This document shows, piece after piece, positions 1-64,000 of a DNA stretch of 64,000 nucleotides (within the stretch, counting starts at the first letter, position 1; each line of letters begins with the position of its first letter). The position numbers and the translations under genes were made by a program. Source of the DNA: Maricaulis salignorans (GTDB lineage: Bacteria; Pseudomonadota; Alphaproteobacteria; Caulobacterales; Maricaulaceae); contig NZ_FNHG01000013.1 in assembly GCF_900103475.1 (NCBI RefSeq), forward strand, positions 1-64,000, given 5' to 3'. The notes under the pieces were generated by a model. That model worked only from the letters and a program-made list of their open reading frames with translations, was not told the origin of the DNA and did no database searches.

Positions 1-52
1 AGGCCTTCCCCTCTCTGTTCTGACCCGATTTTCTGGGCCGTCCCGTTGAGGA

Positions 53-79
53 GGGCGGGGTTTAAGCCGCCCGGTTTTT
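53..79 (+). terminator. Intrinsic terminator of an upstream gene outside the window
   Basis: A GGGCGG/CCGCCC stem with an 8-nt loop is followed by GG and five T residues. The gene it would terminate lies left of the window. Confidence 0.55.
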
Positions 80-398
80 GAAGTCAATTCGCTATTCTCA
101 GGAAGTGCAGAAGATGTTTCAGCGGCCAAAACCGGCGAAAAAAATTCCCGACCGTCACACCCGAAGGGCGGAACGAGTCATCTGAAAAAAGCGACAAGAC
201 CTCACATAATAAACAAACGGCGCTGAGGCGCAAGTGGTAAACCGCTGCGCCGGCGCCGTTGGTGAAGCGGGTTCTACAGGATGGCGGGTTTGGCGCAACC
301 CCCTGCCCGCGTTTTGAGTCAGTTTGATGACAGTGCGGACCGCAATTGGCCTGCCTGGCTGGGGAAGTCGCGACTGCAGCAAGGCAGCAGCGGGTGCA
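80..398. other. Intergenic stretch without a supported gene
   Basis: The short open frames here overlap each other on both strands, lack ribosome binding sites and resemble no family. It lies between the terminator at the window edge and the 3' end of the CBS-domain gene. I see no RNA gene in it. Confidence 0.5.
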
Positions 399-827
399 TC
401 AATCTCGAATATAGCTGCGCAGGGCCTCGGTTTCCGCTTCAACCGTCGCGATTTTTGACTTCACGAGATCGCCGATCGAGACGATTCCCACGACCTGGCC
501 GGCATCCAGCACCGGTAGATGGCGAACACGGCGATCCGTCATGCGGACCATGACGGTATCAATCAGATCGTCCGGGGCTGCCGTCAGAAAGGCCGGAAGG
601 ATGGCGCTGGCGGCCGGCCGGCTCAGGGCGGCGGTGCCATTGAGGGCAATTTCGCGAATAAGATCGCGTTCGGACAAGACACCGACCGGCCTGTCATGAC
701 CATCACAGACCAGCAGCGCCCCAATCCCGTGGGAGTCCATCAGATTGGCGGCCTCCTGCAGGCTGCGCGCTTCGTCGATCATCACCACATCGCGGCCCTT
801 GCCGCGCAGTATGAAGTCCATATTCAT
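399..827 (-). CDS. CBS-domain protein
   Basis: A 142-residue protein made almost entirely of two CBS motifs (about residues 8-60 and 75-130), the adenosine-nucleotide-sensing module. The second motif carries RVRHLPVLDAGQVVGIVSIG, typical of stand-alone CBS pairs. The start is chosen at MNMDF because an AGGAGGG ribosome binding site sits 6-8 nt upstream; the longer open frame has no such site. Stand-alone CBS proteins usually act as soluble energy or redox sensors that bind a partner. No effector domain is present and no partner is obvious nearby. Confidence 0.88.
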   Translation of the reverse strand: MNMDFILRGKGRDVVMIDEARSLQEAANLMDSHGIGALLVCDGHDRPVGVLSERDLIREIALNGTAALSRPAASAILPAFLTAAPDDLIDTVMVRMTDRRVRHLPVLDAGQVVGIVSIGDLVKSKIATVEAETEALRSYIRD

Positions 828-991
828 CGCAGGCCCTCCTCGCAGAGCTGGTTGTTTGATACCACAAAACAGCTCGTGACGCATGGAATTCGTCGGGCTC
901 CCGGCCTGTGGGTCGATGTGAATCAAAGAAACATGGACAAGGCCCGGGCCGGGAGGCAGGGTTTTCCACCTGATCGCAGCGGAGTGGCTTG

Positions 992-2311
992 ATGGGATAT
1001 CGCACCAGACTGACCGATGACCTGGAGCGCTGGATTGCAGCGGGCTGGGTCGATGCGGCACACCGCCAGGCCATACTGGGCGATGTCGCCAGCCGGCCCG
1101 GCCGCTGGAACGCCGCCGGTGCGCTGGCCATTCTCGGTGCCACCCTGCTCGCCATGTCGGCCTTGAGCTTTGTCGCCGCGAACTGGGATGCGATGCCGCG
1201 ACTGATCCGGTTCGCAACCATTGTGCTGGCGCTGTGGGCCTCGCTGCTGGGAGCCGGACGCGCCTTTGATCGCGACGCCCCGGTCATCGGCCACGCCCTG
1301 GCGCTGCTCGGTGCCGCCTTGTTCGGGGCGGCGATCATGTTGACGGCCCAAACCTTCAATATGACGTCCTTCCGCAATACCGCCCTGCTTGTCTGGGCCG
1401 CGGCCGCCGGCGGTGTCGCCCTGGCCCTGCCCTCGCGGCCGGTCCTGATTCTCGCCACCGGCCTGGGGGCGCTCTGGGCCGGGATGGAAGCTTTCAACCC
1501 CAATGCCCCCGGCGTGGTCTGGGCCTATCTGCCGGTCTGGGGCGCGACAGCCCTGCTCGCCCGACGACTCGGATCGCGGGTCAGTTTCAACTTGCTGGCG
1601 CTCGCGCTCTTTGTCTGGATCTCACACATCATGTGGTCTCAGGCAGCCGCCGACCGGCTGGGCCAGCTGGAGGCGCTCGATGCGGTAATCCTGATTGCGG
1701 GCGCGATCGGCCTGCTCGCGGCCTGGCTACGTGACCGCGCCATAGCCGGCGGCGGCGTGCTGGCCGCCTGGGCCATCGCCCTCGCCGTTCTGGGCGCGCA
1801 TCTGCTGCAATGGCCGCTGGACGAGATTCGCGATGCCGATGCCGGGGCTGGCTCCGGCCTGCACACCGCCATCGCCACGATCACCCTCCTGATGATGGCC
1901 GGTATCGCCTGGCGCCGCGTCGCCGACGGCAAGGCGAGTCGTGTCGCCGCCCTCACCTATCTGGCTGCGGGCCTGATGGCCGCCGCAATCCCGGCGCTGG
2001 TCCAGGCGGCCGGACCGGACCTGATGATCTGGGTCCGGATCCTCATCGGTGCCGTCTTCTATGCCTTGTGCGCGGCGATGATCGTCCAGGGTACACGGCC
2101 GGATCAAAGCATTGTCGGCGCGCTCGGCATTGCCGGTTTCGTGCTGCAAACCCTTTATGTGTATGCGGAGACCTTCAGTGGCCTGCTCGATACGGCGCTC
2201 TTCTTCTTCGTCGGCGGCGTGATTCTCTTCGTCATCAGCCTGGCGCTGCTGCGCCTGCGCCGCGGGCGATCCACGGCGCCGGGCACAACCGGCCGGGAGG
2301 CCAGCTCATGA
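992..2311 (+). CDS. DUF2157 polytopic membrane protein
   Basis: A 439-residue inner-membrane protein. The N-terminal block (LTDDLERWIAAGWVDAAHR, then a first hydrophobic segment ending WDAMPR) is characteristic of DUF2157, and roughly a dozen hydrophobic segments follow. GGAG is placed for ATG 992; a TTG three bases earlier is possible. The stop overlaps the start of the next gene (ATGA), a GDYXXLXY protein; the two families are commonly paired in one operon. The biochemical role of the pair is unknown. Confidence 0.88.
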   Translation: MGYRTRLTDDLERWIAAGWVDAAHRQAILGDVASRPGRWNAAGALAILGATLLAMSALSFVAANWDAMPRLIRFATIVLALWASLLGAGRAFDRDAPVIGHALALLGAALFGAAIMLTAQTFNMTSFRNTALLVWAAAAGGVALALPSRPVLILATGLGALWAGMEAFNPNAPGVVWAYLPVWGATALLARRLGSRVSFNLLALALFVWISHIMWSQAAADRLGQLEALDAVILIAGAIGLLAAWLRDRAIAGGGVLAAWAIALAVLGAHLLQWPLDEIRDADAGAGSGLHTAIATITLLMMAGIAWRRVADGKASRVAALTYLAAGLMAAAIPALVQAAGPDLMIWVRILIGAVFYALCAAMIVQGTRPDQSIVGALGIAGFVLQTLYVYAETFSGLLDTALFFFVGGVILFVISLALLRLRRGRSTAPGTTGREASS

Positions 2312-2922
2312 GCCATCTTGTCCGCCTCGGCATTGTCGCCGCCGCGATGACGGCCTTCCTCGGCTATCTCGTCATCAACCATGCCAACGCCCGGGCCAAT
2401 GGCACCGAGGTCGTGCTCGATGTGCGCGGCTATGATCCGCGCGATATCTTCCTGGGACATTACAGCCTGATCGCAACCGAGCTGCAGCGCCTAGATGCCG
2501 CCGCGCTGGCCGGCGAGGACGAATTCGATCGCGGCGATTCCATTTATGTCGTGCTGGCGCCCGGCGATGACGGCGATTGGCGGCCTGTGTCGCTACACAG
2601 CCAGCGCCCGGATGCCGGCATTTTCATCCATGGTTTCGTGCGGTCGAGCTATCGCACTGAGTCCGGGCCAACCGATCCGCTCAGCGATGAGGCCAGCGCC
2701 GACGCGGCGGCGGCGCCCGAGATATGGATCCATTCAGCCTTCAATATTGAACGGTATTACGCCTCACGCGACATGGCACAGCAATTCGAGACGCGTCTGC
2801 GCCAGCTCGATCCCGATGGTGGCAATGGTGTACGGCTGATCCTGTCGCTGCCGCCCAATGGCGACGCCATTATCAAGGGATTCGAGATTGACGGCGTGCG
2901 CCGGATTGACCGGCTCTGGTGA
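2308..2922 (+). CDS. GDYXXLXY-domain protein
   Basis: A 204-residue protein with an N-terminal signal anchor (about residues 5-24) and the family hallmark near residue 50 (GHYSLIATEL, a variant of GDYxxLxY). The remainder looks like a soluble, probably periplasmic beta-rich domain. It starts inside the stop codon of the DUF2157 gene, implying translational coupling and a joint membrane complex. It converges on the rhomboid gene with no gap between the two stops. Function is not established for the family. Confidence 0.85.
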   Translation: MSHLVRLGIVAAAMTAFLGYLVINHANARANGTEVVLDVRGYDPRDIFLGHYSLIATELQRLDAAALAGEDEFDRGDSIYVVLAPGDDGDWRPVSLHSQRPDAGIFIHGFVRSSYRTESGPTDPLSDEASADAAAAPEIWIHSAFNIERYYASRDMAQQFETRLRQLDPDGGNGVRLILSLPPNGDAIIKGFEIDGVRRIDRLW

Positions 2923-3588
2923 TCAGGCGCGGAAGCGGCGGCCGCGGCCCTCGCCGAACACGGCCAGCACCAGCGGGAACAGACAGGCACCGGCCACGAC
3001 GCCGCCAATATGCCCGGCCCAGCTGATCGGGATGGGCAGGACCATGCCGGTCAACGCGATCACCACATTGAAGCCGATCCACGGCAGCGTCAGACTCAAC
3101 ATCCCGCGATAACCACCCCGCACCCAACCGGCCGCGGCGATCAGGCCGGAGACGCCGGTCGAGGCGCCGCCCATCTGCACGATCTGGTCGTGCGGCAGCA
3201 GGATTTCGAGCCCGGCACCGGCGATCGCGCAGACGAAGAAGAAGACGAAGAAACCGGCCGTCCCCTTCACACCATCACCGAGTGCCAGCCCGGCCGCGCG
3301 GCCGGCGCCGATCAGCACCGCCAGATTCATCACCAGGTGGAACCAGCCGAAATGGATGAAGACGTGCAGCACCAGCGGCGCGACATGGCCCAGCGGCTGC
3401 GCCGGCAAGCTCATGCCGGCCGGTCCACCAATCACCAGGGAGGCGGCAAAGATCCAGCGTCCCGTTTCGGGTAGGAATGTGGTGATCATGGCGACGGCGG
3501 CCATGGCGATGGCCAATATCAGGACAGCGGCCGGCATGGCGTTGAATATCGGGGTCCGGACCTGATCGTCCCGCTGCGGCACACTCAC
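2923..3588 (-). CDS. Rhomboid-family intramembrane serine protease
   Basis: A 221-residue, six-to-seven-helix membrane protein. The rhomboid signature is complete: H84 and N88 in GWFHLVMNL of the second helix, nucleophile S147 in GASTGVSGL, and catalytic H193 in SWAGHIGG of the last core helix. Rhomboids cleave transmembrane substrates within the bilayer; the substrate cannot be inferred. It is transcribed away from the hfa operon, and the 155-bp gap at its 5' side also holds the hfa sigma-54 promoter. Confidence 0.93.
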   Translation of the reverse strand: MSVPQRDDQVRTPIFNAMPAAVLILAIAMAAVAMITTFLPETGRWIFAASLVIGGPAGMSLPAQPLGHVAPLVLHVFIHFGWFHLVMNLAVLIGAGRAAGLALGDGVKGTAGFFVFFFVCAIAGAGLEILLPHDQIVQMGGASTGVSGLIAAAGWVRGGYRGMLSLTLPWIGFNVVIALTGMVLPIPISWAGHIGGVVAGACLFPLVLAVFGEGRGRRFRA

Positions 3589-3686
3589 CAGTGATTCTCC
3601 TCATTCCAGTGCCCCAATCGGGCACTTTCAACATCTTAACAGATAGTTTCCCCCAACAGGCGAACGCAAATAGCCCCGCTCGCCCG

Positions 3687-3703
3687 CTGGCACGCCCATT
3701 GCA
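3687..3703 (+). promoter_or_regulatory. Sigma-54 (RpoN) promoter of the hfa operon
   Basis: The sequence CTGGCACGCCCATTGCA matches the sigma-54 consensus YTGGCACG-N4-TTGCW at every defined position. The -24 GG (3689-3690) and -12 GC (3701-3702) are exactly 10 nt apart. Transcription would begin near 3714, about 30 nt before the hfaA start at 3744. It is the only candidate of this quality that I noticed. Confidence 0.75.
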
Positions 3704-3743
3704 CATGACCGGGGGAGAGTTGCGTTTTGAAGGACGTGAGACA

Positions 3744-4181
3744 ATGAAAACCCGCAGGATCACGATCGCCCTTGCAATGTCCATGACCGTTCTGGCCCCG
3801 GCCAGCGCGCTTGGTCAGTCCGTCTCGACGACGGCGCAATGGGAACGCCCCTATGGTGTTGCCGGTGGGCAGGAAACCCAGGCCTGGTCGGGCGCCTCTG
3901 CCAGCGCAGGCGCAGCGGCCGGTGCCGGTGCGGCCAGCCGCTCGACGGCCGGTAATCGCGTGATCATTGACGGCGTCATCCAGACCGGCGTCGGCGTTTC
4001 GAGCCGTGGCGGCCTGTTCGGCGGCGGTGTCGGCTCGGGTGCCACAGCGATCGGCAACCAGCTCAACGTCAATGTCTCCGGCCAATATAACACCGTGATC
4101 ATCAATTCGAACCAGATCAATAATGGCGACATCAACGCCAATGCCCAGTCCGATGGCAATGTGAGTAGTGATAATGATTAA
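3744..4181 (+). CDS. hfaA: Holdfast anchor protein HfaA (curli-subunit-like)
   Basis: A 145-residue secreted protein with a signal peptide (about residues 1-24, ending ASALGQ). A low-complexity Ala/Gly/Ser linker follows, then an Asn/Gln-rich C-terminal half with a curli-like repeat (AIGNQLNVN near 102, NQINNGDINANAQ near 123). In Caulobacter, HfaA forms a high-molecular-weight amyloid-like component anchoring the holdfast to the cell pole; identification rests on this architecture and on the hfaB and hfaD neighbours. ATG 3744 is preceded by AAGGACG. The stop overlaps the hfaB start by 8 nt. Confidence 0.88.
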   Translation: MKTRRITIALAMSMTVLAPASALGQSVSTTAQWERPYGVAGGQETQAWSGASASAGAAAGAGAASRSTAGNRVIIDGVIQTGVGVSSRGGLFGGGVGSGATAIGNQLNVNVSGQYNTVIINSNQINNGDINANAQSDGNVSSDND

Positions 4182-5181
4182 AGCCAAAATCCTCCTCGCC
4201 TCGCTGGCGAGCGTTCTTGCCCTGACCGGCTGCGCGTCGACCGACCGCTCCGGAGCTGACGGCAATTACGTGACGCCGATCGGCAATTCGCCGGTGACGC
4301 CCAATCCAACGCCCTATTCGGAAGCGCTGGTCTGCCTGGCCAATTATGCCCGCGCCAATAATATCCGCTCGCCGCGTGTCGCGGTCGGGCGCCTGTCGGA
4401 TTATACCGGCCGGGCTTCGCTGGAAGGCGGCGCCGCGATCACCCAGGGCGCATCCCTGATGGCGATCTCGGCTTTCTCCAAGGCCGGCATCCGCCTGGTG
4501 GAACGATTCGACACCTCGATTTCCGAGCTTGAACTGCGCTATGCCAACAACTCGCTGATCGGCAATGATGACGGCACCCAGCGCCAGATCCATGCCGCGT
4601 CCCTGCCGGGCTCGGATTATAATCTGGTCGGCGGCATCACCGAGCTCAATTACAATATCCGCTCGTCGGGCGTTGACGTTCTGGCCGGCGACCGCATCGA
4701 CAGCGATCCGACAGGCCTGTTCTCCCGCCGCATGTGGGTGATGAATATCGGCCTCGATCTGCGCCTCAACGAAACGCGGACGATGGAGACAGTCGACGTC
4801 ATCTCGTACCAGAAACAGATCATCGGCCGCGAAATCAGCGCCGGCGTGTTTGCCTTCTGGGGCGATGCGGTGGTCGACATCTCCGCTGGCGGCCGCTCGC
4901 TCGAGCCGGTTCAGCTGGCTGTGCGCACCGTGATCGAACGTGCCGTGCTTGAAATTTCCGCTCAGCTCTACGGCGTCGATCCATCGGCGGCCTGTGCCTA
5001 TAGCGACCCCATCGGCGGCGGCGTCAGCAGCGGCCCAACCAATACCACCGGCGGCATCAATATCGCCACGGCCTATGGCTCCAGGGAGACCTCCAATGTC
5101 CAAATGCGTGAGAGTGTGGATCATGGCCACGAGCGCCGCGATGACAGTGTCCGCACCTATCTTCGCGGACGATACGACTGA
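4174..5181 (+). CDS. hfaB: Holdfast anchor secretion lipoprotein HfaB (CsgG family)
   Basis: A 335-residue CsgG-family outer-membrane lipoprotein. The signal peptide ends in a lipobox, LALTGC, with C20 the lipidated residue; the CsgG core (PRVAVGRLSDYTGRA, the LVERFDTSISELELRYANN region, LVGGITELNYNIRS) runs to about residue 265. CsgG proteins form the channel that exports curli subunits; HfaB is required for surface delivery of HfaA and HfaD in Caulobacter. ATG 4174 is preferred over GTG 4168 because it gives the better signal peptide. The last 28 codons overlap the start of hfaD in another frame. Confidence 0.93.
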   Translation: MIKAKILLASLASVLALTGCASTDRSGADGNYVTPIGNSPVTPNPTPYSEALVCLANYARANNIRSPRVAVGRLSDYTGRASLEGGAAITQGASLMAISAFSKAGIRLVERFDTSISELELRYANNSLIGNDDGTQRQIHAASLPGSDYNLVGGITELNYNIRSSGVDVLAGDRIDSDPTGLFSRRMWVMNIGLDLRLNETRTMETVDVISYQKQIIGREISAGVFAFWGDAVVDISAGGRSLEPVQLAVRTVIERAVLEISAQLYGVDPSAACAYSDPIGGGVSSGPTNTTGGINIATAYGSRETSNVQMRESVDHGHERRDDSVRTYLRGRYD

Positions 5182-6334
5182 GGTTCTCAACGGCCAGCTC
5201 AATCTGGACGCTGCCATCTCTGTCGTCGCCAATGGTGACACGGCCACGGCCAATACCGCAGCCATGACGGCTGTCGGCATGGCCAACGCCCTGACCGGCG
5301 ATTTCGAGTCCGCCCATGATGTCGCCAGCGACCAGACCTTCTCCGGCTCGGTCGCGACCTCGGCCACGACGACCGCCGGCATCATCCATGGCAGCGCGAT
5401 CACGACCTCTTCGGCGATCGGCAATTCGGCCAATCTGATCCATGACGAGACCATGGATGCCGCCCTGGCGCAAACCGCGCTCGACGGTTCCAGTGTCGCG
5501 TCCGAGGCCAGCCTCAATGTCTCCAGCTATGCGATGAGCTCGGTCACCACGGCAACGGCCACCGCCAATGCCTATGGCTCGGTCTCTTATGGCGGCGACA
5601 ATACGCTCGATCTGCGCCAGGATTCCGGCGCCGATGTCTCCGCCGACAGCTATGTCCTGGCCCCGACCGGCGGTCTGGGCTGGTCGGCCTCGACGGTCGC
5701 GGCGGCGAACGGCAATTCGGCCTCGATCGAGGGCTATTACATGTATCCCTCGCAACTCGTCGATCTCGACCAGGACAATCGCGGCTCGGTTCGCGCCAGC
5801 GCCAGTCTGGAAGCCGGCGGCGGGGCTGAGGAGACGCAGGTCATCGCCTCGGCCAATGGCAATTCGGCCTGGATGCAGAATGAGAATGGTTATGCCCATA
5901 TGCAGGGCAGCCAGGATAATGACGGCCAGGTTGATGCCGAAGCCAATGCCGATATCGGCAATTTCGACATTGATGTCGTGACGCTCTCGGCCGAGGGCGT
6001 CGGCAATTCGGCGATCATCTCCAATATCGGCGCCGACGCCTATATGGGCCTCGACCAGACCAATAATGGCGCCGTCAACGCGACCACGAATTTCACCGGT
6101 GGCGCCGGCGGCGTCGCTCTCGCTTCGGCAACGGCCTTCGGCAATGCGGCGACGACCTATGTCTGTTCGGAATGTCCGGTCACGGCCTATGGCAATATGA
6201 ACCAGACCAATAATGCGGCGATCAATTCGCGCGTCACCGGCCAGATGACCACAGGCAGCCTGCTCTCGGGCACGGCGACCGCGATCGGCAATAGCGCCAC
6301 ATTCCAGAGCGTCGATCCGTATTCGGGCAATTGA
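5096..6334 (+). CDS. hfaD: Holdfast anchor adhesin HfaD (48-residue repeats)
   Basis: A 412-residue secreted protein with a signal peptide ending near APIFA-DD (residue 24). The mature part is a periodic, Ala/Asn/Gly/Thr-rich repeat protein. GN(S/A)A motifs occur at residues 109, 206, 255, 303, 349 and 398, and Q(D/T)N-type motifs at about 175, 225, 273, 320 and 369, a period of 46-50 residues suggesting a beta-solenoid or amyloid. In Caulobacter, HfaD is the surface-exposed anchor exported with HfaA. The start at 5096 follows AGGGAGA and supplies a complete signal peptide, so the 86-nt overlap with hfaB appears real. Confidence 0.88.
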   Translation: MSKCVRVWIMATSAAMTVSAPIFADDTTEVLNGQLNLDAAISVVANGDTATANTAAMTAVGMANALTGDFESAHDVASDQTFSGSVATSATTTAGIIHGSAITTSSAIGNSANLIHDETMDAALAQTALDGSSVASEASLNVSSYAMSSVTTATATANAYGSVSYGGDNTLDLRQDSGADVSADSYVLAPTGGLGWSASTVAAANGNSASIEGYYMYPSQLVDLDQDNRGSVRASASLEAGGGAEETQVIASANGNSAWMQNENGYAHMQGSQDNDGQVDAEANADIGNFDIDVVTLSAEGVGNSAIISNIGADAYMGLDQTNNGAVNATTNFTGGAGGVALASATAFGNAATTYVCSECPVTAYGNMNQTNNAAINSRVTGQMTTGSLLSGTATAIGNSATFQSVDPYSGN

Positions 6335-6360
6335 TTTCGTCATAGCGCCGGGGGGCGGAA

Positions 6361-6396
6361 AGTCCCGGATCCTGATGGCGGGGTCCGGGGCTTTTT
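6361..6396 (+). terminator. Intrinsic terminator of the hfa operon
   Basis: A 9-bp stem (AGTCCCGGA with TCCGGGGCT, one G-T pair) is followed by five T residues, 27 nt past the hfaD stop. Confidence 0.8.
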
Positions 6397-7031
6397 GATA
6401 TCCGCCGGCACGAAAATCTCCACGCGGCCTGCCGCTGGAGGTTTGAGGGTCCCTTCCCGGTCCGGGAGGTGTGTGGGACGCCGGCGAATGCCGGTTCTTG
6501 AGTAAGTTTTGGGGGCATCCGTGACGTCCCACACGTGGAGTTTTACTCAGGCCCCTCACGGGTCCTGCCTCGAAATGACCGTGGAAGATTGGTCGAGCCC
6601 TAATGCCTCACTTCCCCGATCATGGCCCCACCGGAACTCGGGCTGTCACACCGTCGTGCGGATGGGCTCCACACTCCCGATCGCCGCGAATGACTGAGCT
6701 CACGCCTCCCGTGCGACCGGAACGGGGGGATTATGCGCGCACGTTGGAGGGGTGGGGATTAGTTGGGCGACTTTTCGTCATTCCAGCGTAGGCCGGAACC
6801 CGGTTCGGAGAGCGGAAGCGGGCGGAAAACTAGCGCTAAATCCGCTAGATGCCGGCGTGTAAATCTGGATCCCGGCCTTCGCCGGGATGAGGTGGGACAA
6901 TTGGAGCCGTTGGGGGATAAGTCGCCAGAGCGAAACCCGCCGCCCCCCTCATCCTGCCCCGAATTGACGCGGCCGCCGCGCTCGGGCACGGCTGGTGCCG
7001 GAAGATCCAACCGGCAGCCACGAGGCAAAAG
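6397..7031. other. Gene-free stretch with palindromes and possible structured RNA
   Basis: No open frame here is convincing. It holds a 13-nt palindrome at 6455-6467, a 10-bp inverted repeat (6471-6480 with 6525-6534) interleaved with a second pair (6500-6505 with 6543-6548), and a pair of oppositely oriented REP-like elements (6778-6803 and 6865-6890). Any promoter of the downstream GNAT gene lies here but is not evident. Confidence 0.5.
6778..6890. repeat. Inverted pair of REP-like elements
   Basis: The right element (6865-6890) contains CTGGATCCCGGCCTTCGCCG followed by GGATGA, the form of a widespread alphaproteobacterial intergenic palindrome. The left element (6778-6803) is its degenerate reverse complement, 61 nt away, so the pair could fold into one long hairpin. 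Confidence 0.6.
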
Positions 7032-7643
7032 ATGATGGATGAGCTCGATATCGCACTGCCCGACGACCTGCACCGCGCCGGACGCGAGGACAGCGCCCTG
7101 CTCGGCGCGATCACGGCGGACGCGTTTCGCGACGATCCGGTCAATGACTGGATTTTCGGCAATGAGACCGCGATGCGCCAGACATTCCGCAGCCTCGCCC
7201 GCCGGGTCTATACGCCGCGCGGCTATGCCTGCCTCGCCGGGACCGACGCCGCCGCCATGTGGCTGGGCCCGGGCGCCAGCAAGGAATTGCCCTTGTATGC
7301 CCTGCCCGGCCTCGCCGCCTCGCTGCTGGCGACCGGCGGCCCGCGCGCCCTGATGCGCGCCCTCGCCGCCGACACCGCGCTTGCTGCACACAAACCGAAA
7401 GCACCGCATATCTACCTGTTCACGATCGCCGTGCGGCGCGGCCGCCAGGGCCAGGGCCTCGGCCGCCGCCTCATCCTCCCCACGCTCGCCGCCTGCGACC
7501 GCGCGCAGCGCCCCGCCTATCTGGAAAACTCCAACCCGGCCAATGACGGATTCTATCGCTCGCTCGGCTTTGAATCGATCGGGGAGATCCTGATCGCGCC
7601 GGATGCGCCGCCACTGGAAGCGATGTGGCGGGAGCCGCGATAG
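7032..7643 (+). CDS. GNAT-family N-acetyltransferase
   Basis: A 203-residue cytoplasmic acetyltransferase. The acetyl-CoA pyrophosphate-binding motif is visible at about residues 136-146 (GRQGQGLGRRL), followed by YLENSNPANDGFYRSLGFE, the usual final strand and helix of the fold. Substrate cannot be predicted. Start is ATG 7032 (or 7035). It stands alone between two repeat-rich gaps. Confidence 0.88.
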   Translation: MMDELDIALPDDLHRAGREDSALLGAITADAFRDDPVNDWIFGNETAMRQTFRSLARRVYTPRGYACLAGTDAAAMWLGPGASKELPLYALPGLAASLLATGGPRALMRALAADTALAAHKPKAPHIYLFTIAVRRGRQGQGLGRRLILPTLAACDRAQRPAYLENSNPANDGFYRSLGFESIGEILIAPDAPPLEAMWREPR

Positions 7644-7702
7644 CGGGGAGGCACGGGCGAGCGACCGGCACCCGCATTTTCATCCAAAATATCAAATCTT
7701 TG

Positions 7703-7750
7703 TCATCCCCGCTCCGCGTCCGGCTCAAGGCCGAACATCTGGCGGGATGA
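7703..7750. repeat. REP-like palindrome
   Basis: TCATCCC at the left end pairs with GGGATGA at the right end around a GC-rich centre containing CCGGCTCAAGGCCG. This is the same general design as the elements at 6778-6890. Confidence 0.5.
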
Positions 7751-7852
7751 CCAGACGTGGGATCTATGGGTGAAAGACGGGATCCCCGTTTGCAAACTTT
7801 GGTAGATCAGGGACAACACCTTGGCCACGGGCTTAAACGCTCTGACCGCTCA

Positions 7853-8068
7853 TCAAGAATCGCGGGTTTCTGACCGATGGGCTCCGCCAATAAGCCCGAA
7901 TATCGCACCGACACCGAAGGTAAAAAGCCCCGCAGCCGCGTTAAACAATGGCTCAAAAAATGGTGAATCGAGAAATATCGCGAGGATCGCGATTGCGAAC
8001 GCACCGGCTCCGCAAGAAAGCGACACCAACAAAACTGTATTCACAAGGAAAGTGAAGCTATTTTTCAT
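7853..8068 (-). CDS. Small two-helix membrane protein, unknown
   Basis: A predicted 71-residue protein starting MKNSFTFLVN, with two hydrophobic segments (about residues 5-32 and 42-62) joined by a short loop. It resembles no family I recognise. Base composition is lower in GC than the flanks, suggesting recent acquisition or weak selection. ATG 8068 follows GAGG at a long spacing; a TTG at 8083 is an alternative. Whether it is a real gene is uncertain. Confidence 0.45.
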   Translation of the reverse strand: MKNSFTFLVNTVLLVSLSCGAGAFAIAILAIFLDSPFFEPLFNAAAGLFTFGVGAIFGLIGGAHRSETRDS

Positions 8069-8483
8069 CTTCTCGAGCCTCAATCAATGCCAAGGGTCGA
8101 GAGATCAACTGCGTGCAGAGGAACACCTCGACCACTAAGTGGTCAATTCGCTCCTCAGACTGCTTGGGCTCTGCCTGAGATAAAATAAAAGAGCACGCAA
8201 CCTTCTTGCGGCCGGGTTTACAATAAAACGAACGCGCCCAAGGAGCGCAAATTACACAAGCGAATCATTTAGCACACCTTTTTAGATATGTAAATTTGCA
8301 AACGCCCCAAACGGTCAGTTGGCGTTTAGAACTGTAGAGCAATGATCCCCAATCCAAGTTGTTCTCAACTGATTTTCATTCGAATAACTGTTTGTCAGAA
8401 TCGAGAACACAAACGGTTTATGCAAAAGGGGAGAAGTCCCGGACATCTGCAAATTGCGCCAAAAATTACAGTCCCCTGCGTCG

Positions 8484-8651
8484 CCTGACAGATGCCCCGC
8501 GGATGCGGGGCGCAGATCAGGGACCCAGACGTGCCATGGTGAAAAAACCCGAGTCAAACCGGGCAAATGATCGGCGCCCAGGCTGGCACAGGCCGGGCAT
8601 CTGGGTCCCCGATCTACGCCCGGACCGCTTCGCGTCCGGGCATCCGTCAGG
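8484..8651. repeat. Large imperfect inverted repeat with nested hairpins
   Basis: The left arm (8484-8536) and right arm (8584-8651) are imperfect reverse complements. Each arm has its own palindrome: GCCCCGCGGATGCGGGGC on the left, and GCCCGGAC...GTCCGGGC on the right. This is the layout of a REP doublet. Confidence 0.65.
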
Positions 8652-8735
8652 GATGACAACGCGATGTTGTTCTGGCTAGAAAATGAGGCCATCGCGCCGG
8701 CCAGACCCCGCCCTGAATTCCATGCCGAGACCCGG

Positions 8736-8815
8736 CCAGAGCGGAGTTGAGCCGTCAAGGGGCATGCCCGCGAAGCGGCGCCTCCGGCGCCCTTGACGGC
8801 TCAACTCCGCTCTGG
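8736..8815. repeat. Perfect 26-bp inverted repeat
   Basis: Positions 8736-8761 are the exact reverse complement of 8790-8815, separated by 28 nt. No T-run follows on either strand, so it is not an ordinary intrinsic terminator, though it sits 96 bp downstream of the lipoprotein gene on the minus strand. Confidence 0.85.
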
Positions 8816-8911
8816 CGCACTGGCTGGCAAGGGATTTAGGGATTGTTCTGTCCCGCAATGGCGACAGAAACATATTTGCCCACACCCAGGCTTCGGGTTT
8901 GCGCCCCACAC

Positions 8912-9442
8912 TCAGGGCATTTCAACCACGATAACGTCGGACCGAAACAACACTTGATCGAGAGAGCCCGTCGTGTGCCCCGCGATCGGGTATGGCGGCG
9001 GCATATCGAGGATCTGGTCGCAATAATATCCTGGCACTTCAAGCGAGACCTGATAGCGGCCTCCGGCCACCAGCCCGTATTGCTCAGCCATTACTGGCCT
9101 GATTGGCATGGCCATGCCCGGCTGCAGGACCACAAACCGTTCCGGGCCGGGCAATGGGAGGCCCGGCGTCAAGTCGACGTCTCGCCCGGTTTCATCGACC
9201 ACGACCAAAATATCGGATTCGTGGACACCAATGGGCAGCATGTCGTTGGGGACGCAAACAGCTCGATGGTCTGAATTGCTGATCGTCGCCGAAAGTACCA
9301 CCCGCCCCGGCGCGACGCGAATGACTTCAAACCGGGCGATGTCCTGATTCACGACTTCAGGGTCCCGTGCCGGGGCACATCCGGCGACTGCTACAGATCC
9401 GCAGGCCAGTGCAAGGGCCAGAAGGAATGTAGACTTGCTCAC
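8912..9442 (-). CDS. Putative lipoprotein, unknown function
   Basis: A 176-residue secreted protein. Started at the GTG overlapping the upstream stop (GTGA at 9442), it has a clean lipoprotein signal peptide ending VAVAGC. The rest is a soluble domain with two later Cys residues (near CVPND and YYCDQ) that could form a disulfide. It resembles no family I recognise. Overlap with the luciferase-like oxidoreductase gene suggests cotranscription. A longer start at 9451 is possible. Confidence 0.7.
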
Positions 9443-10419
9443 TGGCAACACCCCGCCATAATCTCCAGCGACCGTAGCCGCGCCGCGTGCTCATAGACAT
9501 CCGACACCACAATCAGCTCATCCGCGCCCGTCCGCTCGACAAGCGCCTCGATCCCGGCCTTGACCGTCTGCGGCGCGCCAACAATGGAACAGCTCATCAT
9601 CTGGCTGACATGGGCCTTTTCGGCGGCGGACCAATAGGTGTCGATATCGTCGATCGGCGGGCGCGAGAGGCCGGGGGCGCCGCGAATCAGGTTGGTGAAA
9701 CTCATCTGCTGGGTCGTGGCGAGGCGGCGCGCCTCTTCGTCGGTGTCGGCGGCGACGATGTTGACGCCGACCATGGCGTAGGGCCTGGCCAGCTGGCCCG
9801 AGGGCTTGAAGCGGTTGCGGTAGGTTTCCAGCGCCGGGATCAGTGAGGCGGGGGCGAAATGGGAGGCGAAGGCGTAGGGCAGGCCGAGCTCGGCAGCGAG
9901 CTGGGCGCCGAACAGGCTCGAGCCGAGGATCCAGAGCGGCACCTCAGTGCCGGCCCCGGGAATCGCCTGGACGGCCTGGCCGGGCTGGGCCGGGGCGAGC
10001 CAGGCCTGCAGCTCCTGCACATCCTGGGGGAAGCGGTCATCGGAGCCCGGCGCGCGGCGCAAGGCCTGGACGGTGCGCTGATCGGTGCCGGGTGCGCGGC
10101 CCAGGCCGAGATCGATGCGGCCCGGATAGAGGCTGGCCAGCGTGCCGAATTGTTCCGCAATGATATAGGGCGCGTGATTAGGCAGCATGATGCCGCCGGC
10201 GCCGACGCGGATCGTGCTCGTGCCGGCCGCGATATGGGAAATGGCGAGCGATGTGGCGGCGCTGGCAATACCCGCGAAATTATGATGCTCGGCGACCCAG
10301 AGCCGCTCGAAGCCCCATTTTTCGGCATGGACTGCAATATCGCGCGCCCGGTCGAGGGCGCTGCGGATATCGCCGTCCTGGGTGACACGGGCGAGTTCGA
10401 GGATGGAAAGCGGGATCAT
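9439..10419 (-). CDS. LLM-class flavin-dependent oxidoreductase
   Basis: A 326-residue TIM-barrel flavoprotein of the bacterial-luciferase family, in the subgroup that includes YhbW. Typical stretches are [13 protein letters not shown] near residue 36, the hydrophobic [20 protein letters not shown] near 73, and [16 protein letters not shown] near 100. Such proteins use reduced FMN; substrates of this subgroup are generally unknown. It heads a two-gene unit with the lipoprotein gene. Confidence 0.92.
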
Positions 10420-10618
10420 GGGGCGGGCCTTGTGCGCGGTGCTGGTCAGGGGCGGGAGCTAACCACCATTTGGCCGGCGGGTGAAGCGGCCGCACCGGGC
10501 CCGAATGACGGGGCTTTCTTGTACTGTTGCGGGCACATGCCGGATCAGCAAGTGGGGACTTGAACGGCTGCTGGCGAAGTGACAACGATATCTGTCTTCA
10601 ACACTGAGAGTCCGCCTG

Positions 10619-11428
10619 ATGCCCCTCTCCCGCCCGGTTTACCGTTTCAATGCCGCCCTTGTGCGCGAGCCATCGCGCTCCGTCGTGCGCGGGCTTCGTG
10701 CTGTCGATCAGGGTGATCCCGATTATGACGGCGTCGCGGCGGAACATGCCGCCTATATCGACGCGCTGGAGGCCGCCGGGCTGGCGGTGACGGTATTGCC
10801 GCCGCTGGAAGCCTTTCCCGATTCGGTCTTCGTCGAGGATCCGGCCCTGGTGTTCAGCGCGGGCGCCATCCTGCTGCGGCCGGGCAATGCGACGCGGCGC
10901 GGCGAGACGGCGCAGATCGCCCCGGTGCTACGGCGACGATTCGAGACCGTGCTGGAGATGTCCGGCACCGGCTATGCCGATGGCGGCGACATCCTGGTGA
11001 CGCCGGATCATGTGATGATCGGCCTGTCAGCGCGCACCAATGCCGCCGGGGCCGGCGCGCTGGGCGCCTGCCTGACCAAGCTGGGCCTGGCCTCGAAAAC
11101 CGTCACCACCCCGCCCGGCGTGTTGCATTTCAAGACAGACTGCTCGCTGATCGAGGAAAATTGCGTCCTCGTCACAGCGCGCCTGGAAGCCTCCGGCGTA
11201 TTCGAGGAATTCGAAACCCTGATCCTGCCACAAGGCGAAGAGGCGGCGGCGAATGCCCTGCGCATCAATGATGTCGTGCTGGTCGGGGCGCAATTCCCCC
11301 GCACGATCGAAATGCTCGACCAGGCGGGCTATAGCGTGGTGCCGCTGGCAACGGAGCAGATCGGCCGCATCGATGCCGGCCTGTCCTGCATGTCCCTGCG
11401 CTGGTTTGACGAAACGCTGGACGGCTGA
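10619..11428 (+). CDS. ddaH: Dimethylargininase (DDAH family)
   Basis: A 269-residue enzyme of the amidinotransferase/pentein fold. It shows FPDSVFVEDPALVF near residue 66, the acidic GYADGGDIL near 118 and catalytic Cys257 in GLSCMSLRW close to the C terminus. DDAH hydrolyses N-omega-methylated arginines to citrulline and methylamines; the length and Cys position favour DDAH over arginine deiminase (about 400 residues). ATG 10619 is monocistronic and converges on the next gene across a terminator. Confidence 0.85.
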   Translation: MPLSRPVYRFNAALVREPSRSVVRGLRAVDQGDPDYDGVAAEHAAYIDALEAAGLAVTVLPPLEAFPDSVFVEDPALVFSAGAILLRPGNATRRGETAQIAPVLRRRFETVLEMSGTGYADGGDILVTPDHVMIGLSARTNAAGAGALGACLTKLGLASKTVTTPPGVLHFKTDCSLIEENCVLVTARLEASGVFEEFETLILPQGEEAAANALRINDVVLVGAQFPRTIEMLDQAGYSVVPLATEQIGRIDAGLSCMSLRWFDETLDG

Positions 11429-11437
11429 GCCGCAGGC

Positions 11438-11470
11438 AAAAAAAAGGCCCCGGTCTTGTGAACCGGGGCC
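11438..11470 (-). terminator. Intrinsic terminator for the minus-strand gene 11509-12408
   Basis: A perfect 8-bp stem, GGCCCCGG/CCGGGGCC, with a 9-nt loop. Read on the minus strand it is followed by eight T residues (A-run at 11438-11445). Confidence 0.88.
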
Positions 11471-11508
11471 AGGACATGCCGAGTGGCATGTGAGTGTCTT
11501 GTTCTGGA

Positions 11509-12408
11509 TCAGCGGTAGCCGCCAACCCCGCCATCGAGCATCAGCGTCATCGAGGTCAGGCGCGTGGTTTCGCTCTCGCGCTCATACCGGACCGATTCCA
11601 TGTAGTGTTCCTCGCGGCGCATGAAGACCAGCTTGGCGCCGGGGCCATACATGCGAAGCAGGGAGCGCTCATTACAATTGCGGCGCGGCTCCTGGGTGGC
11701 GCAGGTCAGGCTGCCGCCCGGGCTGTGGCGCAGGGCCTCGCCCTTGCGGCACATGATGGTCGGCGCATCGGTCCAGTTATCCTGTCCGTCCTGACGCCAG
11801 CCGATCGTGACCTGCATCGCCGTCCCGGCAACACAGCGATAGACCTCGCCATCAAAGGTCGCGGCAACGCGGTCACCATTATCGACGCGTGAAGCGGGAT
11901 GCGGTGTGCCGGTATCATCGACGCAGACCGCGCGCACCAGGCGCCATTCCTCGACCCAGCGCGAACGCTGTTCCTCACGGAATTCATATGCGGCTTCGCG
12001 TTCGAGACCGGCGACATTGAGGCCGGTGATCGCGGTCGCCGCTGGCGCCGTAGTATAAGGTGTATAGCTGCCGCCACCGATATAGGTGATCGCACCGGCT
12101 CCGGCGCCCGCCCCGGCCCGTGCACCGGCCGTGGCATTGGATGAGGCATCAACATTGGTCGTCACATTGGTCGTGACATTGACGCGGCTCGAGACATTGA
12201 CGCCGACATTGATATTGCCGCCATGAATATTGATGTTGGGCACATTGACCGTGTGACCGCCGCCATGATTGCAGCAGGAGGGCGGCGGCGGAGGTGGCGG
12301 GGTGCAACAATCCTGCGCAATCGCCGCAACCGGCGTGACCGGAGCGATACACAAAACGATTGCCGCACTCGCCAGGGCGAGAAAACCGTGCCGGACTGAT
12401 ACGCGCAT
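11509..12408 (-). CDS. Secreted low-complexity protein, unknown
   Basis: A 299-residue protein with a signal peptide (cleavage near VAAIAQ). A Cys/Pro-rich patch (CCTPPPPPPPSCC) comes next, then an Asn/Val/Gly stretch with short repeats (INIHGGNINVGVNV, NVTTNVTTNV) and an Ala/Gly run. The C-terminal 150 residues form a globular domain with several Cys residues. ATG 12408 is chosen because AAGGAG lies 7 nt upstream; it is too close to the ATG at 12414. The N-terminal half recalls amyloid or surface-fibre proteins such as HfaA, but no family is recognised. Confidence 0.75.
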   Translation of the reverse strand: MRVSVRHGFLALASAAIVLCIAPVTPVAAIAQDCCTPPPPPPPSCCNHGGGHTVNVPNINIHGGNINVGVNVSSRVNVTTNVTTNVDASSNATAGARAGAGAGAGAITYIGGGSYTPYTTAPAATAITGLNVAGLEREAAYEFREEQRSRWVEEWRLVRAVCVDDTGTPHPASRVDNGDRVAATFDGEVYRCVAGTAMQVTIGWRQDGQDNWTDAPTIMCRKGEALRHSPGGSLTCATQEPRRNCNERSLLRMYGPGAKLVFMRREEHYMESVRYERESETTRLTSMTLMLDGGVGGYR

Positions 12409-12605
12409 GGCCATACTCCTTCTATCCTGAGCCGGGTCTTGCAATCACCGGGCCGTTTTCCCCGCTCAGGCGATTCCCGCCAATGGGGAGCGCGATCGAA
12501 GTGTTTCGCCACGCGCTTGCATGGCCCCGTTCTTGAAACTCCCCCGACGAGCCGGCGTGGCAATCGAGCCGTCCGGCGCTATGACCGCAGTGTCTGGAGA
12601 GTGGA

Positions 12606-13166
12606 ATGCGCCACGCGCAATCGAAAGCCCTACATGCCTATTGGCAGGCGCGCCGCCTGGGTGGCGCCGCGCCCTACCGGGCTGATATCGAGCCGCAGGA
12701 TATTGCCGCCCTGCTCGGTCATGTCTTCATTCTGGGACGTATCGATCCGCAACATCACGTCTTCCGGCTCGCCGGCACCGGCCTGTGCGAATTGTATCAA
12801 CGCGAGTTTCGCGACCAGAATTTCCTCAGCCTGTGGCGCGGCCATGACGCGGTCCATATCCAGGCCACGCTGGAAGCCTCGCTGAGCGGTGTCTCGCCGG
12901 CCTCGGTGATTGCGCGTGCCACGACCATGGAAATGCAACAGGTCCAGGTCGAGATCAGCTTCCTGCCGCTGCGGGGCCCGGAAGGTCTGGTCGACCGGAC
13001 GCTGGGCCTGTTCCAGCCACTCGAAGCGGTGGAGTGTCTGCGCGGACGGCCGATCATCCGGACCAGCCTGCGCGAAGTCCGGCCGCCGGCCAATCCCGGC
13101 TTCCTGTTTGCGCAAAACGCCCGGCCCGATTCGCAGCGCCCGGTTATGATCGCAAACGACCAGTAG
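12606..13166 (+). CDS. PAS_5-type single PAS-domain protein
   Basis: A 186-residue protein matching the alphaproteobacterial PAS_5 (PF07310-like) architecture: an N-terminal helix (HAYWQARRLGGAAPYRADIEP), then PAS strands including ILGRIDPQHHVFRLAGTGLCELY and a central LSLWRGHD segment. No output domain is attached. In Caulobacter such soluble PAS proteins include cell-cycle and motility regulators, but orthology cannot be claimed here. GGAG lies 6 nt before ATG 12606. It lies 58 bp before a PilZ gene, consistent with shared signalling roles. Confidence 0.8.
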   Translation: MRHAQSKALHAYWQARRLGGAAPYRADIEPQDIAALLGHVFILGRIDPQHHVFRLAGTGLCELYQREFRDQNFLSLWRGHDAVHIQATLEASLSGVSPASVIARATTMEMQQVQVEISFLPLRGPEGLVDRTLGLFQPLEAVECLRGRPIIRTSLREVRPPANPGFLFAQNARPDSQRPVMIANDQ

Positions 13167-13224
13167 TTGAAAACACTTCTTAACCGCTTCGTCCTATCCT
13201 CCGCGCTTGCAGGAGGTTGTCGTC

Positions 13225-13848
13225 ATGCAGCAGGACTCAGGCCGGTTGGACCGCCGCAAAATCAGGATCGCCGCACGCGGTGCCCAGGAAAGGCGCCGGC
13301 ATACGCGCGTTCCACTCCAGCTGCACGGCCGTTTCTGGTCGGAGACGCTGGGTGAACATGCCTGCCGCCTGCTCGATATTTCACCGGGCGGCGCCCGCGT
13401 CGCCTCGCGCAGCACGCCGCCAGCCAATGCCCGCATCATCCTGATGATTTCCAGTATTGGCCGGATTGAAGGCACGATTGTGCGCGTCGAGGGCGAGGAA
13501 TTCTCCGTCCGCTTCAACGCGACCTCGCGCAAGCGTGACAAGCTGGCCGACACCATCACCTGGCGTTTCAACAAGGATCGGCTCGGTCTCGAGGAAGATC
13601 GCGCCGCCGTGCGCAAGCCTGGCCGCGGCCGGGCGCGGATCCTGCTCAATGACGGTGTGGTGATCCAGGCCAATGTGCTGGACGTATCCGTGACCGGTGC
13701 CGCCTTCGAATGTCTCGAAAGGCCTCGTCTGGGCGAATTGCTACGTGTGGGTGAAATGACAGGATGTGTGGCTCGTATTCTGGACAATGGCTTCGCGGTC
13801 GTGTTCGATCCACCTGAGGCCGCGAAAAAGAGTAGCGAAGCAGCCTGA
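13225..13848 (+). CDS. Tandem PilZ-domain protein
   Basis: A 207-residue cytoplasmic protein with a c-di-GMP-binding PilZ domain. It has RRRHTR at residues 23-28 and DISPGG at 51-56, the canonical RxxxR and D/NxSxxG motifs. A second, degenerate PilZ-like unit follows, with Arg residues near 134-138 and DVSVTG at 153-158. AGGAGG lies 8 nt before ATG 13225. C-di-GMP controls the motile-to-sessile switch in stalked bacteria, so it may serve surface attachment; the target is unknown. Confidence 0.9.
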   Translation: MQQDSGRLDRRKIRIAARGAQERRRHTRVPLQLHGRFWSETLGEHACRLLDISPGGARVASRSTPPANARIILMISSIGRIEGTIVRVEGEEFSVRFNATSRKRDKLADTITWRFNKDRLGLEEDRAAVRKPGRGRARILLNDGVVIQANVLDVSVTGAAFECLERPRLGELLRVGEMTGCVARILDNGFAVVFDPPEAAKKSSEAA

Positions 13849-13986
13849 TCCGCGCCTCGGCGAGTTTGAGTCGTGTTTCCCCGGTAAAATCACCGTGTCG
13901 GCCTGATTCTTGCCCTATACGGGCTATAGGAAGTAGTTGTGCAAGTGCGAGAAAGAACCGAAATGCCTCGCGATGACGGAATTGCA

Positions 13987-14487
13987 ATGTCTTGGTTTGT
14001 GAAAGTCGAAGGCCGTGTCTACGGCCCCTACACCCCGCCGCAGATGAAGGCTTTCGTCAGCGAAGGCCGGATTGCGGCCCATTCCCAAGTCTCCAATGCG
14101 CGGGATGAGGGCTGGTGTGCGGCGTCCGAGGTCGAGGAATTTACCGGCTGGCTCGCCGAAAACGCCGGCGGCCCTGCCCCGGAAAAGCGTGTCACCGCAG
14201 GTGTGCGCCCGGCCAATTTCGTGATCGTTACCGAAATCCAGTCCGAAGCCGGACCGGAATTTCGCAATGCGCTGACTGCCTATGGCGAGCTGGAACAGAT
14301 CACGCCCGGCACCTGGCTGCTGCGCGGCCCGACGACGGCCGCCGTCCTGCGCAATGAGCTCAGCCATATCCTGGATCGCGATGATCGCCTGCTGATTATC
14401 GACGCCACCCATGATCGCGCCGCCTGGTTCAATCTGGGACGCGATGCGGATGAAAACATCCGCAATCTGTGGGGCCGCGCCAATTAG
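13987..14487 (+). CDS. GYF_2 domain fused to a Cas2/SinR-like domain
   Basis: A 166-residue protein. Residues 1-50 (SWFVKVEGRVYGPYTPPQMKAF) are a GYF_2 (DUF4339) domain, probably a peptide-binding module. After a linker, residues 77-150 (NFVIVTEIQS, WLLRGPTTAAVLRNELSHIL, DRLLIIDATHDRAAWFNL) resemble the ferredoxin-like fold of stand-alone Cas2/VapD/SinR-type proteins, where a WL-x(n)-T(A/T)-x-L(R) segment precedes a D-x-hydrophobic strand. There are no cas genes around. ATG 13987 is chosen by homology with the family start; ATG 13963 is an alternative. Confidence 0.75.
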   Translation: MSWFVKVEGRVYGPYTPPQMKAFVSEGRIAAHSQVSNARDEGWCAASEVEEFTGWLAENAGGPAPEKRVTAGVRPANFVIVTEIQSEAGPEFRNALTAYGELEQITPGTWLLRGPTTAAVLRNELSHILDRDDRLLIIDATHDRAAWFNLGRDADENIRNLWGRAN

Positions 14488-14517
14488 GCACGGCCTCCGG
14501 CACGCAATACGGCCTGG

Positions 14518-15048
14518 CTAGTCGATTCGCCGCAGCTCCCGGCTGTGGCGCTGCCAGTTCTCGACATAATGATCGGCAGAGGCCTTCAGGATCTCTGCCA
14601 TGTCCGCGCCCAGCGTCTTCATGACCCGGCCCGGCGAGCCAACAACGAGTGAATTGTCGGGAATCACCTTGCCTTCGGTAATCAGGGCATGGGCGCCGAT
14701 GATGCAATTCTTCCCGATCACCGCCCCGTTGAGGATCGTCGAGCCAATCCCGATCAGGGAGTAATCGCCGATCGTGCAGCCATGCAGCATGGCACGATGG
14801 CCGATCGTCACGCCCTTGCCGATCTTCAACGGCGCACCGGCGTCGGTGTGCAGGACGGACAAGTCCTGGACGTTGGAATCCTCACCGATTTCAATGGGAT
14901 CATTGTCACCCCGCACAACAGCGCCATACCAGACACTGGCATTGCGGCGCAGAATCACGCGGCCGATCACGGTCGCATCCGGCGCGACCCAATACTCGCC
15001 TTCAGCCGGCAGTTCCGGCCGGGAATCACCCAACGCATAAATGGCCAT
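14518..15048 (-). CDS. Gamma-carbonic-anhydrase-family protein
   Basis: A 176-residue left-handed beta-helix protein with hexapeptide repeats across residues 25-140 (for example [17 protein letters not shown]). The metal-binding pattern of the YrdA/CaiE branch is visible: one His in LSVLHTD and two in [10 protein letters not shown]. True zinc-dependent hydration activity varies in this branch. ATG 15048 is chosen because GGAG sits 6 nt upstream. It converges on the GYF_2 gene and is divergent from phoH. Confidence 0.92.
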
Positions 15049-15099
15049 CTCTGTCTCCGTGTAGAATTCCATGAATTTTTAGCGACGCGGGCGTTGAGA

Positions 15100-15290
15100 G
15101 TCTGTTCACCGCGCTACACTCACATTGTAGCGGCGATTCGGGGTGCTGCCCCGTATCGTTTCGGCAACTCCGGACGGAAGGCCCGATCAGGCGTCATGGA
15201 CAGTCTGCACCCAAGCCCACCCGAAATTGGCGCCTGCGGGCGCCATCTGCCGGTTTTTTCCGAATCGACCCCATCGCAACAATCCTGTCG
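15100..15290 (+). ncRNA. Candidate structured RNA or leader upstream of phoH
   Basis: The gap between the gamma-carbonic anhydrase and phoH holds complementary segments GGGTGC (near 15140) and GCACCC (near 15209) enclosing about 60 nt. A GGCGCC/GGCGCC hairpin follows near 15230, and a TTTTTT run near 15255. This could be a small RNA with terminator or a phoH leader. It does not match the SRP RNA, tmRNA or RNase P signatures I know. Confidence 0.3.
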
Positions 15291-15338
15291 CCCCTCTGCC
15301 CTTGGCCGAGGGGTTTTTCATGTGTGGAGCCTCGAACC

Positions 15339-16103
15339 ATGACCAAGCGCATCGCCAAACGTCGCACGCGTACCGGTGAATTCAACGCCGCTCACTATCA
15401 GACAGAGGAGACCAAGGTTCGCGCCCTCTTCCCCGGCACCAATTGGAGCCCGGAGACACGCGATCCCATGCGCGACCAGAGATACGTCAAGAATGTCAAA
15501 CCCCGCTCGGAGGGCCAGGCTGTGCTGATGCGCGCCGTCGACGAGCATAATCTCGTGCTGGCGCTCGGCCCGGCCGGTACCGGCAAGACCTATCTCGCCG
15601 TCGCCAAGGCGGTCGAAGCGCTCGAAGCCGGATCGGTCAGCCGCATTGTGCTGTCACGGCCCGCCGTCGAGGCCGGCGAATCAATCGGCTTCCTGCCCGG
15701 CGCCATGGAAGAGAAGCTCGCCCCCTATCTGCGCCCGCTTTACGACGCCCTCGCCGACCGGCTCTCGCCGAAACGCCTGCAGGCGATGATGGCCGAGGGC
15801 CTGATCGAGATCGCCCCGATCGGCTATATGCGCGGCCGCACGCTCAATAATGCCTTCGTCGTCGTCGACGAGGCGCAGAACTGCACCTATGTGCAGCTCA
15901 AAATGCTGCTCACAAGGCTGGGATGGAACGCGACCATGGTGGTCACCGGCGATCCGGCACAATCGGATCTCCTGCCCGGCATGTCGGGGCTGGGAATCAT
16001 CGCCGACAAGCTGGAACCGCTTGAGGATATCGCCGTCTGCCGCCTGGCAGCGGAAGATATCGTGCGCCATCCGCTGGTGGCGACGATGCTGACGGTATTG
16101 TAG
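15339..16103 (+). CDS. PhoH-family P-loop ATPase
   Basis: A 254-residue cytoplasmic NTPase. Walker A is GPAGTGKT at residues 77-84; Walker B is in FVVVDEAQN; the sensor region is TRLGWNATMVVTGDPAQSD. PhoH proteins are ATPases linked to RNA metabolism and often to the endonuclease YbeY, but no ybeY is adjacent, and this protein is shorter than the YbeY-linked PhoL type (about 320 residues or more). ATG 15339 has GGAG about 10 nt upstream. Confidence 0.92.
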   Translation: MTKRIAKRRTRTGEFNAAHYQTEETKVRALFPGTNWSPETRDPMRDQRYVKNVKPRSEGQAVLMRAVDEHNLVLALGPAGTGKTYLAVAKAVEALEAGSVSRIVLSRPAVEAGESIGFLPGAMEEKLAPYLRPLYDALADRLSPKRLQAMMAEGLIEIAPIGYMRGRTLNNAFVVVDEAQNCTYVQLKMLLTRLGWNATMVVTGDPAQSDLLPGMSGLGIIADKLEPLEDIAVCRLAAEDIVRHPLVATMLTVL

Positions 16104-16127
16104 CTCGCAGACCGGACCGGAAATGCA

Positions 16128-16157
16128 GGCGGCGCGGCTCGAAAGGGGCGCGCCGTC
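16128..16157. terminator. Possible hairpin terminator between convergent genes
   Basis: A 9-bp GC-rich stem (GGCGGCGCG with CGCGCCGTC) lies between the phoH stop and the stop of the minus-strand gene at 16170. The T-run is weak on both strands. Confidence 0.4.
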
Positions 16158-16169
16158 TTGATTCGCGGT

Positions 16170-16667
16170 TCAGTGAATTGTCACCGGCATTTTCCGGTAT
16201 TTCACCAGCATCCGCAAAGTGAGGCTGTTTTCCTCGCCCGGTTGCAGGCCCAGCCGCAGCATTTCCCGCGTCGCGCGCTCACGCACCCGGCGGGCGCGCA
16301 GATACTGGACCGCGATGAAGCCCGCGATCACCGTATAGGCCGCGTATTCCATGATGCCATACCAGTTGGGCATGAATATCCAGACCAGGAAGGCGGCAAT
16401 CGCAGCGAAGATTATATCGACCGGCCAGCCCTCCGAGGCGGTGAAGAAGGCGAGCATCGGGAAGATGGAGCGATCAATATCGCCCTCCGGATCGATTTTC
16501 GCCAACAGGGTCTCGAATTCGGCCGACTGGGTCGTGTAGGACCGATTCAACTCGGTTTCCGGCGTGTATTCCGGCGCATGCGGCGGCAGGTCGTGATTCA
16601 TCAGGACGCAGGCACGCATCAACCATTCATCGTCCTGCAAACGGCCATGGCCGACATATCCTGCCAT
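16170..16667 (-). CDS. Membrane protein of unknown function
   Basis: A 165-residue protein with a soluble, acidic N-terminal 80 residues, two hydrophobic segments (about 83-100 and 104-122) and a basic C-terminal tail. It resembles no family I recognise. Its ATG overlaps the stop of the osmoprotectant permease gene (TAATG), so it is the last gene of that operon and may be an accessory of the transporter. Confidence 0.75.
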   Translation of the reverse strand: MAGYVGHGRLQDDEWLMRACVLMNHDLPPHAPEYTPETELNRSYTTQSAEFETLLAKIDPEGDIDRSIFPMLAFFTASEGWPVDIIFAAIAAFLVWIFMPNWYGIMEYAAYTVIAGFIAVQYLRARRVRERATREMLRLGLQPGEENSLTLRMLVKYRKMPVTIH

Positions 16668-18226
16668 TATTCGTCCCCACCAAGCCGTGTCGCGAGCCAG
16701 GCGGCAGCCTGGACCGGCGTCTGGTGTTCCAGATCAACCAGGCGATTGGCACCGCGCATGGCATCGGCGTCAATCGCCCCGACCAGTGGCGCCAGCGCCT
16801 CGGCGAGGCCCGGCAGGGCAGCGGCGCGCGGTGACAGCAGAATCACCGCGTCATAGGGCGGCAGGATATGGGCCGGATCCTCCAGCACGACGAGGTCATA
16901 GGCTGCAATGCGGCCATCGGTGGTGTAGGCGCTGATCAGATCGACCTGGCCATCGCGTACCGCGCCATACATGAAGGTCGAATCCATCGCCCGCGTGCGC
17001 ATCGCGCCCAGCCCATAGGCGTCGCGCGTGCCGATCCATTCGGACCGGACAAACACTTCCGGATCGCCGCCGACCGATAATTCACTGGCATGAGCGGCCA
17101 GATCCGCCAGGCTGACGACGCCCAGAGCGGCCGCACGCTCGCGCGTCATGGCAAAACCATAGGCATTTTCAAAGCCGAGCGGCCCCAGGGTGAGGATGCC
17201 GTCGCGCGCATGCAGCCAGGCCGTCATCTCCGCGAGCATCACATGACGCTGCGCTGCCTGCGGCCGTTCCATCAGCGTCGCCCAGATCGTGCCGGTATAA
17301 TCGATATAGACATCAATCTCGCCGGAGCGCAGCGCGTCATAGGCGATGGTCGAGCCGAGATTATCGCGGCGCTCGACGACAGCGCCGGCCTCTTCGAGTA
17401 CATCCTGCATCAGGGCGGCGAGGATATATTGTTCGGTGAAAGCCTTGGCACCGATGCCGATCGTCTGGCCCGCCAGGCTGGCCGGCGCATTGCTCGCGCT
17501 TGAATTGGTCGCCGCCGGCGCCGAGGCCGGAACCAGTACCGGCAGGAGCGAAAGCCCGACCACCAGCGCCAGCGCTATTGCGACCCCGCCCGCCAGTCCG
17601 CGCCGGCGCGTCCGCGCCGCAATCTCGAGCAGACGGATCATCTGGTCGAACAGAATGGCGAGGCCGGCCGCGAAGACGCAGCCAAACAATACCGAAAGCC
17701 AGTTGCGGGTCTGCAGACCGGCAAAGATATAATTGCCCAGGCTGGATGCCCCGACCGGGGTCGCCAGCGTCGCCGCGCCGACCACCCAGACGACCGAGGT
17801 GCGCAGTCCGGCGACAATCACCGGCAGGGAAAGCGGCAGTTCGACCCGCCACAGGCGCTGGGATGGGGTCATGCCCAGGCCGCGCGCCGCTTCGCGCACA
17901 CCGGGCTCGACGCCTTGCAGGCCGACAATCGTATTGCGCAGAATGGGCAGGATTGAATACAGCATCAGCGCCAGGAAGGCCGGCCAATAGCCGATCATCC
18001 CGCCCAGCAACGGCACCATCAGCGCCAGCAGCGCCAGGCCGGGAATCGTCTGGATCACACCGGCGATATTGAGCACCGAGCCGGCCAGGCGCGGCCGCGG
18101 CGCGGCGTAGATACCGAGCGGGACGCTGATCGCCATGCCGACGAAAATCGCCGCCAGCGACAGCAGGACATGGCCGGAAAGAAGATACGGCAGTTCAGCC
18201 CAGCGCTCGGCGAAATTCTCGCTCAT
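16667..18226 (-). CDS. Osmoprotectant ABC transporter: permease fused to substrate-binding domain
   Basis: A 519-residue fusion. Residues 1-210 form a BPD_transp_1 permease with about six helices and the EAA-type loop (VEPGVREAARGLGMTPSQRL). A seventh hydrophobic segment leads into an OpuAC-type binding domain (about 248-515) starting IGIGAKAFTEQYILAALMQ. The binding domain faces the periplasm and should capture glycine betaine, choline or a similar quaternary amine. It overlaps the ATPase gene by 4 nt (ATGA). Fused OpuB-type permease/binding proteins are known in other bacteria. Confidence 0.93.
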   Translation of the reverse strand: MSENFAERWAELPYLLSGHVLLSLAAIFVGMAISVPLGIYAAPRPRLAGSVLNIAGVIQTIPGLALLALMVPLLGGMIGYWPAFLALMLYSILPILRNTIVGLQGVEPGVREAARGLGMTPSQRLWRVELPLSLPVIVAGLRTSVVWVVGAATLATPVGASSLGNYIFAGLQTRNWLSVLFGCVFAAGLAILFDQMIRLLEIAARTRRRGLAGGVAIALALVVGLSLLPVLVPASAPAATNSSASNAPASLAGQTIGIGAKAFTEQYILAALMQDVLEEAGAVVERRDNLGSTIAYDALRSGEIDVYIDYTGTIWATLMERPQAAQRHVMLAEMTAWLHARDGILTLGPLGFENAYGFAMTRERAAALGVVSLADLAAHASELSVGGDPEVFVRSEWIGTRDAYGLGAMRTRAMDSTFMYGAVRDGQVDLISAYTTDGRIAAYDLVVLEDPAHILPPYDAVILLSPRAAALPGLAEALAPLVGAIDADAMRGANRLVDLEHQTPVQAAAWLATRLGGDE

Positions 18227-19002
18227 GCCTCCAGCTCCGCAATCCGGCGCATCTGGCGGCGCGGGGTGTCCAGCAGGGCGGCGACATAATCATCGGCCGG
18301 CGATTTGAGCAGTTGTGCCGGGCTGCCGCACTGCACGATCAAGCCATCCCGCATCACCGCGACCTGATCCGCCATGATCAGCGCTTCGGCCATGTCATGG
18401 GTGACCATCAGGGCGGAAAAACCGAGCCGGGCCTGCAGCGCCATGAAATCCTGTTGCAACCCGTCACGCGTAATCGGGTCGAGCGCGCCAAACGGCTCGT
18501 CCATCAAGAGAAGGTCCGGCTTGCCGGCCAGGGCGCGGGCAAAGCCGACACGCTGGCGCTGACCACCCGACAGGGCATCGGGATATCGAGCGCCAAATTC
18601 GCCATGGTCGAGGCGCACCAGTTCGAGCATTTCGCGCACGCGGGCATCGATCGCGGCCGGCGCCCAGCCTAGCAGGCGCGGCACAATGGCGACATTGGCG
18701 GCGACGCTATAATGGGGAAACAGGCCATCGCCCTGCATCACCCAGCCGATTGTGCGGCGTAGCTCGACCGGATCGAGCGTGGTGATGTCGGCACCCTCAT
18801 ACAAAATCGAACCGCCCGAAGTTTCCTCCAGGCGGTTGATCAGTTTGAGCATTGTGGTCTTGCCGCAGCCCGATGTACCGGCCAGGGCCAGCAATTGGCC
18901 GCGCTGCAGGCTGAGATCGACGCCGGCAACCGCCTGAACACCGCCGGGATAGGTCTTGGTGACCGCCCGGGCTTCAAGCACGGTCGACGACGGCTCGATC
19001 AA
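18223..19002 (-). CDS. Osmoprotectant ABC transporter ATP-binding protein
   Basis: A 259-residue ABC ATPase. Walker A is GTSGCGKTT near residue 42, the Q-loop is WVMQGDGLFPHY, the signature is LSGGQRQRV near 145, and Walker B is LLLMDEPFGALD. This arrangement fits the OpuBA/ProV group without the C-terminal CBS pair. The start is a TTG overlapping the stop of the DUF3126 gene (TTGA), with GGAAG upstream; no better Met is available. It energises uptake through the fused permease. Confidence 0.92.
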   Translation of the reverse strand: MIEPSSTVLEARAVTKTYPGGVQAVAGVDLSLQRGQLLALAGTSGCGKTTMLKLINRLEETSGGSILYEGADITTLDPVELRRTIGWVMQGDGLFPHYSVAANVAIVPRLLGWAPAAIDARVREMLELVRLDHGEFGARYPDALSGGQRQRVGFARALAGKPDLLLMDEPFGALDPITRDGLQQDFMALQARLGFSALMVTHDMAEALIMADQVAVMRDGLIVQCGSPAQLLKSPADDYVAALLDTPRRQMRRIAELEA

Positions 19003-19223
19003 AGCTCTTCCAGGTCAATGTCCAGAATGGTGATCTCGAAGGAATAGGAGGTTTCACCCTCATCGATGATCTTGGCGACGACACCGAGACATTCATCGCC
19101 GATGTGGATTTCAGCGCATTCATCCGGGCGATTGCGGCATTGAACCGCCATTTCCGGATTGAGTTTATTGCGCAGGAAGCGTTGCAGTTTCGCGGCTTCG
19201 CCGGCGGTCATATTCTTGTTCAC
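18999..19223 (-). CDS. DUF3126 family protein
   Basis: A 74-residue small acidic protein matching the alphaproteobacterial DUF3126 family (LQRFLRNKLN, DECAEIHIGDE and a C-terminal acidic strand). GTG 19223 is chosen because GGAGAG lies 7 nt upstream; the downstream ATG 19211 lacks a site. Function is unknown. It is the first gene of the overlapping run DUF3126, ABC ATPase, permease fusion and membrane protein. Confidence 0.85.
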   Translation of the reverse strand: MNKNMTAGEAAKLQRFLRNKLNPEMAVQCRNRPDECAEIHIGDECLGVVAKIIDEGETSYSFEITILDIDLEEL

Positions 19224-19343
19224 GATGTCTCTCCGGTCGGGGGATTCGAATTGGCGACAAATAAGCCCATGCGAGGGGGGTGCGTCCAGTGCAGGGCCTG
19301 CGATCATCCGCGCTGATGGCGAATGCGGCGCAGACCCGGCGGT

Positions 19344-20165
19344 CTATTTCCCGTCGGGGAAGGTCTGGTCCATGCTGCGCGCCGGTTGCGGACAGCAATC
19401 GCCCACCACCTTGGCCGGCACGCCGGCCACCGTGCAGCCGGCCGGAACCGATTTGAGCACCACCGAGCCGGCCGCGATGCGGGCCTGGTCGCCCACTTCG
19501 ATATTGCCGAGCACCTTGGCGCCGGCCCCGATCATCACGCCGCGTCCGATCTTGGGGTGACGGTCTTCATGCGCCGCGCCGGTACCGCCCAGCGTCACCT
19601 CATGCAGCAACGAACAATCATCACCGACCACAGCCGTTTCGCCGATCACGACAGCGGTCGCGTGGTCAATCATCACGCCCTGCCCGATCCGGGCCGCCGG
19701 ATGGATATCGACGCCGAAGCGCTCCGACACCCGGCTTTGCAGATGGAAGGCAAGATTTTGCCGCCCCTCACCCCACAGCCAGTGGGCAACGCGGTGCAAT
19801 TGAAGCGCCTGATAGCCTTTGTAATAGAGGAAGGGCTGCAGCACGCTCTTGCAGGCCGGGTCCCGTTCTTCAACCGCGACCATGTCGGCGATCGCCTGGG
19901 TGACAATGCCCGGATCACCCTTCAGGGCGGCCTCGGCGACATCGCGCGCCAGCATGGCATCGAGCTGGGCATCGGCCAGCTTGCTTGCGAGGCAATAGGC
20001 CAGCGCGTGGGAAAACTCGTCGTGACGCAGCACGGCAGCATTGAGAAAACTGGCGAGGATCGGCTCTTCCGCAGCCGCTGCGGCGGCTTCGACGCGCAGA
20101 CGCGCCCAGACGGCCTGGGTTCCGGTGCGCGCGGCAATCGGCGCTTTGGCCTGGCTCTGTGACAT
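19344..20165 (-). CDS. cysE: Serine O-acetyltransferase
   Basis: A 273-residue CysE. The N-terminal helical SATase domain (about 15-140) is followed by the left-handed beta-helix acetyltransferase domain with GVDIHPAARIGQGVMIDHA and LLHEVTLGGTGA. It makes O-acetylserine from serine and acetyl-CoA for cysteine synthesis, and is normally inhibited by cysteine. Start ATG 20165, preceded by AGGAGA. No cysK is adjacent. Confidence 0.95.
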   Translation of the reverse strand: MSQSQAKAPIAARTGTQAVWARLRVEAAAAAAEEPILASFLNAAVLRHDEFSHALAYCLASKLADAQLDAMLARDVAEAALKGDPGIVTQAIADMVAVEERDPACKSVLQPFLYYKGYQALQLHRVAHWLWGEGRQNLAFHLQSRVSERFGVDIHPAARIGQGVMIDHATAVVIGETAVVGDDCSLLHEVTLGGTGAAHEDRHPKIGRGVMIGAGAKVLGNIEVGDQARIAAGSVVLKSVPAGCTVAGVPAKVVGDCCPQPARSMDQTFPDGK

Positions 20166-20180
20166 CACATTCTCCTGCCT

Positions 20181-20771
20181 TCAACGATTCAGCATGACAC
20201 CGGAAAGCTCTGACGCCAACAGGCCCTGTTGCGCCATATAGTGAGCCCGCATCAGCATCGCCACCGTCAGGGCATCGCGAATCTGCCCCGACATCGCCTC
20301 TTCGAGCGCGTCGAGGAAATGAACGCGGCGGGTCTGCAGCACTTCAGTCCCCTCCGGTTCCGGCGCACCGTCATGCAGGCCGGTGGCGAGATAACCGATG
20401 GCGCGCTCATCGGTGATCGAATTGGACAGGTCCAGCTGCAGGATCTCGCTCCAGTGATCGGCTGTCAGTCCGGTCTCTTCCTTCAGCTCACGCCTGGCAT
20501 CGGCGAGCGGGTCGCCGTCGAGCTGACCGCCGCCTGCGGGGATTTCCCAGCTATAGCGATCCAGCGCGAAGCGATGCTGGCCGACCAGTGTGACCGAGCC
20601 GTCGGCATGGATCGGCAGCACGACCAGCGCCAGATTGCGCGGCGACATCACCGCATAGACGCCCGGCTTGCCGTCGGGCTGGGTGATGTCGAATTCGTGC
20701 ACCCGCATCCAGGGGCTTTCAAACGCGATGCGCTCGGAATGAATGGTCCAGGGACCGCGTGTTCGAGACAT
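20181..20771 (-). CDS. NUDIX hydrolase (ADP-ribose pyrophosphatase type)
   Basis: A 196-residue protein with a NUDIX box, of the form GGQLDGDPLADARRELKEET with G-x5-E-x7-REx2EE-like spacing, preceded by the WEIPAGG typical of the ADP-ribose/sugar-nucleotide subgroup. ATG 20771 is chosen because GGAG lies 7 nt upstream. Fifteen bases separate it from cysE, so the two are probably cotranscribed. Confidence 0.9.
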   Translation of the reverse strand: MSRTRGPWTIHSERIAFESPWMRVHEFDITQPDGKPGVYAVMSPRNLALVVLPIHADGSVTLVGQHRFALDRYSWEIPAGGGQLDGDPLADARRELKEETGLTADHWSEILQLDLSNSITDERAIGYLATGLHDGAPEPEGTEVLQTRRVHFLDALEEAMSGQIRDALTVAMLMRAHYMAQQGLLASELSGVMLNR

Positions 20772-20796
20772 GTCCTGCTCCCGTGTCTGGAGCGCT

Positions 20797-23700
20797 CTAA
20801 GCCTGTTTCGCACGCGTCATCAAGTCACCGCGCCGCTGTTTGTAATTGCGGACCTTCTCGGCAATGCGCCGCTTGCGATCCTCCAGCCGCGCCAGAAGCG
20901 CGAAGGCAGAGGGGGCAAAGACCAGCGCCAGAATGGCCGAACCGGCGACGCCGCCGACCATCGCCGCAGCGAAAGGCAGCCAGAAGGCATCGCCCGACAG
21001 GAGAAGCGGCACAAAACCGCCGATCGTCGTCAGGGTCGTCGACAGGATGTGACGCGTCGCATCCATCACGGTCGCCTGCACAGCGCCAGGCTGCATCGCG
21101 ACAGCGGCCGGATTGGTGCGCAGCGCCGACAGGACAACGATTGCGCCATTGATCGACAACCCCATCAGCCCCATCGAGCCGACAATCGCGTTGAAACCGA
21201 GCGGCGTGCCAAACAGCCAGACGCCAAACATGGCCAGCCCGACCGAAAGCACCGCGACGACCAGGATGATCCCGGCATAGCGGAAACTGTTGAAGGCGAG
21301 CACGACCGAGCCGATCATCAGCACCATCAGCGGGATGGCGGTACCGAATAGGCCCGCCATCGCATCGCCGCGCTCGGCGGCTTCGCCGGCGATCTGCAAT
21401 TCATAGCCCGGCGGCAGTGCGATATCGGCCGCCTCCAGCGCCGTGAAGAAATGCTCCAGCGCCGGTGCCGGCAGGGTATAGGGCTCCAGATAGCCATAGA
21501 TCGAATTGACCCGGCGGCCATCCTCATGCGGGATGATGGACACTTGCGGTGCCAGGGTCACGTCGCCCAGTGATGCGAGCGGCGCGGCAAAGACATTGCC
21601 ACCGCTCGAGCGAAGTGGCGCGCCGGCGACAGAGGCGAGGTTGGATCGCCGATTATCCCGTGTGATGACGCGAACGGGGAGTTCCTCGACACCTTCCAGG
21701 ACGCTGCCGCCGACGACACCATCCAGATCGCCGCGCAAGCGGTCGGCGAGTTCGGAAAGGCGCATGCCGGAGAGTTCAGCCGAAGCTTCATCGGCCATGA
21801 TGCGGGCGACGGGTTCGCCCATTTCAAGCAAGGCCAGGGTATGGGTAATAGTGGGCGTTCTGGCCAGAACGCTGCGGATCTCATTGCCGAGCCGGTTGAG
21901 CTCGGTCAGTTCCGGTCCGACCAGGACCAGTTCGATCGGTGCCGGGATCGGCGGGCCCTGCTCAAACGGCAGGCTGAGAAAACGCGCCTGCGGGAAGGCA
22001 TTGAGCATTTCCAGCTGCAGGGCCGGCAGGATACGCCGCGTCACGGCGTTCGACCGGGTGTGCACGAAGCCGGAGGCGTAATTGGACACGCCGGACTTGT
22101 TGCTGATCGCATTGTAATAGGTGCGCGGCGCGCTTTGCCCCAATACCCAGGTCACACGCTCGACGCCGTCATAGCGTTCGATGATCTCGCGCGCCCGTTC
22201 GGTCTGGCGCCGCGTCTCCTCGATCGATGCGGAGGACGGCAATTCCAGCTCGATCTGGAACATGTCGCGATCGGTCTGCGGGAAGAATTGCACCGGCAGG
22301 GTCGAGGCCGCCGCAAAGCCGGCGATGGGCAGAAGTATGCTGCCGAAAATCCCGATCCAGGGCCGCGCCGTAATCGTGTCGAGCAGACGGCGATAGAGCG
22401 GTGCGAAGGGGCCGGCACCGAGGCCATGGCGCCAGAAACGCCTGGGTTCTTCACTCGCCCCGGCATCATCAAACCAGGCCGCGAAGGCGCCAACCACCGT
22501 CATCGCCAGGATGAAGGAGGAGACGACGGCGAAAATCACCGAAATCCCGATCATCGAGATGAATTCACCGGCCGCGCCGGGCATCAGGGCAATCGGCGCG
22601 AAGGCGAAGACCGTCGTCATGGTCGAGGCCAGGAGCGGCGCGAAGAGATGTTTCAGCGAGGCATCGAGGGCATCGATCGGCGAGCGGCCACGCGCCCGGA
22701 ACAGGCGGTATTCATCGACCACAACAATGGCATTATCGATCAGCAGCCCCAGCGCCACGACCAGTCCCGTCACCGACATCTGATGCAGGGGCTCGTCATA
22801 GATGCGCGTCAGCAGCAGCACGGCCAGCACGGTCAGTGGCAGGGCCGTGCCGACAATCAGCGCCGAGCGCCAGCCCATCATGACGAACAGGACCGCGAAC
22901 ACGATCAGGCCGGAATAGCCAAGATTCTGGGCCAGCCCGTTGAGCCGGGTCTCGACATAATCGCCCTGGCGGAAAATCGTCTCGACCTCGACACCCGGTA
23001 CTGAACCGGCAAAATCGGCGACCACCGCGTCGGCATCCCGCGACCAGAGGTCGGCGCGCAATTCGGGCTGTAGATAGGCTGCGACCAGCACCGTCCGGTG
23101 CCCGTCCATCATCGCCATGGCCGAGGCCGGTGTGCGCGATCCCTTTTCCACCTCGGCAACATCGCCAACGCGAATGAATTCGCCATTCGGGCCCTGCCCC
23201 AGCGCAATGGCGCGGATGCGGTCAATACTGTCGAACTCGCCATCGATCTCGATATTGAGATCAACCGTGCCCGAGCGCAGCTCGCCGGCCGGAGCACGGG
23301 CGTCGGCGCTGGCCGTCAGCCGGGCGACATCGGCAACCGTCAGGCCCAGCGCTGCCAGCGTGTCGGGGTCGGCAATAATGCGGAATTCTTCCTCGACCTC
23401 GCCGAAGATCGCGGTCTCTTCCGTGCCCGAAAGATTGCGCAAACGGCTTTCGAGATCGGTCGCCAATCGGGAGAGAATAGGGAGGTTTTCCTCACCCTGC
23501 TCGCCCCAGGACAGCGCGACAATCATGGTCGCAGCACCGAGATACTGACGGCGCACATCGGGCGCTCCGGCCCCGGCCGGCAGCGTCGGGCGCACACTCT
23601 CGACCTGTTCGCGGATCTGCGTCCAGGCCTGGTCGACCTGGGTAGCGGTGAGATCCTCGCGGATCTGCAAATGGATGATCGATATCCCGGACCGCGAGGA

Positions 23701-23940
23701 GGAGGAGGTCGAATCGACTTCGGCCAGTTCGTGGATCGCGTCCTCGAGCGGTGTGGTGATCAGGGCTTCGACGCGTTCGGCTGAAGCGCCCGGAGCGGCC
23801 GTCACCACCAGGCCATAGCGCTCGACGAGTGAGGGGTCTTCCTGGCGCCCGAGCGACATGAAGGCACCCATACCCGCCGCCACCAGCAGAATGACGGCCA
23901 GAATGGTCAGGCGGGAATAACGAAAGAAGATCGTGCTCAT
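20797..23940 (-). CDS. RND efflux transporter permease (AcrB/HAE1-like)
   Basis: A 1047-residue inner-membrane RND pump with the usual tandem arrangement of twelve helices and two large periplasmic loops. Characteristic segments include ETIFRQGDYVETRL before helix 2, GLLIDNAIVVVDEYRLFRAR in the first half and GLMGLSINGAIVVLSALR in the second. It overlaps the adaptor gene by 4 nt. The pump should export drugs or toxic lipophiles; specificity is unknown and no TolC gene is in the operon, so a housekeeping TolC is presumably used. Confidence 0.95.
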   Translation of the reverse strand: MSTIFFRYSRLTILAVILLVAAGMGAFMSLGRQEDPSLVERYGLVVTAAPGASAERVEALITTPLEDAIHELAEVDSTSSSSRSGISIIHLQIREDLTATQVDQAWTQIREQVESVRPTLPAGAGAPDVRRQYLGAATMIVALSWGEQGEENLPILSRLATDLESRLRNLSGTEETAIFGEVEEEFRIIADPDTLAALGLTVADVARLTASADARAPAGELRSGTVDLNIEIDGEFDSIDRIRAIALGQGPNGEFIRVGDVAEVEKGSRTPASAMAMMDGHRTVLVAAYLQPELRADLWSRDADAVVADFAGSVPGVEVETIFRQGDYVETRLNGLAQNLGYSGLIVFAVLFVMMGWRSALIVGTALPLTVLAVLLLTRIYDEPLHQMSVTGLVVALGLLIDNAIVVVDEYRLFRARGRSPIDALDASLKHLFAPLLASTMTTVFAFAPIALMPGAAGEFISMIGISVIFAVVSSFILAMTVVGAFAAWFDDAGASEEPRRFWRHGLGAGPFAPLYRRLLDTITARPWIGIFGSILLPIAGFAAASTLPVQFFPQTDRDMFQIELELPSSASIEETRRQTERAREIIERYDGVERVTWVLGQSAPRTYYNAISNKSGVSNYASGFVHTRSNAVTRRILPALQLEMLNAFPQARFLSLPFEQGPPIPAPIELVLVGPELTELNRLGNEIRSVLARTPTITHTLALLEMGEPVARIMADEASAELSGMRLSELADRLRGDLDGVVGGSVLEGVEELPVRVITRDNRRSNLASVAGAPLRSSGGNVFAAPLASLGDVTLAPQVSIIPHEDGRRVNSIYGYLEPYTLPAPALEHFFTALEAADIALPPGYELQIAGEAAERGDAMAGLFGTAIPLMVLMIGSVVLAFNSFRYAGIILVVAVLSVGLAMFGVWLFGTPLGFNAIVGSMGLMGLSINGAIVVLSALRTNPAAVAMQPGAVQATVMDATRHILSTTLTTIGGFVPLLLSGDAFWLPFAAAMVGGVAGSAILALVFAPSAFALLARLEDRKRRIAEKVRNYKQRRGDLMTRAKQA

Positions 23941-25064
23941 TGCGCGCGCGCCTCGAGCACGGCCGGTGTCACGCGCAGGCCGGGCGTGATACGCTGGATA
24001 CCGGAGGCGAGAACCAGCTCGCCATCGGTCACGGCGCCGCGCACAAAGACGCGGTCGGCCTCGATGCGCACGGTCTCGACGACCCGCGCCTCCAGCCGGT
24101 AATCGCCTTCATCGGGATTGAGGACATAGACCGTCCACAGACCGCGGCGCCCTTCAGCGAGCGCCGATGTCGGCACCCAGAAACCATCAGCTGTGATCGG
24201 GGTCGCCATGGCGAGACGGACAACCTGACCAACAGCGACAGCGCCGGGATCAATGTCGAACAGGACGGTGACGGTGCGGCTATGCTGGTCGACCACGCCG
24301 GTCGAGGCGCGGAAACGGGCATTGATCGCGCCGCTATCGGCCAGAAAGCGGTAATTGCGGTCCGCGCTCAGGCTGGCGGCCAGCGCCGGCGGCAGGCCGA
24401 CCCGGATTTCCAGCGAACCGCTCTCGATCAGTTCAAGCAGGGGCTGGCCAGGCGCGGCGATCGTGCCTTCATCGGCGAGGCGGGCCGTGACCACCCCGTC
24501 GAAGGGGGCCGTCATCCGGGCGAGATCGAGCTGGACGCGGATCGCGTCGGCGGCAGCGGCGGCGGCATTCTGGCGTGCCCGGGCAGCGCGGGTGGATGTC
24601 CGCACCTCATCAAGGCGCTGCTGCGAGACATGGCCGCGCTCGAGCAATTGCGCCTGGCGCGCCTCGGTCTCGGCGGCCAGCGCTGTCTGGGCCACGGCCT
24701 CGGCTGTCTGGGCATCGGCGGCAGCGATCTGGGCCGTCACGGCACGCGTATCGAGCACGGCCAGAACATCACCGGCGCGAACCTGGTCGCCGACATCAAC
24801 CCCGATCGCATCGATACGGCCGCCGCGTTCAAAGCCGAGCGAACTCTGCCGCCGCGCCGCGACAAGCCCGGGAAAGAATTCCTCGATACTGGCATCGCTG
24901 GCATATTCAGCCTCGATGACCGCGACCGGCAGAGGTGGTGGCGCACTGATCTGCAGCGTCGCTTCCGCGCGCAGTGCCGAGACCCCGAATACCAGTATGG
25001 CAACGCCGATCGCGGCCAATGCCACGCTCGTTCTCGCACCCAGCCGCCGACTTGTTCCGGACAT
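23937..25064 (-). CDS. RND efflux periplasmic adaptor
   Basis: A 375-residue membrane-fusion protein. It has an N-terminal membrane anchor (about 14-33), a split lipoyl domain (GGRIDAIGVDVGDQVRAGDVL and its partner MTAPFDGVVTARLADEGTIA), an Ala-rich coiled-coil hairpin between them, then beta-barrel and membrane-proximal domains. It bridges the RND pump and an outer-membrane channel. It is the first gene of the efflux operon; two candidate operators sit in the 98-bp gap upstream. Confidence 0.93.
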   Translation of the reverse strand: MSGTSRRLGARTSVALAAIGVAILVFGVSALRAEATLQISAPPPLPVAVIEAEYASDASIEEFFPGLVAARRQSSLGFERGGRIDAIGVDVGDQVRAGDVLAVLDTRAVTAQIAAADAQTAEAVAQTALAAETEARQAQLLERGHVSQQRLDEVRTSTRAARARQNAAAAAADAIRVQLDLARMTAPFDGVVTARLADEGTIAAPGQPLLELIESGSLEIRVGLPPALAASLSADRNYRFLADSGAINARFRASTGVVDQHSRTVTVLFDIDPGAVAVGQVVRLAMATPITADGFWVPTSALAEGRRGLWTVYVLNPDEGDYRLEARVVETVRIEADRVFVRGAVTDGELVLASGIQRITPGLRVTPAVLEARAQ

Positions 25065-25077
25065 GTGTCCACCCTTG

Positions 25078-25091
25078 CTGTAAAGTTACAG
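25078..25091. promoter_or_regulatory. Palindrome next to the efflux operon start
   Basis: CTGTAAAGTTACAG is a perfect 6+6 palindrome with a 2-nt centre, 13 nt upstream of the adaptor ATG. It could be a repressor or activator site; the binding protein is unknown. Confidence 0.45.
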
Positions 25092-25123
25092 CTCCATATA
25101 GGGCGTCAAATTCCGTTTGAAAA

Positions 25124-25138
25124 GTAAACAGTGTTCAC
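25124..25138. promoter_or_regulatory. TetR-type operator of the efflux operon
   Basis: GTAAACAGTGTTCAC is a 15-bp near-palindrome (6 of 7 pairs) in the gap between the tetR gene and the efflux operon. Related sequences occur upstream of tetR itself (25833-25850) and of the nitronate monooxygenase gene (32302-32316). Confidence 0.6.
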
Positions 25139-25162
25139 TAATTTATGCATGGCTGGTATGCG

Positions 25163-25804
25163 CTAGGCCCGGAGCCCGCGCAGCATCATGTCGGTGTGGA
25201 AGTCGATCACCGCATCGGCGGTGACATGTTCCGAGCCCGGCATGCCGGCCGGGAAGCCTTCCATCGAGACCATCAGCGTCGTCAGCCCATGCAGGCTGGC
25301 CCAGACACTCTTGGACGCCAGCTTGGGATCGACCGTGCGAAACACGCCCTCTGCCATGCCAGCCTCGATCATGCCGACCAGGGCATGTTCGGCCTGGAAG
25401 GCGACATCCTGTTCATCATGGACGTGGGGGGCAATCTTCTTGCCGGTCGAGAAGGCCATCATATAGTGATTGGGCTCTTCAATGCCGGTTTCGATATAGG
25501 CACGCATGCAGCGGGCACACAGGCTGGGCGTCTCGCCACCGACTTCCTGGGCGCCGCGAATGCGTTCCATCAGGCGTTCGAAGAAGGTGTCGCGAATGGC
25601 TTCGAACAAATCATCCTTGGAGGCAAAATACTTGTAGATCGCCGCCGGGCTGTAATCGATCGAATCCGCCAGACGGCGCATGGAAATGCCTTCTTCGCCC
25701 TCGGCGGTAAAAATGACTTCGGCCGCGTCGATGATCGCATCGCGCACCTTGCGGCGGCGGCGATCGGCGGGCGTGTCATCATCGATAGCGATTTCCACAG
25801 TCAT
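25163..25804 (-). CDS. TetR-family transcriptional regulator
   Basis: A 213-residue repressor. The N-terminal HTH (AIIDAAEVIFTAEGEEGISM then YSPAAIYKYFASKDDLFEAI) spans about residues 17-62, and an all-helical ligand domain follows, with a WHG-type C-terminal segment (SVWASLHGLTTL). It lies directly upstream of the efflux operon on the same strand and probably represses it, with a hydrophobic inducer. ATG 25804 is preceded by GGAGGG. Motif sharing suggests autoregulation. Confidence 0.93.
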   Translation of the reverse strand: MTVEIAIDDDTPADRRRRKVRDAIIDAAEVIFTAEGEEGISMRRLADSIDYSPAAIYKYFASKDDLFEAIRDTFFERLMERIRGAQEVGGETPSLCARCMRAYIETGIEEPNHYMMAFSTGKKIAPHVHDEQDVAFQAEHALVGMIEAGMAEGVFRTVDPKLASKSVWASLHGLTTLMVSMEGFPAGMPGSEHVTADAVIDFHTDMMLRGLRA

Positions 25805-25832
25805 TGGTACATTTCCCTCCCGCAGCGACGGG

Positions 25833-25850
25833 GTGACATCACACTGTTAC
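25833..25850. promoter_or_regulatory. Candidate autoregulatory operator of tetR
   Basis: GTGACATCACACTGTTAC lies 29-46 nt upstream of the tetR ATG. On the opposite strand it reads GTAACAGTGT, shared nearly exactly with the operator at 25124-25138. Confidence 0.45.
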
Positions 25851-25919
25851 CCGATAGATATAACGATCCCCGAGCCCAAACGTCAAAGCGACAATCTCTC
25901 ACCCCCCATGAGGCGCCCG

Positions 25920-26546
25920 ATGAACGACAAGATTTCTCACGATTTTCCGGCGCCCGGCGAGCCGCTCGCCCCATCACACGCCAGTGCCGACACGCTGACC
26001 CTGCTGACCCGCCGCCGCTCGACCCCGGCCATCGGCCTGGCCGAACCCGGACCGGATGCGAACCAGGTCGAGCATTTGCTGGGGATCGCCTCGCGCGTTC
26101 CGGACCATGGCAAGCTCGCCCCCTGGCGCTTTATCCTGTTCGAAGGCGAGGCCCGCTCCAGTTTCGGCATGATTCTCGGCAAGGTCTGGGCGGTGAAGAA
26201 TCCGGACGCGACCCCGGACCAGATCCGCTGCGAGCAGCAACGCTTCGAACGTGCGCCGTTGGTGATTGCCGTGATCTCGACCGTGACCGAACACCACAAA
26301 ATTCCGCTCTGGGAGCAGGAGCTATCGGCCGGCGCCGCGTGCCAGAACCTTTTGATTGCCGCTTCGGCGATGGGCTTCGGGGCGCAATGGCTGACCGAAT
26401 GGTATGCCTATGACTGCGACATCAAGGATGCCCTCGGCCTGCGCTCCGGCGAGCGCATCGCCGGCTATATCTATATCGGCACAGCAAGCGAAGACGTCAT
26501 GGAACGGCCCCGGCCGCGCGCCCATGTCGGACGCTGGAAGGCCTGA
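25920..26546 (+). CDS. Nitroreductase-family protein
   Basis: A 208-residue FMN-dependent nitroreductase of the YdjA-like group. FMN phosphate contacts are likely in LLTRRRSTPAIGLAEPGP and SRVPDHGKLAPWRFILFEG, and the C-terminal part has AASAMGFGAQWLT followed by a GYIYIGT strand. Physiological substrates of this group are mostly unknown. ATG 25920 is preferred (GAGG 7 nt upstream) over ATG 25908. It is divergent from tetR; the shared 115-bp gap contains the putative operator. Confidence 0.9.
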   Translation: MNDKISHDFPAPGEPLAPSHASADTLTLLTRRRSTPAIGLAEPGPDANQVEHLLGIASRVPDHGKLAPWRFILFEGEARSSFGMILGKVWAVKNPDATPDQIRCEQQRFERAPLVIAVISTVTEHHKIPLWEQELSAGAACQNLLIAASAMGFGAQWLTEWYAYDCDIKDALGLRSGERIAGYIYIGTASEDVMERPRPRAHVGRWKA

Positions 26547-26744
26547 CGTCAAACAAGGTTAAGGGACAACTAAGGACGTCAAGATTTCATAATACTGTCC
26601 AACTCGCATTCTTCCCGCCAGAACCGGTTCTGAAGTCTCGGGAAATGCGCCTGGGCATCGGGCCTGCCGCACGTGTGGCAGCCCCGCCCTGCTTTCCCGG
26701 ATCGGTCAACGCCTGACAGGGGCGAAACGGGGAAGACGAGTGAC

Positions 26745-27932
26745 ATGAAATCCTTGAAGCTTGCAGCTGCAATCCTGGGCCTTTTTGCGACGACGGCACC
26801 GGCCGCCCTGTCGCAGGGCTGGGAATTCTCCATGAATCCCGGACCGCGTTGGGACAGCCCGACGACGAGCGATTACTTCAAGTTCCGCGGCCGCGCCTAT
26901 TTCGACATCGCCGATGTCGACTGGTCGAGTCCGCTCAGCGCGGCACCCGGTGATGATGAAGAATGGCGCACACTCTGGTTTGGCATTGAAGGCCAGATCG
27001 GCAATCTCAAGCTTGTGGCTGAATATGACTGGCTGCCCGACGATCCGGCGCCGACCGATGTCCACCTGACCTACCGCCTGCCCGAGGGCAGTGTCCGGGT
27101 CGGTAATTTCAAGACCATGAACTCGATGGAGGAACAGACCTCCTCGCTCAATATGAGCTTCATGGAGCGCGGCCTGCTGACCGATATTTTCGGCATCGAC
27201 CGCCGTCTTGGCGCCGCCTATTTCTGGTCCAGTGATAACTTCACGGCCTCGGCCGGTATCTATGGCGGCAAGATGGAAGACAATTTCCAGCTCGCCGAAG
27301 CCGATGATTCCAGCGCCTTCGCGGGTCGTCTCACCTGGCATACCGAGACTGACGCCGGCACCACTCTTCATCTGGGCGCTTCGTTCCGGAGCCTCGATTA
27401 TGATGGCGGCACGCGTCTGCGGGACCGGCCACAGGCTCACCTCGCCAATAATTTCGCCACCGCCGACTATCGCACCGGCCAGCCCCTTGGCGAAGCCGAC
27501 AGCTCCGATCTGATCGCGCTTGAAGCCGCCATCATCCGCGGCCCGTTCTGGGCCCATGGCGAATTTGCCCGCATGACCCTGGATGGTCCGGCTGGCGACC
27601 CGGCCTTCGATAGCGGCTTCGCGTCGCTGGGCTATATCCTGACCGGCGAAACGCGCGGCTATCGCGGCTCGTCCGGCGTGTTTGGCGGCATCTCGCCGAA
27701 CTCGGCGCTGTCCGCAGGCGGACATGGCGCCTGGGAAATCGCGGCACGGGCCGATTACGCCGATATGGGCGATGCCGGCCTGGGCACGATCGAAACCCTC
27801 ACCCTGGGCATCAACTGGTATGTCGAACGCTATGCCCGCGTGATGTTCAACTATGTCTCCGGCGAACACGACGCGCCGACTTATACCGAGACCAGCGACG
27901 TGGCCCAGCTGCGGCTGCAAGTCGGCTTCTAG
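26745..27932 (+). CDS. Phosphate-selective porin (OprP/OprO family)
   Basis: A 395-residue outer-membrane beta-barrel with a signal peptide ending near ALSQG. The N-terminal barrel strands (YFKFRGRAYFDIADVDW) and the VRVGNFKTMNSMEEQTSSLNM segment are typical of the O/P porin family; the C terminus ends with Phe (LQLRLQVGF), as expected for BAM recognition. Specificity for phosphate or polyphosphate is a family-level inference. It is monocistronic with a strong terminator. Confidence 0.88.
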   Translation: MKSLKLAAAILGLFATTAPAALSQGWEFSMNPGPRWDSPTTSDYFKFRGRAYFDIADVDWSSPLSAAPGDDEEWRTLWFGIEGQIGNLKLVAEYDWLPDDPAPTDVHLTYRLPEGSVRVGNFKTMNSMEEQTSSLNMSFMERGLLTDIFGIDRRLGAAYFWSSDNFTASAGIYGGKMEDNFQLAEADDSSAFAGRLTWHTETDAGTTLHLGASFRSLDYDGGTRLRDRPQAHLANNFATADYRTGQPLGEADSSDLIALEAAIIRGPFWAHGEFARMTLDGPAGDPAFDSGFASLGYILTGETRGYRGSSGVFGGISPNSALSAGGHGAWEIAARADYADMGDAGLGTIETLTLGINWYVERYARVMFNYVSGEHDAPTYTETSDVAQLRLQVGF

Positions 27933-27979
27933 AGACCCCACACCCCGCCCGATCAGCACCCCCCTGCTGATTCGGCACT

Positions 27980-28027
27980 GGCGCTGTTCCTCCCTCCCCC
28001 CCCTCGAGGAACAGCGCCTATTTTTTT
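27980..28027 (+). terminator. Intrinsic terminator of the porin gene
   Basis: A perfect 13-bp stem (arms 27980-27992 and 28006-28018, GGCGCTGTTCCTC) with a C-rich loop is followed by TATTTTTTT. Confidence 0.95.
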
Positions 28028-28123
28028 GTCTGTCACCCCGGCAGCCGGACGGCGTCGCCTGACGCAACGCGGTCTGATCGCGGCTTCAAGATATCCGGGA
28101 AGATCGGCGTCCGTGGAACGGGC

Positions 28124-28585
28124 TCAGCCGCGACCGCGATAGCTGGCGACGCCCTGCTCGGGGATCCAGACGCCAGCCGGCGCCTCGCCCGTTGCGAAGA
28201 AAACGTCGATCGGTATGCCGCCGCGCGGATACCAGTAACCGCCAATGCGCAGCCAGACCGGGTCGAGTTCCTTGACCAGGCGCTGGGCGATCTGCGTCGT
28301 GCAGGCCTCGTGAAACGCCCCGTGATTGCGGAATGAGCCGAGAAAGAGCTTGAGCGATTTGGATTCGACGATCCAGTCACGCGGCACGTAATCAATCACC
28401 AGATGGGCAAAGTCAGGCGCGCCGGTCACCGGGCAGAGCGAAGTGAATTCCGGCACGGCGAAGCGGATCATATAGGGCGCATCGCACGGATTGGCGACGC
28501 GCTCGAGCGCAGCGGTGTCGGGATGATCGGGCAGCGGCGTGGTGGCGCCGAGCTGGCCGAGGTCTTGATAGCGGTTATCGGTCAT
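28124..28585 (-). CDS. queF: NADPH-dependent 7-cyano-7-deazaguanine reductase
   Basis: A 153-residue unimodular QueF. It shows the catalytic Cys51 in [14 protein letters not shown], the acidic Asp58 and the QueF motif ESKSLKL at 74-80. It reduces preQ0 to preQ1 in queuosine biosynthesis, a tRNA wobble modification. ATG 28585 gives the family length. No other que genes are in the window. Confidence 0.95.
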
Positions 28586-28665
28586 GGCGCGCAATTAGCC
28601 CCGGCGCGGCCGCGATGCAATCGCCAAACGCCCTCGCCGGCCCGCTTTTCCTCGCCACAGGACCG

Positions 28666-29142
28666 CTAGACCCGCAATTCCTCGGGCACCGGCATGGTCG
28701 TGCGCGAGAACACGCGGCGGATGGTGAAAGAGGAGACCAGCCGCGCCACGCCGGGCAGGCCCGACAGGATCTCGCGATGCACGTGCTCATAATCATTGGC
28801 GTCGCGCACCAGAACCCGGATGAGATAATCGGCATCGCCGCTCATCAGATAGCATTCCATCACTTCAGGCACCGCTTCGACAGCGGTCTCGAAGGCGACC
28901 AGCGTCTCGCGTTTCTGATTGTCGAGTGTGACCTGGACATAGACGGTGATGCCGCGGCCGAGCGCCTTCTCCGACAGGATGGCGACATAGCGATCAATCA
29001 CGCCGCTCGTTTCCAGCGTCTTGACCCGCCGGTGGCAGGCCGAAGCCGACAGGCCGGCACGTTCGGCCAGCTCGGAATTGGTCAGCCGGCCATGCTCCTG
29101 CAATTCGGTCAGGATCGCGACATCAACATCATCAAGACGCAC
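28666..29142 (-). CDS. Lrp/AsnC-family regulator (AldR-like)
   Basis: A 158-residue regulator. It has an N-terminal winged HTH (DDVDVAILTELQEHGRLTNSELAERAGLSASACHRR, about residues 3-38) and a C-terminal RAM domain (from about 65, MSGDADYLIRVLVRD) that forms octamers and senses amino acids. GTG 29142 is chosen because GGAG is placed upstream. It is divergent from the alanine dehydrogenase gene, the classical arrangement in which alanine or leucine tunes ald expression. Confidence 0.93.
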   Translation of the reverse strand: MRLDDVDVAILTELQEHGRLTNSELAERAGLSASACHRRVKTLETSGVIDRYVAILSEKALGRGITVYVQVTLDNQKRETLVAFETAVEAVPEVMECYLMSGDADYLIRVLVRDANDYEHVHREILSGLPGVARLVSSFTIRRVFSRTTMPVPEELRV

Positions 29143-29303
29143 GGAACACTCTCCTTGCAGGCAGGCCTTGCAGACCGGGTCTGCCCTGGCCTGGACGGCG
29201 ATAATTCGGGCGAGCGCAAAATATTCTGGATTTACGCCCAATCAAACGATATATGACGCGCTTTATGGCGTGACGCGCACGATAACTCAAGCGAAATGCC
29301 GTA

Positions 29304-29316
29304 AATCTTGAAGATT
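29304..29316. promoter_or_regulatory. Candidate Lrp-type operator of ald
   Basis: AATCTTGAAGATT is a perfect 6+1+6 palindrome, 75 nt upstream of the ald start and within the divergent regulatory gap. AT-rich palindromes of about this size are typical for Lrp/AsnC proteins. Confidence 0.45.
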
Positions 29317-29390
29317 CTTCTATTTCTGGATCGCAGGCACGCCTTGAACGCCGGATTCTCCACATCGAGCACTCAGAAGCGGAAAACATC

Positions 29391-30509
29391 ATGCGTATCG
29401 GGGTCCCCACAGAAATCAAAGTTCGCGAATATCGCGTCGGCCTGACACCGGCCAGCGTTGGTGAGCTCGTGCTCGCCGGCCATGAAGTCGTCATTGAAAG
29501 CGGCGCCGGCGAAGGCATTGGCTGCAGCGATGAGGATTACGTCTCGGCCGGTGCCGGCATCGTACAGACAGCGCAGGATGTGTTCGATTTCGCCGAGATG
29601 ATCGTCAAGGTGAAGGAACCCCAGCCGTCGGAAACGGCGATGCTGAAGCCGCATCACACGCTCTTCACCTATCTCCATCTGGCACCCGATCCGGTCCAGG
29701 CCGAGGGGCTGCGCCAGTCCGGCTGTACCGCCATCGCCTACGAGACCGTCACCGATAATGAGGGCCGCCTGCCCCTGCTCACGCCGATGAGCCAGGTCGC
29801 CGGGCGGATGTCGGTCTCGGTCGCCGCCCATTGCCTGCAAAAATCACAGGGCGGGCGTGGCCTGATGCTCGGCGGCGTGCCGGGCGTGCTGCCCGCCAAG
29901 GTCGTCATCATCGGCGGCGGCGTCGCCGGCAGCCATGCTGCGGAAATGGCGATCGGTGCCCGCGCCGACGTCACCGTGTTTGACCGCTCGGCCAAACGCC
30001 TGTCCGAACTCGATGCGCAATTCGCCGGCGCGGTAAAGACCGCCTATTCCACCCAGGTTGCGCTCGACCAGGCGGTCCTGCAGGCCGACGTGGTGATTGG
30101 TGCCGTCTTGATCCCCGGCGCCGCCGCGCCGAAACTGGTCACCCGCGACATGCTCAAGGAGATGAAGGACGGCGCCGTGCTCGTCGACATCGCCATCGAC
30201 CAGGGCGGCTGTTTCGAGACCTCGAAAGCCACCACCCACAACGACCCGACCTATATCATTGACGGCGTGGTGCATTATTGCGTCGCCAACATGCCGGGTG
30301 CCTATTCGCGCACTTCGGCCTTCGCGCTCAACAACGCCACCCTGCCCTTCGCCCTGGCGATCGCCAACAAGGGCACGCGCGCCGCGCTCAATGCCGACCC
30401 GCACCTGGCGCGCGGCCTCAATGTCGCCGATGGCCAGATCTGCTGCGAACCGGTCGCCCGCGATCTCGGCATGCACTACATCAAGCCCGACTGGCTGACA
30501 TCCATTTAA
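29391..30509 (+). CDS. ald: Alanine dehydrogenase
   Basis: A 372-residue NAD-dependent enzyme interconverting L-alanine and pyruvate plus ammonia. The N-terminal block (MRIGVPTEIKVREYRVGLTP) and the signature HTLFTYLHLA, with its active-site His region, match the family. The Rossmann motif VVIIGGGVAGSHAAEMA is near residue 171. It probably serves alanine catabolism. A strong terminator follows, separating it from the HAD gene. Confidence 0.97.
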   Translation: MRIGVPTEIKVREYRVGLTPASVGELVLAGHEVVIESGAGEGIGCSDEDYVSAGAGIVQTAQDVFDFAEMIVKVKEPQPSETAMLKPHHTLFTYLHLAPDPVQAEGLRQSGCTAIAYETVTDNEGRLPLLTPMSQVAGRMSVSVAAHCLQKSQGGRGLMLGGVPGVLPAKVVIIGGGVAGSHAAEMAIGARADVTVFDRSAKRLSELDAQFAGAVKTAYSTQVALDQAVLQADVVIGAVLIPGAAAPKLVTRDMLKEMKDGAVLVDIAIDQGGCFETSKATTHNDPTYIIDGVVHYCVANMPGAYSRTSAFALNNATLPFALAIANKGTRAALNADPHLARGLNVADGQICCEPVARDLGMHYIKPDWLTSI

Positions 30510-30541
30510 GGGTGCAAGCGCCAGAAGAATCTGCAAGCCTT

Positions 30542-30570
30542 AAGGGGTCAGCGCCAGCTGGCCCCTTTTT
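30542..30570 (+). terminator. Intrinsic terminator of ald
   Basis: An 11-bp stem (AAGGGGTCAGC with GCTGGCCCCTT, one T-G pair) with a 4-nt loop runs into a T-rich tract ending at 30570. Confidence 0.93.
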
Positions 30571-30591
30571 GCTGCCCGCCGGAGTTTGGAT

Positions 30592-31251
30592 TTGACCTTG
30601 CGTTACGACCTTGTCGTCTTCGATTTCGACGGCACGCTGGCCGACAGCCTGACCTGGTTTCGCACCGCGCTGTCCGACGTCGTCGAAAAGCATGGTCTCA
30701 GCCCGATCTGCGAGGAACGCGCCGAAGCCCTGCGCGGCATGACGCCCAAAGCCATCATGGACGAGCTGCAAATCCCGGCCTGGAAACTCCCTTTCATCGC
30801 CGCCGATGTGCGCGACCGTGCCGCAAGGAATGTCGACCAGATCACCCTGTTCGACGGGATTGCCGACCTGCTGCGCGAACTGTCCGCCGCCAAGGTCTCG
30901 ATCGCCGTCGTCAGTTCCAATGGCGAGGACGCGATCCGCCAGGTCATGGGGCCCGACCTGGTCGCCCTGGTCAGCCATTTCGCCTGCGGCGCGGCACTGT
31001 TTGGCAAGGCGGCCGTGTTCCGCAAAGTTATCCGCAAGGCTGGAAGCACGCCGGAACGCACCCTGTGTATCGGCGATGAAGTGCGCGATATCGACGCCGC
31101 CCGAGAGGCCGGTTGCGGCTGCGGTGCGGTCACCTGGGGTTTCGCGACGCCGGAGATCCTTGCGGCCAGCGAGCCGGACCATCTCTATAAAACGCCCGGC
31201 GACATCGCGCGCTGCATTGCCCCGACAGTTGCGGCAACACAGCGCGCCTGA
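30592..31251 (+). CDS. HAD-family phosphatase (Gph-like)
   Basis: A 219-residue HAD hydrolase. Motif I is DFDGT (nucleophile D11, acid/base D13), motif II is in VVSSNG, motif III Lys is in the KAAVFRKVI region, and motif IV is GDEVRDIDAA. The cap is the small helical type seen in phosphoglycolate phosphatase relatives. TTG 30592 is chosen because GGAG at 30581 is 7 nt upstream. It may be read from its own promoter, since ald is terminated just before it. Confidence 0.9.
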   Translation: MTLRYDLVVFDFDGTLADSLTWFRTALSDVVEKHGLSPICEERAEALRGMTPKAIMDELQIPAWKLPFIAADVRDRAARNVDQITLFDGIADLLRELSAAKVSIAVVSSNGEDAIRQVMGPDLVALVSHFACGAALFGKAAVFRKVIRKAGSTPERTLCIGDEVRDIDAAREAGCGCGAVTWGFATPEILAASEPDHLYKTPGDIARCIAPTVAATQRA

Positions 31252-31256
31252 TCGCT

Positions 31257-32219
31257 CTAGCCGCAGATTTTCGCCTTCGCAGCGGCATATTCCGCCGCCA
31301 GCTGATCGATATATTCACCCGCCGTCTGCACCGACTTGATCGAGCCGATGCCCTGGCCGGATCCCCAGATATCCTTCCAGGCCTTGGCATCGGAACCACC
31401 GCCGGACCCGAAATTCATGGCCGAAGGGTCGCTCTCGGGCAGATTGTCCGGGTCGAGCCCGGCTGCGGCGATCGACGCCTTGAGATAATTGCCGTGAACG
31501 CCGGTGAAGAGGTTGGTGTAGACGATATCCTCGGCGCTGCCCTCGACAATGCCCTGCTTGTAGGCCTGGTCGCAGCGGGCCTCGGCGGTCGCGATGAAGG
31601 CCGAGCCGATATAGGCGTAATCGGCCCCCATCGCCTGGGCTGCGAGCACGCCGCCGCCGGTCGAGATGGCGCCGGAACACAGGATCGGCCCGTCAAACCA
31701 GGCGCGGGTCTCGGCCACGAAGGCGAAGGGCGAGAGCGCGCCGGCATGGCCGCCAGCCCCGGCTGACACGCAGATCAGGCCGGTTGCGCCCTTCTCGATC
31801 GCCTTGTGGGCAAAGCGCTGATTGATCACATCATGCAGGGTGATGCCGCCCCAGGACTGAACCGCCTGGTTCAGCTCGGCCTGGGCGCCCAGCGAGGTGA
31901 TGACGATCGGCGCCTTGTATTTCTCGCACAGCGCCAGATCTTCCTGCAGGCGCCCATTGGAGCGATGCACGATCTGATTGACGGCAAAGGGTGCGGCCGG
32001 CTTGTCCGGATTGGCGCGATTATAGCTGTCCAGCTCGGAGGTGATCTGGTCGAGCCATTCATCGAGCTGACTGATCGGGCGCGCATTGAGCGAGGGAAAG
32101 GATCCGACAATCCCGGCCTTGCACTGGGCAATCACGAGATCAGGGTTGGAGATGATGAAAAGCGGTGCGCCAATCACGGGCAGACGCATCTTGCCCTTCA
32201 GGATGTCCGGTTCAGCCAT
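31257..32219 (-). CDS. Nitronate monooxygenase (2-nitropropane dioxygenase family)
   Basis: A 320-residue FMN-binding TIM barrel. Recognisable stretches are LPVIGAPLFIISNPDLV near the N terminus, the glycine-rich CVSAGAGGHAGALSPFAF near the active site, and GAISTGGGVLAAQAMGADYAYIGSAF for flavin phosphate binding. It oxidises alkyl nitronates such as propionate-3-nitronate, probably as detoxification. ATG 32219 is preceded by AGGGA. A perfect 15-bp palindrome 83 nt upstream suggests control by a TetR repressor. Confidence 0.92.
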   Translation of the reverse strand: MAEPDILKGKMRLPVIGAPLFIISNPDLVIAQCKAGIVGSFPSLNARPISQLDEWLDQITSELDSYNRANPDKPAAPFAVNQIVHRSNGRLQEDLALCEKYKAPIVITSLGAQAELNQAVQSWGGITLHDVINQRFAHKAIEKGATGLICVSAGAGGHAGALSPFAFVAETRAWFDGPILCSGAISTGGGVLAAQAMGADYAYIGSAFIATAEARCDQAYKQGIVEGSAEDIVYTNLFTGVHGNYLKASIAAAGLDPDNLPESDPSAMNFGSGGGSDAKAWKDIWGSGQGIGSIKSVQTAGEYIDQLAAEYAAAKAKICG

Positions 32220-32301
32220 GATGTATTTCCCTGTTTTTAAAGGCTCTGACACCCTTAACTTCATCGACCTTCACGGTCGCCGGTTCTGTCGCCAGCCACT
32301 C

Positions 32302-32316
32302 GTGAACAATGTTCAC
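32302..32316. promoter_or_regulatory. Perfect palindromic operator upstream of nitronate monooxygenase
   Basis: GTGAACAATGTTCAC is a perfect 7+1+7 palindrome. It differs little from the near-palindrome between tetR and the efflux operon (GTAAACAGTGTTCAC), suggesting the same or a related TetR protein. Confidence 0.65.
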
Positions 32317-32398
32317 AAGGTTAGTTTGGGGTTTGCGGTATGTCGAGGCCGTGATGGAGCGGCCGGATGCTTCGCGCCAGGTCCCGCCGCAGCCCAGG

Positions 32399-34051
32399 TC
32401 AATCCGGAGCCGGCGCCTCACCGCCGGCAGCCGGTGGACACGCCGCCGCCCGCTCGGCCTCGTGGACATGAGCCGACCAGACACTGTCGCGCGGCCCCTT
32501 GAGCGCGCGTTGACGGGTCAGCCGGGCGAAGGCGGCAAACAGACCTGCACCAATCGCTGCCACGCCGTCGAGCAGCAGGACCGGACCGGACCAGGTCCAC
32601 AGCCCGCCATTGAATGGCAGCAGGGCGATCAGGCTGGTGACCGGGATGAGCAGCGTGGTGAAGGCGCAAAGCCAGAGCAGATCGGCACCGCCCTGCCCGG
32701 CCCCGCGCCGGAAGGCCCAGCCGATCGAGGCGAGAAAAACCAGATAATAGATCCAGCTATGAGCCATGGCGAGATTTTCGACATGACCGGCCATCCATTT
32801 CGCCGCGACCAGAGTGGTCGAAATGCCGGCAATCGAACCGAGCGCCACACCGACCGTCAGGGCGCCAAGGATATGGGCGGAACGCGATTGGGCCCTTACA
32901 CCATGACGCTTGGTGAGACGTTTCCGGCGGGTCTCGATCCACAGGAGATTGCCGGAATAAAAGAGGAAGGCGCCGGCCAGACCAAACAGAAAATAGCCCC
33001 AACGCACCGGCTCACCGCCATAATTGCCGAAATGCAGCGCGAAGAAGCTGGTGACCAGTGCCGCCCAGCCCGACTGGTGGCCCGGCAGATAGGCGGCATC
33101 AGTGATCTCGCCCGTATAGACATCGAAACCGACCAGGCCATAGGTCGGGCCGCGCATGCCCCAGCGCGGATCATAGCCCATCATCCGCCCGCCCAGACGG
33201 CCATCCGGGCCGGCGCGGTATTCAAGTGTCGTGACGGTGAAGCCGGGCGCTTGCGTGGCTGCGCGTGTCACAATCTCGGCCGGCGGCAGCGGCTGCGCCT
33301 GCGGGTCAAAGGGCTCGGGCGCGTTACCGTCCTGGCTCCACTGCGCCTCAAGCTCACCCTGATAGACCACCACATTCTGGGCATCGTAGAACTGGTCGTG
33401 AAACGCAAAAACCACCGCGCTCAACGCCATCACGATGTGAAAAGGCAGGCTGAAAATGCCCAGCGCATTGTGCACGTCCAGCCACATGCGCTTGAGATTC
33501 TTGCCCAGGCGCAGGGCGAACATGTCCTTGACCAAGCTGGGAATAATGATGATCAGACCGGATACCAGGGCGATGGCGTAGAGCAGCGACACTGCGCCCA
33601 TGATCGGCATCGAAATCTCGTGATCGAAGGGCAGGCCGACCTGCTGGTGCAGCACATCGATGAATTCGCCCACCGGCGAGGCATTCAGCCGGGCGGTCTC
33701 AAGCGCGCCAGCCGCGTCCAGGGCCGTGCCATAGACGGCATCGGGTCCGTGCTCACGATCACCGCCGACATCCCAGCTCAGCCGCGCCGGGTTTTCCGGT
33801 CCGGTCTCGACATGGATGCGGTAACTCCGCGCACTTTCCGGGTGGGCCGCCCGGGTCGCGGCGATCAGCGCGGGAACAGACTCCAGCGGCACCGGTTCTG
33901 CGAGGTCGGCAGGCGCCGAGGCCCAGCGCTGAATCGGCTGTTCGAACATGGTCAGCGCGCCGGCATAGAAGGCGATGAACAGGGCCAGGCCGCTGACAAT
34001 CCCCACCCAGGCGTGGATATCCTTGTACATGCGAACGATATCGGTGCGCAT
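32399..34051 (-). CDS. PepSY-associated membrane protein (siderophore reductase type)
   Basis: A 550-residue inner-membrane protein of the PepSY_TM family. It has an N-terminal helix (HAWVGIVSGLALFIAFYAG), a periplasmic PepSY-rich segment, and further helices with conserved His in DVHNALGIFSLPFHIVMAL and in FALHFGN. Such proteins sit in iron-uptake operons and are thought to reduce ferric siderophores. The start at 34051 overlaps the DUF3649 stop (TAATG). It is the last gene of the Fur-boxed operon. Confidence 0.9.
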   Translation of the reverse strand: MRTDIVRMYKDIHAWVGIVSGLALFIAFYAGALTMFEQPIQRWASAPADLAEPVPLESVPALIAATRAAHPESARSYRIHVETGPENPARLSWDVGGDREHGPDAVYGTALDAAGALETARLNASPVGEFIDVLHQQVGLPFDHEISMPIMGAVSLLYAIALVSGLIIIIPSLVKDMFALRLGKNLKRMWLDVHNALGIFSLPFHIVMALSAVVFAFHDQFYDAQNVVVYQGELEAQWSQDGNAPEPFDPQAQPLPPAEIVTRAATQAPGFTVTTLEYRAGPDGRLGGRMMGYDPRWGMRGPTYGLVGFDVYTGEITDAAYLPGHQSGWAALVTSFFALHFGNYGGEPVRWGYFLFGLAGAFLFYSGNLLWIETRRKRLTKRHGVRAQSRSAHILGALTVGVALGSIAGISTTLVAAKWMAGHVENLAMAHSWIYYLVFLASIGWAFRRGAGQGGADLLWLCAFTTLLIPVTSLIALLPFNGGLWTWSGPVLLLDGVAAIGAGLFAAFARLTRQRALKGPRDSVWSAHVHEAERAAACPPAAGGEAPAPD

Positions 34052-34371
34052 TACAGCCCCCCTGAAGTGATCATCCAGCGTCCGCCATAAAGCAGCGCAA
34101 ACGCCAACAGCGTCGCTGTCCCGAGCCATATCCAGGCGGCGCGGCCCGATCGGAACAGGAAGCACAGGCTCAGCACACCGCACCAGATGGGCGAGATGAG
34201 CCACATATTCACCTGGGTCTTGCCGGCACCGTCGAACAGCCCGCCCGGGCCAAACCAGGCGAACAGACCGCTGACCGCCAGGGCCAGGGCGAAACCGAGG
34301 ACAAGCCCGGCACTGGCTTTCGGCAACCAGTTGCGGCTGGTCAGCGCTGCGGCGGCGCGCGCCCGGCTCAT
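34051..34371 (-). CDS. DUF3649-like small membrane protein
   Basis: A 106-residue protein with three hydrophobic segments (about 21-41, 55-72 and 79-97). Position between a DUF3325-like gene and a PepSY gene in a TonB-receptor operon, plus the pattern NWLPKASAGLVLGFALALAVSGLFAW, point to DUF3649. It overlaps both neighbours by 1-4 nt. Function is unknown but the linkage to iron uptake is recurrent. Confidence 0.75.
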   Translation of the reverse strand: MSRARAAAALTSRNWLPKASAGLVLGFALALAVSGLFAWFGPGGLFDGAGKTQVNMWLISPIWCGVLSLCFLFRSGRAAWIWLGTATLLAFALLYGGRWMITSGGL

Positions 34372-34649
34372 CGCGACCGCTCCTGCAGTGGCAGGACGAG
34401 TTTGAGAAAGGGCAAGGCGGAAAGCGTCATCATCAGGGTCAGAACCACGCAATAAATCGAGACCGCCAGGCTGACGACGCATGCCAACGCAGCGATGGCC
34501 AGCGCCGTGCCCGCCAGTCCGGCAGCGATGGCGATCCGGCCGGGCAGCGGGCGCCGCAGCAGGCGCTGATTTCGCCCGCCCAGATAAAAGGCGAAGGAGG
34601 CCAGGACCGCCAGGACAGCCCCCGCCCCACACAGCAGAGGGGCCATCAT
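34368..34649 (-). CDS. DUF3325-like small membrane protein
   Basis: A 93-residue protein with three hydrophobic segments and a basic loop (RNQRLLRRPLPGR, about 26-38) characteristic of DUF3325. It is the second gene of the siderophore-receptor operon, overlapping DUF3649 by 4 nt. ATG 34649 or 34646 are both possible. Role unknown; the family accompanies TonB receptors and PepSY reductases. Confidence 0.75.
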   Translation of the reverse strand: MMAPLLCGAGAVLAVLASFAFYLGGRNQRLLRRPLPGRIAIAAGLAGTALAIAALACVVSLAVSIYCVVLTLMMTLSALPFLKLVLPLQERSR

Positions 34650-34715
34650 GATGCCCCGCCCGCCACGGCTCTGTGACCGTCCCGCCAGCGATGGGAAAAT
34701 GTCGAACCCATAACG

Positions 34716-36932
34716 CTACCAACGATATTGCAGGCGCAAATTCACCGTGCGCCCGGATCCGTAATAACAGGACGCCACCGAGCCGCAGGTCGCCACATTG
34801 GTCTCGTTGGCGAGGTTACGGGCATTGATGGACAAGACGAGGTTATTCCAGTCCGGCCGCGCCGCGCCCAGATCATAGCGCACCATCGCATCGAACAAAT
34901 GATAGTCCGGTATCACCAGTGTATTGGTGCTGTTGCCGTAGGATTCGCCGACATAGCGTGCCCCGCCACCGAGGCCGATCCCGTTGAGCGGACCGTGCTC
35001 GAAGCGGTAATCGAAGAAAAGCGAGGCCATAGCTTCCGGCACGCCCGGCAGGGCATTGCCCAGTTCGGCCGGCGTATTGGTCTGGGTGATTTCAGCCTCG
35101 GTGAGGGTCGCGGTGGCAATGACGGCGAGGCCGAAAGGCAGGGTCGCCCGCGCCTCCGCTTCCAATCCGGAGATCACCCCTTCGCCGGTCTGTACCTGAC
35201 AGGAACGCCCACCACACAGATGCGCGGGATCGGGATCGATCGTCGTGACGTTCTGCTGGGTGATCTCATAGGCCGACAAGGTCATGAAAACGTTCGATCC
35301 CACCGGCTGGTAGCGTAGACCCACTTCGTATTGCTGGCCTGTCGTCGGATCAAAGGGCGTACCGTCGAAATAATTGCCCGCCGAGGGGAGGAAGGATTCC
35401 GAATAGCTGGCATAGGGCGCCAGGCCATTGTCGAACAGGTAGACACCGCCCGCCTGCCAGGTCAGCGCCTCGGCCTCGGTGATGCGCAGCGTGTCATTGA
35501 GCAGGTCGTAGGTCTCGTCCTCGGCCCAATCCTGCCGGGCGCCCAGGGCGAAGCGCCAATTGCCCGCAGCGATCTGGTCCTGGATATAAATGCCGGACTG
35601 TTCGGAGACGGCCTCGGTATAGATTTGAGGGTTGAGATTATCGGCAAAGCTCGCCGAGCCGCGAGATTGCGGATTATAGATATCATACAGCGGCAAGACT
35701 TCGGCGCCCGCCACCAGGTCGCGATAATGCTCCCACTCGGTGCGGAAATAGTCGAATCCTCCCAGCAGAGTGTGTTCGACCGCACCGGTGGAGAAGCGAT
35801 ATTCCAACTGATTGTCGACCGCCCAGCCATCGGTTTCGCCCTGGCCCTGTACGGCGCGGCGATTGATCGTCTGACCGGGGATGCACATCGGGTCGCCACC
35901 GCACACGGTCACCGTATCACCGGCCAGCACCACAACGCGGTAGAGCGATTCAATATGGGTGTAGCGCAGATTGACGCTATAGCGCAGGGCGTTCGAAAAG
36001 CGGTGTTCCAGGAAACCGGCAGCGAGATACTGGGTCCGGTCAAACTGGTTCCAGTCCGGCTCTCCGAGATAGGCGTCCAGTTCGATATGGCGGCCATTGC
36101 TCTCATACAATGTGCCGGTGGCGGGCAGGAATTGATAGGTCGAGCCACCTTCATCGCGCTGATACTGTGCGAGCAGGGTCAGCGAGGTGTCCGGCGTGAT
36201 GTCCCAGTTGAGACTGGGCGAGAGGTAGAGACGGTTATTGGCCGTCTCGTCGATCTGGGTGTCGCCATCGCGATAGAGGCCCACCAGGCGGTACTGGAAA
36301 TCATCACCCGCGCCGGCAATCGGCCCGCCGATATCGCCGGCGATCTGATGCTGCCAGTGGTTCAGCCCGGTAAAGCCGGCTGTCTGCAGCATGATCTCGC
36401 CCATTGGCCGGTCGGTCGGCCGTTTGGAGACCAAATTGACGATACCGCCCGGAGCAACCTGGCCATAGAGCACGCTGGACGGGCCCTTGAGGACCTCGAC
36501 CTGCTGCAGGCCGAAGGGATCAAAAGCGGGACGCGTCCACTGCCCGCCCGTGGGCAGGCGCAGGCCATCGACAAAATTGTTATTCGAGGAAAAGCCCCCG
36601 GCTCCAAAGCCTCGAACCGAGACCTCGTCAACGCGGCTGTCAATGCCTGACGCCTCGGCCTGGATGCCGGCCGAATAGGACAGCGCCTCGGCCACTGTGT
36701 GCACGCCTCGAATATCCATTTCCTCGCGCGTTATCAGCGAGATTGATTGCGGCGTCTCAATCAGCGGCGCGTCGCTTTTGGTGCTCGAAAACGCCTGCGA
36801 CAGGCCCGTGGCCGTCACCACAATCACATCGACGCCGTCATCCTGTGGCGTATCCGCCGGGCTCTGCCCGATAGCCTGGCCGGAAAACATGAACGGCAAG
36901 GCGCTTGCGAAAGCCAAATAGCGAAAATTCAT
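34716..36932 (-). CDS. TonB-dependent siderophore receptor
   Basis: A 738-residue outer-membrane receptor. It has a signal peptide, a TonB-box-like DVIVVTATGL, a plug domain (about 50-160) with VEVLKGPSSVLYGQVAPGG and a 22-stranded barrel ending LRLQYRW, with C-terminal Trp after aromatic alternation. It is of the ferric-siderophore type (FhuA/FpvA-like) rather than vitamin B12. ATG 36932 is chosen for the signal peptide. Two Fur-like boxes lie upstream, so it should be induced by iron starvation. Confidence 0.95.
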   Translation of the reverse strand: MNFRYLAFASALPFMFSGQAIGQSPADTPQDDGVDVIVVTATGLSQAFSSTKSDAPLIETPQSISLITREEMDIRGVHTVAEALSYSAGIQAEASGIDSRVDEVSVRGFGAGGFSSNNNFVDGLRLPTGGQWTRPAFDPFGLQQVEVLKGPSSVLYGQVAPGGIVNLVSKRPTDRPMGEIMLQTAGFTGLNHWQHQIAGDIGGPIAGAGDDFQYRLVGLYRDGDTQIDETANNRLYLSPSLNWDITPDTSLTLLAQYQRDEGGSTYQFLPATGTLYESNGRHIELDAYLGEPDWNQFDRTQYLAAGFLEHRFSNALRYSVNLRYTHIESLYRVVVLAGDTVTVCGGDPMCIPGQTINRRAVQGQGETDGWAVDNQLEYRFSTGAVEHTLLGGFDYFRTEWEHYRDLVAGAEVLPLYDIYNPQSRGSASFADNLNPQIYTEAVSEQSGIYIQDQIAAGNWRFALGARQDWAEDETYDLLNDTLRITEAEALTWQAGGVYLFDNGLAPYASYSESFLPSAGNYFDGTPFDPTTGQQYEVGLRYQPVGSNVFMTLSAYEITQQNVTTIDPDPAHLCGGRSCQVQTGEGVISGLEAEARATLPFGLAVIATATLTEAEITQTNTPAELGNALPGVPEAMASLFFDYRFEHGPLNGIGLGGGARYVGESYGNSTNTLVIPDYHLFDAMVRYDLGAARPDWNNLVLSINARNLANETNVATCGSVASCYYGSGRTVNLRLQYRW

Positions 36933-36999
36933 AACTGGTGTCCCCACACGCTGGCGAGCCAACCCGGCTCGGCTGGCGCTTCTTGAAAGTGTGGGATTT

Positions 37000-37018
37000 G
37001 GTAATGAGAATCATTCGC
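37000..37018. promoter_or_regulatory. Fur box of the siderophore-receptor operon
   Basis: GGTAATGAGAATCATTCGC matches the 19-bp Fur consensus at 15 of 19 positions. It lies 68 nt upstream of the receptor start. Confidence 0.8.
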
Positions 37019-37035
37019 AGATGCAAACTCTAAAT

Positions 37036-37054
37036 GCGAACAATTCTCATCTGC
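37036..37054. promoter_or_regulatory. Second, weaker Fur-like box
   Basis: GCGAACAATTCTCATCTGC matches the Fur consensus at 10 of 19 positions, 36 bp beyond the first box. Read on the minus strand its core ATGAGAAT equals that of the first box. Confidence 0.5.
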
Positions 37055-37109
37055 ATCAAAATGTCGCATTTTCCGGGATTTGGCGGAGATGCTTCGCGCT
37101 GCCGCGGGC

Positions 37110-37733
37110 TTATTTGACCGCCTGCCCGTCCGGCGGTGCGTCGGCATGGGCCCACATGTAGAGCGCCAGCCAGGAACGCCAGGGCTTGAAACGTTCGGCA
37201 GAGCGCACCGTCTTGCGGCGCTTTGAGGTCAGGCGTTCCAGCGTCTTGCGCGCGGCGACATCGCCATCGGGCCAGATGTCGGGCTCGCCGAAATAGAACA
37301 TATTCATCATGTCGGCCGTCCACTGGCCAACGCCCCAGATCGCGGTCAGCCGGGCCGTGCGCTCGGCAATGCTCATCGCGCGCAACTCGTCGGTATCAAG
37401 CCCGACTTCCCTGTGGGTCTCGGCGATGGTGATGATGGTTTTCGTCTTGGCACCCGACAGGCCGCAGGCGCGCAGGAGGTCCGCGTTGCCGGCGACGAAA
37501 TGGTCGAGCAGCGGCGTGCCGTCAGCGCTGTCCTCGACACGTTTCCAGATACTCTGCGCCGCCTTGACCGAGATCTGCTGGCCGGAGATGGCGCGGCACA
37601 GATAGTGCGGGAATGACTGGCTGTCGCGGCGTGGAAATTCCAGCGGCCCGAGCCGGATGAGCGCCGCCTCAAGCGCGGGCGAAAGATCGCCGGCGGCAGT
37701 GACGAGGTGGTGGTGCACGGCGTGGTGGGTCAT
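37110..37733 (-). CDS. AlkA-like DNA-3-methyladenine glycosylase
   Basis: A 207-residue HhH-GPD base-excision glycosylase. It has the helix-hairpin-helix LTAIWGVGQWTADM (about 129-142) and the catalytic Asp158 in WPDGDVAARKTL, the AlkA-type pattern without an iron-sulfur cluster. It removes alkylated purines from DNA. ATG 37733 gives the conventional start; ATG 37742 is possible. It does not appear to share the Fur-regulated unit, since the Fur boxes lie after its stop codon. Confidence 0.92.
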   Translation of the reverse strand: MTHHAVHHHLVTAAGDLSPALEAALIRLGPLEFPRRDSQSFPHYLCRAISGQQISVKAAQSIWKRVEDSADGTPLLDHFVAGNADLLRACGLSGAKTKTIITIAETHREVGLDTDELRAMSIAERTARLTAIWGVGQWTADMMNMFYFGEPDIWPDGDVAARKTLERLTSKRRKTVRSAERFKPWRSWLALYMWAHADAPPDGQAVK

Positions 37734-37826
37734 GGCGGCCACGCTAGCGTGGCGGGCGCAGGCGCGAAAGCCCGATGACGCGTTTGTCGCATGGCAGCGC
37801 CGGGATCACCATGCTACCCGGCAACC

Positions 37827-38243
37827 ATGCTGACGATGCTGCGCCAGGGCCGGACATTGTGGGCGCAAGGGATTCTCGCCCTTGCGCTGCTGGCCGCTGG
37901 CATCCAGGCCAGCCTGCCCCAGGGCTTCATGCTCGACCGCGACGGCGCCTCGGGCGCGATTTCCGTCGTCTTCTGTACCGGTCATGGCGCCGAACAACGC
38001 TGGATCGACCTGGCGACCGGTGAGACCCGGACCGGCAGCGATCTGCCCCGCGACGATGCCGGCACGGGCCAGCCTTGCGCCTTTGCCAGCGCCAGCGCAG
38101 CCATTGGCGCCCTGCCGCAAACGCCATCCATCCTGGTGCCGCCCCTGCCCCTCATCCGGGTGGCCGAGTCGGCTGACACGATTGCCCCGGCTGCCTATCG
38201 CCGTCCCGGACCGCCTGTCCGGGCTCCGCCTGCACGTCTCTGA
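37827..38243 (+). CDS. DUF2946-like secreted protein
   Basis: A 138-residue protein with a signal segment (about 8-28), then the DUF2946 pattern: LPQGFMLDRDG, a VVFCTGHGAE segment, and a second Cys near CAFASA. A Pro-rich C terminus follows. DUF2946 proteins recur beside TonB receptors for copper and similar metals, and such a receptor follows 63 bp downstream. ATG 37827 is chosen; 37836 is also in frame. Function is unknown, perhaps metal handling in the periplasm. Confidence 0.75.
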   Translation: MLTMLRQGRTLWAQGILALALLAAGIQASLPQGFMLDRDGASGAISVVFCTGHGAEQRWIDLATGETRTGSDLPRDDAGTGQPCAFASASAAIGALPQTPSILVPPLPLIRVAESADTIAPAAYRRPGPPVRAPPARL

Positions 38244-38274
38244 GTTTCCAAACCCTTCAGATTGACCGTCAGAA

Positions 38275-38294
38275 GGCGGCCCGCGCGGGCCGCC
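38275..38294. repeat. Perfect 20-bp palindrome before the second TonB receptor
   Basis: GGCGGCCCGCGCGGGCCGCC is fully self-complementary and ends 12 nt before the receptor ATG. In mRNA it would form a hairpin whose base is 2-3 nt from the GGAG ribosome binding site. Confidence 0.6.
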
Positions 38295-38306
38295 GCGGAG
38301 CTTTTC

Positions 38307-40403
38307 ATGTCACCTATCCTCCTGAACTCGGCGAGCGCGCTCGCCCTGTCCTGCCTGTGCGCCATGCCGGCACTCGCCCAGGACGCCTCTCCCCTCACCG
38401 ACATCATCACCGTCTCGGGCCATCAGCTCGACACCGGGCGGGTTGACCGGCTTGACCCGGCCACCCTGCCGCCGTCCGGACCGGATGCCGCGGTCCTGAT
38501 CGCCCGCCTGCCCGGCGCCGCTGCGCTCGGCAATGGCGCGCTGTCCAGCCAGGTCCAGTACCGGGGCCTGTCCGGCGGGCGCATCAATTTGCGCATTGAC
38601 GGCCAGAGCTTTGACTCCGGCGGCCCCAATCTGATGGACCCGCCGCTGCACTATGCCCCGATCGCCCTGATCGAGCGGATCGAGGTCGACCGCAGCGTCA
38701 GCCCGGTGCGCAGCGGCCCGGGTCTCGCCGGCGGCGTGAACACGGTCTTCAAACAGGTCGGGTTCGCCGAGACGGAGCAGTGGCAACCCCGCTATGAGCT
38801 GACCCTTGCCGGCCGGACCGCCGACGACAGCCGCTCGATTGGCGGCGTGGTCGGGATCGCCAATGACCAGATCCGCGTCCAGCTGCTCGGCTCGAGCGAG
38901 ACCGGTGATGATATCCGCTGGCCGGGCGGCACGATTGGCGGTTCGGCCCATGACCGTCTCGTCTACGGCGCCGGACTGGGCTTTCGCACCGGCGTGCATG
39001 AGTTCAGTCTCGACCTGAGGCGTCAGGAAACCAATGCGACCGGCAACCCGCCCTTCGCCATGGATATCCGCTATTTCGACACCGATTTCGCCCGTATCGG
39101 CTATCGCGGTGACTGGGATGGCGTGCAGGTCAGTGCGCATCTCGCCTCGGCCGAGATCGCGCATGCCATGAATAATTTCGACCTGCGGCCCGCGCCGGTG
39201 ATGCCCGCAATGTATCGCGAATCCCTGGCGACGGCGCAGACCGTGTCCGGCGGCGGCGATGCAGTCTTCGCCGCACCGGGTGGCTCACTGCGCCTCGGCT
39301 TCGACGGCGAACAGGCCGAACACGACCTCGCCATCACAAATCCGAATAATGCCGGCTTCGTGCTCAATTCCCTGTCCGGCATCACCCTGGAGCGCACCGG
39401 CGCCTTCGCCGAGTGGACCGGCGCTGTCGGCGGCTGGGAGGCCGAGCTGGGTCTGCGCGCCGACCGGCACAGGGCAGAGGCGGGCCCGGCCTCGGTTGGC
39501 TCGGCCGTGCCCGCCATGCCGGGCATGCTGGCGATGGCCTTCAATGCGACGGACCGGCGCCTGGACGACACCACGCTCGACGCCGTCGCGCGCCTCTGGC
39601 GTCCGGTCAGCGCGACCACAACCCTGCGCCTCACCTTCGCCCGCAAGACCCGCGCGCCGGGCTATGTCGAACGCTTTGCCTGGCTGCCGACCGAGGCCTC
39701 GGGCGGACTGGCTGACGGCAATACCTATGTCGGCAACCCGGAACTGGTGCCGGAAACCGCCTGGATCGCCGAGGCGGGTCTGGACTGGGCCTCAGGCTCT
39801 GCCTATGCCCGGCCGACCCTGTTCTATCGCTCGGTCGATGATTTCATCCAGGGCGTGCCGTATGACACCACGCCAGGCGTGATCGACACACCGGTCGAGA
39901 TGGTCTCGGCCATGAATGGCGATCCAACACCGCTTCGCTTCGCCAATGCCGATGCGCGGCTGTACGGGCTCGACCTCGATTTCGGCTACCGCTTCAATGC
40001 CGCCTGGCATCTCGACGGCACCGCGTCCTGGGTGCGCGGCGAACGGCGCGATATCGACGATAATCTCTACCGCATCGCCCCGCCCAGCCTGCGGCTCGGC
40101 CTGACCCGCGATGCAGCCGTCGGGTCGGTCACGCTGGAGAGCGTCGCCGTGGCGCGGCAGAACGAGGTCTCGCTGAGCAATTCGGAAGCGGAGACGCCCG
40201 GCTTCGTGCTGGTCAATCTGTATGCCAGCTGGACAGTTCGCGACGGGGTCAGCCTGTCGGCCGGGGTCGAGAACCTGTTCGACCAGACCTATCGCCAGCA
40301 TCTGGGCGGCTATAACCGCAATGCCGGATCCGATGTCGGCCTGGGCGAACGCCTGCCGGGCAGCGGCCGGTCGCTGGGCTTGCGGCTGAGCCTGCAAGGC
40401 TGA
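38307..40403 (+). CDS. TonB-dependent receptor, OprC/NosA (copper) type
   Basis: A 698-residue outer-membrane receptor with a signal peptide ending ALAQD, a plug (SQVQYRGLSGGRINLRIDGQ, then RIEVDRSVSPVRSGPGLAGG) and a barrel ending LRLSLQG. Features shared with OprC/NosA copper receptors are a Met-rich loop (PAPVMPAMYRE and later PAMPGMLAMAF) and the tail HLGGYNRNAGSDVGLGER. ATG 38307 follows GGAG by 7 nt. The DUF2946 gene upstream supports a metal role. Substrate is inferred, not shown. Confidence 0.85.
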   Translation: MSPILLNSASALALSCLCAMPALAQDASPLTDIITVSGHQLDTGRVDRLDPATLPPSGPDAAVLIARLPGAAALGNGALSSQVQYRGLSGGRINLRIDGQSFDSGGPNLMDPPLHYAPIALIERIEVDRSVSPVRSGPGLAGGVNTVFKQVGFAETEQWQPRYELTLAGRTADDSRSIGGVVGIANDQIRVQLLGSSETGDDIRWPGGTIGGSAHDRLVYGAGLGFRTGVHEFSLDLRRQETNATGNPPFAMDIRYFDTDFARIGYRGDWDGVQVSAHLASAEIAHAMNNFDLRPAPVMPAMYRESLATAQTVSGGGDAVFAAPGGSLRLGFDGEQAEHDLAITNPNNAGFVLNSLSGITLERTGAFAEWTGAVGGWEAELGLRADRHRAEAGPASVGSAVPAMPGMLAMAFNATDRRLDDTTLDAVARLWRPVSATTTLRLTFARKTRAPGYVERFAWLPTEASGGLADGNTYVGNPELVPETAWIAEAGLDWASGSAYARPTLFYRSVDDFIQGVPYDTTPGVIDTPVEMVSAMNGDPTPLRFANADARLYGLDLDFGYRFNAAWHLDGTASWVRGERRDIDDNLYRIAPPSLRLGLTRDAAVGSVTLESVAVARQNEVSLSNSEAETPGFVLVNLYASWTVRDGVSLSAGVENLFDQTYRQHLGGYNRNAGSDVGLGERLPGSGRSLGLRLSLQG

Positions 40404-40739
40404 GACAGACCGCGCGTCAGAGCGGACCGCCAGCACCAACAAGCTGGCGGTCCACCGCGCGATCAAGGGTAATATTCCCGGTCGGAAACAGGCAGACCCG
40501 GGACCGCAGGGCCTCCACCCAGCCCCGCACCCGGCTCAACTTCAACTGATGGGTGTAATGGCAATTCGGCATACACGCCGGGCGCGAGGCGTGGCGTTAA
40601 TACTCCCTACGGGTGTTTTTGCGAGCTATTATAATAGATTACGGGAAACAATCGGCCTCGAATGAAGCATTCCGTTAACCATGATGGATGCTTACTTTGC
40701 CCCAATTGCCCGGAACCGGGCCTCGTCGGGGAACGCAAA
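40404..40739. other. Gap before the chemoreceptor gene: hairpin and promoter-like elements
   Basis: It holds a perfect 11-bp hairpin (40424-40453) without a T-run that could mark the end of the receptor transcript. A TATAAT hexamer at 40630-40635 lacks a clear -35. The octamer TTAACCAT at 40675-40682 is identical to a CtrA half-site. No gene is supported. Confidence 0.5.
40424..40453. terminator. Hairpin after the TonB receptor gene
   Basis: Arms GGACCGCCAGC and GCTGGCGGTCC are perfect over 11 bp with an 8-nt loop, 20 nt past the receptor stop. There is no T-run, so termination strength is uncertain. Confidence 0.5.
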
Positions 40740-42227
40740 ATGAAATCCTTTCTGAAGCTTGGCGGCGGCGATGCCCGCGCCACACTCGAAGCACTGGGCC
40801 GGTCGCTGGCCATCATCGAGTTCAAACCAGACGGCACCATTCTCACCGCCAATGCCAATTTTCTCGACGCCATGGGATATGGCCTCGCGGAGATCGCCGG
40901 CCGGCATCACAGTCTGTTTGTCGACCCGGCGGAGCGGGAATCCGACGCCTACCGCCAGTTCTGGGCCAAGCTGGGAAAAGGTGAGTTCAACGCCGCCGAA
41001 TTCAGGCGTGTCGCCAAGGGCGGCAGGGAAATCTGGATCCAGGCCAGCTATAATCCCATCCTCGACGGGTCGGGAAATGTCTGCAAGGTCGTCAAATTCG
41101 CCACCGACATCACCCAGCAAAAGCTCAACGCGGCCCATGCCCAGGGGCAGATCGACGCGATCCATAGCTCCCAGGCGGTGATCGAATTCGAACTCGATGG
41201 CACCGTTCTGACCGCCAATGAAAACTTCCTCGGCGCGCTCGGCTATCGTCTCGATGAGATCGCCGGCAAGCATCATTCGATGTTTGTCCCGGTCAGCGAG
41301 CGTGACAGCGACGCCTATCGCAAATTCTGGGACGAGCTGCGCGCCGGCCAGTTCCAGTCCGCCGAATTCCTGCGCATCGGCAAGGGCGGCCGCGAAGTGT
41401 GGATCCAGGCGACCTATAATCCGATCCGCGACATGAATGGCAATATCTACCGCGTCATCAAGTTTGCTACCGACATCACCGCGCAGGTCGAGTTGCGCCA
41501 CCAACGGGCCGCGGCGCAGAAAAGCATTGATACCGACCTCGATGGCATTGCGGTCAGCGTTACGCAAACCGCCGGCCAGGCGACCACGGTGTCATCCACG
41601 TCGGAACAAACCTCCGCTGCCGTCCAGTCCATCGCGGCCGGGATCGAGGAAATGGCCGCTTCGGCCAATGAGATCGGCAGCCAGCTGGTTCGTGCCACCG
41701 AGATCACACGCAATGCCGTCAACATGGCCACGCAAACCAGCGATGTCATGGGCGGCCTGGCGGAGTCAGCGGCCCGCATCAATGAAGTCATATCCCTGAT
41801 CAATGACATCTCGGAGCAGACTAATCTGCTCGCCCTCAACGCCACGATCGAAGCGGCCCGCGCCGGTGAAGCGGGCAAGGGGTTTGCGGTAGTCGCCTCG
41901 GAAGTGAAAGGCCTGGCCAATCAGACCGCCAAGGCCACTGACGGGATCGCCAGCCAGATCGCCCATGTCCAGAAAGCGACCAATGACGCGGTCGACGCCA
42001 TCGCCTCGATCAGCAAGACCATCGCCGAGATCGACGAAGTCGCGTCCTCGGTGGCCAGCGCCGTCGAGGAGCAATCCTGCGTCACCCGGGAAATCTCCGG
42101 CAATATGCAGGAAGTCGCGGCCGGCGTTGATGCGATTACCTCGGGGATCCGCGAAATCGCCAATGCCAGCCAGAGCATCGACACGGCAACCAAGAATGTG
42201 CGCCAGGCCTCGCAGGCCATGGGCTGA
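40740..42227 (+). CDS. Soluble methyl-accepting chemotaxis protein with two PAS domains
   Basis: A 495-residue chemoreceptor with no transmembrane segment. PAS1 (about 17-130) and PAS2 (about 139-252) are near-duplicates, both of the '[24 protein letters not shown]' type used by haem- or flavin-binding PAS domains. A signalling domain follows with the hairpin tip [20 protein letters not shown]. It should signal from the cytoplasm to CheA through CheW. ATG 40740 has GGGGAA 8 nt upstream. No other che genes are near. Confidence 0.95.
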
Positions 42228-42233
42228 AACCAG

Positions 42234-42262
42234 GCCCGGCGCAGCGGTCATCAGCGCCGGGC
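42234..42262. terminator. Hairpin between convergent genes
   Basis: GCCCGGCGC and GCGCCGGGC are perfect 9-bp arms with an 11-nt loop, between the chemoreceptor stop and the protease stop. It could serve both strands but lacks a T-run. Confidence 0.45.
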
Positions 42263-42263
42263 A

Positions 42264-43400
42264 TCAGCCCAGCCGGGCATCGGCAAACAGATTGCGCAGG
42301 CGCGCATATTCCAGCAAGTCCACCATCGACAGCGTACCGGCAAAGCGCTCGCCATCGAGCAGATAAACGCGCAGCAAATGATGCTTTTGCATCTGGGCGA
42401 AGGCACGGTCAGCGCCGGCCCGGGCGGGCAGGATATCATTCACCCCCGGCTTGATCGCGATGGCCGACAAGCGGGTTGTGGCGCGCGCCTCGAGCGGCAC
42501 AGCCTGCGCCTCAGCCAGGCCGGCCCGGCCGACCAGCCGCTCACCATCGGTGACGGCAAACCAGTCACGGTGATGACGGACCAGCTTTTCGGCGATGAAA
42601 TCGGCCACCGTCATCCCGGCATCGGCGGTTTCAATGTCCGGCGTCACCAGATCGATCGCCGCGATATCGCCGAGCGCAAGACGCGTCTCCAGCTCGACGC
42701 GCGAGGATTTTGCCGCGCCACGCAGGAAGAAGCCGATCAACACCCACCACAGACCGGCCAGCGAGCCGGTGGAAATCAGCACATAGATACCGGCGAGAAT
42801 GAAGAAGACCGCGAAGCCCTCCCCGGCCAGACTGGCCCAGCGCGTCGCCTTGCGCCGGTCACCGCCCAGCAGCCAGATTAGGGCCCGCAGCACGCGGCCA
42901 CCATCGAGCGGAAAGGCCGGCAGCATGTTGAACAGGCCGAGCAGCAGATTGATCAGTCCGAGATAGGCCAGCACCATCGCCAGCGGGGCCTGCGGGCCGC
43001 CCGCCAGATCGAGCATGGCCAGCTGGCTGAAGACGAGCGCAAGAAACAGGCTCATCAAGGGCCCGGCGAGCGCCATGACCAGCTCGATCATCGGCGATTT
43101 CGGCTCCTCCTCCAGCTCGGCGGCGCCGCCAAACATGAATAGGGTGACGCGATTGATCGGCATGCCGAGGGCGCGACCGACAAAGGTGTGGGCGAGTTCA
43201 TGGGCGATAATCGAAAACGTCAGTCCGAACACGCCCAATATGGCCATGAAGACATAGGTCGAAGTCCCCAGCGCGGCGTTCTGATCGGGAAAAAAACCAA
43301 CGGCCAGCGACCAGCCGACCAGCAGAGCCAGAAACAGCCAGGACGGTTCAGCGCGAACCACCACACCGCCGATTTTGAACGAGAAGAGATAGGGGCGCAT
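42264..43400 (-). CDS. Site-2 protease family (M50) with CBS tail
   Basis: A 378-residue membrane metalloprotease. HELAH (residues 67-71) in the second helix supplies two zinc ligands and FPLDGGR the third. About six helices occupy residues 20-230, followed by a cytoplasmic CBS pair (about 240-375) that may sense nucleotides. It belongs to the CBS-fused branch (SpoIVFB-like). ATG 43400 gives a compact N terminus (MRPYLFSFKIGGVVVRAEPS) typical of the group. Substrate is unknown. Confidence 0.93.
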   Translation of the reverse strand: MRPYLFSFKIGGVVVRAEPSWLFLALLVGWSLAVGFFPDQNAALGTSTYVFMAILGVFGLTFSIIAHELAHTFVGRALGMPINRVTLFMFGGAAELEEEPKSPMIELVMALAGPLMSLFLALVFSQLAMLDLAGGPQAPLAMVLAYLGLINLLLGLFNMLPAFPLDGGRVLRALIWLLGGDRRKATRWASLAGEGFAVFFILAGIYVLISTGSLAGLWWVLIGFFLRGAAKSSRVELETRLALGDIAAIDLVTPDIETADAGMTVADFIAEKLVRHHRDWFAVTDGERLVGRAGLAEAQAVPLEARATTRLSAIAIKPGVNDILPARAGADRAFAQMQKHHLLRVYLLDGERFAGTLSMVDLLEYARLRNLFADARLG

Positions 43401-43925
43401 GGCAGGAACCTTTGAGTGAAGCGGCACAGTGCACCAGTGCGCGGCGGGCCTCAAGGCGGGTGGGCGCGAGCGGCCCGATTCACGGGCGCGGCGCTTCGTC
43501 GCCCCGGGTGCGGCATCGCCACTCCATGAGAAGACCTCATATTGAGGCCTGCCCGGCCGTAGCCGAGGGCTGGAGCGCAGCCCTCCTGCGCCAAGGCTTC
43601 GGACGGCACCTCTTCGCCCCAGGTGCGCGCTGCGGGTGGCCTGCCACCCGAAGCCCGCAGGGCGGACAAAAGCAGGCATGCGGCGAAAAGAAAAAGAGCT
43701 TGGGTTTGATGTCGAGCGCGGCCCTCCTTCGCCCCAGGTGCGCGCTGCGGGTGGCCTGCCACCCGAAGCCCGCAGGGCGGGCATGAGCAAACTTGCGGCG
43801 AAAAGAAAAGAGCTTGGGTTTGATCTCGAGCGCGGCCCGCCTGCGCCAAAGGCTTCGGAGGGCACCTCTTCGCCCCAGGTGCGCGCTGCGGGTGGCCTGC
43901 CACCCGAAGCCCGCAGGGCGAAGGG
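43401..43925. repeat. Repeat-rich gap containing a triplicated 52-bp module
   Basis: No gene is supported, although the repeats create long GC-driven open frames. Three identical 52-bp copies lie at 43613-43664, 43728-43779 and 43869-43920. Spacers share further modules: one with GAGCTTGGGTTTGAT (from about 43695 and 43810) and one with GCCAAGGCTTCGGA-type sequence (before copies 1 and 3). The last copy ends 5 bp from the tRNA-Leu 3' end. Confidence 0.85.
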
Positions 43926-44011
43926 TGGTGCGGGCGGCCGGACTCGAACCGGCACGATCTTTCAATCGACAGATTTTAAGTCTGTTGCGTCTACCATTCC
44001 GCCACGCCCGC
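43926..44011 (-). tRNA. tRNA-Leu (anticodon TAA)
   Basis: Read on the minus strand, the acceptor stem is GCGGGCG/CGCCCGC with discriminator A and an encoded CCA. The anticodon arm CAGACTTAAAATCTG has the TAA anticodon. A long variable arm and a GGTTCGAGTCC T-loop are present. The 86-nt length and long variable arm fit a class II leucine tRNA. Confidence 0.97.
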
Positions 44012-44104
44012 ACGGCGCCGAAGCGCGATCCTACACGCGCTTTCCCGGGAGGCCAGCGGGCAATTCACCGGCTTGCGCACCCGCGATCATCGGCGCGAAA
44101 GAAG

Positions 44105-44130
44105 AGAGCCGCACCCATCGGGCACGGCTC
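44105..44130 (-). terminator. Possible terminator of the VWA gene
   Basis: A GAGCCG/CGGCTC stem, continued by a short CCC/GGG inner stem, lies 31 nt beyond the VWA stop. On the minus strand it is followed by TCTTCTTTC. Confidence 0.45.
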
Positions 44131-44160
44131 GCTTTTATCGGGTCTGCCAGCTCAGGCGGG

Positions 44161-45957
44161 TCAATTCACCTTCTGGCCATCGGCATTGGCGGCGTAGCGC
44201 GCGATGCGGACCAGTTCGAGGAATTCATCGCGATGGCCGTATTCATCCGGCCCCAGCGCTTCGCTGGCCTGGTCGAGAATCTCGTCATAGCCATAACCCT
44301 CCCGGATATAGGGATCACCGCGCAGCATTTGCGCAAAGCCGGCCACTTCGATCGAGAAGCGCGTTTCACTATCAGCCGCAGCAAAGTCGGCGACGGCATC
44401 TGCCGTTGTGATCGGTTGCTCGATCAGACGGCTTTCATCCTCGCCCGGCTGTTTATAGCGCACGCGCAACAGGCCGTATTCCGACGAGATATCCCCCGGC
44501 GCCGGCGGCGCAGCGCCATAGCGCAGCGGCTCGAGCAGGGCGCCTTCCGATCCCGGTGCCGCGATCTCGTAAATGGCGGTCACGGCATGGCCGGACCCGA
44601 CCTCACCGGCATCGACCGCATCATTGTTGAAATCGGCCCGTTCCAGCATGCGGGTTTCATAGCCGATCAGACGGTATTCAGCGATGCGCGCCGGATTGAA
44701 CTCGACCTGGATCTTGACGTCATTGGCGATCGGAAACAGCGCGCTCGAACTTTCCTCGACCAGCATGCGCCGGGCTTCGCTGCGGCTGTCGATATAGGCC
44801 GCTGTACCATTGCCGGCCTGGGCGATGGTCTGCATCATCTGATCATTATAATTGCCGCGGCCAAACCCCATCACGGACAGGTAAATGCCGCTGGAGCGCT
44901 TGCGCGCGACAAAGTCTTCCAGCCGCTCATCCTGGGTGACCCCGACATTGAAATCGCCATCGGTCAGAAGCATGACGCGATTGACGGCGTCCGCGTCGAA
45001 ATTGCGCTCGGCCAGGTCATAGGCCAGCGCCAGGCCGGCACCGCCAGCGGTCGAACCGCCGGCCTGCAAACGGTCGAGCGCCTCGTGGATCTGACGCGAA
45101 TCGCGGGCCCGGGTCGGCTCGAGCACCGCCCCGGCCGCGCCGGCATAGACGACGATGGCAACCGTGTCGTCGGGATCGAGTTCGTCGACCAGCAAATGCA
45201 TCGCCTGCACGGCCAGCGGCAGTTTGTCAGGCGAAGTCATCGAGCCGGAGACATCAATCAGGAAGACAAGATTGGAGCGCGGCCGTTCCTCGGCCACCAT
45301 CTCATAGCCCTGCACCGAGACATGCATCAGCTGGGTCTGCGCATTCCACGGATTGGGGGTAACCTGCACCCGGGTCGCAAACGGTTCATCGAGACTGTCC
45401 GGCAGCGCGTAGTCATAATCGAAATAATTCACCATCTCCTCAACCCGCACAGCGTCCTGCGGTGGCAGGGTGCAGTCATTGAGATAGTCGCGCACGACAG
45501 CATAACTGGCCGTGTCGACATCGATGGAAAAGGTCGAGACCGGGTCGTCGACCGTCGCGTGCACGGTGTTGAGTTCGGCATGCTCATAACGCTCGCGGTC
45601 GACCTGGCCCACACGTGGACCGACCGGCAGTGGCGCATAGCCCAGCATGTTCCGCTCTTGCGGCGCAGCGAGCATGGCCGTCCGGTCCATCGAAGCGGGC
45701 GGCGGCGGCGGTGGTGGCGGCGGGACAGCCTGCGTCGGTGCTTCTGCCCGCACCGCGCCAGCGATCCTCGTACCGGTTACGACAATCTCATCCAATTCAT
45801 TGCCCCCGCGACCGCGATTGCGGCAAGCGGCGGGTATGGCACCAAGTTGTTCCTGCTTGGCGGCCTCGTCCTGGGCCAGCGCCATCGGTGCCGACTGTAT
45901 CGAGGTGGCGGCCACCAGCGCCGCGAGCGCGGTGCCCATCTTCAGATTCCGTGTCAT
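44161..45957 (-). CDS. Exported VWA-domain protein (YfbK/DUF3520 type)
   Basis: A 598-residue protein with a signal peptide ending ALAQD. Residues 130-225 match the vWF_A N-terminal module (STFSIDVDTASYAVVRDYL, VRVEEMVNYFDYDY). The VWA domain starts at about 228 with an intact MIDAS (DVSGS, 235-239), and a DUF3520 C-terminal domain follows. Unusually, residues 56-65 (DEIVVTGTRI) copy the plug start of TonB-dependent receptors, followed by a nine-proline run. ATG 45957 follows GGGGAGA. Function is unknown; VWA proteins often mediate metal-dependent protein contacts. Confidence 0.9.
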   Translation of the reverse strand: MTRNLKMGTALAALVAATSIQSAPMALAQDEAAKQEQLGAIPAACRNRGRGGNELDEIVVTGTRIAGAVRAEAPTQAVPPPPPPPPPASMDRTAMLAAPQERNMLGYAPLPVGPRVGQVDRERYEHAELNTVHATVDDPVSTFSIDVDTASYAVVRDYLNDCTLPPQDAVRVEEMVNYFDYDYALPDSLDEPFATRVQVTPNPWNAQTQLMHVSVQGYEMVAEERPRSNLVFLIDVSGSMTSPDKLPLAVQAMHLLVDELDPDDTVAIVVYAGAAGAVLEPTRARDSRQIHEALDRLQAGGSTAGGAGLALAYDLAERNFDADAVNRVMLLTDGDFNVGVTQDERLEDFVARKRSSGIYLSVMGFGRGNYNDQMMQTIAQAGNGTAAYIDSRSEARRMLVEESSSALFPIANDVKIQVEFNPARIAEYRLIGYETRMLERADFNNDAVDAGEVGSGHAVTAIYEIAAPGSEGALLEPLRYGAAPPAPGDISSEYGLLRVRYKQPGEDESRLIEQPITTADAVADFAAADSETRFSIEVAGFAQMLRGDPYIREGYGYDEILDQASEALGPDEYGHRDEFLELVRIARYAANADGQKVN

Positions 45958-46087
45958 GCCTGTCTCCCCTTCCCGTTCCCAGCTGCAGCATTTGCAGCCA
46001 CGATTTGAACCGTGCGATGGCGAGATCGGGGCCATCTCAAGGCGTTCTCGTTCATCCTGGCGCCAGCCGGCGGCGCGGCCATGCGCC

Positions 46088-46870
46088 TCAATCCTGCGGG
46101 TCGATCCGTCCGGCAAAGCCCAGACCGGCAACGAGGTCCGCGATTTCACGGATGACGGCGTCAAGCACGCGCTCATCAGTGGCGCGGGCAACGAGATGCG
46201 TGCCGCGTTTCACCTCGCCATCCTGGACTTCGAGGAAATAGGGATAGCTGCCGATCGAGACCTGCGGGTAGCGGCTCTGCATCTCGCCGAGCGGAATGGC
46301 GATATCGCCCTCGCGCAGATTGTCAGCCTTGACCGAGCGCGAACGCGTCACCGCACCGCCATGCAGGCGGTGGGCGACGTCTTCGAGCATGCCGCGGGTG
46401 ATGGAGGGCACGCCGGCCATCACGAAGACATTGCCGATCTGGAAACCGGGAGCACCGGTCACCGGATTGATGATCAGCGAGGCGCCCTCGGGAATGCGCG
46501 CCATGCGCTTGCGGCTCTCGGTCAGCGGTGTCTGGGTCCTGGCATACCAGTGCTCGATCACCTCAAGCGCATCGGCACGGACATCGATCGGCACGCCGAA
46601 GGCTGCGGCGATGCTGTCGGCGGTGATGTCGTCATGGGTCGGGCCGATGCCGCCTGTGGTGAAGACATAATCGGTGCGGGCGCGCAGCGCATTGACGGTG
46701 TCCGCGATCACACCGGCATCATCAGGGATGGTACGGCATTCCACGACATTGATCCCCAGCGGTGCCAGGAATTGCGCAATCTGGATGAGGTTCTTGTCCT
46801 GGGTCCGGCCCGAGAGGACCTCATCACCGATCAACACCACCGCCGCTGTCACGCCAGACGTCTTGCCCAT
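46088..46870 (-). CDS. CinA-type molybdopterin-binding-domain protein
   Basis: A 260-residue protein with a MoCF_biosynth domain (VVLIGDEVLSGRTQDKN near residue 13, FTTGGIGPTHDDITADS near 72). It corresponds to the N-terminal half of CinA; the C-terminal nicotinamide-nucleotide amidase domain is absent, as in the short alphaproteobacterial form. It may act as an ADP-ribose or nucleotide pyrophosphatase. ATG 46870 is preceded by AGGGG. It is divergent from sfsA. Confidence 0.9.
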   Translation of the reverse strand: MGKTSGVTAAVVLIGDEVLSGRTQDKNLIQIAQFLAPLGINVVECRTIPDDAGVIADTVNALRARTDYVFTTGGIGPTHDDITADSIAAAFGVPIDVRADALEVIEHWYARTQTPLTESRKRMARIPEGASLIINPVTGAPGFQIGNVFVMAGVPSITRGMLEDVAHRLHGGAVTRSRSVKADNLREGDIAIPLGEMQSRYPQVSIGSYPYFLEVQDGEVKRGTHLVARATDERVLDAVIREIADLVAGLGFAGRIDPQD

Positions 46871-46934
46871 GAGATTGCCCCTCGTTTCCCTGTTCGCCTC
46901 GGGTATAGGTGGCACAACAGGAGAATGCCAAGCG

Positions 46935-47639
46935 ATGAAATTTGCCACACCGCTGATCGAGGGCCGACTGGTCTCGCGCTACAAGCGCTTCTTCGCCGAT
47001 GTCGAACTGCCCGGCGGCGACGTCGTGACGGCGCATTGCGCCAATACCGGTGCCATGGCCGGGATCAAGGATGCCGGCCTCAAGGTCTGGCTGTCGCGGG
47101 CCGACAATCCCAAACGCAAACTCAAATTCACCTGGGAGATCGTCGAGGCCCAGGACACCCTGATCGGCACCCTGCCCGGCCGCGCCAATGAACTGGCCGA
47201 AGAAGCGGTGCATGGCGGCATTCTCACCGAGCTTGGCGGCTATGCCTCGCTGCGGCGCGAAGTGAAATATGGCGATAATTCCCGCATCGACCTCCTGCTG
47301 GAACACGAGGACCGTCCGCCCTGCTGGGTCGAGGTCAAGAATGTTCACTGGATGCGTCAGCCCGGCCTGGCTGAATTTCCCGACGGCGTCACCAGCCGCG
47401 GCACCAAGCATCTCGGCGAATTGTCAGCGAAGGCACGCGCCGGCGAGCGCGCCGTCCAGCTCTTCATCGTCCAGCGCAGCGATTGCACCCGTCTGCGCCC
47501 GGCCGACGATACCGACCCGGTCTATGGCGAAGCCCTGCGCGCAGCTCATGCGGCCGGGGTCGAGATCCTCGCCTATCGCTGTGAAGTGACGCCGGCTGGA
47601 ATCGCGATTACCCATCCGATGAGCGTGGAGCTGAGTTGA
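46935..47639 (+). CDS. sfsA: SfsA-family nuclease
   Basis: A 234-residue SfsA homologue. It shows the N-terminal OB-like part (MKFATPLIEGRLVSRYKRFFADVEL, CANTGAMAG) and the nuclease-like core with NSRIDLLLE followed by WVEVKNVHW, a PD-(D/E)xK-type metal site. In E. coli, SfsA was named for sugar-fermentation stimulation; its fold implies nucleic-acid cleavage. AGGAG lies about 11 nt before ATG 46935. Its stop overlaps the thioesterase start (TGATG). Confidence 0.93.
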   Translation: MKFATPLIEGRLVSRYKRFFADVELPGGDVVTAHCANTGAMAGIKDAGLKVWLSRADNPKRKLKFTWEIVEAQDTLIGTLPGRANELAEEAVHGGILTELGGYASLRREVKYGDNSRIDLLLEHEDRPPCWVEVKNVHWMRQPGLAEFPDGVTSRGTKHLGELSAKARAGERAVQLFIVQRSDCTRLRPADDTDPVYGEALRAAHAAGVEILAYRCEVTPAGIAITHPMSVELS

Positions 47640-48103
47640 TGAGCGATTTCAAGTGGGACTTGCCCGCCCCTTACGTGCACCGCATCCAGGTCGTGGCCAC
47701 CGATATCGATGATTTCGGCCATGCCAATAATGCCCGCTATCTGGAATGGGCCGATGCCGCCGCCTGGACACACTGGGCCTCGAAGGGGTTTTCCCGCGAG
47801 GTCTGCGAGCGGGATGATCGCGGCATCGCCATCATCCGCACCGAAGCCGATTATCTCGGCCATGTCCGCGAGGGTGACGCGCTCGATTGTGCCGTCTGGA
47901 TCTCGAAATCGGATGGCCGGCTACGCGCCGAGCGGCGCTATCAATTCGTCCGTCCCAGCGACGGGGTGACGGTGTTTCGCGCTCTCACGAAAGTCGTCTG
48001 CTTCCAGCTTTCCACCGGCAAGCCGGCGCGGATGACGGAGATCTTCAAGTCGCACTATTCGGTGCTGCCGTCTGTGGCCGCGGCGCTGGCGGCGCAGGAC
48101 TAA
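47639..48103 (+). CDS. Acyl-CoA thioesterase (hot-dog fold)
   Basis: A 154-residue hot-dog protein of the 4-hydroxybenzoyl-CoA thioesterase/YbgC type. It has the active-site segment VVATDIDDFGHANNARYLEWADAA (the Asp in DIDDFGHANN) and the later strand IRTEADYLGHVREGD. It should hydrolyse an acyl-CoA; the substrate is unknown. It is translationally coupled to sfsA and converges on the response-regulator gene with a 7-bp gap. Confidence 0.88.
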   Translation: MSDFKWDLPAPYVHRIQVVATDIDDFGHANNARYLEWADAAAWTHWASKGFSREVCERDDRGIAIIRTEADYLGHVREGDALDCAVWISKSDGRLRAERRYQFVRPSDGVTVFRALTKVVCFQLSTGKPARMTEIFKSHYSVLPSVAAALAAQD

Positions 48104-48110
48104 GCCGGTG

Positions 48111-48713
48111 CTAGAGCCAGCCCTTCTCCCGCGCCAGCCGCGCCGCCTCGATCCGGTTGCCTGCTCCAAGCTTGGAGATGGCGCTGTGCAGATAATTGCG
48201 CACAGTGCCGCGGGCCAGGCCCGTCGCCTCGGCCATGGCCGGACTTTCCAGCCCTGCTTCGGCGAGGCGCAGCAGACGCCGCTCGGCATCGTTCAGCGGA
48301 TCGACCTCGCTCCAGGCGCGCTCGGCCAGTTCCGGCGCGATGACGCGCTCACCCGCTGCGACACGCCGCACCGCGTCGGCGAGATTGGTCGAGGGGCCGT
48401 CCTTGAGAATGAAACCCGCCACACCCGCCTCCAGCGCGCGACGCAGATAGCCGGGCCGGTCAAAGGTCGTGACGATCAGAACCCGCGCCCGCACGCCGGA
48501 GCGCTGGAGCAGACCAGCCAGTTCCAGACCGGTCATGTCCGGCATTTCGATATCGGTCACCACGACATCGGGATCATGGCGGCGAACCAGTTCATGGGCC
48601 TCGCGGCCATTGGCGGCCGTGCCGACAATCTCGATATCGCTCTCGAGCCCGAGCAGCGCAGCCAGGGCCTCGCGCAGCATGGTCTGGTCTTCGGCCAGGA
48701 CAAGTCTAGGCAT
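48111..48713 (-). CDS. NarL/DesR-type response regulator
   Basis: A 200-residue regulator. The receiver domain has the phospho-acceptor D54 in VVVTDIEMPDM, the switch Thr in VTTFDRPGYL and Lys in FILKDGPST. The C-terminal LuxR-type HTH is SPAMAEATGLARGTVRNYLHSAISKLG. ATG 48713 is preferred over 48719 because GAGGAGA is optimally spaced. It overlaps the kinase gene and should be phosphorylated by it. Confidence 0.94.
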   Translation of the reverse strand: MPRLVLAEDQTMLREALAALLGLESDIEIVGTAANGREAHELVRRHDPDVVVTDIEMPDMTGLELAGLLQRSGVRARVLIVTTFDRPGYLRRALEAGVAGFILKDGPSTNLADAVRRVAAGERVIAPELAERAWSEVDPLNDAERRLLRLAEAGLESPAMAEATGLARGTVRNYLHSAISKLGAGNRIEAARLAREKGWL

Positions 48714-49797
48714 CGCCATTCTCCTCGCCTGCGGGCAGCCAGACGCTGACGACCGTGCCCGCGCCTGCCGGTGCCGCATCAATCGTGAACCGCCCCGACA
48801 GCGCCTCGATACGTGCTGCCAGCCCGCCCAGTCCGCCTTCGCCGATGCGCGCACCGCCGCGTCCGTCATCACTGATGGTCAGCGCGACACCCCCCTCATC
48901 ACATCCCGTCCGGATCATGGCGTGGCGGGCGCCGGCATGGCGCAGGATATTGGTCGCCGCCTCGCGCACCACCATCGCCAGCGCGGTCGACTGGCCCCGC
49001 GTCAGCGCGTCGGCGTCCAGCTCCAGCGAGACCGCCAGGCCGGCGGCCTGCAAATGCTGGCGGGCTTCATGGGCGGCGGTGTCGAGGCTGCGACCCCGCA
49101 GACCCGCGACCGCTTCGCGCACCTCGGCCAGGGCGGTGCGCGAAATCGACTGGATCTCTGCCAACTCACGACGCGCCCGCTCGGGGTCGGCATCGAACAG
49201 GCGCGAGGCCAGATCGGCCTTCAGCGTCACCACAGAAAGCGTATGGCCGAGCAGGTCGTGCAGATCGCGCGCAATGCGCTGGCGTTCCGCTTCGGCGGCC
49301 AGGGCGGAGGCCTGGCGCTGGCGTGCCTCGCCATCAGCCTCCTGCCGCTGGCGCCGCGCGCCCATGGCCGCGCCGGCCGCCGCAATTCCGGCCAGGATCA
49401 GCAGCGCGATCACATAGACGAGCGGTTGCTGCATCAGCCAGACGGTGGAGAGGATGGCGAGCGCAACGGCGAGCAGACCGGCGGTGCGTCGCCGGGAATG
49501 CGGTAACCAGCCCAGCATGGCCGCGGCAAACACCAGATAGACCGCGCCGCCAATCGTCACCGGCATGAAGGCATAACCGAGCACGCCCGCCGCCAGCGCC
49601 CCGAGATAGACGGTCCAGTCGCGGCGGCGCAGGCTGAAGATATAGAGGGCGACAAAGCCCGCCATCGCTACCAGCGCGACCAGGGCCTGGTCGGCACCGG
49701 GCGGCTGGTAGAGCCAGGCGAAGAAGAAAAAGCCCAGATAGACCAGATGCAGCCAGGGTCGGTTCGGCGACAGCACGCTGCGCATCCGCTCGATCAT
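48706..49797 (-). CDS. DesK-like sensor histidine kinase
   Basis: A 363-residue membrane kinase. Five or six N-terminal helices (about 14-145) form a membrane sensor. HisKA_3 with phospho-acceptor H180 (ERQRIARDLHDLLGHTLSVV) follows, then a HATPase domain (VVREAATNILRHAGA, ISDDGRGG, GGLGGLAARIEALSG). DesK-type kinases sense membrane state through their helices. ATG 49797 follows GAGGAGAG. It lies between an unknown membrane protein gene and the response regulator. Confidence 0.94.
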   Translation of the reverse strand: MIERMRSVLSPNRPWLHLVYLGFFFFAWLYQPPGADQALVALVAMAGFVALYIFSLRRRDWTVYLGALAAGVLGYAFMPVTIGGAVYLVFAAAMLGWLPHSRRRTAGLLAVALAILSTVWLMQQPLVYVIALLILAGIAAAGAAMGARRQRQEADGEARQRQASALAAEAERQRIARDLHDLLGHTLSVVTLKADLASRLFDADPERARRELAEIQSISRTALAEVREAVAGLRGRSLDTAAHEARQHLQAAGLAVSLELDADALTRGQSTALAMVVREAATNILRHAGARHAMIRTGCDEGGVALTISDDGRGGARIGEGGLGGLAARIEALSGRFTIDAAPAGAGTVVSVWLPAGEENGDA

Positions 49798-49837
49798 GGC
49801 CGCTCTCCTCACCTGTCCGCTCGCATTGGCCGCCACC

Positions 49838-50410
49838 TCAGGCCGCGCTCGCCAATTGCCCGCGAAAACGCACCACTTCCCAGCGCAGGCCTGCAGCGGC
49901 CAATAGATAGAGGCCCGCGACCACAAACGGAATGGCTGTCAGCCGCAGGTCAGGGAAAGCGATCCAGATCGCCGTCACGGCCGCGACGCGGACCAGGGCA
50001 TGAACCAGGCTGACCCGGCTGGCATAGGACCAGCCGATAATCGGCCAGTGCAGGCTCATCCCGATAGCCAGGCTGAGCGGCGCCGCCTCCGGAAAGCCGC
50101 CGATCAGCAGGAAGTGGATCGGCCAGAGCAGATTGATGGCAATGATCGCCGCCGTGGTGATGCCCGAGAGCGGCGATTTCGCCTTCATGAAGGGAGAACG
50201 CAATATCCCCTGCAACAGGATGCCGAGCGGGAAGATCACACCCGACCCCGCCGCCGCGGCGAAGGCCCAGTCGGGCGCTTCCAGAAAGAATCCGGCAATG
50301 CCGCCAGCGGTCCAGCAGATCGCGCCGGCGACCGGCAGGGAGATACCGCCGCCCGCGGCGACGCAGAAGCGTTTGCGCTCGTGATCAATCGTCTGTTTCA
50401 GATCGGTCAT
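49838..50410 (-). CDS. Membrane protein of unknown function (DUF7010-like)
   Basis: A 190-residue protein with five or six hydrophobic segments, beginning MTDLKQTIDHERKRFCVAAGGGISLPVAGAIC and including ILLQGILRSPFMKAKSPLSG. The pattern is reminiscent of DUF7010, but I am not certain. It is the first gene of an operon with the DesK-like kinase and regulator, so it may be the regulated output or a sensory partner. An 8-bp inverted repeat touches its start codon. Confidence 0.75.
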   Translation of the reverse strand: MTDLKQTIDHERKRFCVAAGGGISLPVAGAICWTAGGIAGFFLEAPDWAFAAAAGSGVIFPLGILLQGILRSPFMKAKSPLSGITTAAIIAINLLWPIHFLLIGGFPEAAPLSLAIGMSLHWPIIGWSYASRVSLVHALVRVAAVTAIWIAFPDLRLTAIPFVVAGLYLLAAAGLRWEVVRFRGQLASAA

Positions 50411-50446
50411 GGTGAGGTGGGTTCCTGTCCTGTTTGTGACCTCACC
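50411..50446. promoter_or_regulatory. Inverted repeat adjoining the start codon of gene 49838-50410
   Basis: GGTGAGGT (50411-50418) and ACCTCACC (50439-50446) are exact complements separated by 20 nt. In the minus-strand mRNA the hairpin would cover the region just before the ATG, where a normal ribosome binding site is poor. Confidence 0.5.
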
Positions 50447-50497
50447 TTGCCGCGCAGGGCCGCCGGCCGGCAGACACAGGCGTCACCCATCGTCCGT

Positions 50498-50509
50498 GAC
50501 AGCTGTCAT
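50498..50509. promoter_or_regulatory. Candidate response-regulator operator
   Basis: TGACAGCTGTCA is a perfect 12-bp palindrome 88 nt upstream of the first gene of the kinase/regulator operon, a plausible site for the dimeric LuxR-type regulator encoded there. Confidence 0.5.
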
Positions 50510-50629
50510 ACCCGCCCGGCTGCGTCGCCCCTCGACCTCACGGATAATTAACATCCGCTCACATTGTGCCCATGCCTGCGCCCGCTATAGTCCGCGCCAA
50601 CAATCACCGCTATTTTGGGGGAGGCTTCC

Positions 50630-52312
50630 ATGAAGTTTCTGGCACCAGCATTGGCCTGTCTCGCGCTTGTCGCCTGCGGCCCGACCGAGACGACGATCGA
50701 CAGCGCCATCGAAGCGCCCGCCGATTTCATGCCGAATATCCTCACCGGGAACATCGAAGCGCATATCCGCTTCCTTGCCTCGGACTATCTGCAGGGTCGC
50801 GATGTCGGCACTGACGGGTATGAAATTGCCGCCAATTATGTCGCGGCCCAGATGCAGTTGCTGGGTCTGGACCCGGCTGGCGATAATGGCGGCTATTTCG
50901 CCCAGGTTCCGCTTCAGGATGTGCGCGCCGACCTGGAATTCGCCGCCTTGACGATCGACGGTGTCGAGGCCGAAATCGGGCGTCAGGCCCTGGTCAGCAC
51001 CAATCCCAGCGTGCTGGAGTCAGAGGTCACGGCCCCATTGGTCTTCGTCGGTTATGGCGTCTCGGCCGCCAATCGCGACCATGACGACTATGCTGACATC
51101 GATGCGGCCGGCAAGATCGTCGTCGTGATGAGCGGCGTGCCCGATGGATTCCCGACCGAAGAACGGGCGCATCACATCTCCGGCCGGACCAAGCTTGAGG
51201 TCGCCGCAGCTCATGGCGCCGTCGGGATGATCTCGCTGACCGAGTGGACCGAGGAACAAGTCGCCGGCTTCGCCGAGAATTATTTCACCCTGCCCGCCGT
51301 CCAGCTGACCGCCGCCACCGGCCCGTCGGGCTATGACACGGTCACGGTCAGTGCCAGTGTCACCGCGGATCTCGGTGCCAGCCTGTTTGACGGAGCGCCG
51401 ATGAGCCTGGCGGACGTTGAGGCGGCGATGTCTGCCGAGGACGGCGCCAGCTTCCCCACTTTCGACCTGCCGCACACAGCGACGATGCGCCAGCGCACGC
51501 ATTCCGAACCGTTCACCGCTCCCAATGTCGTCGGCATGCTGCGCGGCAGCGACCCGGCGCTGGCCGATGAAATCGTCGTGCTGACGGCGCACCTCGATCA
51601 TATCGGCTCCATCCATGACGATATGCGGGGCCGCGGCGCCTGCCGCTCAAACGATGATGCCGACCCGATCTGCAATGGCGCTGTCGACAATGCCTCCGGT
51701 GTCTCGATCATGCTGGAAACAGCGCGGGCCTTCATCGCCCAGGGCACGCCGCGCCGTTCCGTGCTCTTCGTGGCGCTGGCCGGTGAGGAAAAGGGCCTGC
51801 TTGGCTCGGAGCATTTTGCCAGAAACCCGACGGTTCCGGCAGACGCCATGGTCGCCAATGTCAATCTCGACATGCCGGTGATCGTGTATGAATTCGATGA
51901 TGTCATCGCCTTCGGTGCCGATCATTCCAATCTCGGTCCGATCGCCGCACGAGCGGCGGCGCGGATGGATATTGCCGTCAGCCCCGATCCAATCCCGCAA
52001 CAATCGCTCTTCGTGCGCTCGGACCATTATAATTTCGTGCGCGTGGGCGTGCCATCGCTCTTCCTGATGACCGGCTTCTCCTCGCCGGATCCACGCTGGG
52101 ATGAGGGCGAAGGCTTTATGGGGTTCCTCAACACCCACTATCACCGCCAGACCGATGAGCTTGATGGTGAACTGGAAGTCCTGTTCGAACAGGGCGCCAA
52201 ATTCGCCAATATCAACTACATTATCGCCCGCGAAATCGCTGATAGCGATGAGGCTCCGGCCTGGAATGAAGACAGTTTCTTCGGCAATCTCTACGGTCAC
52301 CCCGCCGAGTAA
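50630..52312 (+). CDS. M28-family metallopeptidase lipoprotein
   Basis: A 560-residue exported peptidase. The signal peptide ends LALVACGPT with a lipobox Cys. A PA-like insertion (about 125-290) interrupts the M28 domain. Zinc ligands are visible: His in AHLDHIG, bridging Asp in AVDNASG, Glu pair in AGEEKGLLGSEHF, Asp in NLDMP and His in RSDHYNF. Such proteins act as aminopeptidases on exported or environmental peptides. ATG 50630 follows GGAGG. A terminator follows. Confidence 0.94.
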   Translation: MKFLAPALACLALVACGPTETTIDSAIEAPADFMPNILTGNIEAHIRFLASDYLQGRDVGTDGYEIAANYVAAQMQLLGLDPAGDNGGYFAQVPLQDVRADLEFAALTIDGVEAEIGRQALVSTNPSVLESEVTAPLVFVGYGVSAANRDHDDYADIDAAGKIVVVMSGVPDGFPTEERAHHISGRTKLEVAAAHGAVGMISLTEWTEEQVAGFAENYFTLPAVQLTAATGPSGYDTVTVSASVTADLGASLFDGAPMSLADVEAAMSAEDGASFPTFDLPHTATMRQRTHSEPFTAPNVVGMLRGSDPALADEIVVLTAHLDHIGSIHDDMRGRGACRSNDDADPICNGAVDNASGVSIMLETARAFIAQGTPRRSVLFVALAGEEKGLLGSEHFARNPTVPADAMVANVNLDMPVIVYEFDDVIAFGADHSNLGPIAARAAARMDIAVSPDPIPQQSLFVRSDHYNFVRVGVPSLFLMTGFSSPDPRWDEGEGFMGFLNTHYHRQTDELDGELEVLFEQGAKFANINYIIAREIADSDEAPAWNEDSFFGNLYGHPAE

Positions 52313-52339
52313 GTCGTAAGAAAATACCACTAAATCAGG

Positions 52340-52368
52340 CGCGCGCCGTTCCAAACGGCGCGCGTTTT
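52340..52368 (+). terminator. Intrinsic terminator of the M28 peptidase gene
   Basis: An 11-bp perfect stem (CGCGCGCCGTT with AACGGCGCGCG), 3-nt loop, then TTTT. Confidence 0.92.
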
Positions 52369-52400
52369 GGTTATAGGGAGGGATTCCGGAGGAACGCCCC

Positions 52401-53237
52401 TTGACCACTGCCTATGACAGCATTGCCGATTACGACGCCCCCTCGCCCCGCGATGGCCGCATCAAACTCCACGGCGCAGAGGGTTTCGAGGGCATGCGCA
52501 AGGCCGGACGGCTTGGAGCGCAAGTGCTCGACATGCTGGTCCCGCACGTCCAGGCCGGCGTCACGACAGAGCATCTCGACCGGCTGACGCGCGAATTTGT
52601 GCTCGATCACGGCGCCACGCCGGCGACCCTGCACTATCGCGGCTATCGCCACTCCCTGTGCACCTCGCTCAACCATGTCGTCTGTCACGGCATTCCCGGT
52701 CCCAAACCGCTGCGTGATGACGACATTCTCAATATCGACGTCACCGTCATCGTCGATGGCTGGCATGGCGATACCAGCCGCATGTACACGGCCGGCCAGC
52801 CCAAGCGTAAGGCTGAGCGCCTGATCGACATCACCTATGAGGCGATGATGGCCGGCATTGAGGCCGTCAAACCGGGCGTTACACTGGGCACGATCGGCGC
52901 CATCATCCAGGACTATGCCGAGGAGCGCCGCTGCTCGGTGGTGCGCGATTTCTGCGGCCATGGCCTCGGCCAGCTCTTCCATGACAGTCCCAATGTGCTG
53001 CATTTCGGTACCCGCGGCGAAGGCCCGGTGCTCAAGGAAGGCATGTTCTTCACCATCGAGCCGATGCTCAATCTCGGCCGGCCCGATGTGAAAGTCCTCA
53101 ATGATGGCTGGACCGCCGTGACGCGCGACAAATCGCTCTCGGCCCAGTTCGAGCATTCCATCGGTGTCACCGCCGACGGGCATGAGATTTTCACCCAATC
53201 GCCCAAGGGCCTCGACAAGCCCCCCTACAACATCTGA
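52401..53237 (+). CDS. map: Type I methionine aminopeptidase
   Basis: A 278-residue enzyme removing the initiator Met. All five metal ligands are visible: the Asp pair in NIDVTVIVDGWHGDTSRMY, His in CGHGLGQLFH, Glu in TIEPMLN and Glu in QFEHSIG. The N-terminal extension of about 20 residues (YDAPSPRDGRIKLH) is usual in alphaproteobacteria. The start is a TTG with GGAGG 8 nt upstream; no ATG precedes the conserved region. RadC follows after 4 bp. Confidence 0.96.
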   Translation: MTTAYDSIADYDAPSPRDGRIKLHGAEGFEGMRKAGRLGAQVLDMLVPHVQAGVTTEHLDRLTREFVLDHGATPATLHYRGYRHSLCTSLNHVVCHGIPGPKPLRDDDILNIDVTVIVDGWHGDTSRMYTAGQPKRKAERLIDITYEAMMAGIEAVKPGVTLGTIGAIIQDYAEERRCSVVRDFCGHGLGQLFHDSPNVLHFGTRGEGPVLKEGMFFTIEPMLNLGRPDVKVLNDGWTAVTRDKSLSAQFEHSIGVTADGHEIFTQSPKGLDKPPYNI

Positions 53238-53241
53238 CGCC

Positions 53242-53922
53242 ATGGCCTCACCCGCGCAAAACGATGGTCACCGCGAGCGTTTGCGCCAGAAACTAACCTT
53301 GGCGGGTGGGGATGCCCTGCACGACTATGAGCTGCTTGAGCTTTATCTCTTCCGCTCCATCCCGCGCCGCGATGTCAAACCCATCGCCAAGGCGCTGATC
53401 GCCCGCTTCGGCGATCTCGGCGGTGTCGCCGCCGCGCCGGTCGAACAGCTGGTCACCATCGACGGCATCTCGGAACGCTGCGCCGCCGAGCTCAAGCTGA
53501 TCCAGGCCCTATCCGCCCGCCTGGCCCGCGAACAGGTGATCGGCCGCCCCGTCATCGCCTCCTGGGCCGCCCTGGTCGCCTATTGCCGCACGGCGATGCA
53601 ACACGCCACCACCGAGCAATTCCGCGTCCTCTTCCTGGATCGCAAGAACAAGGTGATCGGCGATGAAGTGCTCGGCACGGGTACGATTGACCACGCCCCG
53701 GTCTATCCGCGCGAAGTCGTCAAGCGGGCGCTGGCCAATGAGGCTTCGGCCATCATCCTGGTCCACAACCACCCCTCGGGCGATGCGACACCCAGCCAGG
53801 CCGATATCGAGATGACGCGCACCTTGATCGAGGTCTGCAAACCCTTCGAAATCGTCGTCCACGACCATCTCGTGATCGGGCGCGAGAATACGGCCAGTTT
53901 CAAGACACTCGGTCTGATGTGA
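53242..53922 (+). CDS. radC: RadC-family JAMM-domain protein
   Basis: A 226-residue protein with an N-terminal UPF0758 HhH region (LELYLFRSIPRRDVKPIAKAL, then VTIDGISERCAAELKL) and a C-terminal JAMM/MPN+ domain (LVHNHPSGDATPSQAD). The metal-binding residues are intact. Its proposed role in DNA repair is not firmly established; the domain implies a metallo-isopeptidase fold. It is closely spaced after map and probably cotranscribed. Confidence 0.95.
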   Translation: MASPAQNDGHRERLRQKLTLAGGDALHDYELLELYLFRSIPRRDVKPIAKALIARFGDLGGVAAAPVEQLVTIDGISERCAAELKLIQALSARLAREQVIGRPVIASWAALVAYCRTAMQHATTEQFRVLFLDRKNKVIGDEVLGTGTIDHAPVYPREVVKRALANEASAIILVHNHPSGDATPSQADIEMTRTLIEVCKPFEIVVHDHLVIGRENTASFKTLGLM

Positions 53923-54000
53923 AAGCGCTGGCCTTGGCGCGTCAATCGCCTAGGCTGACCCCATGGTGATCTCGCTTTTGATCTATGGGGACCCGCGCCG

Positions 54001-55758
54001 ATGACACGACTGATCGCCCTTCTCCTCCTCCTGTTGGCCCTCAGCTGGGGCCTGTCCCTGCGGGCACCGGCGGCGGCGCGGCACCAGGTTTTCCAGGGCG
54101 GCTCGATCATCACCATGGCCGGTGAGGCCAATGCCGAGGCGGTCTATGTTGTCGATGGAGTGATCGCCGCAATCGGCAGCCGGGCGGAGATTGATGCGCT
54201 GGCGCCGTGGAATGCACGCCGCATCAATCTGCGCGGCGGGGCCCTGCTGCCCGGACTGATCGAGCCCCACACCCATCCGCTCGCCTCTGCCCTGCTGGGT
54301 GCCGCGACTGATGTCAGCGGTGTGACCCATTCCAGCCGCGATGAATTGATGGCGACCCTGCGCGCCGCAGCATCCAAGCGCGGACTGACGCCGTGGATTG
54401 TCGCCTTCGGCTGGGATCCGGCCATGCTTGATCCGCTGCCACCACCGAGCCTGGCCGAACTCGATGCCCTGGCCCCCGAGCGGCCGATGATCATCCTGAC
54501 CCAGATGATGCATGAGGCCTTCGCCAATTCCGCCGCCCTGGAGGCTGCCGGCATCACGCCATCCACGCCCGACCCGGACCATGGCGCCTTTGAGCGCGAC
54601 GCAGAGGGCGCGCTGACTGGACGCCTGATCGAGATCGAGGCGATTGGCCATGTCATGGCCGCCATGCCGGAAGCCTCCGACGCTGCGCTGAGCCTGCTCC
54701 TCAGCCTGCAATATGATCGCTATGCCCGCGCCGGTTACACTACAATCGGCGCGGCCAGCCTGGTCGGCCGGGCCCGCGACCCGATTGCGCTGGTCCATGG
54801 CGTGGCCAGCGATGCGCGCGCCAGCCTCAACACCGTGCTCTACACGGCACCGGACCGCTATGACGCAGCCGCGGCGCTATGGGGCGAGGATGATGCCGCC
54901 ACGACCACGCTCGCGGGCATCAAGATCTGGATGGATGGCTCGCCCTTTATCGGCGGCGCAGCCCTGGCCGAGCCCTATGCGCGTTCGCCCTTCACCCGCG
55001 ATGTGCTCGGCCTCGCGCCCGGCTGGAGCGGCGCCGTCAATTACACCCCTGCAGCCGTCAATGCCCGGGTGCTCGACGCCCAGCGCGGCGGTTATCAGAT
55101 TGCCATCCACGCCCAGGGCGAACCGGCCATCGAGAGGGCGCTCGACGCGATCGAAGCGGCCCAGACGGCAGTCCCCAATGCCGCCCTGCATCACCGGCTG
55201 GAACATCTCGCCCTGGTCACGCCGGCCCAGATCGAGCGCGCGGCGCGGCTCGGCGTCAGCCTTGGCTTCTTCGTCGATCATATCTGGTATTACGGCCATA
55301 TCCTGCCCGATCTCGTCGGCGAGGCGCGCACGGCGCGCTATATGCCGGTCGGCCAGGCGATGGCGAGCGGCGCCGTTGTCACCCTGCATGGCGATCATCC
55401 GGCCACCCCGGTCGATCCGATGCGCACCCTGGCGACCGCGATTGAACGCCGCGCCCGCACCGGCGATGCACTGATCGCCGCAGACCAGACCATCACCAAC
55501 CGGCAGGCGCTGGAAGCGATGACAATCCAGGCCGCGCGCCAGCTTGGCCTTGAGGACGAGATCGGCACAATCGAAGTCGGCAAGCGTGCCGATTTCACCT
55601 GGCTCGACCGCGACCCGCTGGACCTGACAGCGCAGGCGATGCGCGAGCTGCAGGTGCGCGGCACCTGGATTGCCGGCCGGCCGGTCGACACCCGCACCAT
55701 CAGCCTCAAAAATGCCTCCCTGACGCTGGACGCCATCGGATCCAGCCTCGCTCACTGA
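54001..55758 (+). CDS. Exported amidohydrolase (YtcJ-like)
   Basis: A 585-residue amidohydrolase with an N-terminal signal peptide or anchor (TRLIALLLLLLALSWGLSL). Metal-site motifs are EPHTHPLASALLG, the IHAQGEP and HHRLEHLAL segments, and LHGDHPATPVDP; the C-terminal end returns to the small beta-sandwich (EIGTIEVGKRADFTWLD). The family hydrolyses amide-type bonds with diverse substrates; none can be assigned. ATG 54001 follows a short spacer after radC and may have its own promoter. Confidence 0.88.
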   Translation: MTRLIALLLLLLALSWGLSLRAPAAARHQVFQGGSIITMAGEANAEAVYVVDGVIAAIGSRAEIDALAPWNARRINLRGGALLPGLIEPHTHPLASALLGAATDVSGVTHSSRDELMATLRAAASKRGLTPWIVAFGWDPAMLDPLPPPSLAELDALAPERPMIILTQMMHEAFANSAALEAAGITPSTPDPDHGAFERDAEGALTGRLIEIEAIGHVMAAMPEASDAALSLLLSLQYDRYARAGYTTIGAASLVGRARDPIALVHGVASDARASLNTVLYTAPDRYDAAAALWGEDDAATTTLAGIKIWMDGSPFIGGAALAEPYARSPFTRDVLGLAPGWSGAVNYTPAAVNARVLDAQRGGYQIAIHAQGEPAIERALDAIEAAQTAVPNAALHHRLEHLALVTPAQIERAARLGVSLGFFVDHIWYYGHILPDLVGEARTARYMPVGQAMASGAVVTLHGDHPATPVDPMRTLATAIERRARTGDALIAADQTITNRQALEAMTIQAARQLGLEDEIGTIEVGKRADFTWLDRDPLDLTAQAMRELQVRGTWIAGRPVDTRTISLKNASLTLDAIGSSLAH

Positions 55759-55798
55759 CATCCCAGTCCTGACACCCCTGCCCTTCGGAGCCCGCCTC

Positions 55799-57016
55799 AT
55801 GCACCACGATTATGTCACCCATCTGGAATGCTCCGAGACCGGCAAACACTATCCCAAGGACGAGCCGCACAATCTCTCCGAGGCCGGCAAGCCGCTGCTG
55901 GTGCGCTATGACCTGGCCAAGGCGAAGGGCGTGATTGATCGCGGTGCTATCTCGGCCCGCGGCGGCGGTTTCTGGAAATGGCGCGAGCTTCTGCCCGTCG
56001 CCGATGACAAGGATGTCTGCCGCCTCGGCGAGATCGACACCCCATTGATTGATGTCCCCGCTACGGCGAAAGCATCGGGCGCCACCGGGCGTGTGCGCGT
56101 CAAGGATGAGGGCCGTTTGCCGACGGGCAGTTTCAAGGCCCGCGGCCTCGCGCTCGCCGTTGCCATGGCCCATCATTTCGGCATCAAGCGCCTCGCCATG
56201 CCGACCAATGGCAATGCCGGCGCTGCGATGTCGGCCTATGCTAGCCGCCTGGGGATGGAGAGCTATGTCTTCGCGCCCGACGATACGCCGGAAGTCAATA
56301 TCCGCGAGATGGCGCTGCAGGGTGCGCATGTGTTTCGCGTCAACGGCTTCATCCATCATTGCGGCGCCCTGGTCGCCGCCGGCAAGGACAAGATGGGCTG
56401 GTTTGACCTCTCGACCCTGAAGGAGCCCTACCGGATCGAGGGCAAGAAAACGATGGGCCTCGAGCTCGCCCACCAGCTCGGCTGGCGCATGCCCGACGCG
56501 ATCTTCTATCCCACCGGCGGCGGCACCGGCCTGATCGGCATGTGGAAAGCCTTCGACGAGATGGAACGCTTGGGCTGGATCGGCAAACGCCGCCCGAAAA
56601 TGATCGCCGTCCAGGCCGAGGGCTGCGCCCCCATCGTGCGCGCCTGGGACAAGGGCGAACGCCATGCCGAGGAATGGCTCGACGCCACCACCGCCGCCAT
56701 GGGCATCCGGGTCCCCAAGGCGATCGGCGATTTCCTGATCATTGATGCCTGCAAGGAGAGCGAAGGCTTCGCCATCGCCGTCTCCGAGGCCTCTATCGAA
56801 GCTGCCCGGGTGCGCTGCGCCCGCGAGGACGGCCTCCTGCTCTGCCCGGAAGGCGCCGCGACCCTGGCCGCGATGGAAAAGGCGATGAATGACGGGCTGA
56901 TCGAGCGCGATGCCGAATGCGTGCTGTTCAATTGCGGCTCGGGTTTGAAGTATGCGATGCCGGATGGGTCGCGGGTGCTGGATCGGAATGCTGAAGTGGA
57001 TTGGGGGGCGATGTGA
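55799..57016 (+). CDS. thrC: Threonine synthase
   Basis: A 405-residue PLP enzyme (fold type II). It begins with a Cys-bearing N-terminal segment (LECSETGKHYPKDEPHNLSE). The Schiff-base Lys is in LPTGSFKARG near residue 116, the phosphate loop in PTGGGTGLIGMW, and the tail in LFNCGSGLKY. It resembles the short archaeal/plant-type threonine synthase rather than the long ThrC2 type, and related threonine-deaminase-like enzymes are an alternative. Its last 89 nt are overlapped by a convergent gene. Confidence 0.88.
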   Translation: MHHDYVTHLECSETGKHYPKDEPHNLSEAGKPLLVRYDLAKAKGVIDRGAISARGGGFWKWRELLPVADDKDVCRLGEIDTPLIDVPATAKASGATGRVRVKDEGRLPTGSFKARGLALAVAMAHHFGIKRLAMPTNGNAGAAMSAYASRLGMESYVFAPDDTPEVNIREMALQGAHVFRVNGFIHHCGALVAAGKDKMGWFDLSTLKEPYRIEGKKTMGLELAHQLGWRMPDAIFYPTGGGTGLIGMWKAFDEMERLGWIGKRRPKMIAVQAEGCAPIVRAWDKGERHAEEWLDATTAAMGIRVPKAIGDFLIIDACKESEGFAIAVSEASIEAARVRCAREDGLLLCPEGAATLAAMEKAMNDGLIERDAECVLFNCGSGLKYAMPDGSRVLDRNAEVDWGAM

Positions 57017-57860
57017 TGTAGGAATCATCTGCCGCGCACAGATAATCGCGGGGCGGAGCGCCGCCAGCAAAGCGATTTGCCCAGGTCAGGGTTTCCGAAA
57101 CTTGGCCCAGGTATTCGAAGCGAATCCGATCAGCCGACACATCGGCAAATCGGATGCAAAACCCCCAGAAGTCCAGCGCCTCTCCGAACAATGCGTGTTC
57201 AACGACAAGCTCCACTCCATCGTCGCCACGGGGATGCTCGCCTTCAAAATAATTCATGGTGAGAAGCAGTGCTGGTCCAGGAGTGATACTATCCCGGCTG
57301 GCATCGATGGCGTTGAGTTCGAACCGGACCCGGCCAAGCTCTTCACCCGACGATATGCGATAGGGGATTGGTACGGCCAAGGCTTGCGGGCCGAAGCCTG
57401 AATAGGTAAGCGATGAGCGAATAGCGAGCGTCGAAGCGCGCTCCAAAGCGAAGTCGAACGCACCGTCTTGATCGGCGTCGATCAGACAGGTCGCATCCGG
57501 CAAGCGTGAGCGCAGCTGTCCAAGTGCCACTCTACCGCAGTACACAATCCCGGGAATGTCTGGCGCTTCGCTCTGGTAGAGCAATCGCCCGGCGTGAGCG
57601 AGGCCCTGTCCGTCTGCTGTCTCGACTTCACTTCCCAGCTCGACATAGGAAGCATAGCGAGCGGACACAACAAGTATCGGGTCTCCCAACGCTGCGCTGG
57701 CGATGCCCGCGGAGACAGACACATTTTTGTCGACCAGCTGCGTCCACACTTCGACCCGGCGCAATTCGAGCCAATCGTCACTGGCGTACGCAGGCGAACA
57801 CCATATCGCCAGCGCGACGCAAGCGTTCAAGATGGAAATGATTGCCGAAACCCGTAGCAT
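56928..57860 (-). CDS. Secreted protein with a DxDxDG motif, unknown
   Basis: A 310-residue exported protein with signal peptide MLRVSAIISILNACVALAIW, cleaved after AYA near residue 26. Residues 128-133 form DADQDG, a calcium-binding DxDxDG loop followed by AFDFAL. Four or five Cys residues may form disulfides. The C-terminal 28 residues are read antisense through the end of thrC and look unconstrained. GC content is lower than in thrC. It resembles no family I recognise. GAGG precedes ATG 57860 by 8 nt. Confidence 0.75.
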   Translation of the reverse strand: MLRVSAIISILNACVALAIWCSPAYASDDWLELRRVEVWTQLVDKNVSVSAGIASAALGDPILVVSARYASYVELGSEVETADGQGLAHAGRLLYQSEAPDIPGIVYCGRVALGQLRSRLPDATCLIDADQDGAFDFALERASTLAIRSSLTYSGFGPQALAVPIPYRISSGEELGRVRFELNAIDASRDSITPGPALLLTMNYFEGEHPRGDDGVELVVEHALFGEALDFWGFCIRFADVSADRIRFEYLGQVSETLTWANRFAGGAPPRDYLCAADDSYITSPPNPLQHSDPAPATHPASHTSNPSRN

Positions 57861-57970
57861 GCGCTGTCCTCAAGACCTTTCGCAACGCAACCTTCGGGGT
57901 ATACAGCGTGTTTGGCAAGTGGATTGCCGCTGGAGCAGCATCGGGATGTGAATCTGCGGGCAAGGTCGAG

Positions 57971-58019
57971 CCCCACCTTCCCTCTCCGCGAGGAGAGGGT
58001 GCCCGAAGGGCGGGTGAGG
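57971..58019. repeat. REP-like palindromic element
   Basis: CCCTCTCC-GCGA-GGAGAGGG (57980-57999) is followed by GCCC-GAA-GGGC (58001-58011), flanked by complementary CCCCACC and GGGTGAGG. It is unlike the 154-bp units that follow, and of a kind widespread in proteobacterial intergenic DNA. Confidence 0.65.
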
Positions 58020-58072
58020 CGGGCCATGTGCACGGTGCAGGGCTGCCACAACACCGCTTATCACCAACCTCG

Positions 58073-58470
58073 CTTCGGCACATGCCGGGCGCCGCCACCT
58101 GAAATCACCGGAAAACCTGAGTCCTCCCAGGGACGCGTACCAGAGGTACACGTCCCTCTTCCGCAGTACGGCGCCACGCCTGAAGAGGGACAGGTACCTC
58201 TGGTACCTGTCCCAGGGAAAACCCGGCTTCGGTGGATGACGGGCGCCGCCGCCTGAAACCGCCGGAAAACCGGAGTCCGCCCCGGGACGCGTACCAGAGG
58301 TACACGTCCCTCATCCGCAATACCGCGCCTCACCTGAAGAGGGACTGGTACCTCTGGTACCTGTCCCAGGGAAAACCGGACTTCGGCACATGCCGCGCGC
58401 CGCCGCCTGAAACCGCCGGAAAACCTGAGTCCGCCCCGGGACGCGCACCAGAGGTACACGTCCCTCTTCA
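58073..58470. repeat. Array of 154-bp REP units, left of the RAYT gene
   Basis: Units begin at 58073, 58227 and 58381, a spacing of exactly 154 bp. Each has a hairpin A (58130-58156, 58284-58310, 58438-58464) with arms GGGACG-x-GTACC and GGTAC-x-CGTCCC, and a hairpin B of opposite orientation (58187-58213, 58341-58367) with 12-bp arms GGGACAGGTACC. The third unit is cut after hairpin A by the RAYT gene. Confidence 0.92.
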
Positions 58471-58998
58471 TGCGTATGGATCAATCGCGTGTAGATAACC
58501 CCGCCAGTCAGGGATGCGCGACAACATCGGCTCTACCCTGACCAGGGCATCGCTCTGACCGGCGAGATGCGCATGCACGCTCGACCATGGCCAGTCCTGC
58601 GCATGCGCGACCAGCCCGGCCCGAACCGGATTGAACTCGATATATCGGCAAACGGAATGAAGCCGCGTCTCATCCATCGGTGATGATTTGAACCGGCCTT
58701 GCCAGAGAATTCCGGCGCCGGCTCCAGTGGTGTTGAAATAGTGCGTATAGAGACGGTGTGCCCACGAAAGAGCCCGCGACAGGCCCGCCGGATCGTCCGG
58801 CACCAACACCAGATGGACGTGATTGGGCATCAGGCAATAAGCCCAACATCGCACCCGTTCGCGCTTGCAGGATTCCGTCAGCAGCTTGAGGTATTGCGCA
58901 TAATCGCCGTCGCTGAAGAAAACCTGCTGGCGTCGATTGCCCCGCTGCGTGACATGATGGGGTGCGCCGGGATGAATGATGCGGGCGGAGCGGGGCAT
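58468..58998 (-). CDS. REP-associated tyrosine transposase (RAYT)
   Basis: A 176-residue Y1_Tnp/IS200-like HUH transposase. It shows the N-terminal block HHVTQRGNRRQQVFF, the HUH metal motif H60-V-H62 in MPNHVHLVL and the catalytic Tyr119 in CRYIEFNPVRAGLV. RAYTs nick at REP hairpins and are thought to spread them. It is intact, and its stop lies 4 nt from hairpin A of the third REP unit. The single-copy domesticated transposase is embedded in its own likely substrate array. Confidence 0.95.
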   Translation of the reverse strand: MPRSARIIHPGAPHHVTQRGNRRQQVFFSDGDYAQYLKLLTESCKRERVRCWAYCLMPNHVHLVLVPDDPAGLSRALSWAHRLYTHYFNTTGAGAGILWQGRFKSSPMDETRLHSVCRYIEFNPVRAGLVAHAQDWPWSSVHAHLAGQSDALVRVEPMLSRIPDWRGYLHAIDPYA

Positions 58999-59424
58999 AA
59001 CGCAATTATAACGTGCATGCTTTCTTGTCGCAATATCTTATCCGAAAGCGGGGAGAACCTGTCCCCGGGACAACCGTACTTCGGCACATGCCGAGCTCCG
59101 CCGCCTGTAATCACCGGAAAACCGGATCCTCCCTGGGACGCGTACCAGAGGTACACGTCCCTCACGGCCAACGCTGCGCAAGAATGAAGAGGGACAGGTA
59201 CCTCTGGTACCTGTCCTCTGGGGAAGCCCGGCTGCGATCGATGGCGGGCCCAAGCGCCCGAGATAGCCGGAAAAGTGAGTCCTCCCAGGGACGCGTACCA
59301 AAGGTACACGTCCCTCCCCGTCAACGTGGCGCGAGCATGAAGAGGTACACGCCCCTCCCCTTGACCTTTTAGCGCCCTTGCCGCATCTCCCGCGCTTGCT
59401 CACAACGCGCCGACGGAGCCGCCC
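58999..59424. repeat. REP units right of the RAYT gene
   Basis: After 80 bp a partial hairpin-B right arm (CCTGTCCCCGGGAC near 59058) restores the unit register. A full unit runs from 59079 (hairpin A 59135-59161, hairpin B 59191-59217) and another starts at 59232 (hairpin A 59288-59314, one base changed) and ends with a truncated half-hairpin near 59338. The purB start follows. Confidence 0.88.
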
Positions 59425-60726
59425 ATGATCCCCCGCTATACCCGCCCGCAAATGGCCGCCATCTGGTCGGACCAGAACAAGTACAAGATCTGGTATCTGA
59501 TCGAGGCGCATGCGACCGAGAAGCTGGCGGAACTGGGTGTGGTGCCGCAATCGGCTGTGGAGGCGGTGTGGTCGGCCAAGGATGTTGAATTTGATGTCGA
59601 GCGGATCAATGAGATCGAGGCCGAGGTCAAACATGATGTCATCGCCTTTTTGACCCATCTGGGCGAGCATGTCGGCGAGCAGAGCCGGTTTGTGCATCAG
59701 GGCCTGACCTCGTCGGACGTGCTCGACACCTGCCTCGCCGTTCAAATGCGCGACAGTGCCGATCTTCTCCTGCAGGGCATGGACCGGGTGCTCGCGGCGC
59801 TGAAGACGCGGGCAATGGAGCATAAATTCACCGTCTGTATCGGCCGCTCGCATGGCATCCATGCCGAGCCGACGACGATGGGGCTGAAATTCGCGCGCTT
59901 CTATGCCGAGTTCAAACGCAATCGCGCCCGCCTCGTGGCCGCCCGCGACGAGATCGCCACCTGCGCCATTTCCGGCGCCATCGGCACTTTCGCCAATATC
60001 GACCCGCGCGTTGAGGACCATGTCGCGAGCGCGATGGGCCTCGCCGTCGAGCCGATCTCGACCCAGGTCATCCCGCGCGACCGTCATGCCAATTATTTCG
60101 CCGTGCTCGGCCTGATCGCCTCGGCAATCGAGAATCTCGCCGTTGAAGTGCGCCATTTGCAGCGTTCCGAAGTGCGCGAGGCGCAGGAATTCTTCTCCAA
60201 GGGACAAAAAGGTTCCTCGGCCATGCCGCACAAGCGCAATCCGATCCTGACCGAAAACCTCACCGGGCTGGCGCGCCTGGTGCGCTCGGCCGTCACCCCG
60301 GCGATGGAAAATGTCGCGCTCTGGCATGAACGCGATATCTCCCACTCCTCCGTTGAGCGCGGTATCGGGCCGGATGCCAATGGCCATCTCGACTTTGCGC
60401 TGCAGCGCTGTGCCGGCATGGTTGAAGGCCTGATCGTGCACGCCGATCGCTGCCAGGAAAATCTCGACGCCCAGGGCGGTATCCATAACTCCCAGCGCCT
60501 GCTTCTGGCTCTGACCCAGGCCGGCGTTTCGCGCGAGGACAGCTATCGCCTGGTCCAGCGCAATGCGATGAAAACCTGGGATGAGGGCGGCCAGCTGGTC
60601 GATCACCTCAAGGCCGATCCCGAGGTCACCGCCCATATGAGCAATGCGGCGATCGAAGCCTGTTTCGACGAGGCCTATCACCTCAAACATGTCGACACGA
60701 TCTTTACGCGAGTGTTTGCGGATTAA
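59425..60726 (+). CDS. purB: Adenylosuccinate lyase
   Basis: A 433-residue fumarase/aspartase-superfamily enzyme acting twice in purine synthesis: it splits SAICAR to AICAR and adenylosuccinate to AMP, releasing fumarate. Conserved blocks are TSSDVLDTCLA, GRSHGIHAEPTTMGLKF and the signature SSAMPHKRNP near residue 266. ATG 59425 begins MIPRYTRPQMAAIW, typical of the family. It lies 2 kb upstream of purC-purS-purQ. Confidence 0.97.
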   Translation: MIPRYTRPQMAAIWSDQNKYKIWYLIEAHATEKLAELGVVPQSAVEAVWSAKDVEFDVERINEIEAEVKHDVIAFLTHLGEHVGEQSRFVHQGLTSSDVLDTCLAVQMRDSADLLLQGMDRVLAALKTRAMEHKFTVCIGRSHGIHAEPTTMGLKFARFYAEFKRNRARLVAARDEIATCAISGAIGTFANIDPRVEDHVASAMGLAVEPISTQVIPRDRHANYFAVLGLIASAIENLAVEVRHLQRSEVREAQEFFSKGQKGSSAMPHKRNPILTENLTGLARLVRSAVTPAMENVALWHERDISHSSVERGIGPDANGHLDFALQRCAGMVEGLIVHADRCQENLDAQGGIHNSQRLLLALTQAGVSREDSYRLVQRNAMKTWDEGGQLVDHLKADPEVTAHMSNAAIEACFDEAYHLKHVDTIFTRVFAD

Positions 60727-60730
60727 CCGC

Positions 60731-60905
60731 TTTCCTTCCCGGTTCACCGGGGAGGGGGACCATCCGTAGCCTTGGCGAAGGATGGTGGAGGGGCCGCGCG
60801 GCAGCGCGGTGAGCCCGGCTTCGCCGCCCCATCGGCCCGGACGGCGTCCGGCCCACTTCCCCGCCAAGCCGGGGAAGAAAGCGCGACGACGGATGGCAAA
60901 ACGAC
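60731..60905. repeat. REP-like palindrome cluster after purB
   Basis: Successive hairpins are visible: CCTTCCCGG/CCGGGGAGG near 60734-60755, CCATCC/GGATGG (60760-60785), and GC-rich ones including GCCCGGACGGCGTCCGGCCC near 60835. Some may terminate purB transcription, but no T-run is present. Confidence 0.6.
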
Positions 60906-60946
60906 GGATCACGTCATAAGCTCTGCCCAACCGAGGGAGACGCTGC

Positions 60947-61507
60947 ATGAGCAAGGTCCACGACAGTATCGACGATCGCGTCACCGCCTTCATCGAAGCG
61001 CAGAAAATGTTCTTCGTCGCCACCGCGCCGTCGGGCCATGGCCATGTGAATATGTCGCCGAAAGGCCATGACACATTCCGCATTATCGGCCCGCACGAAG
61101 TCGCCTTTCTCGATCTTGGCGGTTCGGGCATCGAGACGGTGGCGCATCTGCGCCAGAATGGCCGCATCACCTTCATGTTCTGCGCCATGGACGGGCCGGC
61201 CAATATCCTGCGCCTCTATGGCAAGGGCCATGCCGTGTGTTTCGACGATCCGGGTTTTGCGGAGAAGCTCGCCCTTTTCCCGAAATATCCCAAGGCGCGC
61301 GCCGTCATCACGGCCCGCATCTCGCGCATCCAGGACAGCTGCGGCTGGGGCGTGCCGCTGTATGATTTCAAGGGCGAACGCGACCAGCTGATCCGCACCA
61401 ATGAACACCGCACCGAGGCGGAATGGCGCGAGCGCCGCTATGTCAGCAATGCGCTCTCGATCGATGGCCTGCCGGGCCTGGTGCGGCCTGAGGCGGAGGA
61501 GGCATAA
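60947..61507 (+). CDS. Pyridoxamine 5'-phosphate oxidase family protein
   Basis: A 186-residue split-barrel flavin- or F420-type protein. The segment FVATAPSGHGHVNMSPKGHDTFRII and the strand ITFMFCAMDGPANILRLYG mark the family. The true PdxH C-terminal PLP site is not evident, so it is probably a flavin-dependent oxidoreductase or haem-utilisation-like protein of unknown substrate. ATG 60947 follows GAGGGAGACG upstream. Confidence 0.87.
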   Translation: MSKVHDSIDDRVTAFIEAQKMFFVATAPSGHGHVNMSPKGHDTFRIIGPHEVAFLDLGGSGIETVAHLRQNGRITFMFCAMDGPANILRLYGKGHAVCFDDPGFAEKLALFPKYPKARAVITARISRIQDSCGWGVPLYDFKGERDQLIRTNEHRTEAEWRERRYVSNALSIDGLPGLVRPEAEEA

Positions 61508-61587
61508 CGCGAGTGTGATGGCGGCGGGGCTGGCAATTCACCGTCAGCCGCCTATCTTCCCCGGCAGCCACCAAACGGAGCTCCCGC

Positions 61588-62037
61588 ATGCGCACTGCCC
61601 TCGTCGTCCTGGCCCTCATGGCTGTGTTTCTCGGCCCCAATTTTATGCGCGGCGACTGGGCGGCGCAGGCCGAAGCGATTGAGGAACGGCCACGGCTGGT
61701 GGCGGCGATGTTCCGCTCGTCCTGGTGCGGGGCCTGCCGCATCCTGGAACCGCGCGTCGATGATGTCCGGCCGGATTATGAAGACGCCGCGATCGAATTT
61801 GTCCGCTTCGACTTCACCCTCGGCCAGCGCGAGCGCGTGCGCGATCTGGCCGTCGAGGCCGGCATAACCGAGCTTTATGACGAGCTGGTCGGACGCACCG
61901 GTTTCCTGGTCCTGATGGACCGTGAAACCGGCACAGTGTTCGAGATTGTCACCACCAATTACGACCGCGACCATATCCGCGAAGCGATTGATCGCTGGCT
62001 GTCGGTTACAAGCGGTAATGCGCCAGCCGAGACCTAG
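61588..62037 (+). CDS. Exported thioredoxin-like protein
   Basis: A 149-residue thioredoxin-fold protein with an N-terminal hydrophobic segment (residues 4-17) that exports or anchors it, and a CGAC active site (C47-C50) in SSWCGACRILEPRV. The cis-Pro loop appears replaced by GRTGFLVLMD, which lacks the usual Pro before the strand. It probably reduces or isomerises periplasmic disulfides. Its stop (TAG) interlocks with the stop of the convergent zeta gene at CCTAGG. Confidence 0.85.
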   Translation: MRTALVVLALMAVFLGPNFMRGDWAAQAEAIEERPRLVAAMFRSSWCGACRILEPRVDDVRPDYEDAAIEFVRFDFTLGQRERVRDLAVEAGITELYDELVGRTGFLVLMDRETGTVFEIVTTNYDRDHIREAIDRWLSVTSGNAPAET

Positions 62038-62357
62038 GTCTCGGTCTGGATCTGGTGACGGGCTTCGGCCAGAAGCTCGTCCATCTGCTTGCGCAGGAGA
62101 TGGTCGGAGACATCGACCTTCTTGGCATCGAAGTCGGCGCGCAGTTTGCGGAAGACATCGTCATCGCCGGCTTCCTCGAAATCAGCGATGATCACTGACT
62201 TGGAATAGGCCGTGGCGGCTTCGCCATCGAGACCCATCAGTTCGGCAGCCCACAGGCCCAGCAGCTTGTTGCGCCGGGCATTGGCCTTGAAGTCCAGTTC
62301 CTGGTCATGGGCATACTTGTTTTCGAAACCGGATTCGCGATCATCAATGCCAGACAT
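62034..62357 (-). CDS. F-ATPase inhibitor subunit zeta (DUF1476)
   Basis: A 107-residue all-helical alphaproteobacterial protein. DUF1476 hallmarks are FENKYAHDQELDFKANARRNKLLGLWAAE and the Asp/Lys-rich second half. In Paracoccus, zeta binds F1 through its N-terminal segment and blocks ATP hydrolysis. The gene is often next to purC, as here (purC is divergent, 220 bp away). ATG 62357 is preceded by AGGAGAG. Confidence 0.93.
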   Translation of the reverse strand: MSGIDDRESGFENKYAHDQELDFKANARRNKLLGLWAAELMGLDGEAATAYSKSVIIADFEEAGDDDVFRKLRADFDAKKVDVSDHLLRKQMDELLAEARHQIQTET

Positions 62358-62577
62358 GGCGGCTCTCCTTGGGATAATGTGTTGCCTGTTTGGTTAGCTT
62401 GCCCACCGCCCGAAATCAATCGCCCCGGCACAGGCCATGCCGCACCGCAGCAAGGGATTGCGAATAACTCAAAGGGCGGATAATTTAGCCCATCAACGCG
62501 CGGTCCGGTCTCCGATTCGGGCCGCGTCGCGCATTTTTGGTCCGAACATGACCCGGACCCCGACTGGAGCGCCGCCC

Positions 62578-63345
62578 ATGTCCCGCCGCAAGAAACTCTA
62601 CGAAGGCAAGGCCAAGATCCTCTATGAAGGTCCTGAGCCGGGCACGCTGGTGCAATACTTCAAGGATGATGCGACCGCGCTGAATGGCGAGAAAAAAGCC
62701 ACCCTTGAAGGCAAGGGCGTGCTCAATAATCGCATCAGCGAATACATCATGGTCCAGCTGGGCCATATCGGCATCCCGACGCATTTCATCCGCCGCCTCA
62801 ATATGCGCGAGCAATTGGTGCGTCAGGTCGAGATCATCCCGCTCGAGGTTGTCTGCCGCAATGTCGCCGCCGGTTCGATCAGCAAGCGGCTGGGCATCGA
62901 GGAAGGCCAGCAATTGCCGCGCGCCATCGTCGAATTCTATTACAAGAAAGACGAGCTCAACGATCCGATGGTGTCGGAAGACCACATCACCTCGTTCAAC
63001 TGGGCGACGCCGCAGGAAATCGACGACATGATGGCGCTGACCCTGCGCGCCAATGATTTCCTCTCCGGCCTGTTCGCCGCGGTCAATATCCGCCTCGTCG
63101 ACTTCAAGCTCGAATTCGGCCGCCTCTATGAGGGCGATATGGTCCGCACCGTGCTGGCCGACGAGATCAGCCCCGACAGCTGCCGGCTGTGGGACATGGA
63201 AACCAATGAGAAGATGGACAAGGACCGCTTCCGCCGCGATCTCGGCAATGTCACCGAGGCCTATGCCGAAGTCGCCCGCCGTCTGGGTGTCATGAAGGAC
63301 ATGCCACGCTCGGTGCCCGACGCGCCGGACGAAGCGGCCAAATAG
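62578..63345 (+). CDS. purC: Phosphoribosylaminoimidazole-succinocarboxamide synthase
   Basis: A 255-residue SAICAR synthetase. It begins [16 protein letters not shown], the ATP-binding glycine-poor loop, and contains [15 protein letters not shown] and the metal-site motif VDFKLEFGR. It joins CAIR and aspartate. ATG 62578 is taken because the conserved KLYEGKAK begins 6 residues later; the longer frame has no homology. It heads the purine cluster with purS and purQ, but a terminator-like hairpin separates it from purS. Confidence 0.97.
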
Positions 63346-63370
63346 CCTGCGGACACAATCCGCCTGTCAG

Positions 63371-63396
63371 CGCCCCCGCATCGCCGGGGGCGTTTT
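63371..63396 (+). terminator. Terminator or attenuator between purC and purS
   Basis: CGCCCCCG and CGGGGGCG form an 8-bp stem with a 6-nt loop, followed by TTTT, 26 nt past the purC stop and 107 nt before purS. Confidence 0.85.
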
Positions 63397-63502
63397 CATG
63401 TCGACACGGCGCAAGAACCGGCGCTGCTCGATTGCATCGGTCCGCCGCCCGCATTATGCAGGGCGCATCCAAAGCAGGCCTTAAAAAAAGCGAGTCGTTC
63501 CC

Positions 63503-63742
63503 GTGAAAGCGAAAATCCACGTCTACCTCAAGCCCGGCGTTCTCGACCCCCAGGGCGCTGCCGTTGCCGGCGCGCTGCACAATATGGGTTATGACGAGGT
63601 CGCCTCCGTGCGCCAGGGCAAGCTGATCGAGCTTGATCTGACCGGCGATGATGTCGAGGCCGCCCGGGTCCGCGTCGACGAGATGTGCGCCAAACTCCTG
63701 TCCAATCCAGTGATCGAGAGCTACTCGATCGAGCTGGAATAG
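63503..63742 (+). CDS. purS: Phosphoribosylformylglycinamidine synthase subunit PurS
   Basis: A 79-residue small subunit that bridges PurL and PurQ in the three-part FGAM synthase. The sequence [20 protein letters not shown] and the C-terminal [12 protein letters not shown] are diagnostic. The start is a GTG at 63503; no ATG is available in frame. purQ follows after 13 bp. Confidence 0.95.
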
Positions 63743-63755
63743 GAGCGGCCTGCCC

Positions 63756-64000
63756 ATGAAATCCGCCGTCATCGTCTTTCCCGGGTCCAATTGTGACCGT
63801 GACGCCCATGATGCCATCCAGGGCGTCACCGGCACCGCTCCCGCCATGGTCTGGCACCAGGAAACCGCCCTGCCCGAAGGCACGCAATTCGTCATGATTC
63901 CCGGCGGGTTTTCCTATGGCGACTACTTACGCTGCGGCGCGATGGCCTCCCATTCGGCGATCATGCCGGCGATCATCGCCCATGCCGCCACCGGCGCGCC
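63756..64000 (+). CDS. purQ: FGAM synthase glutaminase subunit PurQ, 5' part
   Basis: The first 81 codons of PurQ; the gene runs off the window. The N terminus [16 protein letters not shown] and [15 protein letters not shown] are characteristic of the class I glutamine amidotransferase. The catalytic Cys lies just beyond the end. It supplies ammonia to PurL. AGGAG at 63741 overlaps the purS stop. Confidence 0.95.

Follow-up and report, generated by a model that had tools for sequence, protein, structure and literature searches.

The locus and its repeat unit

The window, by which we mean the whole 64,000-nucleotide stretch of DNA that was analyzed, is from contig 33 of a 3.12-Mb, 37-contig draft genome (G000) of the genus Maricaulis. 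It contains a Y1 (HuH) REP-type transposase gene, here called the RAYT, with repeats of 154 or 153 bp on both sides. The array and the gene lie between purB and a gene that we take to be threonine-synthase-like (thrC-like) (Table 1). A 310-aa open reading frame on the minus strand between the thrC-like gene and the array (56928-57860) matched nothing in Pfam or NCBIfam at E 0.001.

Table 1. Features of the locus and their coordinates in the window.
Feature	Coordinates	Strand	Remarks
thrC-like gene (presumed)	55799..57016	+	conserved left-hand landmark
Array unit 1, left end: truncated REPIN	58066..58161	+	spacer and hairpin A (58130-58156); hairpin B missing
Head-to-head junction between palindromes	58157..58186	.	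30 nt; second junction at 58311-58340
REPIN 2	58182..58315	+	hairpin B (58187-58213), 70-nt spacer, hairpin A (58284-58310), heads outward
REPIN 3	58336..58467	+	hairpin B (58341-58367), 70-nt spacer, hairpin A (58438-58464)
Y1 HuH transposase (RAYT/TIRYT-like)	58468..58998	-	176 aa; lacks the C-terminal tail that most relatives have
Degenerate half palindrome GGGGACAGGTTCTCCCC	59050..59066	-	upstream of RAYT; has GGGGWSAS
Right REPIN 1	59079..59166	+	spacer and hairpin A (59135-59161); hairpin B would be the degenerate half palindrome 59050-59066
Right REPIN 2	59186..59318	+	hairpin B (59191-59217), spacer, hairpin A (59288-59314)
Half A-type palindrome	59341..59357	+	directly before CTTGACC of purB
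purB (adenylosuccinate lyase)	59425..60726	+	conserved right-hand landmark

The preliminary description of this DNA had reported a register of 154 bp to the left of the RAYT that resumes to its right with 153 bp, and we found both. The left-hand direct repeats are 58066-58219, 58220-58373 (88% identity) and 58374-58527, spaced 154 and 154 bp; the third is only 65% identical over its whole length because the RAYT cuts into it. To the right of the gene, direct repeats at 59088-59204 and 59241-59357 are spaced 153 bp. A search of the genome with the first unit recovered 59079-59216 at 86% and 58381-58469 at 92%.

Each repeat of the array consists of a REPIN, in which two inverted 27-nt palindromes point their heads outward around a 70-nt spacer, and a junction of 29-30 nt. 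The 154-bp period is that of a long-spacer REPIN and its junction, because neighboring heads-out pairs with 70-nt spacers adjoin with their heads facing across 29-30 nt. Read from the left, the order of palindromes is A, B, A, B, A up to the RAYT and then, on its 5' side, degenerate half, A, B, A, half A. Hairpin A (58130-58156), when reverse-complemented, gives GGGACGTGTACCTCTGGTACGCGTCCC, a palindrome of one type with hairpin B, in agreement with the initial view of A and B as inverted versions of one sequence. Single hairpins gave fold z scores of -5.4 and -5.9, and the 134-nt stretch from B through the 70-nt spacer to A folds as one long hairpin (z of -6.1; 0 of 200 shuffles as good). The junction sequences are alike within each side of the RAYT, as judged by eye.

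The gene had been described as sitting precisely between hairpin A of unit 3 and the right arm of a hairpin B. The first border holds, with hairpin A of REPIN 3 ending 3 nt from the RAYT stop codon (58468-58470), but the supposed right arm is degenerate. It retains about 9-10 matching bases of hairpin B, the stretch around it folds little better than shuffles (z of -1.2; 22 of 200 as good), and it is a remnant of either hairpin B or a terminal repeat. The locus had also been called a clean snapshot of array growth. The unit cores are just 70-90% identical to one another in pairwise comparisons, so the array is not fresh and that label does not hold.

Other repeats in the window differ from the array units. 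The range first given for the locus starts at 57971; however, the stretch at about 57971-58030 is a separate GAGAGG-type repeat (of the GAGAGGGTGCCCGAAGGGCGGGTGAGG type) outside the array. Several relatives have stretches like it, as judged by eye, in the corresponding intergenic slot, L062 and L072 showing this best. Elsewhere in the window, there are direct duplications at 43570-43920 (two 95-nt copies, 95% identical and 255 nt from each other) and at 40815-41480 (300 nt at 73%).

The palindrome family and the transposase

The palindromes of the array belong to a small dispersed family. Allowing at most 2 mismatches, this genome has 20 sites, of which 8 belong to the array and 12 lie on contigs C10, C13, C20, C24, C29 and C37. 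The backward control gave 0 sites in this genome and one per strand in each of two genomes. Further copies, for which the preliminary description proposed a search, exist for the hairpins but not for the array: no 154-bp array was found in the 37-contig draft beyond the window, and one isolated long-spacer copy, with a degenerate B, is at C29:320313-320400. Within the genus, 11 of 19 genomes carry the family (at most 2 mismatches); outside this genome, the count per genome is 0 to 9, with never more than 3 sites close together in the listed places. Several genus genomes have palindrome sites with no transposase match at E 0.001. Among these are G013 (8 sites) and G007 (9 sites; genome 69% complete).

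The dispersed pairs follow an orientation rule. A scan of 34 loci gave 15 pairs: the heads clearly point outward in 12, one side is undecided in 3, and no pair is reversed; the order is B then A, with AGGGAC heads outward and tails facing. Their spacers are 20-24, 41-48 or, once, 96 nt. Head-to-head pairs occurred among these 34 loci only at the array junctions, and single REPs of the family occur too. The GT[AG]G tag was absent, by eye, from the feet of the 8 window palindromes and of the own-genome copies inspected.

The window protein is a Y1 transposase. It scored 46.2 bits against Pfam Y1_Tnp (cut-off 23; 5.9e-12), has the HuH and Y---NP motifs as HVH and YIEFNP (by eye) and matched the structure of E. 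coli TnpAREP (PDB 4er8) at E 4.3e-7. These matches, together with the dispersal of the hairpins, bear out the original identification of a REP-type transposase adjoining its own REP family. Its score of 75.8 bits against NCBIfam REP_Tyr_transpos (NF047646) is below the curated cut-off of 80, a value reached in none of the 19 genus genomes and in just 1 of 14 control genomes.

In the alignment to 4er8, W94 and Q95 are kept, and E100, H101 and R104 are replaced by S105, S106 and D109. The sections of PMC6006769 that we consulted link W94, Q95 and R104 to subclasses with GTAG-tagged REPs and give E100 (or D), H101 (or R) and R104 as the residues that read the tag. The window transposase thus differs from GTAG-type REPtrons (subclasses 2.2, 2.4, 2.5 and 2.7) in both tag and tag-reading residues. 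Since the palindromes lack the tag and the residues that would read it are changed, protein and repeat agree. We file the protein as a class-2 Y1 transposase that probably works like a RAYT, neither a GTAG-type RAYT nor a proven member of subclass 2.1. Among the three Maricaulis orthologues, dN/dS (NG86) was 0.06, 0.08 and 0.11 in the three pairs, indicating that the transposase is kept by selection; it has the look of a domesticated bacterial transposase gene.

The Maricaulis orthologues are shorter than most of their relatives. From 58 loci, 36 entered the comparison of flanks, 40 the comparison of tails, and 34, plus 9 from whole genomes (43 in all), the analysis of gene ends. The last left out L082 (the same gene as L044), L094 (broken frame), and loci that were fragmentary, lay too close to the end of a contig, or had not been selected. 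We scored a tail when our motif was present and the protein had 212 aa or more, and a hairpin by arms of at least 9, a loop of 3-8 and a position within 150 nt. A C-terminal tail of about 50 aa was present at 37 of the 43 loci. By this rule, all three Maricaulis orthologues lack it (176-177 aa), as do L107 (200 aa), L105 (220 aa, its end unrecognized by the motif) and L024 (210 aa). None of the 37 tail-bearing loci had a hairpin on both sides and 5 had one on one side (L056, L057, L091, L104 and L113). By the same test, hairpins stand on both sides of the gene in the Maricaulis genomes G011 and G009, and only downstream of the window gene. The motif GGGGWSAS is upstream only of the window gene and on both sides at 14 of 43 loci. 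An element GGGGACA[CG] is common to both flanks at 12 of 36 loci; at 15 of 36, nothing detectable is shared. Tandem duplications with a period of 60-300 surround the relatives at 3 of 36 loci (L094, L106 and L114).

The genome encodes a second Y1 transposase, L024 (G000:C9:90100-90609), 51% identical to the window protein. Only the first part of its tail is kept: an imperfect hairpin, which belongs to a dispersed family other than that of the array, shortens it and provides the last codons, with a stop just behind. We counted 27 matches to the region of this hairpin, spread over about 13 places, of which two adjoin L024 itself. This parallel is the main reason for considering that a transposase flanked by terminal inverted repeats (TIRs) turned into a REP/REPIN system: the tail would have been lost, the terminal repeats would have become near-perfect palindromes without GTAG, and a small population of REPINs would have followed. 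In the Maricaulis orthologues, the tail would have been lost near the point where the palindrome now stands, and loss of the tail and formation of the REP may have been coupled. L056, of the same order, encodes a 233-aa protein with a long tail and has a strong 16-bp hairpin downstream and an imperfect one upstream (by eye), which counts against a strict link between the two. We regard this conversion as possible and rather doubtful.

Age of the gene and growth of the array

The slot of the gene is shared with two sister species. A transposase match of some kind was found in 12 of the 41 genomes searched, including this one. Orthologues at 77% and 73% identity occupy the same slot in the same orientation in G011 (Maricaulis alexandrii) and G009, where the order is thrC-like gene, REP pair (3' side), RAYT, one REP (5' side), purB. 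There is no array in either slot, and none at 13 further loci of the genus that were read. The gene is present within 1.5 kb before purB in 3 of the 16 genus genomes with a purB orthologue. In the three carriers, the distance from the end of the outer REP or half REP to the conserved CTTGACC is 4 to 14 nt (counted by eye). In the window, this outer element is the half palindrome 59341-59357, probably a remnant of the single REP found at that place in the two sisters. It resembles their purB-side REP by eye, which puts the array between landmarks that are old. Because two sisters hold the orthologue in the same slot without an array, the gene is most likely the older of the two. Most likely, then, the RAYT would be the older resident, with REPINs accumulating around it in the lineage of the window.

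How the gene came to its present distribution is less simple. In a purB tree of 16 species, with one genome per species compared, the three RAYT carriers do not form one clade. Their distribution takes 3 changes, and the starred branches force 3; among 200 bootstrap trees, 0% gave a single change. There were therefore either several losses or more than one gain, and a single insertion needs several losses. We favor losses because the slot is shared. Independent gains in the three carriers may have occurred, but their common slot argues against this, as does a REP lying 4-14 nt ahead of CTTGACC. The dS of the RAYT (1.25-2.38, near saturation) exceeds that of purB (0.44-0.61) and the thrC-like gene (0.61-0.67). 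A weaker codon bias could be the source of the high value, which calls for caution and does not favor simple vertical descent.

Some dispersed REPINs stand between duplicated flanks. There are five dispersed REPIN loci in this genome (C10:387, C10:56358, C13:1506, C20:87685 and one on C29), and two are bracketed by direct duplications of flanking DNA, on C13 (76 nt at 97%) and on C10 (30 nt at 87%). Of the window positions outside the array, 0.8% are bracketed likewise. At the DNA level, such duplications bracket a REP or REPIN at just 3 of 34 genus loci (L158, L159 and L166). L158 and L166 are the same place in two species, behind the gene that precedes the C10 REPIN, which we take to be thiC; this duplication is old and counts as one event. 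Behind thiC, a REPIN or single REP is present in 6 of the 14 genomes with a match (G000, G009, G013 with a single REP, G014 with a degenerate one seen by eye, G015 and G016), and a decayed second end of thiC follows the REPIN in G009, G015 and G016. The flank duplications fit growth by tandem duplication of a REPIN together with its flank, which we infer to have been the growth step of the array.

Two further observations concern these loci. At L191, L193, L194 and L195, a REPIN follows directly after the thiC stop codon, and the DNA further downstream varies between species. At L159:1380-1667 (G000:C13), the REPIN lies between two copies (76 nt, 97%) of adjoining DNA that stands next to the start of a presumably DsbA-like gene. 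The protein beside this REPIN had no close orthologue in the genus for a comparison with an empty site, its other matches being 24-33% identical.

Based on these results, we believe, with a probability of roughly 0.68, that an old RAYT/TIRYT-like gene was resident in the slot and that REPINs later multiplied around it in the lineage of the window. The transposase, kept by selection and probably inherited vertically, would have held an old slot between the thrC-like gene and purB, and the palindromes that flank it would be members of the small REPIN population. The enzyme would most likely move REPINs in trans by cutting single-stranded hairpin DNA. REPINs with 70-nt spacers would have come to flank the gene on both sides in this lineage and would then have multiplied in place, mainly through tandem duplication of the REPIN and junction DNA. 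Since the gene is present once, tandem duplication would not by itself leave similar units to its left and right; an additional insertion, conversion or deletion would be required.

The RAYT might instead have placed REPIN after REPIN beside existing REPs, with no tandem duplication. This would account for the units on both sides of the gene, and REPs are described as concentrated near tnpA genes in Marinomonas (PMC8266576, from the part consulted). However, the 70-nt spacer recurs solely in the array and in one isolated copy, and tandem duplication is the simpler explanation for this as well as for the likeness of the junctions within each side (by eye). We therefore consider serial placement unlikely.

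The preliminary description had the RAYT dropped as a transposon into an existing 154-bp array, where it would have replaced a 30-nt junction and part of a hairpin B. The gene does occupy the place of one head-to-head junction, and the pattern does resume behind it, but the two sister slots hold the orthologue without any array. Also, the genome has just two such genes, and since these are only 51% alike there is no sign of recent gene copying. We think it very improbable that the gene arrived in this way. Least probable of all is that the array is kept for a host function in the expression of purB or the RAYT (as a terminator, mRNA end or supercoiling site, with the link to the transposase secondary), because, although its hairpins are strong and it ends directly upstream of the conserved CTTGACC before purB, its units have diverged and it is missing from two sisters and 13 other genus loci.

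Comparison with known systems

Among the closest known systems is that of Pseudomonas fluorescens SBW25. As described in the part of PMC3116915 that we consulted, SBW25 has ordered tandem repeats of REPINs and their flanks, singlet REPs regarded as remnants, and three RAYTs that each adjoin a cluster of REPINs. SBW25 and the window have in common that REPINs and their flanks are repeated in tandem near a RAYT, and because that paper describes both, neither the cluster nor its location beside a RAYT is new. The two differ in that the SBW25 clusters are beside the gene whereas the window units are on both sides in one register, and in scale: SBW25 has 1,053 extragenic REP sequences in three groups (PMC3116915), and the window genome has 20 sites of the window's family. 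A literature search for RAYTs in Maricaulis, judged by titles and the starts of abstracts, gave nothing on this subject.

With regard to array growth, the locus suggests that a resident gene can stay in place while REPINs gather around it, and the duplications of the type flank-REPIN-flank are a sign that REPINs were duplicated in tandem along with adjoining DNA. The comparison of tail-bearing relatives that have plain terminal repeats with the tail-less, REP-flanked Maricaulis orthologues makes it testable how REPs arise from transposon ends.

TIRYTs are described, in the consulted part of PMC3733652, as having terminal repeats with GGGGWSAS-like motifs, and some TIR families are self-complementary and form dimers or clusters. 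Many relatives of the window protein appear to share such GGGGWSAS-like terminal repeats with TIRtrons (PMC3733652). The Maricaulis orthologues differ from TIRYTs in having near-perfect palindromes near the gene, which are dispersed as REPINs, and in lacking the C-terminal tail. The protein resembles TnpAREP subclass 2.1 in its Y1/HuH core with Y---NP, in its differing GTAG-reading residues and in the C-terminal extension of its relatives; however, according to the consulted part of PMC6006769, no REP-like sequences were found in the vicinity of subclass 2.1 genes, and the window gene has plain REPs. With E. coli TnpAREP (PDB 4er8), it shares the homologous core, including W94 and Q95, and differs in having S, S and D for E100, H101 and R104 and in repeats without GT[AG]G. 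The locus illustrates well a type of element that is already known, although some of its details are out of the ordinary. The less usual ones are palindromes missing the GTAG/GTGG tag, with the matching residues changed, and orthologues missing the tail of about 50 aa.
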